From the NCBI GenBank assembly GCA_033439255.1, contig CM065880.1:1922001-1986000 (forward strand): 64,000 nucleotides of DNA, read 5' to 3'. The notes beneath the pieces were generated by a model. The model was not told the DNA's origin, did not search any database, and worked only from the letters and a program-made list of their open reading frames with translations. The stretch's first letter is position 1, and the number at the start of each line of letters is the position of its first letter. The position numbers were made by a program, and so were the translations under genes. Below, one piece after another: positions 1 through 64,000 of this stretch. The stretch is from Hericium rajendrae. Lineage: Eukaryota > Basidiomycota > Agaricomycetes > Russulales > Hericiaceae.

Positions 1-16
1 AAAAAACGTTAGCAGG

Positions 17-2781
17 CTAGCCGATACTGAGAGGGAAAAAAAGATGGCGACCAGATGGTGTAGACAATGCTGAATGCTTGGTATCAAGTGCGTGGTCGAG
101 GACAGAGCCCGAGACGGGTGCGATTGAAGTCGCTGCGGATGGATGGGGCGAGGACTCTAGAAACGCCAGACATGGTCAGCGAGAGAAGGGGCGGGAGCAA
201 ACGGGGCGGCAAGAACCGGCACGCGGATTCGAGTAAAGACTTACCCTTCTCGGCGACGGACATGGCCACGTCCTCGTCCTCGTTCCGAGCTTCCTGTTCA
301 GGTGGCGGTGGAGGGACGGTGAGGCCGGACGGCTCTACTGCCTCCTCCTTCACCTCGGGGGTCGTGGTCGACCGTGGTGCCCGCGCATCGACGCTAGGTG
401 TCGACGATCTCGCCGTTCGTTGCGATTGCTGGAAACCGCATCAACTGATAGTCCGACATCCAATCGCAAGATGGCCGCGAAACTTACCGCTGCCAGCTTC
501 TTCGACCGCATCTCCTCGCGCTCCCGGATCATCTCTCGCATCCTCTTGATCTCTAACTCCAGCTCCTGCGCACTCTTCTCCGCCGCACCACCGCCCACCG
601 GCGTCGCGCCTCCCATCGTTTTAGCCGAAGCAAATGTACCAAATTCCTCTTCCTCGTCCTCGTCGTCCTCCTCGGTATCGCTCACGTCGATAACGCACCG
701 CCTCATATTGCTCACATTCGCAAACGAGGCCCCTACCGCCGCCACCGCCTTCATCCTCCGTCTGACATGCGGGTTCGGATGCTGCACCTTGGCAACGTGA
801 CCGTTCCCGTCCTCGCGCACTTCTCCAGTCGATTGCGTACGACTCGGGAAGGACCTCGATGACGGGGCTGCCAGTTGAGGTCCATCCGCATCGACGAAGT
901 CAGCAGCAACGGGACGTTTCGTCCCGCGTCTGCTGAGAGGCTGGCCGGAAGGAGCAACCGAGACAGGGGAAGAGCGCGTCGTGAGTAGCGGCTCGTCGAA
1001 AACCACGCCGTCCATGGGTGTTGCATAGCCGCTTGCACCACTGTCGTTGCTAGCCCTTTCGGTCGCACCACCGCCGTTGGACCGATCTGACCGAGAGACA
1101 GCAGGCTTCTTGCTCTCGTCGGAAGAACTGGCGACATCTTCGTCTGCTGCACCATGGGAGACGGGCTGGATGGATCGCGGCTCTGCAGTGACCGGCGTGG
1201 GTATCGTGTCCGTCGATCGTTCCCGCGCGGGCGCATAATGCGTGAACGAGCTGCCCCCGAGACCCGGGATGTCGTCGACATCCATGATGTCTAGGGAGAA
1301 CGAAGCCATGTGTACGCCATACAACGCACGATCGCTCGAGCTACTTGCAGGTGTGGGTTCTATGCTGTTCAGGAAGTCGTCGACGCTTGCGGCAGGCGCC
1401 AGAGGCCGTGTCGATTGTTGCGTGTCAACATACATGGTACGGGCGACCTTGGGAGAGGTTGGCATCGCGTCGAAGTTTGGATTCTTACGTTTGCGTGAAG
1501 CAAGTACTTTGCGCTTAAGGAGTTCTTGTCTGCGCTGCTGCTCCATGTCCGTCAACGATGTAGACACATCTGGCACAGGAGAAGCCGAGATATGAGAACC
1601 CGGCACAAAGGGTGGAGCAGTGGCTGCTATGATAATGAGCCAGGCATAACTTAAAAAGAATTTGCGGCCATACCGTGTAAAGATGTCTCCCTGGTATGAC
1701 GGCTGAGAGAGCCTTGAGGCGTATATGGAACAGCACGCGCAGATCCTAGCTTCGGAGTTCTGGGGGCGGCCGCGGCCGCAAGCAGTTGCGCAACAACTGC
1801 TTCAGTCGGTGGGTAAGGAAGAATGCCGGTGGTATCCAGATTGGCAGGAAGACGAAGGTTCAACTCGGTGAAAACATAGTAGACAATCTCGCGCGAAAGG
1901 CCACAGTCGACGAGATATTCCGGGGGAACGCCCCAGCCGAGCAAATCCAGGATGATGTCCTGAGCAGCATTGTACTGAGCTTGCGTCACTGTCGCAAATG
2001 CGGATATCAGCGACCGGCGACGTATACGCGGCACAAAACACCACTCACTGTTCAAGCCCGGCCGGACGTGCTTTTCGTCGATTACATACCCGATGCTGCG
2101 CAGCTTCGCGAGCTCTTCGTTCAATCTTGCAACAGTCATAGGGTCCATCAGCGCCGGTGGCGGCATCGGTGCTGCTTTCCGTGGCGGCGAGGTTGGAGTT
2201 GGAGGCGGCATGCGGACCGTCTCTCCGCGAGACGAGGGCACAGGCGACACCGGCGACACAGGGGCAGTCGGGATGAGCTGCGGCGGAGACTCTTGCCGTT
2301 CGGGCTTGGAGAACCTTGGGCTTGGAGGCGTGGCGCGCTTGACGGGGGTCTTCGGCCGGGGAGGGGACGGAGGCGGGCGCGGCGGCTCCTCTTCGGTTTC
2401 GCTAATTTCGCCCTCTTCTCTCATGGAGACATCTTCTTGTGCGGCCTGCGGGATATCGGTCTTCGATGTATCCTCCTTTCCTGGCGATGGAGGACGGGGC
2501 ATAGGTGCAGGTGCAGTGGCTGCGGGAGGAGCGGAAGACGACTCCTCTTCACCGTAGTCAAGCATGATGGAAGGAGACTCAACAGCTAGAGGACGGCTTG
2601 GCGGGAGGCTACCATAGGACGTGTCGGCGGCGGAGGGCGGCCTGCGCCGTTTGGATTTGAGGGTAAGGAGCGCAGCTTGGCGAAGTTGGGAGGCAGGATC
2701 AGAGTCAGCAGCGAGAAAGCCAGGTGTGTCGGGCGGGGACTGTTGCATGAGCGATGCAGAGACACCAGAAATCGAGCTCAT
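17..2781 (-). CDS. Hypothetical long disordered protein, 4 exons
   Basis: No family recognised. Spliced exons 2781-1674, 1569-488, 428-245 and 156-17 keep one frame (837 aa, stop TAG at 17-19). The start is the ATG of MSSISGVSAS at 2781; the in-frame residues upstream are pyrimidine-tract translation typical of 5' UTR. Most of the protein is low complexity (Pro/Ser/Glu rich). Two parts look ordered: residues about 210-340, a helical segment around LRSIGYVID and ILDLLGWGVPPEYLVD, and residues about 705-728, a charged coiled coil (ELELEIKRMREM). Basic patches (KSKRRRPP, LASRKRKNP) and an acidic run (DTEEDDEDEEEE) suggest a nuclear protein, which is inference. The 3' end is uncertain: a good acceptor-like tract at 29-44 on this strand could mean another exon beyond the left edge. 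Confidence 0.6.
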
Positions 2782-4048
2782 CGTGAGCGACAGCGAGAGG
2801 AAAGCGAAGAAAGGAAAGAAAGGGGAGGTCAGGAAAGCAAGATGGCGAGGTCGAGGGTACCGATCTGAGGATAAATAAACCATTCTGAGCAGTCAGCCCC
2901 GTCGGCAATTGCCGAACAGCATCTGCGAACACTTCAGCGCACGCACGGACCCTCCTTCTCCATTCGTCTGCTTACTTCGTCTTTCTTGGATCCACTATTA
3001 GCAGGACCTGGTCCCTATCGGACGCACGGCGATCACACTGGAACTCTATAGGTTCTATCTGCAAATCTCATATAGGCTTTCAATTGTCGAAGATCCAGGG
3101 AGCGTCCTGAGCCACATGGGCCACGGTATTCTACGCCCCATCGTCAAATGAATACACCGCTCGTAAGTATGAAGTTGATGATCAAATCTTCACTCTATCT
3201 CTAGATGCAGCCTGGATCTATATTCCCTCGGTAGCCACGGGCTGTGGCCGCTAAGTGCTCGACACATGCCTCAGGCTGTTTTGACTGGGCTGTCTCCTGG
3301 ATCCCAGGACTAACATCTTACAGAAAGCCATTCCATCAGGCGAATCTGTACAGCTAGGTGACCTTACTGTGATATCATAAAGATCGCCCTGCCAATTCAG
3401 CGGCCCGTTGGAACCCTGCACCAGGTTCGGTACGAAGCAGACATCCAGGGCTTCAGTAACTTCGCTATTCAATCCGCACCGCAAGCCTTGAATAACGCGC
3501 AACTCCCGAGATAGTGTGCTACCCCGTATTCGTACTTTCGTGCTGTCCTTGCAATTCGTCTTGTTGGGCGAGCCGACCGTCAATACTGGTCATTCCTAGC
3601 CATAAAACGTGGCTCTCTCGACCGTCGGTATTCATGCTCTGTCATCCCTTGCGTTGCGCCGGTAATCTGTTTTCGTTGCCTATACAAGGACAATGCACGG
3701 CTCTTTCGCCTCCCTTTCGTCTTCGAGCCTTGTATATCGATGCCGATTTCAGTAGCATGCCTTCTTCACCCGCAGAGGACCATGCTCGTCGCAAGAATTT
3801 CGGGAACAGAGGTAAGGATGGTATTTTCACCGAGGAATTCTTTTATCAGCTCTTAGTCCATCGCTTGGCCTTTCGGTCAGATCGAGGGATTCAATTATCT
3901 CATGGGGCAGTGCTTTCTCCTACTTGCAACTAGATTCGACACGATTTTACCTTTTCTTTGTTTTAATACATGCAGTACAGACAACGCAACCTGATAATTC
4001 TGTTCTCTGCGCTTGATTGACTCGGAAACGAATATGTCATTCGAAGCA
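2782..4048. other. Intergenic region, no confident gene
   Basis: Upstream flank of the disordered-protein gene and downstream flank of the C2H2 gene. Several short open frames exist on both strands, but none has convincing splice signals or a recognisable domain. One minus-strand stretch (3251-3583) is discussed as a possible degenerate fragment in the findings. Confidence 0.5.
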
Positions 4049-4521
4049 TCAAACCCTGGATTTTGCGCGTCCAACAGAGTCCAGTCGAGCTGTGTTCTCG
4101 GCCATGTGTCTTCTCTTGGGATGCTTAGCTTTCCTGTGACGCGACAGGTAGCCAGGGTAGTGGTATACCTTCGTGCATCCTGGATGCCGGCAGCGATACT
4201 CATGTCGCCTTCTCCGTTGGAGTTCCGGCCTGCAGACACGCGCATGCTGATCCCTGTTTGATTTCGTGTTCCATCGTGTCCCGCATTCATCACAGACTAA
4301 ATTGTCGGGACCCCTGCTGGTGCGCGCCATGAGATCGTCAAGGCCGCCGTGACTCATAGTGGCACGATGCTGGCGCGCTGCAGAGCCAGAATTCACTGTA
4401 TTTGGTCGGTATGGCGGAAGTTTGGGCGAAGCCAACGTCTGTCAAAAGGAGTCAGCAACGGAAGAGAAAGTGTGTTAGGCTCATTGGTTACGTTGGTGGG
4501 TTGAGATGGAGGATCCTGCAT
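4049..4521 (-). CDS. Small C2H2-type zinc finger protein, 2 exons
   Basis: Exon 1 is 4521-4492 (10 codons, MQDPPSQPTN). A 53-bp intron (4491-4439, GTAACC...CTGAC...CAG) joins it in frame to exon 2, 4438-4049, giving 139 aa. Two fingers are visible: CDECGTRWN...QHARVC (C-x2-C-x12-H-x3-C, so C2HC in the last ligand) and CRHPGCTKVYHYPG...HRKAKH (C-x4-C-x12-H-x4-H). Arg/Lys-rich stretches lie between and after the fingers (ELQRRRRHEY, HPKRRHM), as expected for nuclear import and DNA contact. No other domain is present. Fungal proteins of this kind are usually treated as candidate transcription factors, but the target and role cannot be told from sequence. An out-of-frame ATG lies just upstream of the chosen start and could act as a uORF. 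Confidence 0.6.
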
Positions 4522-5589
4522 ACTGTCGACCTTGGATCCCGGGGCTGCATAAACGCGGAATGGTCAGTATTTGTCGTCGTGTCTGCGAAGGTGTGGTAAC
4601 TGACAGGTGGATCTTTGCTCCGACCATCCACTGGTACTGTATCAGCAGGCTCTAAATAATGGACTTTTCAGGAGTGCTGCTTATAAGAGAAAGGCGCAAG
4701 CCACCAGGGTGATACCACAGAGCGTCTAAGCACAGCAATCCGAGCTAGAAACAAAGGACAAAGGCCTAGTTAGGTAGCAAGACGTTTATCTCTCGCTTTC
4801 CAACTGTCCTTGGTCCAGCCGATGGGTGACCTTCGAGTTGCCATGGGTACATCGAAAATAAGGAGCTTTGTTTAACATTGTATTTCAGACGGATACCTTA
4901 TGCGAAATAGAGGTAAATAGGGCACCCGAGGTACTTACTGCAGAAGACAAACCGTGGACGCCGTTCAATCCGATTGCAAGAGCTAAACATGGCATTGTCG
5001 ATGAATGAGCGGGTGGAGCGTATACTGTAGTGCAGCATGCGCATTGCCGCGCCTGAGTAGGCTTGGATATCATGCATACGCTTGTTGGTTCAAGAGAACC
5101 GTGAGTATTGTCGTCGATGAGGATGCGGCAACTGACTGGAGGAGTTTTGACCATCTTCTTCACATCAGAACGCATTGACGTTTTGTCAAGAGTGACGCTT
5201 AGGAGAAATAAAGGCATTCAGTGTGAGGATAGGCCACAGGCTTGGACGAGGTCGATGATGACCTACAGGCGGCACGACATTTATCTTTCGCGTGGTTCGG
5301 CCGTGCGTGATCTTCGGGTCAACACATTCATTTTGAAAATAGAAATGCCTGCCTAATATTATGTTTCAGAAAGAATCGCGCCAGATATTGGTCGTAGAGA
5401 GCAGAAGACAACCGACGCCGTTGCTTATTGAAGAGCTCGATGTCCCAATCCGGAAGGCGACCTGCCTCTTCTGAATCTGAGTGCGCCATCGCTTCGTTCC
5501 CGACTTGTCTCTAACGCTTGCACAACATACCAGAAACCTCCAACGTCTTCCCAAACCCAACAATCCTTGATTAGCAGGTCAAACAAACG
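4522..5589. other. Divergent intergenic/promoter region
   Basis: Lies between the minus-strand C2H2 gene and the plus-strand cyclin gene, so both are transcribed outward from it. It contains only short open frames with no domain or consistent splicing. The last 60 bases before the cyclin ATG include a CCAAACCCAACAATCC-type pyrimidine/A-rich leader. Confidence 0.5.
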
Positions 5590-7013
5590 ATGGACGGCAG
5601 CTATCGCGACTCGCCCACCCACATCCCCGCCTCCTTCACCAAGCACCACCACCCGTACTTCACGCCCACCGAAGTCGACATGCTCTCGGACAAGCAGCGC
5701 GGCAAAATGTCCATGTCGCAGGAGGACAAGGCGCGCCAGCAGGCGTGCGCCTTCATCGAGGCCGTCGGCGCCCGTATCGGCTTGTATGTCCCCTCCCATC
5801 TGCACGCGCTTCGTCCCTGACCTGGTCCCGCTCGCCCCAGCCCGCGCAAGACCATCGCGACGGCACAGAATCTGTACCACCGGTTCCACCTCTTCTTCCC
5901 GCGCAAGGACTTTAACTGGCATGTGAGTCGTTCTGTACGCTGGACTGGCGGCTGCTGACGGACGGGGGCGCAGGACGTGACGCTCGCGGCGCTGTACGTG
6001 TCCTCGAAGATGCATGACACGCTCAAGAAGCCGCGCGAGATCCTCATGGTCTCATACTCGATCCGCTTCCCTGAGCAGGCCGCAAAGTCCAAGTCGATAG
6101 CGGGCGAGATCGACATGGACCCCGCCGTGCGTGCTCAGCAGACTGAATGCAGCGCGTTTGCTTACGATGGTTCGTTGGGCGCAGGTGGTCGAGCAGGACC
6201 GGGGACGCCTGCTGGCCGTCGAACGGCTCATTCTCGAGACGATCTGCTTCAACTTCACGTCGCGCATGCCGTTCCCGTACGTGATCAAGATCGCGCGCGC
6301 ACTCAAAAGTGCGTACTCCTACGTCGCCCTTTCTCCTCTTTTCTGACCCCGCACAAACGCAGCGTCCAAGAAGCTCAGCAAGCTCGCGTGGCGACTCACG
6401 ATTGACAGGTACGTCCGCACCCGCTCTCACCAGTATCCCGTGCCCACTTGTCTCCAGCCAGCGCACCCTCGTGTCCTTGGAATTCCCGCCGCACGTCGTC
6501 GCCCTCGCATCAATATACCTCGCCTCGCAGCTCTTGACATTCGAGCGCCCCGAGACACCACCAGAGCCCGGCGCCGCGAGCGACGCCGAGATCGCGACGA
6601 CGCTCAAGAAACGCGGCGCCTGGGAACGGCGCTTCCAGGCGCAGATCGAAGACCTCGAAGGTACGTCCACCTGCCCACCCTCCTCACCACTACGCAGCGC
6701 TGACGAAGCCGCCACAGCGATCGCGCACGCGCTCCTCGACCTGCTCATCGCGGCGGCGCAGAACCCCGCCGCGAGCACGAGCCCGAGCACGCCGTCCTCG
6801 CCCTCGCCGTACGCACGCGCGCACGCACAGCCGCCGCCGCCCGCGCCGTCGCCGTGGAAGGCGGACGTGCTCGTGCGCCTCAAGATCGCGCTGCGCGAGA
6901 CGGAGCACGCGCCGCGCGAGCGCACGCCGCTCGTCGGCGCGGGCGACGAGAACGTGCTCGGGCGCAACGAGGGCACTGTGCGCTTCCTGTTCGGGCCGCG
7001 GGCCGCGGTATAA
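5590..7013 (+). CDS. Cyclin, CTDK-I beta subunit / cyclin K-like, 7 exons
   Basis: Exons 5590-5783, 5841-5922, 5974-6126, 6185-6308, 6363-6408, 6458-6660 and 6718-7013 splice in frame to 365 aa. The N-terminal cyclin box is recognisable (TPTEVDMLSDKQRGKMS, then FPRKTIATAQNLYHRFHLFF and LAALYVSSKMHDTLKKPREI). The second half carries ILETICFNFTSRMPFPYVIK and a second cyclin-like fold with LVSLEFPPHVVALASIYLAS. This order and the FP-R-TIATAQ and K--D--KK-R motifs fit the Ctk2/cyclin K group, which activates the kinase that phosphorylates Ser2 of the RNA polymerase II C-terminal domain. The Ala/Pro/Ser-rich stretch near residues 275-300 is a loop or tail insertion. Cyclin L or another transcriptional cyclin is the main alternative. 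The family is firm; the exact subgroup is inferred. Confidence 0.75.
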
Positions 7014-7268
7014 GGTCTTTCCGGTTCTGACTGCAAGGTGCTCTGTATGCTGTAGTTGTATGTTGTGCATTGTGTAAATTAATAGGTCATGGGGTCGTAC
7101 GCTATGGATACAACGCTAACGGGCGCGGACAGTAATGCTAGGCTTATGCGGCGTCGTAAGATAAGTCGTTAGAGGCATTCATGGGCTGTAGGGTGCCCTC
7201 GTGTCAGTGATAGCTTTTGGTATCTAATTAGGCCCTATTTGTTTGGAAAGCCAGGGCCGTGTGCGCGT

Positions 7269-8724
7269 TCAGGCCTTGACGCCGATGAGGTGTCGAATCG
7301 CAGGCAGGATAAGTAGCCGCATCGGGCTTATCCAGGGCGGGATGACCATCCCTCCGCCGAGGCCTCGCCGATGCCATGCATCCACTGTAGAAATGGCATT
7401 AGAACGCGAAACGCAAAAGAGACCGACACACGCACCGAGGGGCTGCGCGAGGATGAGCAAGTCAAAGTACACCCACAGCTGGCCGAGGAACCCGCCCACG
7501 CGGCGGCCGGTCACGATGCGCCACACGCGCTCGCCGATGAGCGCGCCGCCCTGGATGAGGAAGAACACGGGCACGCGCCAGTCCCAGCCGCGGCCCATCG
7601 CGTAGATCGTGCACTCGTGGTAGAGCCCGCTCGCGAGGAACGTGCCGAGGACGAGCCCGACGTCGCCCGCGAGCGCGCGGCCGGGGATGCCGCCGAGGAC
7701 GAGGAACGTCTGGCGCAGCAGCTGGTGCCAGCGCTTCGCCCAGAACTCGTGCAGCGACTGCGAGACCCAGGGGTTGTCCATCACGGGCGGCCACGCGCTG
7801 GGGGAGTGGCCGAGCGCGGCGACGGCGAGGAACGTGCAGAGGTCGTAGACCATGCCGAAGCCGGCGAGCAGCGCGCAGCCCGTGCAGAAGTGGATGGCCG
7901 TCGAGAGCGCGTAGCGCTGCAGTGGCGGGAGCGACGCGTTGAAGATGCTGCCGCCGAGCGGGTGGCCGACGCCCGGGACGAGCTTGATGAGCGACTCGAA
8001 GAAGTCGACGAGGAGGAAGTTGGTGATGAGGGAGAGCGCGGTCGCGCGCAGAAAGGGCTCGCGGGCCTGTGGGCGGATCGGCGGGGGCGTGTACACGCCG
8101 CGGCCGAAGTCCCAGCCGAGCCCGCGGAAGGTGAACATGATTTCAAAGGCGTCCTCGAGCCAGAGCGGGAGGAAGGAGCTGCCGGGGCGGTGCTGCGATT
8201 GCTCGTCGCCGGGCGCATCGACGTCCTTCTTATGGGTCACGGCTGGCTCACTCATGCTGCCGAGAGCGCGCTCGCCCTGCTTGTACCGGCCCTCGCGGAC
8301 GAAGGCGAGGTCGATGCCCTTGGCGATCATGGTGAATGCGCCGAGGGCTGTAAGTTATGAGCATAACGTCAACTGCAGAGACTAGATACGCACCTTGGCC
8401 CCAATTATAGACGTTGAGTCTGGGATCGACCCAGACGTAGCCAAAGCCGGCGCGCAGAGCGGCAGTGATGAGGCTGGGCAGCAGGAGAAGGCGCATGAGG
8501 TAGGTATTAGGTCTTCGGACGAGGTAGCAGATGAAGGTGAAGGGGATGAAGTGCATGAGCACGTAGGGCGCGGTGTCCCAGGAGACGGGTATGCGGTCTT
8601 GCGGTTCTGGAACGAGTGTGCGGAAGGCGCGCACGGAGGCGGCATAGAATCTGCAATGGGGTCAGCGTACGCATAGGTCGTGTCGAGTGAATGGGACACA
8701 CTCCTGCCATAGATTGATGCTCAT
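7269..8724 (-). CDS. Wax-synthase-like MBOAT membrane acyltransferase
   Basis: Exons 8724-8702 (MSINLWQE), 8650-8394 and 8347-7269 give a 452-aa polytopic membrane protein. A further 45-bp in-frame segment near 7390 (GTGTCGG...CTAAT...CTACAG) may also be an intron. The diagnostic stretch is around SLHEFWAKRWHQLLRQTF, matching the wax synthase/MBOAT_2 motif. The MBOAT histidine is probably that of ASGLYHECTIY. Several hydrophobic helices are visible (VLMHFIPFTFICYLV, GFGMVYDLCTFLAVAAL, VPVFFLIQGGALIG). Fungal relatives transfer acyl or acetyl groups to alcohols, sterols or terpenoids. No terpene synthase or P450 gene lies nearby, so no cluster role can be claimed, and the substrate is unknown. 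Tail-to-tail with the cyclin gene, with 255 bp between stops. Confidence 0.8.
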
Positions 8725-9112
8725 GGCTACTTATTTGCTGAGCAACGCGCTCTCGCCGAGATCTAGTGATAATGTGGACGAGCAGAAGGTGTACGACGGG
8801 GATAACAGGGATGTATGTGGTATAAAACGGAGGTTCTAGGCGGGGGCATGCTGACGCGCTGCGTAATTGATCTGACCTGCGCGTCACGACCGCGCGTCTC
8901 CTGCCCCAATGGGCGCTAGGTGGGTCCGGCTCCGAAACGGACGGGAACGGTGCACGATCCCGCCGCCGACTTGCGATCCCACCTCGGCCCCGCGTCGGCC
9001 AAACAACGTTGCGCACAACACATAAACACCCACAGTCAGCTTGCAATGGATCTGAAATCGACTCAATTCTACGCAAGACATAAATACAGACCCATTCTTA
9101 TTCATCTCTTCG
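8725..9112. other. Intergenic spacer between two minus-strand genes
   Basis: This is the promoter of the MBOAT gene and the 3' flank of the nickel transporter gene. No open frame with coding character was seen. Confidence 0.5.
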
Positions 9113-11240
9113 TCATGCTACAGAGTCTTCAGCCCGGCCGGCGGACATCGCCCGCTCTAGCCGCGGCGGCACATGCTCAGGCCGCCGCCTCAGTTTTGCC
9201 CTCCGCCACGCCCACCGACCGCCGTACCACGCACACACAACCACCACGAAGCTGCCCACAATGCCGGCCCCAATGTATCCCGAGTTGTCGTTCGCCTGTC
9301 AACGCGCGCGAAATAATGACCATCAGCAGTGCAGCAGCATAGAAAGCATCCATCACCTTCGCCCAGAACCGCCACCAACGTCCCGCGAGACCGCCCCCGT
9401 CCTCAGCGTCCGCCGCGTTCTTGCACGGCGTACAGTTCTCCCCAACGAGACCCATGATGGTGATGAGCGATATGCTATCCACACATCAGGATTTAGCACA
9501 TTCAAATCAACCAAGCACGCACCTGAATGCGACCAAAATGCTCATGAACGTCAAAATGACGCTGAGCCCCGACATCACGATCCGCTTCACCCGCCGCTCC
9601 TTCTCCGCGTGCGCGTCCGCCGCCTCCACGACCTCCACGACCACCGGCGGCGCGGGGCTTTTGGGCGCGTCCGCCTCGATCTCGACCACGTTTGTCGGGA
9701 GCTTGATCTTGGACGCATCCGCCTCGATCTCGACGACACCCGCCGCCGGCATGCCAACATCGACGAGCGATGCGTCGATGCCCCTGCCGTCCTCCGGGGG
9801 CGGCACGGGGCGCTTTCCCCCCGCCGCAGACTCGAAGACCGCGAAGGAGCGCTCGGGGAAGCCCGCGTACGAGTAGAGCATGAGGATCGAGTCGACCGAG
9901 TCGAGCAGCGTCATCCCCGCCGTGAACAGCAGCTGCAGGCGATCAGCATCCGGAGCTGAAGGGTAAAAACGTGGGTGCATACCGGGAGGATGACAATGTC
10001 AGAGGAGGGGATACCCTGTCCGTTCGCGCCCTTCTTCGCGATGGCGCTCGCGGCGAGGAGCGCGATCGACGACGCAGTGTCGAACCCTGTGCACTTGGTC
10101 AGGACAGCTGTCATCCTGCAACGCAGTGGACATACCGAAGCCGAAGAGCACGCCAACGGGGTACATCTACGTGGCTGATAGGTAAGAGCTGGTGTAGAGG
10201 GCGGGGCAGCGCGCACCTTCCACGGGCGATCCACGAAGCGGACGACGGGGCCCAGAATGCGCATCATGATCGTCTGGTTGTAGCGCCCCTCATCCTCCGC
10301 GTCCTCCCCACAGTCGTCCAGATCCTCGCCGTGCGCGACGCGCTCCTCGCGCCGTCTCCTGTTCTGCAGGATGGTCAGCGGCGATGAGAGACAAAGCGAA
10401 GTAGACGCACCCGGCGGCGCTTGCGCAGGATGCGGTAGAGGATGATCGAGTTCGCGAGGCCGACGATGAAGAGGAAGGTCGCGCTGACGGCGGAGCCTGC
10501 GGGGGCGGAATGAGCGTAAGTCTACATCGTGGAAGCTTGGGCAGATCGGCTCACCGACGATGCCACCTACGTCGCCGACGCCGCCGATTTTATCCGCGAC
10601 GTCGGTGCTGATCGCAATCGCCACGTTCTGTCGGTGCATGAGCGGCGCGCGTGTGGACAGAGCATGGAGGACGCACCACGAGGATGACGATCGTGCTGTG
10701 CCCCAGGGAGAAGAAGAGCCCGCATGTGACGGGGAGCTGGCCGTGGCTGATGAGGCCCCGCGTCGCGTTGTCGATTGCGCTGTGGCGCGGTGAGCAGCTC
10801 GCCTGTGGGCGGGCGAAGGCCTGTGCGGGAGAGGGGGTGAGCGAGGGGCGGAGGGCGCGGTGGCGAGCGGGACGCACCAGACGTTACCTGATATGGTCCG
10901 CATCGAGAGCTGCGGTAAATATCGCACGCATCAGCGCACGCATCGGTCAGAGGGGGGTCCGCAAAAGACGCACCATGACGGAGTCCTATGGTCTACAGCG
11001 GGGTGGGATGTGACAGAACTCAATCTGGCGTGTGGATAGGTGGGGAGAGGGACGCACCCAGGCGAGCAGCGCGAGGCTGAGGATGGGCTGCGTGTCTTTG
11101 TGCCGTCCGAACAGGATGCCGGCGACGATCCAGCAAAGGGCGTTTGCGAGCAGCTCGGTGGAGAGCAGCAGCGCGGAGCGGCCGAAGAGCGTCACTCTGC
11201 GGCGAGGCCAGAACGCACGCCACTGAGCTTGCGCGACCAT
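9113..11240 (-). CDS. High-affinity nickel/cobalt transporter (NiCoT), 12 exons
   Basis: Twelve exons splice in frame to 492 aa: 11240-11058, 10992-10974, 10909-10888, 10779-10677, 10627-10555, 10496-10411, 10363-10217, 10166-10136, 10086-9983, 9932-9523, 9474-9357, 9295-9113. Family signatures are clear: RHALDADHISAIDNATR in helix II (the H-x4-DH metal-binding motif), LFFSLGHSTIV, LFGFGFDTASSIALL and LLFTAGMTLLDSVDSILML. The C-terminus has FWAKANDNSGYIGAGIVGSF with a final hydrophobic helix. The large loop between these parts (residues about 330-400) is acidic and variable. Relatives such as fission yeast Nic1 import Ni2+ at the plasma membrane, mainly to supply urease. The helix II signature is split over two micro-exons of 19 and 22 nt. 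The start at MVAQAQWRAFW is the first ATG of the exon; an upstream exon cannot be excluded. Confidence 0.9.
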
Positions 11241-13776
11241 GTCTGCTTCTATTTCGAGACTAGAATTACGACCGCCGTCGTGCTCGGGGTCGACAAAGGG
11301 GTCGAGGAGGACATCCGATGGTCATGTTGCTGTAGGGGCGGCTTATCGCTGCGAGATAACAGGCTTTGCGCCTGCCTATCTGGGCGGCCTTGATTACCAT
11401 ATATGGGAACTAGCAGCTCAATCGCGAAAGAACGACTTCGTCAAGGGCTCCGGTCAACACGCGGAAAATATACCCATTGAGACTTAATGCGACGACGCCG
11501 CCTTCTGAAATGGAGAATATAATGAGAGAACGTTATCCATGGAATATAGCCGTTCCAGGCGAGCGAACGACGAAGTCACGAAGACGGCAATGCAGGTGTG
11601 CGCAGTCCCAGCGAAACCGGTACGAAGGTCCAGCGGCGGTCCTTGCAGGGATGTAGAACGCGAGGTGGATCCGTCGAGCATCGCAGGGAAGGCGAAGACG
11701 ACGATAACAGAAGGATAATAGAGTTGACTTCAATCATGCTCAGCGTCGTTGGCGGCTTCCGAGACTCGGTGCCAATGCAAAGCGATCACAGCGGAGCATA
11801 ATGCTGGATGACTTTCCCAGCATAAATTTCTGATTCGTGGAGTCTTTTACGCTTCGCAGAATTGCCGTAAAATGTCGTCGGCCAATGTGCCACTTTGCTT
11901 GAATACGCGCATGCAGCCTGTCAATAATGTCAAGCCTGCAGCGAACCTAGTGAGGGCTTAAATGACAGGGAATCCCTGCTGGTTTCCGAGGAGATTCGGG
12001 GGACGGTGAAATCGTGGATGGTGGCACGCCGCAGTGCCCTGATACCAATGTTCGCGCACTACGTGCATACCAATATGTTCGCATATTACAGATCTTTAGG
12101 CGGGATCTCGAAAACTCTGACGCAATGAATAAATCTTGTTGTCATGAGATTATGAGCTGAACCTGGCAGCGTCCGTGTCGGCGCCGTCGTATTGCCGACT
12201 GCTGGCATGCCTACATGTACATGATCAAATTAGAGAAGATGCTGTCCAATACATGGAGTGGGGTACGTACATACCTTCCTTTCCATGGCGTTCTCGGCCG
12301 CGTTCTCAGCGGCATAGCTCTATTTCCGCATGGTCCAGGAAAGCACCACATCAACTCCTGTGGCATTGCTAAAAAAGAGGATCAGCGGGTCGTGGTGTTT
12401 CGCATCGGGACGATGTATAGTAGAGTCTATCGGCCAAGAAATTCTAAGGAATTTACGCAAATCTGATTGGTTCTGAAACAGAACCACACCGGTCGGAGCC
12501 AATCAGATTCAAAAAAATCCCAGAAATCACTAGGCCGGTAGACTCTAACGCTTCCGATTTGAAGGAGTTCCGTTGGAGGATACTAGGATAATCTGCCTTC
12601 CGAATGGTGCTAATCAGCATGAAGGCGCTCGAGCACACGCTATCAGAGCTCGTGATTGCTGACAGCGCGTCGGCACTTAGACTTGGCTTCGGGCTATTGT
12701 TCTGCGCGCAATGTGCAAGACAGCGTCGCAAAGCAATATACTGTAATCGCAGAGAATGCGGGGTCGAATTAATATTGCAGCGAAGCCGAAGAGGACGCGA
12801 TTGGAGAATGGAACCGGAAGCAAATTACTGGAGCCGGTGACGAGGCGCGCCCGGAAGCAAAACTGGCAAGGCAGGATTCGACAACAAGTCATGGCAGTTT
12901 GGGCGTTCAACTCACCACGGCACAAATGATGGATAAGGACAAGTTCTGTACTTATATCGAATGGGCGGCTGTAAGGAAGGCTTCCAGTCGGGTTCCTCGG
13001 ATTCGGAATGGAGAGATGGGGTATAAAGAGCGGCAGGTGATGATGGGAGAATTGGATAAAGCGCGTTGTATGTGCGTATTTGTAGGTGGTTCGACGCGAC
13101 GCTAACGCTTGCCTCGCCAGTCTCGAACCTGCCTCTGCCTGTCCCTGGTTGCTGCTCCTGCGTTTTATACGCCTCCGTCCCCCACGCGTGCCTTCCTGTC
13201 ATTATAATCGTCCCCATCCCTGCGGTTATATTTCTCTTTTCTTCTCTTTTCGCCTCCTTGTTGTACCTCTTACCTTCGACTTCCCTTCGACGCGTCGCGT
13301 TCCGTCTAGTGCTCTCTATCCCGCCCGGCCTGCAAAACCCTTGGCCTCCCGTGCATTCGATACCGCCATACCATCTCAAGATCTATACCACTTGTCCACC
13401 CCCTACATTCTCCGTTCCACAATACATCAGGTCTTTACCTGCTGAATGCCCCGCGGCGTTCCAGGACCTCGCCCACCATTTGGCCTCTAACAACCTTCGA
13501 CTTTGTGCATACTCTCCTTTGCATTGTATTCTTCCTTTTCAAGGCCTCATTGCTACGCGGAACATTACCTCTGCTGTCTGGGTTCACGCTCGTTAGGTAC
13601 GTACATCCCTGTCCATGCGACGATACAGGTCATCATCCCGGACCTATCGTCGCGTGTTTTCCGAGTGTCCAGAGGTTGACTACAACGGTTTCCACCACAG
13701 GGCACACGTCTTCGACTTTGCTAGCCCAGTCGCCCTTACCACTCCCTATTGCTCACTTTCTCCATGCAATATTGCC
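11241..13776. other. Gene-poor 2.5 kb region upstream of RasGEF
   Basis: Divergent flank between the nickel transporter gene (minus) and the RasGEF gene (plus). The last 600 bp are pyrimidine-rich and include a likely 5' UTR intron donor near 13597 (GTACGTAC), fitting a long leader of the RasGEF mRNA. A 127-bp imperfect inverted repeat at 12421-12547 is listed separately. No protein gene was supported: open frames here are short and lack domains. Confidence 0.5.
12421..12547. repeat. MITE-like imperfect inverted repeat
   Basis: The left arm starts TAGAGTCTATCGGCC and the right arm ends GGCCGGTAGACTCTA, its near-perfect reverse complement. The pairing continues inward: AAATCTGATTGGTTC on the left pairs with GAGCCAATCAGATTC on the right. 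Arms are about 60 bases with a short centre. If the element is taken as GAGTC...GACTC, it is flanked by TA on both sides, as for Tc1/mariner-derived MITEs. There is no coding capacity. A hairpin-forming regulatory sequence is the alternative. Confidence 0.6.
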
Positions 13777-16700
13777 ATGATGGCCGCTGCTCAACTTAGA
13801 ATCGATACCACCATCGGCCGCGTCAAAAGCCCCTCATCTCTGCGTTCAGAGGGCTCATCTTCGGGCAACGCGCTCTTGTCCGCCGACCGGCATTTACGAA
13901 ATTTATTAATAACACCAACGTCTGGCAGGTCGACACCCGTGTTGACCTCGCCCGTACCCTCCTCCTCCAATGCTTCCACTTCCTCTCTTCACCTGCCGGA
14001 CACGGCACACACGCCATCAACTTCCACTTTAGTAGTCGCCACGCCAGCTCCGCATGCCGTTCTCCTTTCCGAATATGTCCTCGCCATGCACGACTTCATC
14101 CCGGAGCAGAAGAACGCAACATGTCTTGCCTTCCGCGCGGGTCAGGTCATACACGTCCTCAATCGCGACCCAAGCGGATGGTGGGACGGCGAACTCGATG
14201 GCAAACGCGGATGGTTCCCGAGTAACTATGTCAACAGTGACCTCGGGCTTATCGCGACCAACGAGCTACGCTCATCTTCGGTGCGTGCATTGCGCCCATT
14301 CCACTTTGAATGCTTCTCATGCATTCCCATAGCGATCACGACTCGGACACGCCCATAAGATATCGACCGTGTCAACCATTTCCACAGCTTCATTTGCCAG
14401 TTCGACATCTTCGCGACAAGGGCCCTTCTCGCGAAATGACTACTGTCCACCACTGATGGTTCCCTTACTCCATGCACTATCCCTTCTCCAGAATGCCGTC
14501 CGCTCGAACCGCACGGCACATTTCCAGCCCTCGGTCGCATGCATCATTTCATGCGTCCGCTCCATATTAGGCGCCGCTGGCTGTCTGTCGCGCGACGCGC
14601 CGCTGCTCAAGCGCTTCGCCGCCCTCGCGCAGGAGCGCCGGCGGATCCTTTCCGATTTAGCCGCCATTGTCACACAATCGAAGAAGGCCTCCGAGGATGA
14701 GCCGCTTCCAGAGGACCAGCGCGATGCGGAGGTAGAGCGGATGGTCCGGCTCGGTGGACAGGTATTCTCGCGTGTGCGGCGATTCCTCGCCGTCGCGGTG
14801 CAATGTGGAATCGAGCTGCCGGAGCGTCAGACCGGGGGTGAGCTCATCCCGTCCGATTCGAGCTCGTCGCAATCGTCCAGCGATCTGTCGAAGGGCTCCG
14901 CGACGACGCCAACTTCTACGTCGGGTGCAGACGAGGACGATACATTTCGCGCTACGCCATGGAAGACGCAAAACGGGATTTCGGTGCGCCCGCGGATGCG
15001 TGCGCGGGATCGGCCCGGGACGCCTGGCAAAGCGAAGAGCTTGGGCGACCTCAGAGCGCACCGCAAGCTGGGGATGGAGGCGGAGTCCGTGCCGTTACCC
15101 GCTTTTACACCGAGAAAGCTGCAAAACGCGAACCCGTTCGCGAACGCGGAGGCCCGATTGAATGGCCACAAGCACGATCTGTCCGTGAGCAGCACGTCGT
15201 CATCGTCGTCGTTCTCCTCTGTAGAGTCGACCGGCACGCCCATCACTCCGGCCTTCCCGTCCGGGCCCTCGAGCTACGAGGAAGTCATGGACGCCCTGCG
15301 GCACACACATGACCAATACCTCTCCACCATCGCCGCCTTTATCGGACACGCGCACTCGCATTCACGGACTTCGCATGCGTCAAGTACAGGGCACATGTAC
15401 GAGCTCGTGCGCGAGATCGTCGAGATGGTCTGCAAGCTGCTGACCATCGTCGAGGCGGTTCTGCAGCATCCGACCATCCCGTCGCACAAAGCCGCGCACC
15501 TCAAGACCGCGAAGGAAGGGCTCTACAAAGCGACAAGCGCGCTCGCGGAGGCCGTGCGCCAGCTCACGGGCTCGCTCCCGCCGACCATGAGCGAGGAGCA
15601 GGAAAAGGCGGCGCTCATCCGCTGCGCGACGGATGCGCTCAAGGCGGGCGCGGACTGCGTCGTCGCGGTCAAGATGTGTCTGAGCCGCTCGACGGGCGAG
15701 CGGTCGTTCGTCGTGGAGCTGCCCAAGGTCTCGGACGAGTATCCCGTGCCGCTGACGCCGCGCAAGTTTTTGCAGGGCATGCCGCCGCGCATCGCGAAGG
15801 CGATGAGCATGAGCTCGCTGCAGTCGCCGATGGAGGACGTGCAAGAGGACGAGGACGTCACTGTGCAGGTGCGCATACAGCCCTCAGAGGGTTCGCGGCA
15901 AGCCGAGCAGCCGATCATCGAGGTGTCAGAGGAGCCAGATGCAGAGCCTGCGCCGTCGCCCGCCTCACCTGTATGTGTTCCCGCACCCGTTTCGCGCCCG
16001 TCGACGCGCAAGGTGCCGTCAGCGCTGCAGATCTCGCGAGCGGACGTCCAGCCGTGCCTGCCGTCACCTAGTTCGCTCGCGCCCACCGACGATGGAACGA
16101 CGTGGGAAGGCAGCCATCGCTCGACGCATACGCGCGACAAGTCGCTGGAAGAGAAGATCTTGAATGGCGATCTCCCCTCGGTGCCCATCCCCGCGCTGCC
16201 GGAGTTCCTTCAGACGGACAACGAGGCATGGATGGTCCAGCATGACTACCCCGCGGAAGACGTTGCGTACAACAGCGAGGGCCACCTCGTCGGCGCCAGC
16301 CTTCCCGTGCTCGTCGAGAAGATGACGCCTCATGCGTCGATCGTGGACCCAGCGTTCTCGGCGGTCTTCTTCCTCACCTTCCGCCTGTTCTCCTCCCCCG
16401 CGGAGCTCGTGCAGGCCATCATCGACCGCTACAACCTCGTCCCACCCGAGGGACTCACCGAGGAGCAGGTCTACCTGTGGCAGCAGCGCAAGGGCATCCC
16501 CGTGCGCCTGCGCGTGTCGAACTTCATCAAAGTGTGGCTCGAGATGTACTGGCGGCCCGCGACGGACAACGCGGTCCTGCCCGCACTGCACGACTTCAAC
16601 CGCGACGCGCTCGCGACGATGTTCCCGGGCCCGTCGACGCGCATCCACGAGATGATCTGCGCGCGCATGCAGATGCAGCCGGCGGACGACGGCGCGTCGC

Positions 16701-17918
16701 TCGTGAGCCCGCGCGCGGACCGCGTGCGCGACGCGGGCATGCCGATCAACCCGCCGTTCAGCGGGTCGCCGAGCGAGATCCCGCGCCCGGTCATGACGAA
16801 GACGCTGTTCACGCACCTGCGCAACCGGAATTTCGCGGCGATCTGCATCACGGACTTTGACAGTCTCGAGCTCGCGCGCCAGATGACGATCATGGAGTGC
16901 ACGCTGTTCTGCGCGATCCTGCCCGAGGAGGTGCTGGAGAGCGGGCAGGAGGGCGCGAGGTCGCCGGTCAATGTGCGGGCCGTGACGAGCCTCAGTACGA
17001 TCATCACGGGCTGGGTCGCGGAGAGCATTCTGAACGAGAGCGACATCAAGAAACGCACGGCGCTCGTCAAGTTCTTTGTCAAGATCGCGGACGTGAGTCT
17101 TCGTGTGACGCTCATGAGGACTGCAGGCTGACGGTATTCCAGCGGTGTTCTCAGTTGCACAATTACAGCACGTCACGCGCCATCCTGGCGGCGCTGGACT
17201 CGTCCACGATCTCCCGTCTACACCAAACATGGATGGTGAGCAGTCTGGCACGTTCGCTCTGGACCGCGCTGACCTTTGCACGATGACGCAGGGCGTTCCC
17301 CAGAAGCAGAAGCTGCAGCTTGACGCGATCCGGAAGCTCGCGGATCATGCAAGGAATTATCATGAGTATCGCTCGCGCCTGCGCAACACCGCGCCGCCTG
17401 CAGTTCCATTCCTCGGTGCGTATCGAGTACGCGCTCGTCTTTAGCGTCTGCTGACCTGATTTCCGTGCAGGCCTGTATCTTACGGATGTCACCTTCTGTC
17501 GTGAAGGGAACCCGTCGCATCGGGCGTCGCCGAATGCTGCGGACAAGAAGCTGCTGAACTTCAATAAGTACCACAAGATGGCGCGAATTGTGCAAGGTAA
17601 GGCCCGCCCGTTGTCATCATGCTGGTCAGAATTTGACGGCGTTCTCTGTAGATATGCAGCGCTTCCAGGTGCCGTACAAATTGAAGGCGATTCCCGAGGT
17701 TCAGGCATATCTCGACGATGCCTTTGAGAAATGCAAGCATCACGGCGATCTGCAGGATCTCTATCGTCGGAGGTAAGCATCATTGATTTGGATGGATTCG
17801 ATTCACACTGACGGCGTTTAGTTTGCTCGTGGAACCCAAGCAGCCAGCCGACACACCGCCGTCGGGCGACGTCCGCCAGCTGTTCAACTGGGCGAGCCGC
17901 TCGCAAGCCTCATCATAG
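13777..17918 (+). CDS. Ras guanine nucleotide exchange factor with SH3 domain (Cdc25-type)
   Basis: Exons 13777-14280, 14360-17092, 17143-17235, 17292-17415, 17471-17596, 17652-17772 and 17822-17918 give 1265 aa. Domains in order: an SH3 domain at residues about 101-153 (LAMHDFIPEQ...WWDGELDGKRGWFPSNYV); a long partly helical, Ser-rich middle; a RasGEF-N module from about 808 (HLVGASLPVLVEKMTPH, FFLTFRLFSSPAELV); and the catalytic RasGEF domain from about 980 to 1240 (ELARQMTIMECTLFCAI, HNYSTSRAILAAL, FLGLYLTDVTFCREG, FNKYHKMARIV). This is the layout of fungal Cdc25/Ste6 proteins, which load Ras with GTP upstream of cAMP or MAPK signalling at membranes. The ATG at 13777 follows a pyrimidine-rich leader and is directly followed by a second ATG. 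Confidence 0.92.
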
Positions 17919-18317
17919 CATGCCCATCCTTACTGCCCCCGCTCCTTCCGCCTCGATCTCTTCTTCTGGCTTTGCGCTTGGACTTGTTGTGAACTGCGTC
18001 GCGCATTTTCTCTTCCTGGGACTCATCGTAGACTGTGATCTGTTTCTATTTTACTGCATCTTTATCATCATCCATCTGCCCGCACATCTCACCCCGGGCG
18101 CCTTTGCTGCATTGTTTCGGCGATCTTCTAATACATCCACATGTCTATTGCGCTGTCATTTGTACTGAGCACATCTGGGATGCTTGCAACTGTGGATAAT
18201 CAGTAATTTATAATCCGGACCCAGTGTAAGTTGATGGAGTGGAAAATCTATCGAGACAGCGGAGCTATTGAGATCAATGCAAATAAGATACGACACTAAA
18301 ACGATTCAGAAGAAACT
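17919..18317. other. Convergent 3' flank of RasGEF and F-box/WD40 genes
   Basis: Pyrimidine-rich sequence holding the 3' untranslated parts of two genes that end toward each other. No gene or repeat was recognised. Confidence 0.5.
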
Positions 18318-19833
18318 CTACTCGTACACCTGGGCCGTCGGATGGCTATACCTGGTCACATAAAACCCAATGCCCTTGTATCCTTTTTTATAAGACAGCC
18401 CATCATCGCCGGGCACGCGCGGCAGGGGCGGGTACGTCTCGGGCGTGAGCCCCGGCCCAAAGTCGTACACGAACGGGCGGCTCTGCGTCGCGCCGAACAG
18501 GCGCGAGCTCTCGAGGATGATGGAGTACACGGGCGACGAGTCGTTGCCCGGCGCGTGCACGCTCCACCCGGCCTTCGGGCTGCGCACGTCCCAGAACGCG
18601 ACGACGCTGTGGCGCGCGGAGCCCGCGGCGATGGTGCTCGACGCGCCGCCGCCGCACGCGACGGTGTAGATCGGCTCGAACGACCACGGGTCCGAGAGCG
18701 AGAGCACGGGCGTGAGCGAGGCGGGCTCCCTGGCGGCGCTCGCGTGCGTGCTGCGGGCGGAGGCGCGCAGGTCGTGCACGTGCACGAGGCCGTCGAACCA
18801 GCCGGAGACGAGAATCTTGTCGGAGGCGCCCCAGGGGAAGGAGGGCGGGGTGCCGGTGATGCCGTAGACGGCGGAGGCGAACAGCTCGTCGGCGGATTTG
18901 GGGCGAAGGATGGCGGATGGTGTCCGGGAGAGTTCGGATTGGGTGATGGGGTGCACGACGAGAGGCGTGTCGGAGGACGTGCCGAATGCAGCGTAAGGGC
19001 TGGAGGAGTGGGTGGAGAGATGTGTGGACCACCCTCGGCTCTCTAAGTCAAGCATGTGTGGGGTTGGGGATTCTGATGAAAAGTCCAGCAGGCCGGCGGT
19101 GCCATCTGCTGATAAGGAAAGTAGTAGATTGCCAGAGGCCGACAAGGACTCGATGAGCGCGCCATCGTGATAGTCGAATGGTGTTCGCAAGGAGGGTCCG
19201 ACGTGTACGTCTTTCTGGTGGTACTTGGCTGGAGGTAAAAATATCCTCTCGAGGGCTCCGTGTTCAAACCCCACGAACAATGTCCGGTCTAAGCCTCCGT
19301 CTGGGACGAAGGCGAGGCCAGTGATGTCGCGCCTAACATTTGTGGCGAGGGCCAAATTATACGAGCATTCAAATTGGAGGCCGGGCGCTACGTCTTCGTT
19401 GGTGGATATGGTGAAGACATAGGAGTACAGTATGTGCCCGGCCGCAACGACAAGGCGGGTGGAGTTTATAGCCAAGAGCGGCTGCAGCTTCCCCTGCCAT
19501 GGACGGGATAGTGGACGAGCGGCAAATTTGTGCGATTCCCAAGCTTTGTCCGTTAGGGAATGGTATCGGGTCTGGGAGCGCGGACTCCATGTCTGTAAGG
19601 ACTTAACAAGACTGTAGGAGTCCCTGGGATGGAGACGGATATGGTTCGCCCAACCAAAGTCGTACACCTAGACGGGGATCAACATTGATGATGATCACAC
19701 GGACGGACAGAACGGGGCTTACCAGCGTCTTGAGAGCCTGGCAAGTCTTTGACAGAGCGACTAGTTCCTTGACATCTAATTCGTTGATGACGATGATCAG
19801 GACGTCACCGGGAAGGGATAGAAGAGACATCAT
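18318..19833 (-). CDS. F-box and WD40-repeat protein (FBXW4-like)
   Basis: Exon 1 is 19833-19723 (37 codons) and exon 2 is 19667-18318, for 486 aa. The N-terminus is an F-box (LLSLPGDVLIIVINELDVKE, then ELVALSKTCQALKTL), the part that binds Skp1 in SCF ubiquitin ligases. The remainder is a beta-propeller-like region with WD-type strands: LLSLSADGTAGLLDF, ILVSGWFDGLVHVHDLR and HSVVAFWDVRSPKAGWSVH. Overall layout resembles animal FBXW4 (short F-box, then a divergent WD40 region), but repeat borders are weak and the substrate is unknown. The start MMSLL is the only in-frame ATG pair before the F-box. It is divergently arranged with Gem1 over a 433-bp shared upstream region. Confidence 0.8.
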
Positions 19834-20266
19834 GAAGTGGATCGAGAAGTTGGGGAGGGGGGCTAATAGTAACTGCAGCGAGGGGGACGCTCTGGACCCT
19901 GGTACAAGTAACTTAGATAAGTACGGAGCGAAGGGGCATGTTCCTATAAATTTTTCGTTTCGGCGTGTCGGAGGATTATTATGGCCGGGACCCGTCGGGG
20001 CAATTATATGCAGAGCTTGTGTAGCAGGTCAAAACGCACGAGTACGATGAGCAGAAGGCTTTGACGTCGTGGTGGAGTGCGGGGTCGTTGAATGCCGACG
20101 GCGCGCACGATGCGCTCGCTTCCAAAAAGAGTCGAGGCCGAGCCGCAGGGCCGGGCCCGTCGGGACTCGCACTGCTCTCCATTCTATTCGACACGCTCAC
20201 CCCGCCTCTCCAATCCCTCTCCCTCTTCTTCTCCCCATTTTCCATTCCTAGCTGCTTCTTGAGACA
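19834..20266. promoter_or_regulatory. Shared upstream region of F-box/WD40 and GEM1 genes
   Basis: The 433 bp between two divergent start codons must hold both promoters. The half next to GEM1 ends in a long pyrimidine tract (20195-20255), a common basidiomycete core-promoter feature. No TATA box was convincing. Confidence 0.5.
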
Positions 20267-22962
<2,696 letters not shown>

Positions 22963-23356
22963 AATACTTTATTTGACGCTATGGTACAGTGGAGGTGTAG
23001 GGGATGAAGCATGGTGTCCAGAGATGCGGGCTGAGTAAGACGAGCGGAGCCGGCCGGGGTATTGCGAGATCCGATGTCGATTATAGACGCGCGACGGGGG
23101 CGTGTGGCGAACGGTGCAGGCAACGAGGTAAAAGGCTGTCGGCGAGACATTATATACTTTTGTCTCTTGCCATCATCTTGTTGTACAACCTACGCCGTCT
23201 CAGTTGCAGTCTGATTGAGCCTTTCGACATAGCAAGCGCCGTTGGAAGCATTCGGGAACCCCTTTGAACAGTGATCTCATTGACAAGCCCACGTTTGCGA
23301 CTCGCGCTGACCATCACCCCTTTGACTCTGAGAGCCCGTGCTGCTTTTTTTCCACC
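22963..23356. other. Spacer between GEM1 and the vWA gene
   Basis: Holds the GEM1 3' end and the vWA gene promoter, both on the plus strand. Nothing else was seen. Confidence 0.5.
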
Positions 23357-25116
23357 ATGGATGAAGACATGGATATGGGCAGCGGGTCCTCCGCGCAGGC
23401 TGTTTTCCAGCAGGCTTTTGAGGAGCAGGTTGCTGCCGGTCCTGGGGAGAGGAAGATGCTGTACGTCCTTGTTCTCCCTCTCGCTCTCGAACCCCAGCTG
23501 TTCAGACGGTATCTTAACCATGCACACCACAGAGATCTGGTCTTCGTGCAGGACTGTACGGGAAGCCAGGGCAGCTACATCTCGTCCGCAACGAAGAACA
23601 TCGAGCTCATCTGCGAAAATATCTTTGAATCGGGCAAGCTGCAGGCGCGGGAGGACCTCCGGGTCGGCCTCGTCGCCTATCGCGATCACCCCCCACAAGA
23701 CCACACCTATGTCACGAAGAACTTCGGGTTCTCGTCGGACATCAGCAAGGTGCATCGCGACCTGTCCAGCCTGTATGCCTCGGGGGGAGGCGATGGTCCG
23801 GAGGCGGTCACGGCGGGATTGGTGGAGGCATTGAATATGGACTGGAGGCCCGAGGCGAGCAAGATGGTCGTCCTGATTGCGGATGCCCCACCCCATGGCA
23901 TTGGGGAATACGGCGATGGTATGTCGTCTTTGTCATTTGTTGTGTTGATCGACGATCTGAAGGCTGGGTGCAGGTTTCGATGACGGATCCCCGGATGGCT
24001 TTGATCCTCTGCAAACCGCTCGCGAGATGGCTGCGCGAGGTATCACCCTAGTACGTCCCCAGTGTCATTCGCATCCTTTTTCCAGCGCCTAACCATGTCT
24101 GCCAGTTTTTCGTTGCATGCGAACCTGCGTTGAGCAGCTATTCCGTACGTCTTCGGCCGCCCTGCCTATTTCGCCAAACTGATCGCTCTGCAGTTTGCAA
24201 CCGACTTCTTTCAAGCCCTCACACAAATTACGTCCGGCATCATGCTTCCACTCACCACCGCGGATCTGCTGGCGCACGCCATCGTCGGCCTGGTCCTCGA
24301 AAACCTAGACATGGAGCGTCTGGTACGTGAAGTCGGGCAGGCCGTCGCGCAGCGCATATTGGGCAACAACGAGAGCGTGGACGACGTCGCGAAGGAGCTG
24401 CACGAGAAGCTGCTCCTTCGAAATGAGAGCACGAAGAAGGTCGTGATCGAGAGCATATACAAGGAATCCGAGGAGGCCAAGCACAACGTGGCGGTATTCT
24501 CTCAGGCGGCCAATCTTGCAGAAGCCCGGCCGCATCTGCGGAGAGTGAGTGCAATCCTTGCCCCTGGGGCGCTCCTTCCATCTGCGTCTTTACCTCGCAG
24601 TATACTGATGGCTGCCTGTTTTGACCCTGTCAGGTTCCTGGGACGCGTTTCACCGACAAGTACCTGCAAGTGCGCATGAGCACCACACGCAGCTCCTACT
24701 CTTATGCACCGTCGCTGCCCGCCCGTTCGCCGAAGGGCGCTACTTCGGTTACCTCGACGGCGGTAGGCGCCACCGCGGGCTCGCCGCCGCGCAAGGTGGT
24801 CACGGATTTCGCCGCCTTTGGCGCGCCAAAGACGGCCAGCGTCTTCGGGACTGCGGTTGCGTCGACGCCGTTCTCGTTGGCAGGGAACAAAGCTGCCTTC
24901 GGTGGTTTGAGGAATGCCGGACGCAGCACGATAGACGATGATGAGGATGAAGAGGAGGACGATGGCAAGCAGAGGGTCCTCCTGAGAGAAGATTCCATAA
25001 CGCTCGACCAGGTGAGCATATCCGTGACTGTCGGTGGTCATAAATGCTCATAGCTCATCTATGTACAGGCCCGCCGCATCGCGATGCAGAGCGCATGGCG
25101 CAGCACACGTGCGTAA
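23357..25116 (+). CDS. von Willebrand factor type A domain protein
   Basis: Exons 23357-23460, 23533-23918, 23974-24050, 24106-24144, 24194-24544, 24634-25011 and 25069-25116 give 460 aa. The vWA domain starts at about residue 36 (LVFVQDCTGSQGSYI), with a MIDAS-like D-x-T-x-S in place of D-x-S-x-S, GLVAYRDHPP, ASGGGDGPEAVTAGL and MVVLIADAPPHG. This pattern matches the vWA domain next to alpha-kinase domains in VwkA-type proteins, but no alpha-kinase domain follows here. The second half is helical, then Ser/Ala-rich with an acidic run (DDDEDEEEDD) before a short basic tail. Such stand-alone relatives are frequent in basidiomycetes and their function is not established. Confidence 0.82.
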
Positions 25117-25444
25117 CGGGTATTATTGTGCATCCGCCATGGCGCGGCATGGATATTGTCAGATGTTGTCACCACTCTTCTTGTTCCGACCACCAACTTG
25201 CAGGCATCAATGTTGTCGTATTACCCGTCACTGCATGCGGATCCATGTTGTTTTGTTTATCCCTCGAAGGTCGTCCATTGGATTGTATAATTATGATCAG
25301 ACATGTCGAACTTGCGAATCAATACCACTTTACAGATGTATTTCTTGGTGTGCATTGCCAAACAACGATGCCGAAGCATGATGTCTAATTCCAAGAAAGA
25401 TGAAGGTATATAATGAAGCAAAGGGTTCTAGACAGGAGGAACAT
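25117..25444. other. Convergent 3' flank, vWA and G-patch genes
   Basis: 328 bp between two stop codons on opposite strands. No gene or repeat was recognised. Confidence 0.5.
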
Positions 25445-26620
25445 TTAAGAGCTCTCATGTTTTTCCCGTTTCCTCTTTTTCTTCGACTCCTTAGGGGTGT
25501 CCTGTGCTATCGCAGATTCCTCGCCAGTCTGCTTTTTCCGCTTTTTAATACGAGGCTCATCTTCTGCGCCCAGGGAACTCGACGATGTTGCATCGACTGG
25601 AGTTGGGGGTTCCTCGTTGGCTCGTTTAAGCTCCTTGCTGTTCCGCGCCTCTCTCCTTTCATCGTCACTGTCATCCCGAGACTTCTTTTTCTTCTCCTCT
25701 TTCTGCGCGCCATGCTCGAGCACATCTGCCGCCGCCGCTTTCTTCGCCTTCTTCTCGTGTTTTCTTTCTCTTCGCTCCCTTTTCTCTGCCTCCTTCAACT
25801 CCTTCTTTCGCCGCTTCTTCTCCTTCTCTCCACCCACCTCGCTCTCCCCTTTCCCTGCCTTCCGCTTCCTCTTGTTCTCGTCGACCTGACCTTCGCTCGA
25901 CCCATTCTCCTCATCCACAGCCTTTCCCTTCCCCTTCTTCCCCAGCCCAGATGTAAGCTCGGTCACCTCCACCACCACCTTCTCCGCCTTGATCTCGCTC
26001 ATCACCATCTCCCCCTCGACGTCGTCCGGCCCGAGCACCGGCCCCCGGAAAAAGCGCGAATACAGCCCGCGTTGCGCGGCCTGGCGCTTCGCAATGGCCA
26101 TGAGACTCAACCGCGGACTCGCAGAGCCGGAGGCAGACGCGAGCGCAGCATCGGGCGTGGAGGTGCCGGACGAGGCGGGCGTGCCGACGACGGGGCGGCG
26201 ATTCGAGAATATGCCTGTGGATGTGCGCTTCAAGACCGGCGCGGTGGGGGTGCTTTCGTCCTATGTCGCATTTGAGATGAAGACGGTTCTATGAAGAGGG
26301 GGGTATGAGATGCTTACCGCAGAGCCCGCGTTACTGTCTTCGTCGCTGTCAGTTGCTTTGATCTTGATAGCGCTCGCCGCCGCTGCGAACAGACTGGATC
26401 GCGCGCGATGCGAAACATGGTGAACGGCTGGCACGCGGGAGAAATGAAAAATCGCTCACTGGTCCCAGAACGGAAACGCTTCGTCTCTGTCCTTGCCCAG
26501 GCCGGCAAGGTTCTTCTTTTGGGGGATGGCGAGCGGGCGGGAGATGGCACCTGTGCGCAGGCCGGTGCCAGTGCCGGACCAGCCCTGTGCGACGAGATAC
26601 GAGTGCCCGTCGAGAGGCAT
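25445..26620 (-). CDS. Nucleolar G-patch protein (Tma23/GPATCH4-like)
   Basis: Exons 26620-26460, 26393-26318 and 26260-25445 give 350 aa. The N-terminus has a G-patch-type start (SYLVAQGWSGTGTGLRTGAI, then NLAGLGKDRDEAFPFWDHLF), close in layout to yeast Tma23 and animal GPATCH4: a G-patch within the first 50 residues, then FWDHLF and a lysine-rich tail. The tail (residues 150-350) is strongly basic with KKRRKKE and KKKRKREK clusters, typical of nucleolar proteins. Tma23 is a ribosome-biogenesis factor, and G-patch proteins often activate DEAH helicases. That this protein does so is inference. The 61-bp intron before exon 3 is inferred from frame and GTAAGC...CATAG signals. Confidence 0.78.
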
Positions 26621-27386
26621 GGTCTTTTTGGTTACCTAGAGAGCAGAGCTCAAAGGCTCCGAAGCAGACGCAGTAGAGGGTAACTTTGGGATAACTTGTG
26701 GTAAAGCAGAAGGTGGCGGACCGCAGAGGTTTGCAGACCGTCTTTTCTTTTTCCCACGGCTATTACTTACAGGCTGCAGGCTGTTGGGCGATTCGTTCAA
26801 ACTTACAGTAAGTAAGTACCTCAACGGTAATAAGGATGCACAAATCTTGAGAAATTTTACATCAGGAGTACAGTGAAGACCGAAATCATCATGGCCTTTT
26901 CTGACCAGCTTAGCCTGGGACAAGTAAGTGCAAGTTTATATAACGGCGAACACAGTGAACTTATAATAAGCTTGTCTTGTTAGATCGAAAAATCGGCTGG
27001 TTAGATCAGGTTAGATCTCAGTGTTATAGCTAGCGGCCAAGTTCGACACCAGAAGAAAGCACTGGTATCATGAGAGAATCAAATCCTCCAATCCTACCGA
27101 AACGCCAAGCCGTGGAATAAGAGCTGCCGATCGTAGAGGGCCGGAAGATGAAAGAATCGTGCATTGTGTTTGTATATAGTGTATATAGGCAACAGACGAC
27201 CCAACACATGTGAGTGAGACTTGCAACAGACGACCGACGTAATGAAAGGGAGGATGGATCACGAAAGCCGACGCCCAAATCGATCGAGCGCGAGGATCTA
27301 AGAACAGCTCAGCCTTGCGGTTCAACAGAATTTCGGAATCTGGATCTGTCAAGGCGAAAGTGAACTCAGTGATAATAGGGAACCAA
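26621..27386. other. Intergenic region between G-patch and BTB genes
   Basis: Upstream flank of the G-patch gene and downstream flank of the BTB gene. Three GTTAGATC copies occur between 26980 and 27020. A minus-strand open stretch at 27068-27352 continues the BTB region but lacks a domain; with the GTAAGG donor at the end of the BTB reading frame, a short alternative last exon there is possible. Confidence 0.4.
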
Positions 27387-29082
27387 TCAATGCGAGGTCC
27401 TTACCTTATCCTCTGCCGTCGCTGCTTCGACTGCAGATTTTAATGCTTGGGAGAGATCGCGACCATACGACTGTCGCCCACACCGGTACCTCTCACAAGA
27501 CACATCGATCGGCCACCACGGTGACAACATTGCCTCGGAATGCGGACAGAGAGGGAGGGTCTCCTCCGCCTCCTTCAGGTGATCCCACACGTCCTGGTGC
27601 GCAAACCAACCCGACCGTTCATCTTTCTGGCAGCAAGGCCCCCAAGACCTACCCTTCAACACTACCCCCCCTAGAAAGTTGTCCGAAAGCCATTCCCGCG
27701 ACCTCAGGACGGCAGAGGGAGCCTCGCCACATTGCTGATGATACTGCAGAAGTTTCCGAAGGGGCCGCGCCGAAATATAACTGAGTTCGGATGACGAGGA
27801 TGATCGAACGTCCATGAGGTTTTGCTGTAAGAGCCGCCTCGCTGCTATAGTGCAGATATGTTCCATCTGGCATTGGATGGCGAGAGCAAAGGCCGCGAGA
27901 GCATTGTCGTCTACAAGCATAAGCAGGGCATCTTCGGCAGCCTCGGCGGCATCTTTGATATAGTATTTTCGCCCTGCCTCGAGAACGGGATATATGTCAA
28001 TCTGTTGAAGCTCTGGCTCCGGAACGGGGTATATGCAACGCAAGATGAAGTCAAGTGTCTTTGCATCTTCGGTGACCTCGATGATGGGCTGGGAAATGGT
28101 CTCACTTTTGACCGGAGATAAGGCAGATGTGACAGCGGGTTGTGGAAGGCTGAACAAATCTTTGAAAACCAACGATGCAATCGAGAGGATATTTTTATAG
28201 ACGTAGAAGTTGACCCGGTCACAAGTGCGCAGAATGACGTCCGCATTTGTGTCGTCGAATGGGGGATTTGCGTCGCTAGGAGTGGATGGAGCGCTACGGG
28301 GTTTGTTCCTGTAATAAAGAAAGCACTTAGTACAAGCATAGCAAAATATCATGAACGCCAAGACGAACAATGCTGGCAAATGGCCCAAGCATGCTTCGGG
28401 GCGATAAGAAAATAAGCACACACCTTTTTAGCTTCCCAATTTTGATGTTTTGGAAGAATAAGTCTACAGTAAGTGTACGATGATGGTGAGCTAGGACGAG
28501 GGCGTAGTACTGGTTTCCCGACATGCGATCCAGCTCGTCTGATTCAAGGGACAACAATGACGGGAGTTCTAAGCTTCGCTCGAACGCCATGCGGAAGACA
28601 TCGCGGGGGTCACAGTGAATGGAAATGTTTATGACCTCAAGCAGATGCGTGTTGATTAGGCTGATGAGGGCATTCTTCGGGATCCAGGCCACGGCCACGG
28701 CCACGATACCATATTTCTGAGCAGCATCAAATGCAGGCCGGATTTTGTCCAGCTCCGTCAAGCGCGGTTTGGCGATGGGGTAGCAGCAGCGCATCATGAA
28801 GTCAATGGTAGACGCATCCTCTGGCACGTCGATTACAGGTCGATCAGTGACAGAGTCGCCCGCAACAGGTGTGATGCTAGCGACAGCAGGCTGCTTGGCA
28901 GCGAGTTTCTTTTTGAAAAATGGCGACGCAAACGATAGGATGACCTTGTGTACATGGAAGTCGACTTTATCAGCCGAACGCAGGACGATGTCGGCTGAGT
29001 CTTTGTCGTTGAAGGGTGCATCGGCGTCTCGAGGAACCAAGGGCGAAGGCGGATCCGGAGTCGTTGACGCTGGATTGGCCAT
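27387..29082 (-). CDS. Tandem double-BTB domain protein
   Basis: Exon 1 is 29082-28424 and exon 2 is 28308-27387. The 115-bp intron (GTGTGT...TACTAAG...TTACAG) joins them in frame for 526 aa. BTB unit 1: ADAPFNDKDSADIVLRSADK, VDFHVHKVILSFASPFFKK, IDFMMRCCYPI. BTB unit 2: ANPPFDDTNADVILRTCDR, VNFYVYKNILSIASLVFKD, LDFILRCIYPV. Both follow the fungal BTB pattern (LRS-D---F-VHK-ILS-AS--F---F). Only unit 2 carries the usual C-terminal tail with CPHSE...CERYRCGRQS. Unit 2 has no ATG of its own before the BTB fold, which supports one gene. BTB domains dimerise and can link cullin-3 ligases; fungal members of this expanded family are mostly uncharacterised. Two separate genes remain possible. Confidence 0.7.
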
Positions 29083-29524
29083 ATCAGTGCAATGGACAGT
29101 CACTAACGACAACCTTCGAATGACGAGGAGAATGGGGGAAACACTGAGAGATGATGAGGATGAGTAGCAGCAGAAGTGATAAGTGCTCTCCGGCCTCACT
29201 CAATTGCAGTTGCTTTGCTGCTTGCCGTCGCTTATAATGATCGTCTCGCTTATTGCACGCTGATGTCAATCGTAAGTTGTCAGGCATGGTTATAAAAGCA
29301 GCGGTAAAAAAATAATATAAGGAAGATGGTGGCCGTCTGTGAGTCGGTGGACTGTCGTTGGGTGTTGAAAGTTGAGCGCTTAAAGTTAGGAGTCGTCGTC
29401 AGACTATGATCTTGATTCTTGAGTTGCGATTTCTCTTCACACCCGCGTGAGGAAAATGGCATCCAGAATTCAACAGATATAATTCTAAGATAGTAGTTGG
29501 ATAGCAGATACATTAATAAATACA
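29083..29524. other. Spacer between midasin 3' end and BTB gene start
   Basis: Contains the BTB promoter and the midasin 3' untranslated region, both on the minus strand. Nothing else was recognised. Confidence 0.5.
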
Positions 29525-32500
29525 TTAGTCCTCCGAAATTCGCTCGAAAAATTGCTTGAGAGTACTCGACAGAACCTCTGGCAAGGCCTCCACGCTACGC
29601 AGAACAACATAATACTCGAATGGGAACGAGTCCAAATACCTCTGCATCTGCAGTTCCATCTTTCCATCAACATTTTTGTACGCTACCTGGTTCATTGACA
29701 GAATAGAGTTGTTGTGTGCTCCCTCGCCAGTCGTGGACAACCCGGTCGCCGCGGCGGTGTTCGAATGAAGTGAATCGATGACGATGAAGACGACCATGAC
29801 ACGCTGCTCCTCTGCTTTGCGAAGGACTGTCCGAAGCTTGTCATGGTCCTGACAAATGCCGTCGGAAATGATGATTTCCAATTGCCAGAGGTCCGCCGCA
29901 GATGATGATCTCGTGGATCTACGGTCCCTAGCGGACTCGAGGATCTTCAGGCTTGCCTCGACCATGGAAAGGACGTCGGTGGCCTTCTGGTGGAAGCCGA
30001 AGGCGCTCATCACCTGTATGCCAGCCTGATCTGTGAATGGACCCTCGTCGAAACCGTGCAGCACATCGACTGTCTCCCCAAACTTCGCAATCCCAATGTC
30101 TCCGACCTCTAGTCGACTCAGTGCTTTGGAAACCAGCGCGAGTGTCTCATAGGCAAGATGGACTGAATGCGACTCTGCCATAGACCGTGAGTCATCCAGC
30201 GCAATGAGGACCTGATACTCGCGCTGGCTCGGACGAGTCCTGCGAAGCCAAATTTTATCCTTGGTGTATTCGCTGGCAATGTAAGGAATGATCTTCTTCA
30301 TGTTGAGTCGCTTTCCGGTGCGGTAGTCGCCCTTCAGCCTGGTCGCGAGAGTTGGTTCGAGGATGAGTCGGAGCTGCTCGCAGAGCGCAAAGGAGAGGTC
30401 GTGGGTCAAAGACTCATATTGGCGCCAGAGGTGCTCAGCTCCTTGCTTGGGTTGACCTTCGGCCTGCCAGCGTCGCAGTTCTGTTTCAACGATCTCCTGA
30501 CTTTCGGGCTCGTCCATGTCCACGTCGGCCTTAGGTGCATGGAGATCAAGGGACGGGTCCGGCTGCGTATGCGCAGGTTGTTGGGAGCGTACTTGATGCT
30601 GGGTAAGGGCGCTTTCGACATCCACCTGAAGGGCTTCAGTTGTAGGATCGCTCTGAAGGGAAGGTATCTGCGGGGGATTGGCAAGTTGTTCTGGCAGTGT
30701 TTGATCGTCGATGTCCATTGGGATGTCTGGTTCCGCAGACGCTTCCTCGTCGACCAACTTCAACTCGCTGAGCTTAGCTACCTCCTCAGATCCTGCTGGA
30801 CCCAGAGCTTGCATATTCTGATCAGCATCATCGGGATGAAGATACTCCAATTGCGCCGCTTCCGCGGAGCCTGCAGCTTGGGGCATTGGAAGATCACTCG
30901 TCTCGCCTGCACTTTCGAGGATATCATCGAAGCGCTGCCGGATTTCCTTCAAAGCGTCTCCGAGGCTACGAAGAGGGTTGCTAGACAAGCCGGTTTGTGG
31001 AATGTCCTGTGACGAAGCGTTTCCTTGCTCAACACCAGTTATAGCACCGCCGGCTCCTGCGCTTGTCTCTTCAGGTACATCAGGCTGTTGCTCTCCATTT
31101 GCTGGTTTCCTGTTATGCTTATCATTAGTCTCACCATAGGAACACAGATCGCTCGGACTTACGACTCAGCCTCCTGATTGGCCTGATCTCCTGCGCCGGC
31201 ATCATTCCCAGCAGCACCCTGGGTGCCTCCACCTTCGCCCGTGTTTGCAGCATCGCGCTCGGACGTGTTCTTAGACACTTCGGGGGTGGTATCAGCAGCG
31301 GATCCATCTCCTTGCTGAAGATCGGGTTGAGCAATGCCTTCCTCAGGCATCTCTCCTTCGGGATTGCTATCGTCCTCAGTGGCCTGCGCAAACTTGTCGT
31401 TCTGCGAGCCGTCTTCCACCCCTTCATTGTCTGCTGCATCTGGAGACGCAGGTCGATGTCCTGTCTCTTCTTCTCCATCTTGCGCTGGCTCCTCGTCATG
31501 TCCATCATCACCGAGGTCCATCTCGTCATCTTGACCTAAGGCGTCGTCTTGTTCGCCCTCAGCACCCATATCGAGATCCTCAGGTAGGTCTAGGGTCTCA
31601 GCGTCCTGAACGTAGTCGTCGATCGGGGCTCCTGCTTCGTTGGGCTCAGGCAGGGCTCCAGCGTCCTCATCGGCAGCGTCCTCTGGCATGGGCTCGTCGA
31701 TATTCTCCTCCATCGACTCCTCTCCTACTTTGTCCTCCTTCGAGTGTTTGTCTTTTTCTTTATTTCCTCCTTCTTTTGCTACCATCTCAGACTCGTCCTC
31801 CTTCGATGTCGAATGATCCTCGTTCGTTTTGCCCTCATTCTCCTCTGACCCCTTCTCGTCTCCCCACAGTTTCTCATCCACCTTCCTTTCATCATTCTCT
31901 CCAACGTCTCCAATCTGCTCATCTGGTTCTTCCGCTTCTTCTGCATTATCGTCATTTTCGTCCTCCCCTTCTTCCCCCTCATCTGGCACGTCCTCCAGCT
32001 CCCCCTCAAAGTCCTGCCCCATCTCAATGGTATTATCCTTGTCCTGATCGTCTTCATCTTTGTTCCGCTCGCTCTGCACCCCTTGGTCCTCGTCCTTCAA
32101 TCCCTCCACCTGACTCTCGTCCTCGATCTCCTTGCTCACGTTCTCCTTACCCGTTCCCTCACCCAACCCGGTGCCACCAGCCGTCTCAACTCCCTCATCG
32201 CCCTCGCTAGCCTCTTCGATATCCGGAGGCTTGCAGAAGCCTTGCTTCGCGATCGTGTGAATGACGGAGCACAAGACATACTCGAGCTTGAAGAGGCTTC
32301 CAGTCCATTTGGTCAGAACTTGCACGTGCTCCTCGACCAAAGTGCCATAGTGCTCGGCAAAAGGCAAGAAGCGAGCGACGTTGAGCTGAACGGTCTCCGG
32401 AGATGCAGTCGCCAGCTGTGTCACCGCGCTGTCTAGAGTGCCCAGGACGGAGTCTACACGGAGCGTGCCACTCAACTGCTCCATCACGCGCGAGGTGTCC

Positions 32501-35500
32501 TTGACGTATTTATCTTGGTCTGGAGACTCAGTTGAGTCTGCTTCTGCGGGGATCTTCGCCAGAACAGATTGCACTATCGTCAAGAACGTATCGATGACGT
32601 GGTCTGCGTCGACGCTGTCGCTGCTGACTTGCGTCGCTTCGAGAGGAGATAGTGACGCAGTTTCCGATTCAGCCCACGCTCGAATAGGTGAGAGTATGTC
32701 ACGAAGGTATCCATGTTCCTCCTCCCAAGAGCGAAGTTGGGTCAGGACGTGCAAGACATGTGCATGACTATCCTGGACGTCCATGTACTCATCTAAAGTT
32801 TCATCAATACTCAGCGTTATGTGCAATATTCCGGACCAGATGTACCATACCTTCAAGAAGAAGTGGTGTGCCAGTGAGACGCATATTATTGACCACTTCC
32901 GACAGCTTGTCTCGGCGGGTCTCCATGGATGCCATCAAAACCGACAGTTCCTCCGACAGCGTGGTGGGGATCGGCTGTGCGGACGGTAGTGTCCCAAAGG
33001 CCTCCAGTTGCTGGCCCGCCTCGAATAGGGCATGACAGCATCTGCATAAAAAGTCTTTCGATCGAAGAACTCGATTCAATGACTCGTCACCAGAGATAGC
33101 GACTTTAGACGTCTGCCGCATCATGCGTAATCTCCTGGTGACGTTGATGAACCTTTCGTAACTCGAGGTCAATGATGCCAGCCTATGTAAGCTCGATGTG
33201 TCAGATTGCGATCATTATTTTTGATAATAGATAACTCACCGAGATCGAGTATCAAGGGCTATTGACAAGCCAGATTCCAAGAGCATCACTCCGCGCTGCA
33301 ATTCCCGAGTTCCAAGATCGGAGTGATGGTCGGCCAAAGTAGCTCGCACTCCGGGAAGAAGCCCTCTAAGGCGGAGCCAGTATCGCTCCATCTTCTCACT
33401 GTCGGACGTGTCGGCGGGTGAGCTGGAGATGACTGCCTGCTCACGAAGCCAACGCTCATTCTGCTGCTGTCGCAGTACTTCCGGCTTGACATTGACGGCG
33501 AATCCAACACGCTTCAACTCCTTCAACAAATCGCTCCAAGCCTTCCTCTTGCGCACCAAGAGGGCTTTAGCTTGCTTCTGTTGCTTCTCTTTTGGGATAT
33601 CGCTTGGTATCGCGATGGACGACAAGGAATGAGAGACCTCGATGATTTCGCCTGCTAGACTGTCCACGTGTTGAAATGGTCGTGACCGGATGAATGACCC
33701 AATTTGAGCGTGCAACAATCTCTGATACTTCTTATACGTCTCTGGAAGCTGCTGAAGATGGCGAGGCGCGTTGGCAGATTGGGACCTGGCAGGGAACTCC
33801 GGGACAACGGTATCGTCTTCGCCACGCAGAGGAAGACTGTTGAAGGAAGGTGTGCCCTCCGTGTTACCCGCCGGTTCCAGCTGGAATAGGCTATTAATCG
33901 GCTGGCGCATGATTTCCCGGAACTTGCGTATGCATTTGTATAGCTGATGGTGAGTCCGCGTCGCGCTCGCCTTCAAGGCATGGACATTCACGTCCTTCCA
34001 ACTGGCAAGCTTGATGAATCCCATGATTTCCTTCTCCAATGCATTTCTCTGCATAGCGAACGATTGGGATATGCGATTTTCGTATTGCGAGTAGTAGTCT
34101 CGGGTGTTCGTCAGGATACGAAGAACCCGTTCTAAAATAGACTGCTCCTGTGCCATCATGCTGGCAGATAAGTGCTTGAGAAGGATTTCGAAGCTTCGTA
34201 AGAGGTCTATGCGGCGATGGAACTGGCCCATGGGCGAGCTCTTGATGAATTGATCGATGAGAGGGACAAAATTCTCCATATACTCCTCAATTCCATCTAC
34301 ATCTTCCTCCAGATCCACAGCACCGAGCGGACCGCGAACGACGAGGTCATACAGACGGAACCACCAGTCAAACGCACCATGCTCAAACAGAATGAGCTGA
34401 TTCTCCAGTAAACCTTGCCAAGAAGAGAGCTCCAGGCGGCGCCATTCCACTATCTGAGTTGTCAAGGCCTGTCGGTGGTCCTTGAGACTGTTATCCCGAT
34501 TAGCGAACATTTCCCAATCCTCGGTTTGAAGCAGGAGCTGCTCAAGCATGGATAGTACTTTTGCAACGGGGCTATGAAGACTTGCTGTCATGATCTGACC
34601 GCATCGGTCTCGAAGGTTCTGCAGGACCATCTGGTCGGGCCACTCCTGGATAAGCGTCTGGAGACGACCTTCCATAGCCTCGATGAGCTTCGATGCCTTT
34701 TGTACCTCAGGAACATTAGGGTCGAGGTAGAAATTATAGGGACGCGCCCGAGAGCCGGAATGAGTCTCCAATGAAGTAAAGCGCTCCTTGATCAGATTTA
34801 ACTGGTGAGCCGTGCTGGACTGGTCAAGAGACTCTGAAATTTGACCAGCGCTCTGCTCCAAGATAGCCTTCTCGATTATGACACGGATGCCAAAGAATTC
34901 GCTGAAGGTGTCTGGGGAGAGATGTCCCGCACGATCCTGAAAAGTGAGCATCCAAAGATGCAGATCAACAAGTTGTTCAGCCAAAGAAGCATCAACCAGC
35001 GTTTTCGTTCTTGACATGTCGTCTTCTGCCCTGTAATCGTCCATGTCTTCCGCAGCAGCATCAAAACTGGGGAACAATTCCAAGAATTCCCTCTCTTCCA
35101 GTACAGAGTCAGGAACAGCTTCATTGTTTGTTGCGCCTTCTCTATATAGAGAGGCTGCTGCCTTGTCGGCTTCAACTTCTTTGCTTCTATCGATTGACCA
35201 GAGTCGAACGGCCTGTTCATATAAAGCGTGAATCTTCTGAATCTGAGAACTGAACTCGAGACCGATGTCCACTTCCAGGGTCAGGGACGCCATCCTGAGA
35301 AGGACAGTTTTGAAAGCTTCCTGGCTACCCAGCACGCTATTGGCGTCTGGAGAAGATCCAAGGGCTTGAGCGCTCTGGATGGAGGGGAATATGACCAGAG
35401 CCTTTGCAAGGGTGTCGAGTCCTTTATCAATTGTCGTTGATGCGTGAGCAAGGAGGCGCAATCCAAGCTTCATGTGGAGCAAAGCCCACTGAAGCGGAGA

Positions 35501-38500
35501 GGAAAGATCTCGGAACTCCGGATATGCTGTATCCAGTCGTTGGCAGAAGCCTGAGATGGACTCTTGGACAACGTGCTCGCGCATGCTGGCAGCTGCGTCT
35601 CCGCTCTTTATGAGATTGAGCAGGGCATTGAGTTTCGCCGTTGCTACCACCGCCGATAAGAACTGTGAGACCTCGGCCCAGAATGCGGTGAGACGAGAGG
35701 CATCACGCCTGCAGTCCTTTGAAATAGGAGGAATCCCGTTCAGGTGACCTTGAGCGTCCTCTAGCCCTTGTCGAAGGTACTCGGTCATGCCGTTTCTCAT
35801 TTCGCCTGTCTCTCGGACCTCCAGTTCAGAATGAAGGCGAAGTTCTTCTGCAATACGTGCTTGCTCTCCATTCCAGAAATCTGCTGCGCATTGTTGATTT
35901 GCCGATGGATCAACAAGTGTGTTCGGAACGTAAAGTTCGATGAAGAACTGAGCGATGCAAATCAAGAAGTGACCTATAGCTAGCACAGCGTCAGATTCAG
36001 AAGCGGATGAATCAAGGAGTGCCGAGGATGCTCCCAATAGTTGCATGGAGGTAGAGCTGAACTGCGGATGACTCGACTCTTGGAGTAGATTTACGAGTTC
36101 GGAGAAAGAGTACAATCGACGGAACTCCTGCGTGGCTTGCTGGAGTTTGGTTCGTGTGGTCTCTTTGAACGAGTCAAGGAAGCATGACGATAACTAATGA
36201 AATCATCAACCTCCACAGGCAGAATAGATTATAATGTGAATCTTACAGTCAACAGGGTCTGGTAACAGAAAGAGACAAGTTCTTCGCTACGTGACACTTG
36301 CGATCCTGACGCCATCAGGATGAATTTCGCATGACGGTGAAGATCGGATTGGTACCGCTTTGAAGATCGAAGGGTGACATTTGTCCAATCACTACGCATG
36401 CATGTTAAAATTAGTCGTTCTTTTTGCGACGAAGTGCTCACCACTTCGCTACGGTCAGTAGGAGTTGAGTTGGCTCTATCAGAAAAACCGGACCATGTAA
36501 AGCGTCGACGTTCCAAAGCGCCCGTAGCCATGAAATTTGCAGTGCAGCTACGGTCATTGTCGTCACTATATTGGACATCCATTTACGATAATTAATCAAC
36601 GAATCTTTCAGATTGACGTACATTTCCCAGCTTCGACCTCCCACACCGCGTGGCGATAGGGAATGAAACGCGCAAGTGGACCCTCTGGATCCTGACAGGC
36701 GGCATCAAGCAGAAGAGCGATATCCTTGTGACGCAAGATGTGAGTTTGAGTGGAAACTGTGAAGAGATTGTCAATTTACCGTGACGTTGTCTTGTTGTCC
36801 TACATGGAGTCTCGCGAGCACACTAAGCTCTCTGACCAAAAGCATGCGATCATCCTTGAGGTGATTTGACTGGACAACACTTTCATGCGAAGATTCAATT
36901 AACCGCTAGGATATAAGCTATCAGCCGCAGCTCTGAGAAGCGGAAGAATGAGAATCACCTTTCTTATGTCTTCGATCGTTACTTCCAACGTGTGACCACT
37001 GTCATCGTCTGTCTTGGGCAGAGCGTCGAGTGCCAATAGATCAACGACGTGACCACGAAGTTCTATAAATAGGTCAGTCGCTATACTTCTTTTATGAACA
37101 GGAGAGACCCACGATATATACGGCTTTCGGCTGCTGAGTTGATGGCCAATGCCTCCAACTGTAGCAAACATGGAGAAGGAGCGGCGCTTGAGGATCGGAA
37201 ACTAGCCCATATTTCTCCTAATCCTAACCCGGAAGTAGGTGTGACTAATCGCTGCAATGATTCGACCTTTTCTCTGACAAACAGAAGAGAATCAGGGACA
37301 TCGCGGAGACCCTCGAGCATCCATCCTGTTACAACTTGGATGATGCAAATGTTGAAGCCATGAACGCAACTGTTGTATAAGAACCTGGCAAGCTTGTGTA
37401 ATCTCAGAGCGAATGAAATTTCATCCTTGGAAATGGTAATTAGGACGGACGAATGCATCATACCAAGAAAGTAACTCACCCAACCATTCTCTTGTAGTTC
37501 TTGTGTCTTACGCTCGACCGTATCGGAACCCACTTGATGAATAGACGCCACCACATCGTCAGCGATCTTGATCGCTTGCCGCAGGATTGGTGAATCGTCG
37601 TCCTTCATTCTGCCTGTAGCGGAGGAGAGCGGGTTGAGGAGCATATGTTCAAGATGACGATCAATGGTCAGTCTTACAAAAAGTTCGAGAATGCGTAAAA
37701 ATGCTGATGGCATGGAGGGACGGCCAATGTCATAAGACAACTTGGCAATGTTCATGGTCATTACGAAGAAACCCAGGGGCTGAATATATTAGATAGCACT
37801 ATTCAGTACATATAATATCCCAACAGCTGCGAGGCGCGCCGATAATTGAACACTGACCTGGAATGGCAAAAGATCAGCAGACATCGGCGATACTTGTTCA
37901 AACTGATGTCGTATCTGATCCAGCTGGTGGAACGAGATACTCTTCTCCGAAGCCTCCAAGACCATACTTAGAGACTCAAGATGCGGAGAGGTCGATGTTC
38001 GAAAGTCAGACAGGAAGCGGCAAAGACGATGGATATATTTGGGAGCGATAGAAGCCATGGCAAAGTGAAGGCTAGCATCGCGAACTGGCTCAGGCATCGG
38101 GGTTAGCAGCAGCGGCACCAGATTTGCAATTGCGGAAGACGACGAATCTTGTATGATGGCATATCCGGACGGCTCGACTGTCCTCACAGAAAGATGCTGT
38201 GGGTTAATCAAGCCCCTGCGGCTGAGCTCGAAGTGGACGACAAGGTTCTCAAAAGGCTGCCTAGCAAGGGTGGATGGCAAACGCAGATAGTCTTGTATCC
38301 GATCGACATCTTGTACGGTCCAGTGGTCGTCTAAGGAAATTTCGATGCCGCGATTGCGCATGGCACGAGACAACTCGCCATGTTGTGGATCAATAGACAT
38401 GAAAAGTCGGAAATCTGGATGCGGTGTCACAACAGGCACATTACCATCAACATGACCACGCTCATTCAATATGAGTGAACCCGAAGGCTCGCACAATGAA

Positions 38501-41500
38501 TTAAGCCGATCGAGTACGGACGGACTGCAAAGATTGGCGTCGTCAAGAAGGAGCCAGTGTCCTTCTTTCAATGCCCGCACCAGAGGGCCATCGACCCATT
38601 CAAATTTACCCTCTGTTTGCGACCTTGCAAGTTCTTGTTGGATCTGACTGAGAAGATGATCTCTTTCCCTCATTTGTTCGGTATCTAGAGTTGCCAAGTC
38701 ATCTAGGCGCTGGACAACTGCCTCTACGTTCTTGAGACCTGAGAGCAAGTGGGCGTGACTTGATGTGAGGACCTCCAAGAAAGACACATCGACCAGTTCT
38801 CCCATTTTCGAACCTTGAATTGAGCGTGATATAGGTTCGATCAGAGCAATAGCACGCTGAACGAGGTCAATCCATCGGCCACTGGCATCTACCTGCTCAA
38901 ATGTGCCCAGTAGATCCATCGTGTCTGTACCGCTGTTGATGGAAACCTCGTGCAATATGTTGCCTGTGAGATCAGCCATTGTCCGCACCAGACTAGTCTT
39001 ACCGCTATCATGGCGACCGGTCAAAATGACCAGAGAGCCATGTTGAATAGCCACGCCTATAGCCTCCGCGGCCCGGAGGTGCACTTGAAGAAGACGACCT
39101 GACCGTGATGCGCTGGAATAGTTTCTTCTTGAATCAACGAAATGGCCCACTTGCATGTACGATGGCGATATTGAGGGGTGAGGTGGTAAAGCTAGTTTCG
39201 TGTCCTGCGTATTGAATGCTTGATCGAACAGGTCTTGTGCGGATTGACGGTCTTGTGCAGTCCGGAACCTTGCAAGATATACGTTGTATAGATGCTCAAC
39301 TGGATGAAGAGATCGAGCAGATGTTCGGAGCAGCTCGATCCAACGAGACACATCCCGTAGATTGAATTCCCACGGACTGCCAGCCCTCCCAAAGAATTTT
39401 CTCGTGACGGTTTCCCACTCAAGGCGGCTGTTGTAATCGATCATCCTCTGAAGCCAGTCAACGGGGTACTCGGGGAAAGCATGTCGAAATATCTGGAGGA
39501 GATCGGCCGAATCCAAAGCCTGCACGTAGACCCGGGAGAAGCGGTTCACAAACGATTTCGGTAAGCCTTTGCGCCCACCACCTTGTTGAATTGGGTTTTG
39601 CGCAGCGAAGACGCGAAATGATGGGTGGCAAGTAAACGAGCGTCCAAGTTCTGGGACGTATACTGTTCCACGATGGTCAAGAACAGCGTTGAGGCCCTCC
39701 AAAACGGCTTGAGGTGCAAGATTCATCTCGTCCAGGAGAACCCAATGTCCCTGTTGAAGAGCCGTTAGGAACTCGGCATCCTTCCAGGCGAACTCGTTTG
39801 ATCCACCGCCTTCTACTGGCAAATCCGAGCCGAACAAGTCAGCCAATTCGGTCTGATCTGACAAATTGATACGGCAAAGGTGGTAACCGCAGATATTGGC
39901 AAGCGCCTTGACAAGACTGGTCTTTCCGACACCTGGACTGCCCTCGAGCAATATTGGTTTTGTCACCTGGCATGCCCTGATAACGCGGACTGCATTTTCG
40001 CGCGTGGTAGGTGCATCAAGGTTGTAGGTATCCATGGTATGCGCCTGCGGTCCTCGAGGCACGGCGAACACACCTAGCTGTACGAAACGAGAGGAATCGT
40101 GCACGGGTACTATTGTTGTACCGTCATCAGCGGGAAGGGGCGCAAGTTCTTGGAGCTTATTGATTGCATCGTTTCGTAAGGATTGCAATGCTTCAGAGGA
40201 GTAGCTTGACAATTGCGGCAGAGAACCGAGACCGTCGAGGCACGTCATATATGCCCCGTGATGCTGCAGTGACGGAATCAGCAAGGGGCGATGTATGAAA
40301 CGGCGCGTCGAACTCACGAATATCTCATTCAGGTGCATACTCTTCATGGCCTCAGACGATACAACAGAGTTGGAAAAGTCTACCCAGGCCTAATTTTCAG
40401 GTCAGTGTTTAACATCGCGTACTAGCGATGGCAAGCGTACCAGGATATCTCTCAAGCCAAGGAGGTGTCGCTCCTGCACTCGAGTATGTAACCACTGATA
40501 AAATTCCAGTAGGCGTCCGGTATATGCTTTGAGACTTTTATGTCGCCAACTGGAAGCTATGATCTGCTCGATGTCCGAAAGATTATCAATGGCAGGGACC
40601 CATATCTCGGTGAACCGATTTCGCAGCGCAGGAGACAATTCCTTCTTCCCGAAATCGCCACCTGGGTTCATAGTTACGAGCTGGAATCCAGGACTGGCAC
40701 GGATGACGGAATCTTCGGAGCTCTCGCCTCCGCGTTCCGCGAGTACGACCGTGCGGGCGGGCTCTAGGACGCTATTTAAGCGCTCCAGGACTGAGTCGTC
40801 AGCCAATGAGATTTCGTCGAGGAGAAAGACTTCGCCAGACTGCATAGCTTCCACCAATGGGCCGTCGCGCCAGTCAAAAAGTGCAGAGGCCCGGTGCAAT
40901 CGCTGCTGAACGTCTTTGACACGACTGCTCAAAGCAGGAATCGCAGCAGCTAGTTTTCCGAGCAACGACAGCAACGCTTCAGATCCGCTCCCTGTGTCCG
41001 TGATACCGTGCTCTGCAAGTAGCGTCGTTGCCTCTTGACAAGCCTCGGAGATCATCGCCGCTCTATCACGAATGGGACGAAGACCTCCAATAAGATCCGC
41101 AGTTTCTGTGTTTTGATGACAGTTAACAGCGATAAGCCGTCTCTTCACCGCGTCGGCATATATTTGGCATACAGACGTCTTCCCAGTGCCAGTCTCGCCA
41201 ACGAGCAAGACAGGCTCGTTGAAGCGCAAAGCACGACCGACCAGGACAAGAACGCGCTGCATGGCTTGGGTCCACACTATGTCGGATGTCTGCGGTACGG
41301 TGAAGCCCAACAATGACAGAACGTCGACCCCAGAACGATGGAAATCGTAAATTGAGCTCTCGTCGATTTTGACCTTCATGACGGACTCGATGACCTCTTT
41401 GACCACAGCTTTATCATCTTCCCGGCGAGCACGCTCTGCCAAAAGCATGTACCCGTTTTCGGCCAGTTCCTGGTAGCCAACTGCATCTCGACCGGCCCAT

Positions 41501-44500
41501 CGAAAGAGGTCACGCAAGGTCGCGAAACCATGCTTGCTCTCAAAGACGCGGCTTGCCTGACGTCGTTTCTGCAGCTCACGGAAGACCTCGACGATGCGGT
41601 GACCATATGACGGAGCGATTCTGCAGCGCTGACAAAGAATTGTTTCCAGCTCGGCTTGAGGCACGTCCTCGAAATGAACCTCGAGGAACCGATTGCGGAA
41701 TGCGCGTGACAAGACCTTCCGTCCAGCGTAAAGACCGGGAGGATTCTGCGTCGCGAAAAGGACGAAATGAGGGTGAGGCCGTACAACTTCTTGCGTTTCG
41801 GGGATGACCAGCTCGCGATTGTCATCCAGTAGGCGGTTAAGAGCTTCAAGAACGTCGGTTGGCGCAAGATTGAGCTCATCTAAAACGATCCAATCTCCGT
41901 TCCGCAGCGTCTGAACCAGCAAACCATCTTTGAAGTTGAGCTTCCCCGTGATAGGGTCAGAAACGTACGTCCCGAGGTACTCTTGGATATCTGTATGCTC
42001 GTGATTATTGATGCGCACGAAGCGATGTCCCGTCCTCTTCGCAAGATATTCAATGGAACTTGTCTTTCCGGCCGATGTTGGACCTTCAATCAGAACTGGG
42101 AAACGTCGCGTCAGAATGATGCGAGCAAGATCAATCAGTTTCTTCTCGACAGAGGGCGTCATAACATAGTCATCCATTGGCTCCGATGGCAGAGGACCCT
42201 TCTCAAGGTAAAAAGGGCCGAACTTGACAAAATCGTCGGGTGAACCAGATATAGGAGTTGATGGTTCTCTGGCAAGCAGCGATCTAGGGTTCCGCACGCC
42301 GGCCAAGATACGTTTCCGAGCGAGAGCGGTTACCACTTCCGCACTGGGACCATCGAGGACCATCGTGAACGCCATCAAGAAACTTTCCCAGAGAGCTCTC
42401 CTAAGACTGTAGGCGCCAGCGATTTCCGCGGCAAACGTCAGAGCGCGCGTCAGCGTCCGCATACTGAAATGGGGGCGATGATTTGCACCGTCAGCTATTT
42501 GCCTTGTTTCGGCCAGGTGCTTGACGGCTGTGTAGAATTCTGCGATGTCCATGATAGCCGCCTTGTCACCTACTGCAGATGCGCCGATGTACTGGTGGAC
42601 AATGCTCAGTAAAGTCTCCTTGTCTGCATCGGGAGGAGGCACATCAATCTCTGTGAAGCGAGAGCGAACGTTTGGAGGCAGGTCCTTCTTGCCGATATCC
42701 GTTGCTGGATTCATACAAGCGAAGAGACGGAAGTCAGGATGGCGGGGAACAGGCTCCAATGAACCCTGTTCTGTTAACGTTATCGAAGCGGTTGGACTAT
42801 GGAGTAAATTGGACACGGCCTCCAGGGTTTCGGGGCTAGCCAGGTTAATCTCGTCCAACAGAACCCTATGCGCAAAATGTAAAGACGTGAATCAAGTGCT
42901 ATAACGAAAATTCTCACCAGTCGCCGGAGCGCAATGCCTTTACAACTGGACCTTCCACAAAGCTGAATGCGAGCTTGCTCTTGCCTTGCACGTGCTGAAC
43001 TTCGAAGCTGCCTATGGCCTGCTCAAAAGCCAACCAGCTATCAAGCGACACGCGAAGATGATCTGTCTTTCGACGCTTTCGAGGTGCATCCGAGTCCAGC
43101 TCCTCTTTCCTTCCATCGGACCTGCGATTCCAAAGTCAGGTTTACGATCGAAGTGGCTGCATCTCAACTTACTCCGACGACTCAGCCAATTTAGCCTCGA
43201 TTCTTTCCTTCGCCAACCTCACGCTTTCTCTCCACAAACCAACGGCCCGCTTCCACTTCCCCTCCTGGACGGCTCTCCTCACCGACTCCTCAAATCTTGC
43301 ATTCTTCTTCTGACTGAATGTACCCCGGAACAGCTCCAAGAATTGTGCCTGAAGGCCTGAGCCAGGAACACGCGCGTCGACGGGCTTGAATCCACCGAGC
43401 AAGTCTGAAGACTCGCTCTGTTGTGAGAGGTTAAGTGAGATGAGCGGGCGATGAAGAAGTGCAGCCATGTGCGTCACTAGGCTCGTCTTCCCTGTACCTG
43501 TCTCTCCCGTAAGAAGGATAGGTTCCGAAAGCGAGAGGGCCGTGGCAATACGTGACATGAGGATAATTGCTGGGCGATGCATGGCGAAGGGTCGCGCCGA
43601 CGACAGCGGGGCAATCTCGGACTTGGTGCTCCGGGCTGGCAGCCTAATGCGTCCGACACGTAGAGCAGTCGTGCGACCATTGACATCTTTCTCGACTTCG
43701 AATTCGGGTACACGACCCGTCAAGACCCAGTCACGCTGTTGAGGAGACAGCCCCATGTGCTCCGCCGCGACAGCAGCGACAGCCTCCGCGTGCGCGGTCG
43801 CAGCTGTTGTAAGAGTCCCCGAACCAAAGAATACGTCCCGCGCCTCAAAGTACATTTCCTCACGCAGCGTGGGATTCGAAAATGTGACGGGCAGTATGAA
43901 AGGTCCGTCGGACGACAGATCGATGTCCATGGGCTGATAAGATGGTGGCAGAAGAGCGTCGACACGCGAGCAGAATTTCTCCAGTTCACGGAGGCCAATC
44001 TGTCGACTTGAGGGTGCAACGCCGAGGCTCTTGATTGCTTCCCACAATTTGATTGTGCCTAATACAGCAGAACCAGCGAGCTTCGGGAATTTGAATTCAA
44101 GGATCAGACGCAGCTCCTCGGAACTTGGAGATGGCACCACGACCTCATGGAACTTGTGCGATCCAAAGAATGTAGGTTTCGGGAAAACACCACTCCTCGA
44201 TGGAATAAGTGATCTGGTGGCGAAGACAGCGAAGCTCTCTGCGGCGATGACAGTCCCTCGAGTGGGGATAGTCAATCTGGCACGACCGCCTATCCATTTG
44301 TCGAGACCCATTGATTGTATGAGGGGTTTGATCGTTCCAAGGACTTCATTGCTGCCACGATCGATATCTTCAAAAACAATCCATTTGCCTTCGCGCATTG
44401 CCCGCACGAGCACACCTTCCTTCCACTCGAAAGTTCCGGGGCTTGTAGGAGAAGAGACATAGGACCCTAGCAAAGACCGAGGATCAAGTGATGTGTCCGC

Positions 44501-45652
44501 TAGAGCAATAGTGATGATTTGGTTCTTCGTGCCCGGATGGAGCAATCCGGCTAGGTGGGACAGTAGCAACGACTTGCCAGCCGAAGGAGCGGAAGTCAGA
44601 AGGACGGGAAGGCGCAGAGAGTTGTGCACTGCCAAGGCACGGAGGGCTGCAATTGATGTAGTTGTTGGAATCAACTCTGATATTCGCGTTTCCGGGCTAG
44701 AAGGTCGGAACAAAAGGATACCGTGGTTATTGACGATGGAAGAACTGAAAACGTCGTCAGTAAAATTTAATGATAAATAAATGACAGACGAACCATAGAT
44801 CGCTTTCCGCAACCTGAACGCTACCGTCTGCGGCGAAATAATGCAAGACGTCTGAAGTGGCTAAGTTCCTTTTCTCCCAGATCCTCCTCGACTCTACGAT
44901 AGGCAATATCCAGCCGTCAACGCTCTTGAAAGTGCCCTGGATATCTTCTCCGTATTGAATAGGACAGCCAACATCAGTCTCTAGGCCAACTATTTCCTTC
45001 TCAAGCTTATCCCTTTCCCCTTCTCCCATTCCACTCTGCGAAGCATAGCAGCGTATAGCGAGGTATCGAACACCAGGATCGGGATGTGATTCCCAAAAAA
45101 GCTTTGATAAGGGGGATAGCGACCAATGAAAGTGATGAGGTAATTCACGGTTTGCTTGTAGAATGCGATAATAAGCAAGAAGCGAACGGTGTAATGTAGG
45201 CGCGTCGATGGCGTTCGGCGTGTCTGACTCCAAGACGAATGTCAACGGCCCTGTACGTGGGATGTATTGGCGAATGAGTTCCGACAGAATGCTATAGGTG
45301 TATCTGTCAGTCTTTTGCGAAGAGTGCAGAACAGACGTGCGTACGGATACAGTTCTTCGTGAGGCTGCAAGAGGAGACATAGAGCCTCAAACTTTTGATG
45401 GATCTGGTCGTTGTTCTCCAATAACCGCGCACAAATATCAAGCAAGACTGGTCTGAACGTGAGTGCGATAGCTTCGGTCAATGAGGGCACGATTATAAGC
45501 TGTGATAAAATAGCCAGTGCTTTGCGACCGGAGGTCGCCTTTTGTATCGCAGAGACATGCGGTGAATCCTGCGGCAATTGAGCAATCAGAGTAGATATCT
45601 GACGCTGCAAGTCGACGGCCAGCGGGTTTTGGATGGTATTGAAGGGAGACAT
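29525..45652 (-). CDS. MDN1: Midasin, giant AAA+ ATPase of 60S ribosome assembly
   Basis: One gene spanning about 16 kb with many short introns, encoding roughly 5000 aa, the normal midasin size. The start is the ATG of MSPFNTIQNPL (45652) and the stop is TAA at 29527-29525. Six AAA+ P-loops appear in order: TSAPSAGKS (about 44,590), GETGTGKTS (43,490), GPTSAGKTS (42,070), GETGTGKTS (41,190), GSPGVGKTS (39,930), GRHDSGKTS (39,000). Walker B-type segments follow, e.g. WVLLDEMNLAPQ and EVFLLDEISLAD. A long helical linker (about 39-32.8 kb) and an Asp/Glu-rich region (about 32.2-31.2 kb) lead to the C-terminal MIDAS domain with D-x-S-x-S (LIALDDSRSM, near 30,190) and LEIIISDGICQDHDK. Midasin uses ATP hydrolysis and the MIDAS domain to pull Ytm1 and Rsa4 off pre-60S particles in the nucleolus and nucleoplasm. 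Exact exon borders in the linker (36.1-37.8 kb) were not all resolved. Confidence 0.95.
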
Positions 45653-47108
45653 GGTGCAAAAGGAGGCGGGCGACCAGTCAGAGTAGGAGGTATACAAGAT
45701 CAAGCAGACGACCGAAGTGACATGGGCGCGATGCCGATGCGTATAGATGTGAAAAAGCACCGATGGACACAAGTTGAAGAAGACTGCCGTCGACGTGTTG
45801 TTGTCGAGTCCACCGGCCGCAGAGCACTTTGTGTTTAACTTTTTGCGAAAAGTTTACCGACCGTTTTCGGACACTCGTCGCGTAATACGCGTCTTATCAG
45901 ATAAGATAACCCGGTTCGACGAAAATTGTGGCGGCTTTACATATGCTAGGCGCCAACAAGGCGCCGACTTCACAACTTGGCTACGTCGATCGTGTAACCA
46001 TCCTCAACACGCTTCAATCTGCATGATGTTCGCCCGCATTTGATGAGCTTCCATTGTGATTGCTCTTTATTATGATCACTCTTTATCATGATCACTCTTT
46101 ATCATGATCACTCTCCATCGGGAGATATCGTACAAGCTTCAGCTATCTTTGGTGTGGGTCAGCCTGGGAATATAGTCATGCGGCGATGCAGGAGGTTCTG
46201 CACCAGCCTGTATCTTGCCTGTATCAGAACTGGTATGTGGAATTCCTGATATATGGTTGTCCTCATCTGAGAGACGTGTTGCGGCTTACTATTTTCAAGT
46301 TAGTCACAGAGTATGGCTTGAGATGCGATCATAGCTCAGTTTGGTGTCATCAGTCCTTGCCTGGTGAGGAGGATGGTCTCATGCAATGGCTGCCTGTACA
46401 GCCATCAGATGCGGCGTTAACTTAATTTATGGGGCTTGGGAGGTGTACCAGGGAGTGCCACCCGTGATTGTCGCTCAGGTTGCCATGTTCTGTTTTGCAT
46501 CCTGTGCTCTTATTTGGCTCGTTTGATTGCTCATTCAGGCAGATGGGGCCGGAGTCTTTATTTGATTTCCTTCTGGACCACCGTCTGGAACGCATCTCCT
46601 GATTTGCGGGCGAAGATATGCACGGTTTCATATCTCTGTAGAAATCGGTGTGCTGAGATCGCTTATGTACTCACCTCTTCGCTAGCTCGTCATCTACATA
46701 TGCGTCCGACCGAAATGGGACATCAGGGCGCTGGCCGTGATTTTCACGCCTAATACGCACAACCTTGTGCACCTCATCATACCTGCAGCTCACCGCACCA
46801 TTGGCATCAGCTTCTATTGATGCATCTATGAAATCGTAGATGTTGACGCTCCGACTACCCACGGCTCTCATGGGCACTCTAATATGGTGCGTGCTTCCGG
46901 AACCGTCGTCTCCGTGTCCGAGTATCGCCCATCCGTCCAGTTTCTGACAGCGGCATCTTGTTGCGCACAAGTAGCAACCGGTGCTCTTCTGTTCTCACTC
47001 TGCCATCGCCCACATCACCTACGGCTTCCTTCTTGAGCCGGTGTGCCGTTCGCACCGGTATACAAGATGCGCGAATGGATGCGATGTCTTTCCACACTCA
47101 TAGGCACC
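45653..47108. other. Divergent intergenic region, midasin and decarboxylase
   Basis: 1.45 kb separating midasin (minus) from the decarboxylase gene (plus). It contains a four-copy 16-bp tandem repeat (separate entry). Open frames here have no domains. An upstream exon of the decarboxylase cannot be excluded, since its reading frame stays open 5' of the chosen start. Confidence 0.5.
46057..46120. repeat. 16-bp tandem repeat, 4 copies
   Basis: Two exact copies of TGATCACTCTTTATCA (46073-46088, 46089-46104) are flanked by diverged copies, TGATTGCTCTTTATTA (46057) and TGATCACTCTCCATCG (46105). Three units carry the palindrome TGATCA. It sits in the shared upstream region of midasin and the decarboxylase gene, so a regulatory role is possible but unproven. 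Confidence 0.85.
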
Positions 47109-50100
47109 ATGGGATCCCCCATTCCTAACGTCAATGCTGGGAGCGGAAGTGTTCCCGGCTCATTGCAAGATGCTCATGATGCGGCTGGTGCTTGGTTTGT
47201 GGGTCCCAAGGCCGAGAATGGCGCTTACCTCAAGAAGTACGTCGAGAGAATCCTCGACGACCTCATCCAGTGCAGGAAAGACTTCTTCCCAGATGATAAA
47301 GTTTGTACTCACTTTTCATAGCTTGACTACGTTTCTGACTGACATGGATCCTCAGGATTTCATAGACGAAGCAACTGTCGCATCGCCGGCGTTCAGAACG
47401 AGCATGTCCAAGCTCGAGACAAACATCAACTTTCTTTCTTCATTTCTCCCTCAGCACAGTATTCCTTTCTTTTCTCCTCGATATATGGCCCACATGCTGA
47501 ACGACGTCTCAATGCCCGCGACTCTTGGCTATCTTTTGGCGTTGATGTACAACCCGAACAATGTCGCCGTGGAGGGCAGCCCACTGACTAGTATCATCGA
47601 ATTTGACGTTGGGCAACAGTTGTGCGCCATGCTTGGTTTTGACGTACGCGGCGCTCAAGATGATACCTCGGGACCATCTCCTTGGGGTCACATCACATGC
47701 GACGGCTCTGTGGCGAATTTGGAGTCTATGTGGTACGGCATTCGTCCTTCAGCTTACCCGTAATGCATGTACTCACTTCATTCCTGTAGGGTCGGTCAGT
47801 CGTACAAGCATACTAGCACGTCCTCTTTGACTTATTATATTTTGCCCAGCACGTAATTTGAAGTTCTACCCGTTGTCCCTACGGCGCGCCATAAACTCGG
47901 AGGCGGCGTTGACATTCGTGGGGTCACATCTCCAGGTGAACCTGTGTTCCGGTCGACGAAAGGCCTTCCTGGACTGCAGCACCTGGGATCTCCTCAACCT
48001 TACAGCTGACGAGGTCGTGGGCTTACCAAATCGTATTACTGCCGAGTTCGGAGTATCGCCTCAGGCTCTACAGAACATCATCAGCAAGTATCTCATCCAG
48101 ACGACAGGAAAAGAAGAACTCGAGGCGTATTTCGGCATACAACAGCCCGCGCAATTTTTGGTCAGCAAAACGACGCATTACTCATGGCCGAAAGGCGCTG
48201 GTAAGTGAATTATGCTGATATCTGCATCGTGCTCTAACATGAAGTCTTCTGCCCAGCAATCACTGGAGTTGGGTCACAGAACCTGATGGCCGTGCCCGTT
48301 GATGACTCGGCGCGCATGGACTGCGAGGCACTGGACACGCTCTTATCCCAATGTCTCCAACGTCGCCAGGCCGTTTACGCCATAGTCGCGGTCATGGGAA
48401 CGACAGAGCACGGCTCGGTCGATCCGCTGTCCAAGATTCTTGTCCTTCGCGAGAAATATCAAAGCCGAGGCCTGTCATTTCTGATCCATGCTGATGCCGC
48501 ATGGGGCGGATACTTCGCTTCCATGCTCGTCCCAAGTCCTGATCGAAACGCCAGCACGAGCGGTCTGGATGACCCTTCACTCTTTGTTAACCCCTACACA
48601 GAACGCGAATTACGTCACCTTCGCTTTGCGGACTCGATCACAATCGATCCTCACAAGAGTGGGTATGTTCCTACCCCAGGCAGGCAGCCTGTGCTATCGC
48701 GATGGCAGGCTGCGCTACCTGGTGACATGGACAAGCCCTGTGATTGACTCGCCTGAGAACGGCGCATCGAGAATGGGTGTCTATGGAATAGAGGGGAGGT
48801 AAGGTCCCATCTCATGCCGCCCATCACTTGTCTGAGCATGTGGAACTGCAGTAAAACGGGCGCGGCGCCTGTATCTGCCTGGCTTGGCCACGAGGTGATT
48901 GGCCTTCACAAAGGAGGCTATGGTTTCCTTCTGGGCGAGGCCATCTTCAGCAGCATCAAGGTGTGATGCATTTCGTCAGGTCATCTACGTACCTCTTACT
49001 GATGGCCCGCTGATAATGACAGATGTACGGTTACTGGGCAACCATGTCTTTGGATCATCCAAATCTCCTTGTTGTTCCATTTCGCATGTTGCCGAGCGAG
49101 AAATCCTCCGACTTCTCGATCCAGGAGGTCGATAAGGAGAGAAGGTACATCCGCGATGTCATCCTTAAGCAGACGCGTCAAGAGCTGGCGAAGGATCCGA
49201 AAGCCAGAGCGCTCATGCAAGAGCTCGGGTCCGATTTGGTCGTCAACGCCTTCGCATGCAATTTCCGCGTCAATGGCATGGTCAATAAAGACATCACGGA
49301 GGCAAACTATCTGAACGCCAGGATCTATGAGAAGCTCTCGCTGCACAAGCTCACGGATCAGCGAAATGATCGCAAGGTCATCATAATGTCGACCATCTTC
49401 TCCCAGAAGGAGTATGGCAGGTGCTTGACAAATTACAAGGAGCGCCTCGGTCTCGTTGGCGACGAGAATCTTTTTGTGCTTGTCAATGTCTCCATGTCTG
49501 TGTTCACGTCGCCTCGCAACTTTGTGAAAGTTTTGGCAGATGGCTTCTTGGAGGCCGCAGAAGAGGAAGTCAAGGTACGCCGTGTTCCGTGTCGCTACAT
49601 CGTCCGGATTTGTCTGACATTCTATCACAGATTTCGATCCAACGCAACCGGATGGTGGCAGCGCTTCATGCATTTATCATTCAGGGTTCTTCTCAAGTCC
49701 ACCTCGTTCACATGCCGTGCTTCGGCAGCGCCAGTCAGCGCCGCCAATGTATCCTCAGTGTGGAGTTATCAGAGTCCGCAAGGCAGGAGTACCTGGATGC
49801 TAGGCATGGTGATCCGAGTGCCGTTTTCATCGCGGCTACTGTTGAAGACGTCGAATTATCCATAATCATCAAGCGCAAATCATTCAGGGTTCTTGTTTCG
49901 AAGCTAACTTCCAAGGGGTAAGAGCCTCTTTCGCAGTACCATCGTCGCTTTCCTTGACTTACTTTCCCCGCTTCAGGCCTGTTCCCATTGTGGAATGCGA
50001 TGTAACGCAGATTCGGGTTGTCAAGAACCGGTCGTTGAGCGCGCGACATCTCGATGGCTCCTACCCGTCTAGAATGCCATTCTATCTCTATGGCACCCTG

Positions 50101-50730
50101 GACGAGATGCACATCGAACACATGCTGCTGCACGCCCCTAACGCCCAGTTGACAGCGAGTGATGTTCACGTCAAAGTGGAGAGCGGAGACAAGACTATAT
50201 TCTCCAACGGCCTGAAGAAGGGTCTCATCGCCGTGATGGACACCCTGCCTGAACATCTCCTGCAGCCCTTCACCGCCGATCACAGACCCAACTTCTTCCG
50301 CGCAGGCGCCAAGATTGGCGCGTCCATATATCATGACCGGCGTAGCTCTCAGGCCCCAGCCGCGGGCATCATGGACGTCTTGGAGAGTCCTATCGCTCGC
50401 GCAACCGTCACGCTGGGCGACAGCATATTCGTCGATTCTGATATGATCAACTTTGACACCCCGATTGTTGCATCGCACGTCCCGAAGAAGAAGATGGTCT
50501 TCACCAAGGGCGATGACTCCGATTCGCAGGACCACCCTATCTTCCGCGGCCACGGTCTGTCACAAACCTCGCCATCTGCCCAGATAGGATGGAGAGATAT
50601 CTGGGATACGGCTCTTGCACAACGTCAATTTTCACAGCTCAAACTCAGCACAGAATCGATCGATAAAGATGACGACTATTGTCCCAGTCCCAACAAACTG
50701 ACAAGCTCCCTCCTGCACATGCACCACTGA
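47109..50730 (+). CDS. PLP-dependent aromatic amino acid decarboxylase-like, long C-terminal extension; apparent frameshift
   Basis: Exons 47109-47300, 47356-47732, 47790-47794 (5 nt), 47850-48200, 48257-48798, 48852-48960, 49023-49574, 49631-49917 and 49977-50730; about 1055 aa. The start ATG has a strong context (CACCATGG). Group II decarboxylase features: ESMWVARNLKFYPLSLR, HADAAWGGYF, and the PLP lysine in TIDPHKSG (codon 48655-48657), then LCYRDGRLRYLVTW and GAAPVSAWLGHEVIGLHKGG. The reading frame shifts by +1 between DPHKSGY and AGSLCYRDG (about 48,667-48,680, at a CCCC run), so the gene is either broken or carries a sequence error. Beyond the decarboxylase fold, about 450 residues (VEEEVKISIQR onward) form an extra C-terminal part, as in non-canonical basidiomycete aromatic amino acid decarboxylases described from Psilocybe. 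Those act on tryptophan, tyrosine or phenylalanine; the substrate here is inferred only. Confidence 0.85.
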
Positions 50731-51251
50731 ACGCCGTGCCTTCACCACCATAGACAATGCCATTACATCATTGCGTGTCTTTTCCTACCCTTTCTTTTCG
50801 TATATCTGCAGCTGCATTGATTGCAGATTTGTACACTTCATACGCTCGTTCCCTCTCTGCATTTTGTATCGATTCACCCGCTCCTTGTATTTGACTGCCT
50901 GACTCCTCGTACTGAATACTAATAAGTTAGTATTTCATGGAAGTTCTTTAGACTTGTTACACTCGTTTTCACATGTACCACGTTGAAATTTATTTGGTTG
51001 TTGTACCGACCGTCTGTCCCTCACTCTCAGTCTTTTGACTTCTGCTTTACTGCCTAAACGTCAACGACATCCGGCACAAACTGCTGCACCGACACAACGC
51101 GATCGAAGTCACGGACTCACGTGCTCGACGCGACTTGCCTTTCTTAGGTTCTCGAAATTTAGCGCTGTGCTTTAGCTTCATCAGCCTGAGATCCAGATCG
51201 CCCATCCTCCACCCATCTACCCTCCAAACGCATCTATAGACCTATAGAACG
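50731..51251. other. Spacer between decarboxylase and RNA1
   Basis: T-rich 3' flank of the decarboxylase gene, then the RNA1 upstream region, both on the plus strand. No additional gene was seen. Confidence 0.5.
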
Positions 51252-52474
51252 ATGGCGAAGATTCTATCATTACACGGCAAGGGCCTCAAACTGGACACTA
51301 GAGAAGACATCGAGCCTTATCTTCGCGATGTCGACCCCACAAAGCTCGAAGAAATCTGCTTTGGCGGAAACACGATTGGAGTAGAGGCATCACAAGCCCT
51401 GGCGGAATTTTTGCAGAAAGCCACTTCGTTGAAGGTACGCTTGCAAAGCATCTAAACGCGCATTTTGAGCTCACGCGAACTGGCTCCTTATAGGTCGCTG
51501 ATTTTGCCGACATATTCACGGGACGGCTCATCACAGAGATCCCTCAAGCCCTCTCCTCAATCTGCGATGCACTTATCGACAAGACGTCCCTCGTCGAAAT
51601 CGATCTGTCGGACAACGCGTTCGGTGGACGGTCTGTTGACCCCATGGTTCCCTTCCTCACGAAAAACCGGTCGTTCCAGGTGCTTAAGCTGAACAACAAT
51701 GGCTTGGGTCCTGCGGGTGGCTCCATCATTGCAGATGCTCTTCGTCGGTCCGCCGAGCTCAGCAAGGAAGAGGATAAGCAGAGCAACCTCAGAACGGTCA
51801 TCTGCGGACGGAATCGTCTGGAGAACGGGAGTGCCCCTGCATGGGCGGCAGCTTTTGCGGCGCACGGGAACCTCGTCGAGGTGCGCATGCCTCAGAACGG
51901 GATCCGGATGGAGGGCATCACAGCACTCGCTAGAGGGCTGGCAAAGAATCCGAATATCGAATACATCGATCTACAAGATAACGCGTTCGCGCAGGCCGGC
52001 GCGAAGGCGTTCGCAGACGCGCTGCCGAGCTGGCCCAAACTTCACACTCTCAATCTCTCGGACTGCTTCCTTTCGGAAGAGGGCGAGGTGCCGAGCACGC
52101 TCAAGATTCTCGCGACGGGCTCGAATCCTGCCCTTCGCAACCTTCAACTGCAGAACAACAACCTAGAGGGAGATACGGCGGCACTCCTGGCTGACGTGAT
52201 CGGTACCCATCTAAAGGCGGTAGAGCTGCTGGAGTTCCAGTGGAACGAAGCTGACGAGGATGACGAGGGCATTCAGACTTTGGCGGACAGTCTTATGGCG
52301 AGAGGTGGAAAGTTCATCTTGATGGACGAAGAAGAGGAGGAAGTGAAAGAGGAGGGGGTAATAGTGGAGGAGGCGAAGGCTGAGGAGGCGGCGGAGCCGA
52401 CAGAAGAACCTTGTGAAGTCGACCAGGCTACGGAGGCTCTGGCTAATCTCCTGGGCAAGGTGACTATAGACTAA
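51252..52474 (+). CDS. RNA1: Ran GTPase-activating protein RanGAP (Rna1)
   Basis: Exons 51252-51434 and 51494-52474 give 387 aa, matching fission yeast Rna1 (386 aa). Leucine-rich repeats run through most of the protein: IEYIDLQDNAF, LHTLNLSDCFL and LRNLQLQNNNLEGD. The catalytic arginine loop is present as FADIFTGRLITEIP, and CGRNRLENGS is conserved with Rna1. The C-terminus is a Glu-rich acidic tail (EEEEEVKEEGVIVEE), also typical. The protein stimulates GTP hydrolysis by Ran in the cytoplasm, keeping the RanGTP gradient that drives nuclear transport. The gene appears complete and ordinary. Its 3' end faces the SAC3-like gene with 243 bp between stops. Confidence 0.95.
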
Positions 52475-52717
52475 GAATTCACGATATATAGTATTTGTCT
52501 TTTTCCGCCTTTTTTTCTTACCCTCATCGTCGTTTGGTTTGGTACCACATTTACTTATCACAGTTGGGGCGTATTAGGTTGGCACGATACCAGTGGGTTG
52601 TAATATCAAATGTACACTGACGCTGGCTCAATGGGAAAAGCCATTGATCGCCTACCAAACATTGCATCCTGCTCGATGGAGACAAGCTCTGGACGTCGCC
52701 GGGAGTACCGCCTTAAT

Positions 52718-54028
52718 TCATCCTCTGAGTTTAACAACGAAATGGCTCTCTACTCCTTCCTTCTTCTCTACTTCACCTTGCTGCTGCCGCTCCATGAACC
52801 ATGAATCCACCGGATCCATGTCGTCGGCTGCCCGATCGATTGCCAAAAGTAAACTCGACTGGAGCCAAAGCCTTGTGTCGAGGATAGTAAATCTGAATTC
52901 TCGATAGGCAGCGCGGACCACTTTCCACGACACCATCTGTGTCTTTTCTCGCAAGTCAAGGAGCGACTTCCTGAGAGCTAAACGTTGAAGGTCTTGTATT
53001 GAAGGAGAAGTGCTGGGAGGCGGTGAAGACGACTCGTCCGTGGACTCTTTAGACTGGATGGTGCCGGTCGACAGGAGCTTCTCTTCAATGATGGTCAACT
53101 TTGTCAGCTCGTCGAGTTGCCGAAATTCTTGTCGGCGAAGACAACGAGTGACACTTCGTATCCAGGCATCCAGATCGTCTCCCAGACGGAGCTGAGAAGG
53201 TACGGATCGTAAACGCTCGTAGTAGAGCCGCTGTGACGGGTAGGCGACGACGAGGGACTCCAGCAGCACGACAAGGATTGGCATGCCATAGCCGGATCTT
53301 GGTGGTAAGTATTTGTGTAAGATTGGAGTTAGCTGAGACGCAATCGAGTTTGTACGGGTGTGGTCTCCGAACATCACAGCCAAGTAGAGTGATGTCTCGA
53401 ATACTGCCAAACACAACATATCAGATGATGTAGTGATACAAATGTGGGCGAGGAGCTTACCTTCGAGAGAAAACTGATCTCTTCTATCTGTAGACGAGAT
53501 CCCTTCCCTGAGCTTCCCTGTCGGCGCAGTCAACTTTTGACTGTGATTGGATTAAGACAGCAGGCGTTACGAAGTAAGATCATGAGGTTCGCTTCCAGCT
53601 CAGGCTTTTGTTTACTTTCGATCTCGGATATGGGATGACCTTTATGATACCTATTCCAGTATTCGTCCATCTAGCGGGCCATAAATCAAGCAAAATTCCA
53701 GAAAAAGTCCTGGAATATCCCACCTTCTCTTGAATAAATTGTCTATACTGTTCTTGCATACTTGAGTTTTTGAGGCTGAACAAGTGCGTCACTAATTTGA
53801 GGAACAAGACAAGCTGGACAAGACTCACGTATCACCATCTTTATCCAGTCCACTGCTCCGACTTATAGACGGTATATGGGACATGTTCACGGCACCAAGG
53901 GAAGGAAGCGAATCTGCCTTCGTTCCTCGTTTCTCAGCCCGAGAGGTACTCGCGGCGGCCTGTGACCTGTTGCCTCTACCACCCCGACGGGCATTGGTCA
54001 CTCCACGGTCAGAGGTATGGGTAGACAT
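52718..54028 (-). CDS. SAC3/GANP-like helical protein, 5 exons
   Basis: Exons 54028-53829, 53761-53725, 53670-53651, 53540-53461 and 53403-52718 splice in frame to 340 aa. The N-terminus is Gly/Arg/Ser-rich (ARRGGRGNRSQAA). The core has DRRDQFSLEVFETSLYLAVM, followed by GDHTRTNSIASQLTPIL. This resembles the SAC3/GANP pattern IR--FT--VYE-HARIAL--GD---(N/F)-Q-QL--L, seen in Thp3/LENG8 and other proteasome-lid/eIF3-like helical proteins. The last third is helical with a charged tail. SAC3-family proteins scaffold mRNA export or splicing-linked complexes; whether this one does is unknown. The 20-nt exon 3 is the weakest part of the model: an alternative reads on through RYHKGHPISEIE but then hits a stop. 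Confidence 0.6.
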
Positions 54029-54496
54029 GTTGGCCGATCACGACGGCCACTGGATGGTTTCGCTTGACAGAGGGTTTTTGATTTCAAGGAACAACGAATG
54101 AGGATTTGACTGGATGCCCGAGGCGAAGGTCTATCGAATATAGGAGGATGGGGTACAATGACAAATGCGACGCAGAGGCTACATCGTCGGACTGGAAGAC
54201 TATGAGCACAGCCACAGCCACGATCATAAGGTTATCTTATCTGCATACTTTGCCGATTTCGATATATCAGATCTATCAGATCTATCAGATCGCAAAAACA
54301 CATGCACCCACAAAGCGGCTTGAAAGCGCTGAGCGGGTGCTTGAGCTTGAGCGCTTGGGCGCCGGCTTGATCACTGTCTCGTTCCCTCTTAAGACCCTGC
54401 TCATAGTAGTGAATCGCGTGCGCGTCTCGGTCACTGAAGCCTCTGCTAGACACGTCGAACCCGAAGCTCGAAGGGGACCATTCTATTACATACCAG
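54029..54496. promoter_or_regulatory. Divergent promoter region with 9-bp triplicate
   Basis: Separates the start codons of the SAC3-like gene (minus) and the DUF3605 gene (plus). Three consecutive 9-bp units (ATCAGATCT, ATCAGATCT, ATCAGATCG) lie at 54266-54292. No TATA box was seen. Confidence 0.5.
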
Positions 54497-55677
54497 ATGA
54501 CGGTCATTTCTCAAGGCACTTCTTCCGGAAATTCGAGTCCTGCCGATGTTGCCCTGGGCTATGGTCCGCCGACCCATGAAGAACTTCTTGCCCACTATCC
54601 AGCGAAGTTTACGTGGGGACAGTTGAAGACATTTGTCAATTCAGGGTGAGATATTGCTCCATAGCTTCAGCGCTGTTGCCCTAACGGAAGCTGGCATCTC
54701 ACAGCGATTTGGGTCTCTTGAAACGCGACCGGACGCTACAGAAGCGTTACAATGAATGGGCCAAGGGTATTAGGGTAGAATACGGATCTATGGGTACGTA
54801 CCTTGCGTGCGATGCTTCCACGTTTATTTACCTGTACTTGGTTGTAGTGAACTACCTTCTTTCCTATCGACTTCAATGGGGCAAGCCCGACAAGCTTTCA
54901 AAGCTAAAGTCCCGTTTAGATCTGACCCCTCTTATGCAATCAACTTCTGTGAGGAATGGAGCTTTGGCTGAGTATTCAGACGGTGATATCGCGAAGCCGA
55001 CGGGGCAGCTCCCCCCCATTCCTGCAGGGACCAGAAGCTACTTTACCGCTGACATTTCCCCGAGTCTTGTTAGCATCATCCAGAATGATTGGCCATATTC
55101 TGGTGCGCCTGTTTTATCTATATCCACGCAGATCTTTGATAAGCTGATCATATTTCACCGCCCGCAGTGCCCGCAAACATCGAACATACTCTTATTTGGA
55201 CCGTCCTGCCGATCTTGCCGCCAGATCTTCCTCCTTCAATCCGGCCCCGGCTCCACCAAGATGGTCTGTGGGGCTTCACTGGCCAATCACCCAATTCGCC
55301 ACCGCCATCCCCGTCGCTTCTTCCCTCGTGTCTCCCTGCTCTGGCCGAATGGGGCGTGACTGAGGACTCTCTGGTACGGAGCCCCAAGGGTAGTGCTGAA
55401 GATGAGCAGTTGGTACGCAGCGTTGCTGCTGAAATTCATAATTTCGTGCGGGCCCGTTGGATAGAAAGCGACTGGGAGACCGCGTGGTTCGTGAACCCAC
55501 CGGTGAGTGCATCATGCCGCGATGATTGATGTAAGCATCGGTAGTACTGACTCCCCGTTTTACAGAGGCTCCAAAGCGTGCCAGGTCTTGCGCACATCCA
55601 TGTTTTCGCAAGGTACAAGTCCAGCGACTAGATAATGCGTTGAGACGCCCACTAACAGAGTTCCAACTGGATGGTGA
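54497..55677 (+). CDS. DUF3605 family fungal protein, 6 exons
   Basis: Exons 54497-54645, 54705-54793, 54848-55102, 55168-55502, 55566 to about 55611, and 55659-55677. The protein starts MTVISQGTSSGNS. Family hallmarks are in order: FTWGQLKTFVNSGDLGLLKR, RYNEWAKGIRVEYGSMVNYL, YRLQWGKPD, IIQNDWPYSVPANIEHTLIW, RPRLHQDGLWGFTG, FVRARWIESDWETAWFVNPP and VPGLAHIHVFAR. These match DUF3605, a fungal family with an HxH-like end motif and no established function. The final intron is optional: without splicing the protein ends a few residues later as YKSSD. The gene looks intact. Confidence 0.88.
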
Positions 55678-55903
55678 AATCAAAACGAAATATTATATCA
55701 AGGAAGTTCTCTTTACCCATATATGCCTGCCTCGGCTTCTCGCGTTCATCGCATGATATAGACTCTAGATTGTTATTCACATTATTACTTCCTATTTTAT
55801 AGGTGTCCTCTTCCTATAGATACGGACACATATGAATATTGATGATGGACTTGTACATGAGTTTGCACAGCTGATCTACACATATCATGGAGAACGAAAA
55901 ACG

Positions 55904-56447
55904 TCAATTCTTTATCTTGTCCGTCGAAGCGCGCTGGGCAGCTTGTACCGTCGATTGCGGACTAGAAATGATCTGGTAAGAGGGTCGAAAGCACAGTGCC
56001 TTGAACCGAAACCTACCTTTCTCGCGCCGCTTGCAATGCTCGAAGCAGCCCATCGAGGTCATCCGCTGCAGGAGCTGGCAAAGCCATGATATGTCCTTGA
56101 TCGACCTGAGAAAGCGCGTCCCTCAACGACTGCTGGATACCCTCTGGCCTGTCCCTCCCCAAGATGAAGATGTTGTACACCGCCGCATTTCTAGGTGGCC
56201 CCGTCTTCCATCTATCGTACAGGAATACTAGCAGGCGTATGGACACGGAGGCTGCGATGAAGTATGCCGCTAGTTCAAGGACTCGGAGGGTATGCACCAT
56301 GTATGCCGCCGACACGGACAGTTGCTCGGCGGACTGAGAAATGTCGGCAAGAGCTTCTGGCAAACCAGCCCGGATGAGAAATTGTTCCAGGTAATGCATG
56401 ATATAGCCATCGTCGATGTCGATAGAATGAGAGAAAAAAATCCCCAT
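55904..56447 (-). CDS. Small hypothetical one-TM protein, 2 exons
   Basis: Exons 56447-56017 and 55961-55904 are joined by a 55-bp intron (GTAGGT...CTAG) and keep frame to a TGA, giving 162 aa. No family is recognised. One hydrophobic helix is visible at residues about 54-76 (LELAAYFIAASVSIRLLVFL), followed by basic DRWK, so a single membrane segment with cytosolic positive charges is likely. The C-terminal half is mixed and helical (GIQQSLRDALSQVDQGH). It lies just downstream of DUF3605, tail to tail with a 226-bp gap. The splice consistency supports a real gene, but no homology evidence was available. Confidence 0.45.
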
Positions 56448-57139
56448 AGTGGCTGGCTGTACGTAGTATTATATTCAGTTTCGTAGGTTCTACCAAAGAC
56501 AAGGGAACAATACCTCTGTTGATCGTAGTTAGTATGCTAGGGCAGGGGTGAAGGATATCGTTATCATCGCTCAGTCGACATATATCCGGCCGGCCATGAG
56601 GTTTCCTCACCTACAGCGTACTGGAACTGCGCATAGCGATCAGAATCTAGCGCGTATGCTGTCATGCATATGTATGGAAGGCAACAAATAAATACCAGAA
56701 CCTTGCCAGACAGCATGACATCGTCACATTAATGAGAAATTGACCAAAAACATACGCCGCGGGTTCATGGAACCTGTCACATGCACAGGATGACTCTATA
56801 TGAATGCCTCGAGGACGATAAAGAGGTTCTTGTACTTGCGTGCTGTGCTCAGCGATTGCAAATAGTGCCAGAACAAGTCAGAGGCCTCAACGCCGCGAAT
56901 TGACGTGGTAAGTTTCTTCACAGCATATGCGATGAAATGGCGGTGTCTACGACAGTATCCAAATCCTGTGCAATAGCTTCTGTGACGCGATCATTGAATG
57001 ATGAGGCGCGCGATGAGAAGCATAAGCGTCTTCCGGTCGCCATTTCAAACGCTGCAACGGATAAAGCAATGTTAGGACCCAAAGCAGAGTGAGAGTAAGT
57101 GACGAGCTCACCAATTGCGGTGAGGTTTCCATAGGTTAT
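56448..57139. other. Intergenic region, possible 3' UTR intron of PPCDC
   Basis: 692 bp on the 3' side of the PPCDC gene. Between 57111 and 57052 (minus) is an intron-like 60-bp segment, GTGAGC...CCTAACATT...TTGCAG, with ideal branch and acceptor signals. It starts 29 bases after the PPCDC stop codon. No other gene was supported. Confidence 0.4.
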
Positions 57140-57903
57140 CTATGAAGATTTCTGCAGGTTAAAGTGCTCGACAACAATGCGAACTATATCGAGCCATTCG
57201 ACCATTGCACCAACGCCGACGTCTCCACAAGCAAGGCCTTTGGATATTGGACCAATGACATTGTAGCCGATAACCTCTCGAATGGTCCGCACGTGTTGCG
57301 CGGTCAAAGGGTGTTCGTACATCAACGTGTTCATTGCAGGAAAGACGTACGTCGGAGTGGTAGGCGCCAGCGCTCGCAACAAAGAGGTCTACGATTATAA
57401 AAGCTACAACACCAGAAAACATCATAAATGGTGATCCACGTACCGCCAGATTGTCGCATGTCCCATTGGCAATCTTCGAAAGCGTATTTGCGGAGGCTGG
57501 TGCAACGAGGACGATATCTGCCCATCTTCTCAGTTCAATATGTAGGATGGGATCTCCAATATGATAGTTCCACTGTCTCTTGTTAATAAGTCAAAACCAG
57601 AGTGGAGATTCCAACTTACATCCCATTCGTCTTCATCGCGCCAAACGTTTACACCTTGCGATCGAATCTCGTCTGGCGAGAAGAACGTCAAGGCAGCCTT
57701 CGTGGTAACGACCTGGATATACACGTCTTTGTACTGCGGAAGCAGGTCTTTAGAGGATGAGCCTTTTCTCCCAGAGGGCGTCAGCGTACTTCAAGAAGTG
57801 CCTTCACAATCAGAGGAGCTTTGATAGAAGCAACACTGCCTGTGAGCATCAAAACGACGTGAACTCCATTTGTTTGTCTACGTTCTTTTGCAATAAATGC
57901 CAT
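57140..57903 (-). CDS. Phosphopantothenoylcysteine decarboxylase (flavoprotein, Hal3/PPCDC)
   Basis: Exons 57903-57790, 57733-57620, 57572-57444 and 57388-57140 give 201 aa, the size of a single-domain PPCDC. Landmarks: VVLMLTGSVASIKAPLIVK (FMN-binding start), a histidine in WNYHIGDPILHIELRRWAD, VLVAPASANTLSKIANGTCD, the YVFPAMNTLMYEHP motif (PxMNxxM) and LACGDVGVGAMVEW. The substrate-clamp cysteine is ACGD. The enzyme decarboxylates 4'-phosphopantothenoyl-cysteine to 4'-phosphopantetheine in coenzyme A synthesis. In budding yeast, Hal3-type subunits form a heterotrimer; here both the histidine and the cysteine are in one chain, so it should work as a homotrimer (inference). The start ATG is in good context (CGCCATGGC). 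Confidence 0.9.
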
Positions 57904-59065
57904 GGCGAAAATCGGGCGGATAGAAATGTTTCTGAGGTATGGATGATTCACACTAGTAGTGCGTTCAGTGTTCAACGTCAACTATGTTGCTCCGTTGTCA
58001 GGAACGGATCTACTAAGCGGTTGTTTGTCCATATTAGATTCCAAGGCCTTTGGACAACAGATGCAAATAACGGCAAGAGGAAATCATTATTCCCGCTACC
58101 TTTAGGTAGTGGGTCTATAGCGCAGCTAATTCTGATTCCGCTTTCTCGAGTGTTTCTAAGTTCAGTGGCTGTGCTCGCACTCAAACTCCGCTGCAAAACT
58201 CGCTGCCATGGCTGTGGCCCCAGCCGAGCTCCGCTGCAAAAATTCCTGCGAGAACCTGACCTTCCTTCTTTCCCATCTCTCTTGCTAATCGTCATTCCTG
58301 CTGTGCGAACGGTGTCTGCATGACAAGCATGAGTGCTTCGTCGACGTACATGGCAGCGGCTGCTGCACCGTCCCCCCCAGAAGACGACTAAAGTTAGCGG
58401 GACGACCAAGGATGAAATCCGCGTCGTGAGCTAGCCGGTGGCGCCACAGCCACAGTTTTCCCACGGGGCTCTACCTCGATATCTGAGTCTCAGGTATCTC
58501 CTCAGTCTGTGCTACTTGCTCCAGGGTGGCACCATGTATTATTGCTGTTTGCAATAATGTTGGCCTGTCTTCCTTTTCCAGACACCAATGAATTTTGTGT
58601 ATGTTGGGCAGCAAAACTGTTTTGTATCATAGCTAGCTCAATTCTTACTCAAATATGATGATCTCTTCAGTTTCGGAAAGCTCTGATCGAGCTCTTGAGG
58701 TGCGTGAAAAGAATGGAGTCAAAAATCCACTTTTTGAAATATCAAAAATGCAGACCCTTTCTGAAATGTTTTGCATCATTCTGAGTGAACTACAGCAACT
58801 ATCAACAAATGGTCAATGGATTTGAGGAAGCATTTTCTGTCTACTGAGGAACAAAAAATGGAGTGAATCTATTGAATGCATGACTGCTCGCAGTGCGGAG
58901 CTCATGTGACAGGTGCTCATTTGGTGCTTGTTGATACCATGCATCTTGACTGCTCACCTCTATCTACATGGCCCTTACCACCATTATCCATGCTCCAAGG
59001 TGTTGCTATCAATTCAACCCTTGCTTTAGTTGTTGTTTGTGTTAATATTGGTACCTTCAAATGAA
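57904..59065. other. Upstream flank of PPCDC, then AT-richer sequence
   Basis: The first 500 bases hold the PPCDC promoter. From about 58,500 the sequence becomes T/A-rich and loses coding character. No gene was recognised. Confidence 0.5.
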
Positions 59066-59230
59066 CTAGAATAGAATGAGCAGTCTCAGCAATGCAATAA
59101 ATCACTGAGCATTTCAGGTAAGTACAGTACCTAGAATAGAATGAGCAGTCTAGGTATAGTATTAGAATGCTGCTGATCAATCAAAGAAGTTAAGAAGCAG
59201 CTTACCTCAGCCATGCAATAAATCACTGAG
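59066..59230. repeat. Local duplicated segments
   Basis: CTAGAATAGAATGAGCAGTC occurs exactly at 59066 and again at 59131. A second motif, GCAATGCAATAAATCACTGA (59089), recurs at 59210 with one change (GCCATGCAATAA...). This is a partial, rearranged duplication inside the AT-rich block. Confidence 0.8.
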
Positions 59231-59316
59231 GTTAACCAAGTATATACAGCACTGATGTATACTGGCACTGGTGAAGAACTGTATAGTACATAATGTAAGT
59301 GGTCTGAGCTCCAGGC

Positions 59317-59770
59317 TGTCATGAATCACCTATTGGTCTTCTTCATTCTCTTTGTTCCCTATATGGACACTCCCTTGTTATGTCTCCTTGTTTCCTGTTA
59401 GGATATCTCTTGTTCCCCTTTCAGGATATCCCTTGTTCCCCTTTGGGCTATCCTTCCAGTATATATAGGGCTACCTTTCTGACTGGCTTCCTCAGTTTTT
59501 CCACTTGACTCTCCAGTCCCCTTGTACCCTAGACATTCTCAGCCTGTCTCTACTCTCTATGACATCCTCTGCTCTTTGATCCTTGATCCCTTGGGGTGAC
59601 TTGGATGGCTTTACTGTTCCTCTGAACCCAGTCTTGACACAGGCCTGATTATAGTACTGAGCCTTTGATATCTAATCTAAGGCAAGAATGACACCAATAA
59701 GATGAACCTGTCACTTATCATGCCTTAGCTGTGTGAGTCATTTGTCCCACACTCAACAGTTTGGATGACA
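59317..59770 (+). mobile_element. LTR-like unit, probable retrotransposon remnant
   Basis: Starts TGTCAT and ends ATGACA, a 6-bp perfect inverted terminal pair of LTR type. Inside lie three imperfect 22-23-bp repeats (CTTGTTCCCCTTTCAGGATA-like, 59386-59453), then a TATA-like AGTATATATAGGG at 59458, as in LTR promoters. Five flanking bases on the two sides do not match (CAGGC and GTTTG), so this is not a clean solo LTR. The right border could instead be the ACTCAACA end at about 59,759. The orientation is inferred from the TATA box. Confidence 0.45.
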
Positions 59771-60275
59771 GTTTGTGGCAAGGATCCAGAAGAAGTCAAG
59801 GCCTTCACTGGGTTTAGCCCCAGCAACAATGACAAATCATGTGACTTTGGCATACTACCAATGATATAGCTAGGTCAAAACAGAATGGCAGATTGTATGA
59901 AAGGCTGAGAATGCTCACTGTGGAGGATGTATTTGTATGTGTCTCTATTATTCTTAATATTCTATTTGAGTCACAGGTTTCCTTGTAACCAATTCACAGA
60001 CTCTTACTAATACTGTGAACAACTCATATAACATCTATTCAGATGAACTGTGAGACTCTCTTGCAGCTATCTGTGAGAAAAATGTATTCTTGTCCACTAT
60101 ATGGAGGACTCTCAAGTGCTCTGAGTACAGCATAAAGAAGGTATATTACTGTCTTTCTATTACATTGATATTGAAAGGAATTTTCTTTTGCATGTCAGAT
60201 AACATGGGCTGCAGCAGAGCAAAGCATCTGTCAGCAAGCAGCATACTATACCATTACAGTCTTAGGCTCACGAAT
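59771..60275. other. AT-rich non-coding sequence before the gypsy element
   Basis: No open frame with coding character was found. It may be internal sequence of the preceding degraded element, cut by the insertion that begins at 60,276. Confidence 0.4.
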
Positions 60276-60851
60276 TGTAACGGGTGCCACGTGACGAGAC
60301 GCGACGACGCGGACCTCTGAGGCAGCCGGGCCGGGGAAGGCCGCCTACTCGATTAGGTAGTCAAGCCACACCGGTCGAACCTACTGTACAGTATCTTGCG
60401 GACTTCGAATCTTATTCAGTAGGTACTTAGAGTAGCCCCAGGAGGGAGGAAAAATCATCTTGTCAACTACCTTCTTTCGAATCCCATTTCCCTTCTTTCT
60501 TGTTTTCTCCCTCTCGAACGACGTCTGCGCGCGCGCTTCTAACGAGCGCCCGCGCCTTGCTTCCGAACGAGGAAGTCGAAGCGCGCCCACAAACGCAAAC
60601 CCGGCCAAAGGCCGTCCTTGGTGAGTGTACGTCTTCGACTCCTCTTCCTTTCACGACCGTCGTCCGAGGTACAAGGCGAGTTCGCCTGCCTCGTCCTCCG
60701 TCTCCTAGAAGCCTTCGTTGAGCCGAACTGAGATTTCTCGTTCGACTTGGCTTGGGCGCCTCGCGTAGACTCGAGGGCCGCATACACCTCAGTTCCCCAA
60801 CGTCCGCTAGCCACGGTTAGGACTCCCGGTACTTGCGACCGTTGCGTCACA
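60276..60851 (+). mobile_element. Candidate 5' LTR and leader of a Ty3/gypsy-type element
   Basis: Base composition changes abruptly at 60,276 from AT-rich to GC-rich, and the first bases are TGTAACGGG, a typical LTR start. A possible right end is GTCACA at 60846-60851, an imperfect inverted match to TGTAAC. A TGG-initial primer-binding-like site follows at 60856. Gag starts 72 bases after the proposed LTR end. The right border is uncertain because the 3' LTR lies outside the window. Confidence 0.4.
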
Positions 60852-60922
60852 AAGGTGGACATATCCGGAAGTCCTTCACCCCTAGCCGACGATCTTTCTT
60901 TCAAGTTCCAAAAGCTTTCAGC

Positions 60923-63900
60923 ATGGCCCCCAAGACTCGTAGCGTTAGAGCGGATCCGCCCTTAGCTCCAACGCCGGCCCCGTCCCCAGTCGCGCCAGAC
61001 AGGGAAGACGACGCTGGAGATTCCTCTCTCGCCCTACCGTCCTTGGATACCGAAGAGGCGAATTCGCCTCGTCGGGACCCCCCTCCTCACCTCGGGCTAC
61101 CGCCTGCCGACGACACGCTGTCAACCTCACGCGGGTCAAACGAAGACCCCCCCGAGCTCGCCCTTCACGTTGCCGCGGCGGCCGCCATTTACGAGGAATT
61201 CCAACAAACCCTCGTCGATCGTGCTCTCCTGCCCGAGTATATAGCTAACCGCGATTTCGCGAGCTATAACGAAGCAGTCATCGTTAATCGCGGAATTCGA
61301 TCGGACGGCTCCCCGCGCTTCCAGTTGTCCTTCACCGAGGCCTCCGTATTACACACCCTCGCAGAACGTTTGCAGGGCTTCCTCGATCGCTTGTTTGACT
61401 TATTCCCTCCGGAGACGCGAGCGGGTCGAACGGCATACCAGATCGACCCCGAGTTTCGACTACAGAGCGTCTTAGAAGGTTGCGAATCCGCCATGCAAGT
61501 TTTCATGAATTGGCAAGCCCTAGGATACCGTCTACAGCGTGGCGCTCGATTTGTGGAGAAATACCGCCAGGAGTTCGCCATGGACCAAAGGCCCGCATCT
61601 CCCGCTTCGTCCACTGCTTCGAGCCTGCTAGCTCGCCGCCAGACCGCCGTTCATTCAGAGTACCTCCGTCAACTTTACGCTTCAAAGTCTATCAAAACGA
61701 GACTTCCCGTTCATCGCCAGGAGCTCCTCACGCAGGACCCGCCTGTCTCGTTACGGGCCATCATCCCAGTCCCCAACGAGGTCAGGAACTTGGATTGCCC
61801 TCCATACCCATCCGAACGGGACAGGTCCGTAGCGCCGCTAACTACGTCCGCGCCCGCCGCTTCCGGGCAAGCATCGCTGTCCCAAGCGGAAGTATCGGCC
61901 GTGGATCAGGAGCTGTCAATAGTCGAAGGCGACTCGACCTATCGAGGCCCAGATTACTCCCAGCGATACGATCTGCGTAACGAGAGCGGGGCTACGTTCG
62001 ACAACGGCCTACGAGGACGTCCTAGCTCCACAGCGCCTCCGCAAGTTCCTGCTGCCCGACGACCTCGACCTTCCAACGTTATCTACGGTTTAGCGCAACA
62101 ATCGCGCATACCCGGCGCGGGAGATCTCCCTATAACCCCGGCCAGGCCGTTCGGAACTGCTGCGATTCCGCCGCCGTTCCCAGCTCCTGCGACCGTAGAA
62201 CTGCCCCAAGGGGCTTGGTCAGCCCAAGACGCCTCAGCTCACTTTGCCAGGGCTCGACGGAATGCGTCTGACCCCAGTCAGATCCTCCTCAGCTCCGCTT
62301 CCACTGCGAGCATGCTCTCCAGAATGAAAAGCTCTCCGGCCCCCTCTCATCATTCCTCCGCTCACGACGGATCAGGCAACGGAGGGCGTCCGCCTCCGGC
62401 ACCAGGGGGGGCTGGAGATCCCAGTGATCCAGGAAGTCCTGGTGGACCAGGGGGGCACGGTGGAAACGGGGGAGGGCCACCTCCTCCGGGAAACCCTAAC
62501 CATCCAGCTCCTCGACCTCAAGGAGTCCCCTACCACGGGGGTCCTCCCGACGGGACGGGCCCACCTGCTCCGCCTCCGCCTCCGCCAGCGCCGGGAGTCG
62601 CAGCTCAGCCCGCTCCCTATTATCAGGATAATCGGGGTCCTCGCCTCAAAGAAGTTCTCAACCCGAGCGATTTGCCGAGTTGGAACGGGAGTTCCTACAC
62701 CGCCGTTCACTATTTTACAGAAGTCCAACAGTTCGCTTCAATGGGAGGTTCCCTGCCCGAGGTCATGGGCCGGTGGCTTTGGCGCCGCCTCGACGAAGGC
62801 TCATCGATTCGTCGCTGGTACATGCTCCTTCACGACGAATTAAAGGATTATATGTCCTCGCATTACCTTAACTGGTTGCAGGGCATCAAAACATACTGGC
62901 TTGGCGACAAATGGATGCTCGACCGGCAGATCGAGTTCTCCGAGATGCACTATCGCCAGAAGCGCCACGAGAACGAATCCCCCACGGACTTCATTACTCG
63001 CCGCCTCACTTACGCTCGCATGATCATGGGCACGGGTCTTGACGGCGCAGAAGAAGTTCGTTTACTGTTGCGTAACGCGAGCCCCGAGTGGCACAATATC
63101 CTTTACGCCTCCTCGGTCAATAACGTGGCTGAGCTCATGCAGCGAGTCCGCTTGCAGGAAGCTCAGCTGCGTGCGGCTCACCGCGGTCGGGGCTCTGATG
63201 TCGTTACTCGGGACGAGCTGAATACCCTCCTCGATAGTCGTCTCCGCGGACGGAACGAAGGAGGATCAGCGCGACGTCCCTTCTTTGGGAAACGACGCAC
63301 CGCCAATACTGCCACCGCTGAAGATGACGACGAAGGATTCCCAGTTTCCGTAGAGGAGGAGGAAGACGCTTTAGCGGAAGCCTCTCGAAGGTCGTACGAC
63401 AACGACGATTGCGTCGATGGCACGTCCGCCGAGGCTTTCGCGAATGAAGCAAAACGCCAACGACCGCCGCCCAAAGGGGGCTACCCCTTTCCAAAGGCGG
63501 ATCAAGTCAAATCGTCTCGCAAGCCTCCTTCCCCGTGCAAAGTCTGTGGCAGCCACAATCATTGGGACAAGGAGTGTCCTCATTGGTCTTATTACGATGC
63601 TAGGAAGACCGCCAATCGGTTAGAAGGATTTGAGGAGTCCCTTAGGACGAAAAAAGAAGAAGATGTATATACAAAAGCCTTTGAAGCTCTTCTTGCCGAA
63701 TCTATCTCTTCAGCCTATGTGGATGTGGCCGCGCTTGACGCGGACATGCGTGACTTGCGTGAACGATCCGAGCCAACTCCCGCCAAGTCAGCCTTTCTGT
63801 CGCGTGCTCCGTATGTCGAGGAAATAGAGGACGAGCACTTCGCCGACCTCCGATCTCGAACGCCTCGACCGAACGGCCCTCTCTTAGAAGAGGTCCATCC

Positions 63901-64000
63901 AGCCAGCCGCTCCGTTGTTGATCTCCCCAAAAGGCGATTTGCCTTGCCGGGACGCAACGCGGCGGGCGTATCCGTGCTTTCGATGCCTGGCTGGGTGCTG
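60923..64000 (+). CDS. Retrotransposon Gag (or Gag-Pol) polyprotein, cut by window end
   Basis: An uninterrupted frame of 1026 codons runs from ATG at 60923 (MAPKTRSVRADPP) to the right edge with no stop. Residues 1-480 are mostly Ser/Pro/charged; residues about 485-565 are Gly/Pro-rich (PPPAPGGAGDPSD). The retrotransposon gag core starts near 575 (LNPSDLPSWNGSSYTAVHYF) and includes YWLGDKWMLDRQIEFSEMHY, SPTDFITRRLTYARMI and LLRNASPEWHNIL. A CCHC zinc knuckle is at residues 872-885 (CKVCGSHNHWDKEC, C-x2-C-x4-H-x4-C). This order is that of Ty3/gypsy Gag. About 140 residues follow the knuckle inside the window; protease and reverse transcriptase would lie beyond it. The intact frame suggests a young copy. 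Confidence 0.9.
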   Translation, partial: MAPKTRSVRADPPLAPTPAPSPVAPDREDDAGDSSLALPSLDTEEANSPRRDPPPHLGLPPADDTLSTSRGSNEDPPELALHVAAAAAIYEEFQQTLVDRALLPEYIANRDFASYNEAVIVNRGIRSDGSPRFQLSFTEASVLHTLAERLQGFLDRLFDLFPPETRAGRTAYQIDPEFRLQSVLEGCESAMQVFMNWQALGYRLQRGARFVEKYRQEFAMDQRPASPASSTASSLLARRQTAVHSEYLRQLYASKSIKTRLPVHRQELLTQDPPVSLRAIIPVPNEVRNLDCPPYPSERDRSVAPLTTSAPAASGQASLSQAEVSAVDQELSIVEGDSTYRGPDYSQRYDLRNESGATFDNGLRGRPSSTAPPQVPAARRPRPSNVIYGLAQQSRIPGAGDLPITPARPFGTAAIPPPFPAPATVELPQGAWSAQDASAHFARARRNASDPSQILLSSASTASMLSRMKSSPAPSHHSSAHDGSGNGGRPPPAPGGAGDPSDPGSPGGPGGHGGNGGGPPPPGNPNHPAPRPQGVPYHGGPPDGTGPPAPPPPPPAPGVAAQPAPYYQDNRGPRLKEVLNPSDLPSWNGSSYTAVHYFTEVQQFASMGGSLPEVMGRWLWRRLDEGSSIRRWYMLLHDELKDYMSSHYLNWLQGIKTYWLGDKWMLDRQIEFSEMHYRQKRHENESPTDFITRRLTYARMIMGTGLDGAEEVRLLLRNASPEWHNILYASSVNNVAELMQRVRLQEAQLRAAHRGRGSDVVTRDELNTLLDSRLRGRNEGGSARRPFFGKRRTANTATAEDDDEGFPVSVEEEEDALAEASRRSYDNDDCVDGTSAEAFANEAKRQRPPPKGGYPFPKADQVKSSRKPPSPCKVCGSHNHWDKECPHWSYYDARKTANRLEGFEESLRTKKEEDVYTKAFEALLAESISSAYVDVAALDADMRDLRERSEPTPAKSAFLSRAPYVEEIEDEHFADLRSRTPRPNGPLLEEVHPASRSVVDLPKRRFALPGRNAAGVSVLSMPGWVL

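Follow-up and report, generated by a model that had tools for sequence, protein, structure and literature searches.

The five nucleotides GGTCG at positions 47790-47794 of the window, the 64,000-nt stretch of the Hericium rajendrae genome analysed here (G000:C3:1922001-1986000, from an assembly of 46.8 Mb in 19 contigs), very probably form a real internal coding exon, 5 nt long, in a decarboxylase gene. This exon appears to have been inherited from an ancestor that the gene has in common with a second decarboxylase gene, in which the corresponding exon reads GGCTG. The interpretation had been proposed from the window alone, and it is supported here on two grounds: it provides the best of the splice models that we listed, and the paralogue carries a 5-nt exon that agrees with it in codon position and phases.

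The decarboxylase gene in the window

The gene lies at 47109-50730 on the forward strand. Its catalytic part matches residues 67-447 of PDB 6ebn (E=1.2e-112), which we take to be the calcium-activated enzyme of Psilocybe cubensis (PcncAAAD), and its product scores 58.1 bits against PF00282 (cut-off 27), the PLP decarboxylase catalytic domain. The product also carries TIDPHKSGYV, in which HKSGY / DPHK is presumably the catalytic-lysine motif. A downstream piece, from 48683 through exons 6-9, gives a separate match to residues 452-981 of 6ebn (E=2.8e-106), so that the appended C-terminal domain is also found, though out of frame with the catalytic part as assembled. PcncAAAD is homologous to the window gene over both parts and reads W-A-ARN at the place of the micro-exon; the two proteins are 51% identical (165/322 residues compared), and a difference between them is the frameshift in the assembled window copy. 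These matches identify the product of the window gene as a noncanonical aromatic amino acid decarboxylase (AAAD), with activity and calcium activation predicted at most. The predicted structure of the gene is as follows.

47109-47300, forward strand: exon 1, with a putative start codon; the frame is open into exon 2 once 47301-47355 is removed
47301-47355, forward strand: intron 1, 55 nt, GTTTGT..CCTCAG; the paralogue has an intron at the same position
47356-47732, forward strand: exon 2, ending in phase 2 (ATG TG); letters checked
47733-47789, forward strand: intron 2 (A), 57 nt, GTACGG..CTGTAG; the paralogue counterpart is 58 nt
47790-47794, forward strand: predicted micro-exon GGTCG, 5 nt, which completes W, encodes V and starts A; from splice models and paralogue GGCTG
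47795-47849, forward strand: intron 3 (B), 55 nt, GTCAGT..GCCCAG, with a weak donor; the paralogue counterpart is 67 nt
47850-48200, forward strand: exon 4 (ARNLKFYPL...), from the 6ebn alignment
48257-48798, forward strand: exon 5, holding the HKSGY motif and a one-base frameshift as assembled
48664-48691, forward strand: the one-base frameshift, a short way past HKSGYV, located by anchor spacing against the paralogue
48852-48960, forward strand: exon 6
49023-49574, forward strand: exon 7
49631-49917, forward strand: exon 8
49977-50730, forward strand: exon 9, through the stop codon; part of the 6ebn 452-981 match

Upstream of the decarboxylase gene, large open frames at 37792-44860 on the reverse strand contain AAA_5 and Midasin AAA lid domains and mark a Midasin-like AAA protein gene, and an adjoining open frame at 51494-52471 on the forward strand contains leucine-rich repeats.

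Splice models across the W-x-ARN segment

The end of exon 2 in phase 2 at 47732, the downstream block from 47850 (which begins CACGTAAT / CACGTAATTTGAAG) and the letters and coordinates of GGTCG, with CCTGTAG before it and GTCAGT after it, are all exactly as originally described. Under the proposed mechanism, two short GT-AG introns of 57 and 55 nt would be spliced out around GGTCG, which would complete the Trp codon, supply Val and begin the Ala codon of W-x-ARN, and this arrangement reproduces the MWVARNLKFYP product that had been put forward. It had also been stated that no direct splice keeps the frame. This holds for the donor at 47732, where joining to 47850 and skipping the five nucleotides reads ATG TGC ACG TAA, an immediate stop (...ESMCT*), but it fails for a GC donor at 47738, which joins to 47850 in frame and gives MWYARN.

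To compare these possibilities we listed all combinations of GT or GC donors with AG acceptors in which no intron is shorter than 30 nt, the middle exon is below 40 nt, the first donor lies close to where exon 2 ends and the frame stays open into LKFYPL. In the window, three one-intron models are open and a single one, the 112-nt GC-AG intron, gives W-x-ARN (as MWYARN); among the 52 open two-intron models only the one with GGTCG does so (as MWVARN). The remaining two-intron models (51/52 in the window and 50/51 in the paralogue) were rejected because they fail to give W-x-ARN. The GGTCG model combines a 5-nt length with two flanking introns that carry splice consensus, the second donor being weak, and in the portions of the literature available to us the upper limits for micro-exons run from 27 to 51 nt.

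The W-x-ARN spacing itself is well conserved. A scan of prokaryotic genomes yielded 468 relatives, and in 80/80 of the best 80, chosen by closeness to the query, exactly one residue stands between W and the (A)RN triplet. These 80 rows comprise 79 that were tallied and one (L076) with a WGHL motif; ARN is exact in 72/79 as well as in L076. The residue at x among the 79 tallied from the best 80 of 468 is A in 34, S in 29, M in 12, V in 3 and L in 1, and Tyr occurs in 0/79. The fungal structure 6ebn reads WAARN at the micro-exon place, where the query carried X, and Tyr is present at x in two bacterial PDB chains, 5hsi and 7cwx.

A paralogue in the same genome

In a protein search of the fungus's own genome in which the best candidates were scored, only the window gene and one copy on contig C1 matched. 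This paralogue lies at 1208-1211 kb of G000:C1 on the minus strand and is identical to the window gene at 161/324 residues (50%). For seven of its introns both ends were determined, and a comparison of the two translations puts them at the same places as the first seven introns of the window gene; an eighth donor was seen at the matching place, and the gene is open over the stretch read. At the segment of interest it reads GTGTG, then GTAGGT...ATCCAG (58 nt), GGCTG, GTGTGT...TTGCAG (67 nt) and CTCGTAAT, which gives VWAARN. The GGCTG exon, at G000:C1:1210649-1210645, has the codon position and phase of the window exon and so provides conservation in a diverged copy, a property that supports a micro-exon without strictly defining one. 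None of the paralogue's 13 one-intron models and 1 of its 51 two-intron models gives W-x-ARN, so that the count among the 63 others is zero. Three further PF00282 matches are present in the genome, at C7:1349423-1350338, C13:1067191-1068554 and C15:141507-142730, and no relative turned up when viral contigs were scanned once with the protein of the paralogue's exon 4.

At DNA level the comparison covers a pair of fungal gene copies that belong to a single genome. In global alignment, intron A of the window and its paralogue counterpart have an identity of 0.62, with a score reached by 21% of 300 shuffles and hence a similarity not beyond chance, while intron B has an identity of 0.58, with a score reached by 1.7% of 300 shuffles, which makes its similarity weak. 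Skipping of the micro-exon in the paralogue reads GTG TGC TCG TAA, again an immediate stop. Because skipping yields TAA in both copies, inclusion would be the productive form, and the reading frame suggests that it is constitutive. Introns A and B, both short, are presumably recognised by intron definition, and they are likely to be removed one after the other, as a 5-nt exon offers little space for factors to sit at both of its ends simultaneously.

Chance and splice-site quality

To gauge how often such an arrangement arises by chance, the outer splice sites were kept and the interior was dinucleotide-shuffled 20,000 times for each copy, and a solution was counted if its exon was at most 30 nt and its introns 45-80 nt. 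When W-x-ARN was not demanded, an in-frame micro-exon of some kind turned up in 6224/20,000 shuffles of the window copy and 5768/20,000 of the paralogue, so an in-frame micro-exon is weak evidence by itself. A solution that gives W-x-ARN was found in 52/20,000 and 28/20,000 shuffles, respectively. The W-x-ARN match is strong evidence, and its occurrence at the same place and with the same length in both copies is stronger.

The flanking introns were compared with 13 others from both genes, including the two beside the paralogue's micro-exon; the site scores come from a matrix built on these same 13 introns, so the comparison scores are flattered. The comparison introns are 50-69 nt long, a range that contains introns A (57 nt) and B (55 nt). 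The donor of intron A scores 6.1, within the comparison range of 5.3-11.6 and above 1/13, and 3.5% of the window's GT dinucleotides reach such a score; its acceptor scores 4.4, within the range of 2.6-8.6 and also above 1/13. The acceptor of intron B scores 5.6 and beats 4/13, and its donor GTCAGT, at 2.15, is below 13/13 comparison donors and equalled by 14% of GT dinucleotides in the window. This donor (47795-47800) is the lowest of the window gene's eight, and its paralogue counterpart is GTGTGT.

The weakness of one of the two donors that a micro-exon needs is one reason to weigh the GC-AG model mentioned above. Here a single 112-nt intron at 47738-47849 (donor GCATTC) would join 47737 to 47850, with the junction reading ATGTGGTACG-CACGT, and GGTCG would be plain intron sequence. 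The product, MWYARN, is in frame and leaves one residue between W and ARN, and that residue, Tyr, has the precedent of the two bacterial chains; it is nevertheless absent from the tallied prokaryotic relatives, where Val was counted three times. GCATTC has neither the good donor consensus nor the intron the usual length of a GC-AG intron: the donor scores -5.9 (-2.1 without the GC position) against 5.3-11.6 for the 13 comparison donors, each of them a GT, and a length of 112 nt is well beyond the range of 50-69 nt. GC-AG introns are also rare in fungi, at 1.009% in the part of PMC7072748 available to us. Finally, the same reading is closed in the paralogue, where it runs TGG TAG and none of the one-intron models gives W-x-ARN. 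We therefore consider the GC-AG intron very unlikely.

A frameshift in the window copy

As assembled, the window copy contains a one-base frameshift. From the start of the anchor CACAAGAG (48652) to that of TGCTATCGC (48692) there are 40 nt in the window gene versus 39 in the paralogue, and the frame ends 25 codons past HKSGYV. Once four more introns are taken out, the downstream frame runs open as far as a stop at 50728-50730. As a remedy, very small introns of 17-25 nt (GTATGT..CAG) were considered by eye and rejected, as they are well under the shortest measured intron (50 nt) and would delete conserved residues. The frameshift implies that the window copy may be decaying or wrongly assembled, and it may represent either an assembly error or a recent loss.

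Since one frameshift is present at 48664-48691, a second sequencing or decay artefact might be suspected at the micro-exon, in which case an indel would have disrupted a single-intron gene and GGTCG would be a chance match. This is more improbable still than the GC-AG intron: the paralogue, whose frame is open wherever it was read, independently has the same 5-nt solution, chance solutions with W-x-ARN are as infrequent as the shuffles indicate, and a single intron of 117 nt is out of line with the other intron lengths. A twin intron (stwintron), in which a nested pair is removed in two steps and no exon is left, has been described in filamentous fungi in the available parts of PMC12403724 and PMC9024468, but it is barely credible here, as taking out 47733-47849 in one piece leads to a stop and 0/13 open contiguous GT/GC-AG removals in the paralogue give W-x-ARN.

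Ultra-short exons in other genes

A 5-nt constitutive exon had been called unusually small, a fair description, although there are precedents. From the sections available of the sources cited here, RNA-seq-based annotation of Cryptococcus neoformans includes exons down to 1 bp (PMC3990503), and the shortest exon of the Phanerochaete chrysosporium P450 genes is 6 bp (PMC1184071). These basidiomycete cases resemble the predicted GGTCG exon in being tiny internal exons between short introns, and the same sections make no mention of the decarboxylase gene. In other kingdoms, as far as the accessible text goes, Arabidopsis APC11 has a constitutive 1-nt exon (PMC4674806), conserved plant micro-exons of up to 15 nt include a 5-nt exon in rice (PMC8831610), and Drosophila Ubx has two 5-nt exons (PMC8042270); these are likewise ultra-short, the plant ones being demonstrated at the RNA level while the window exon is predicted from sequence. 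The Trichoderma Xlr2 micro-exon is also from a filamentous fungus but, according to the part of PMC11121469 available, is 20 nt long and acts as a glucose-dependent switch.

Among the titles and abstract openings that the literature search covered, none reports a micro-exon in this decarboxylase family, and the word "intron" is absent from the main text of PMC13062060 as far as it was accessible. Ultra-short exons are thus already known, and the decarboxylase case looks new as far as those titles and abstract openings go.

Probable age and significance of the predicted micro-exon

To place the two copies, a tree was built from 23 rows, namely three fungal sequences and, as outgroup, 20 of the 78 usable prokaryotic rows. 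The three fungal rows fall together with 97/98 support, in a tree whose bootstrap had not settled. Within them the paralogue groups with 6ebn and the window copy stands apart (98/94 support, under the same unsettled bootstrap and with one very long prokaryotic row). Should this grouping be correct, the gene was duplicated before the Psilocybe cubensis enzyme split off, and the micro-exon present in both copies would likewise be older than that split. The micro-exon therefore probably has such an age, a dating drawn from three fungal rows, and if the tree is right the Psilocybe cubensis gene would be expected to have the 5-nt exon or to have undergone secondary intron loss. A bolder proposal, which we regard as rather unlikely, is that the 5-nt exon is ancient in mushroom noncanonical AAAD genes, predating the split of the Psilocybe lineage, and that its skipping could serve as an off-switch governed by splicing efficiency; the idea of a switch comes from the immediate TAA that skipping would place inside the W-x-ARN segment in both copies.

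Plant micro-exons such as those of PMC4674806 and PMC8831610 are often overlooked by annotation, and the available parts of PMC8831610 and PMC8042270 describe small micro-exons as easily missed in both annotation and read mapping. As a 5-nt exon is so easily missed, the annotation of decarboxylase genes in this group may be wrong around W-x-ARN, with frameshifts, spurious GC introns and truncated proteins as possible outcomes. That two copies with 50% identity share the predicted exon suggests that in an intron-dense fungus a 5-nt exon can be held in frame over the long term.
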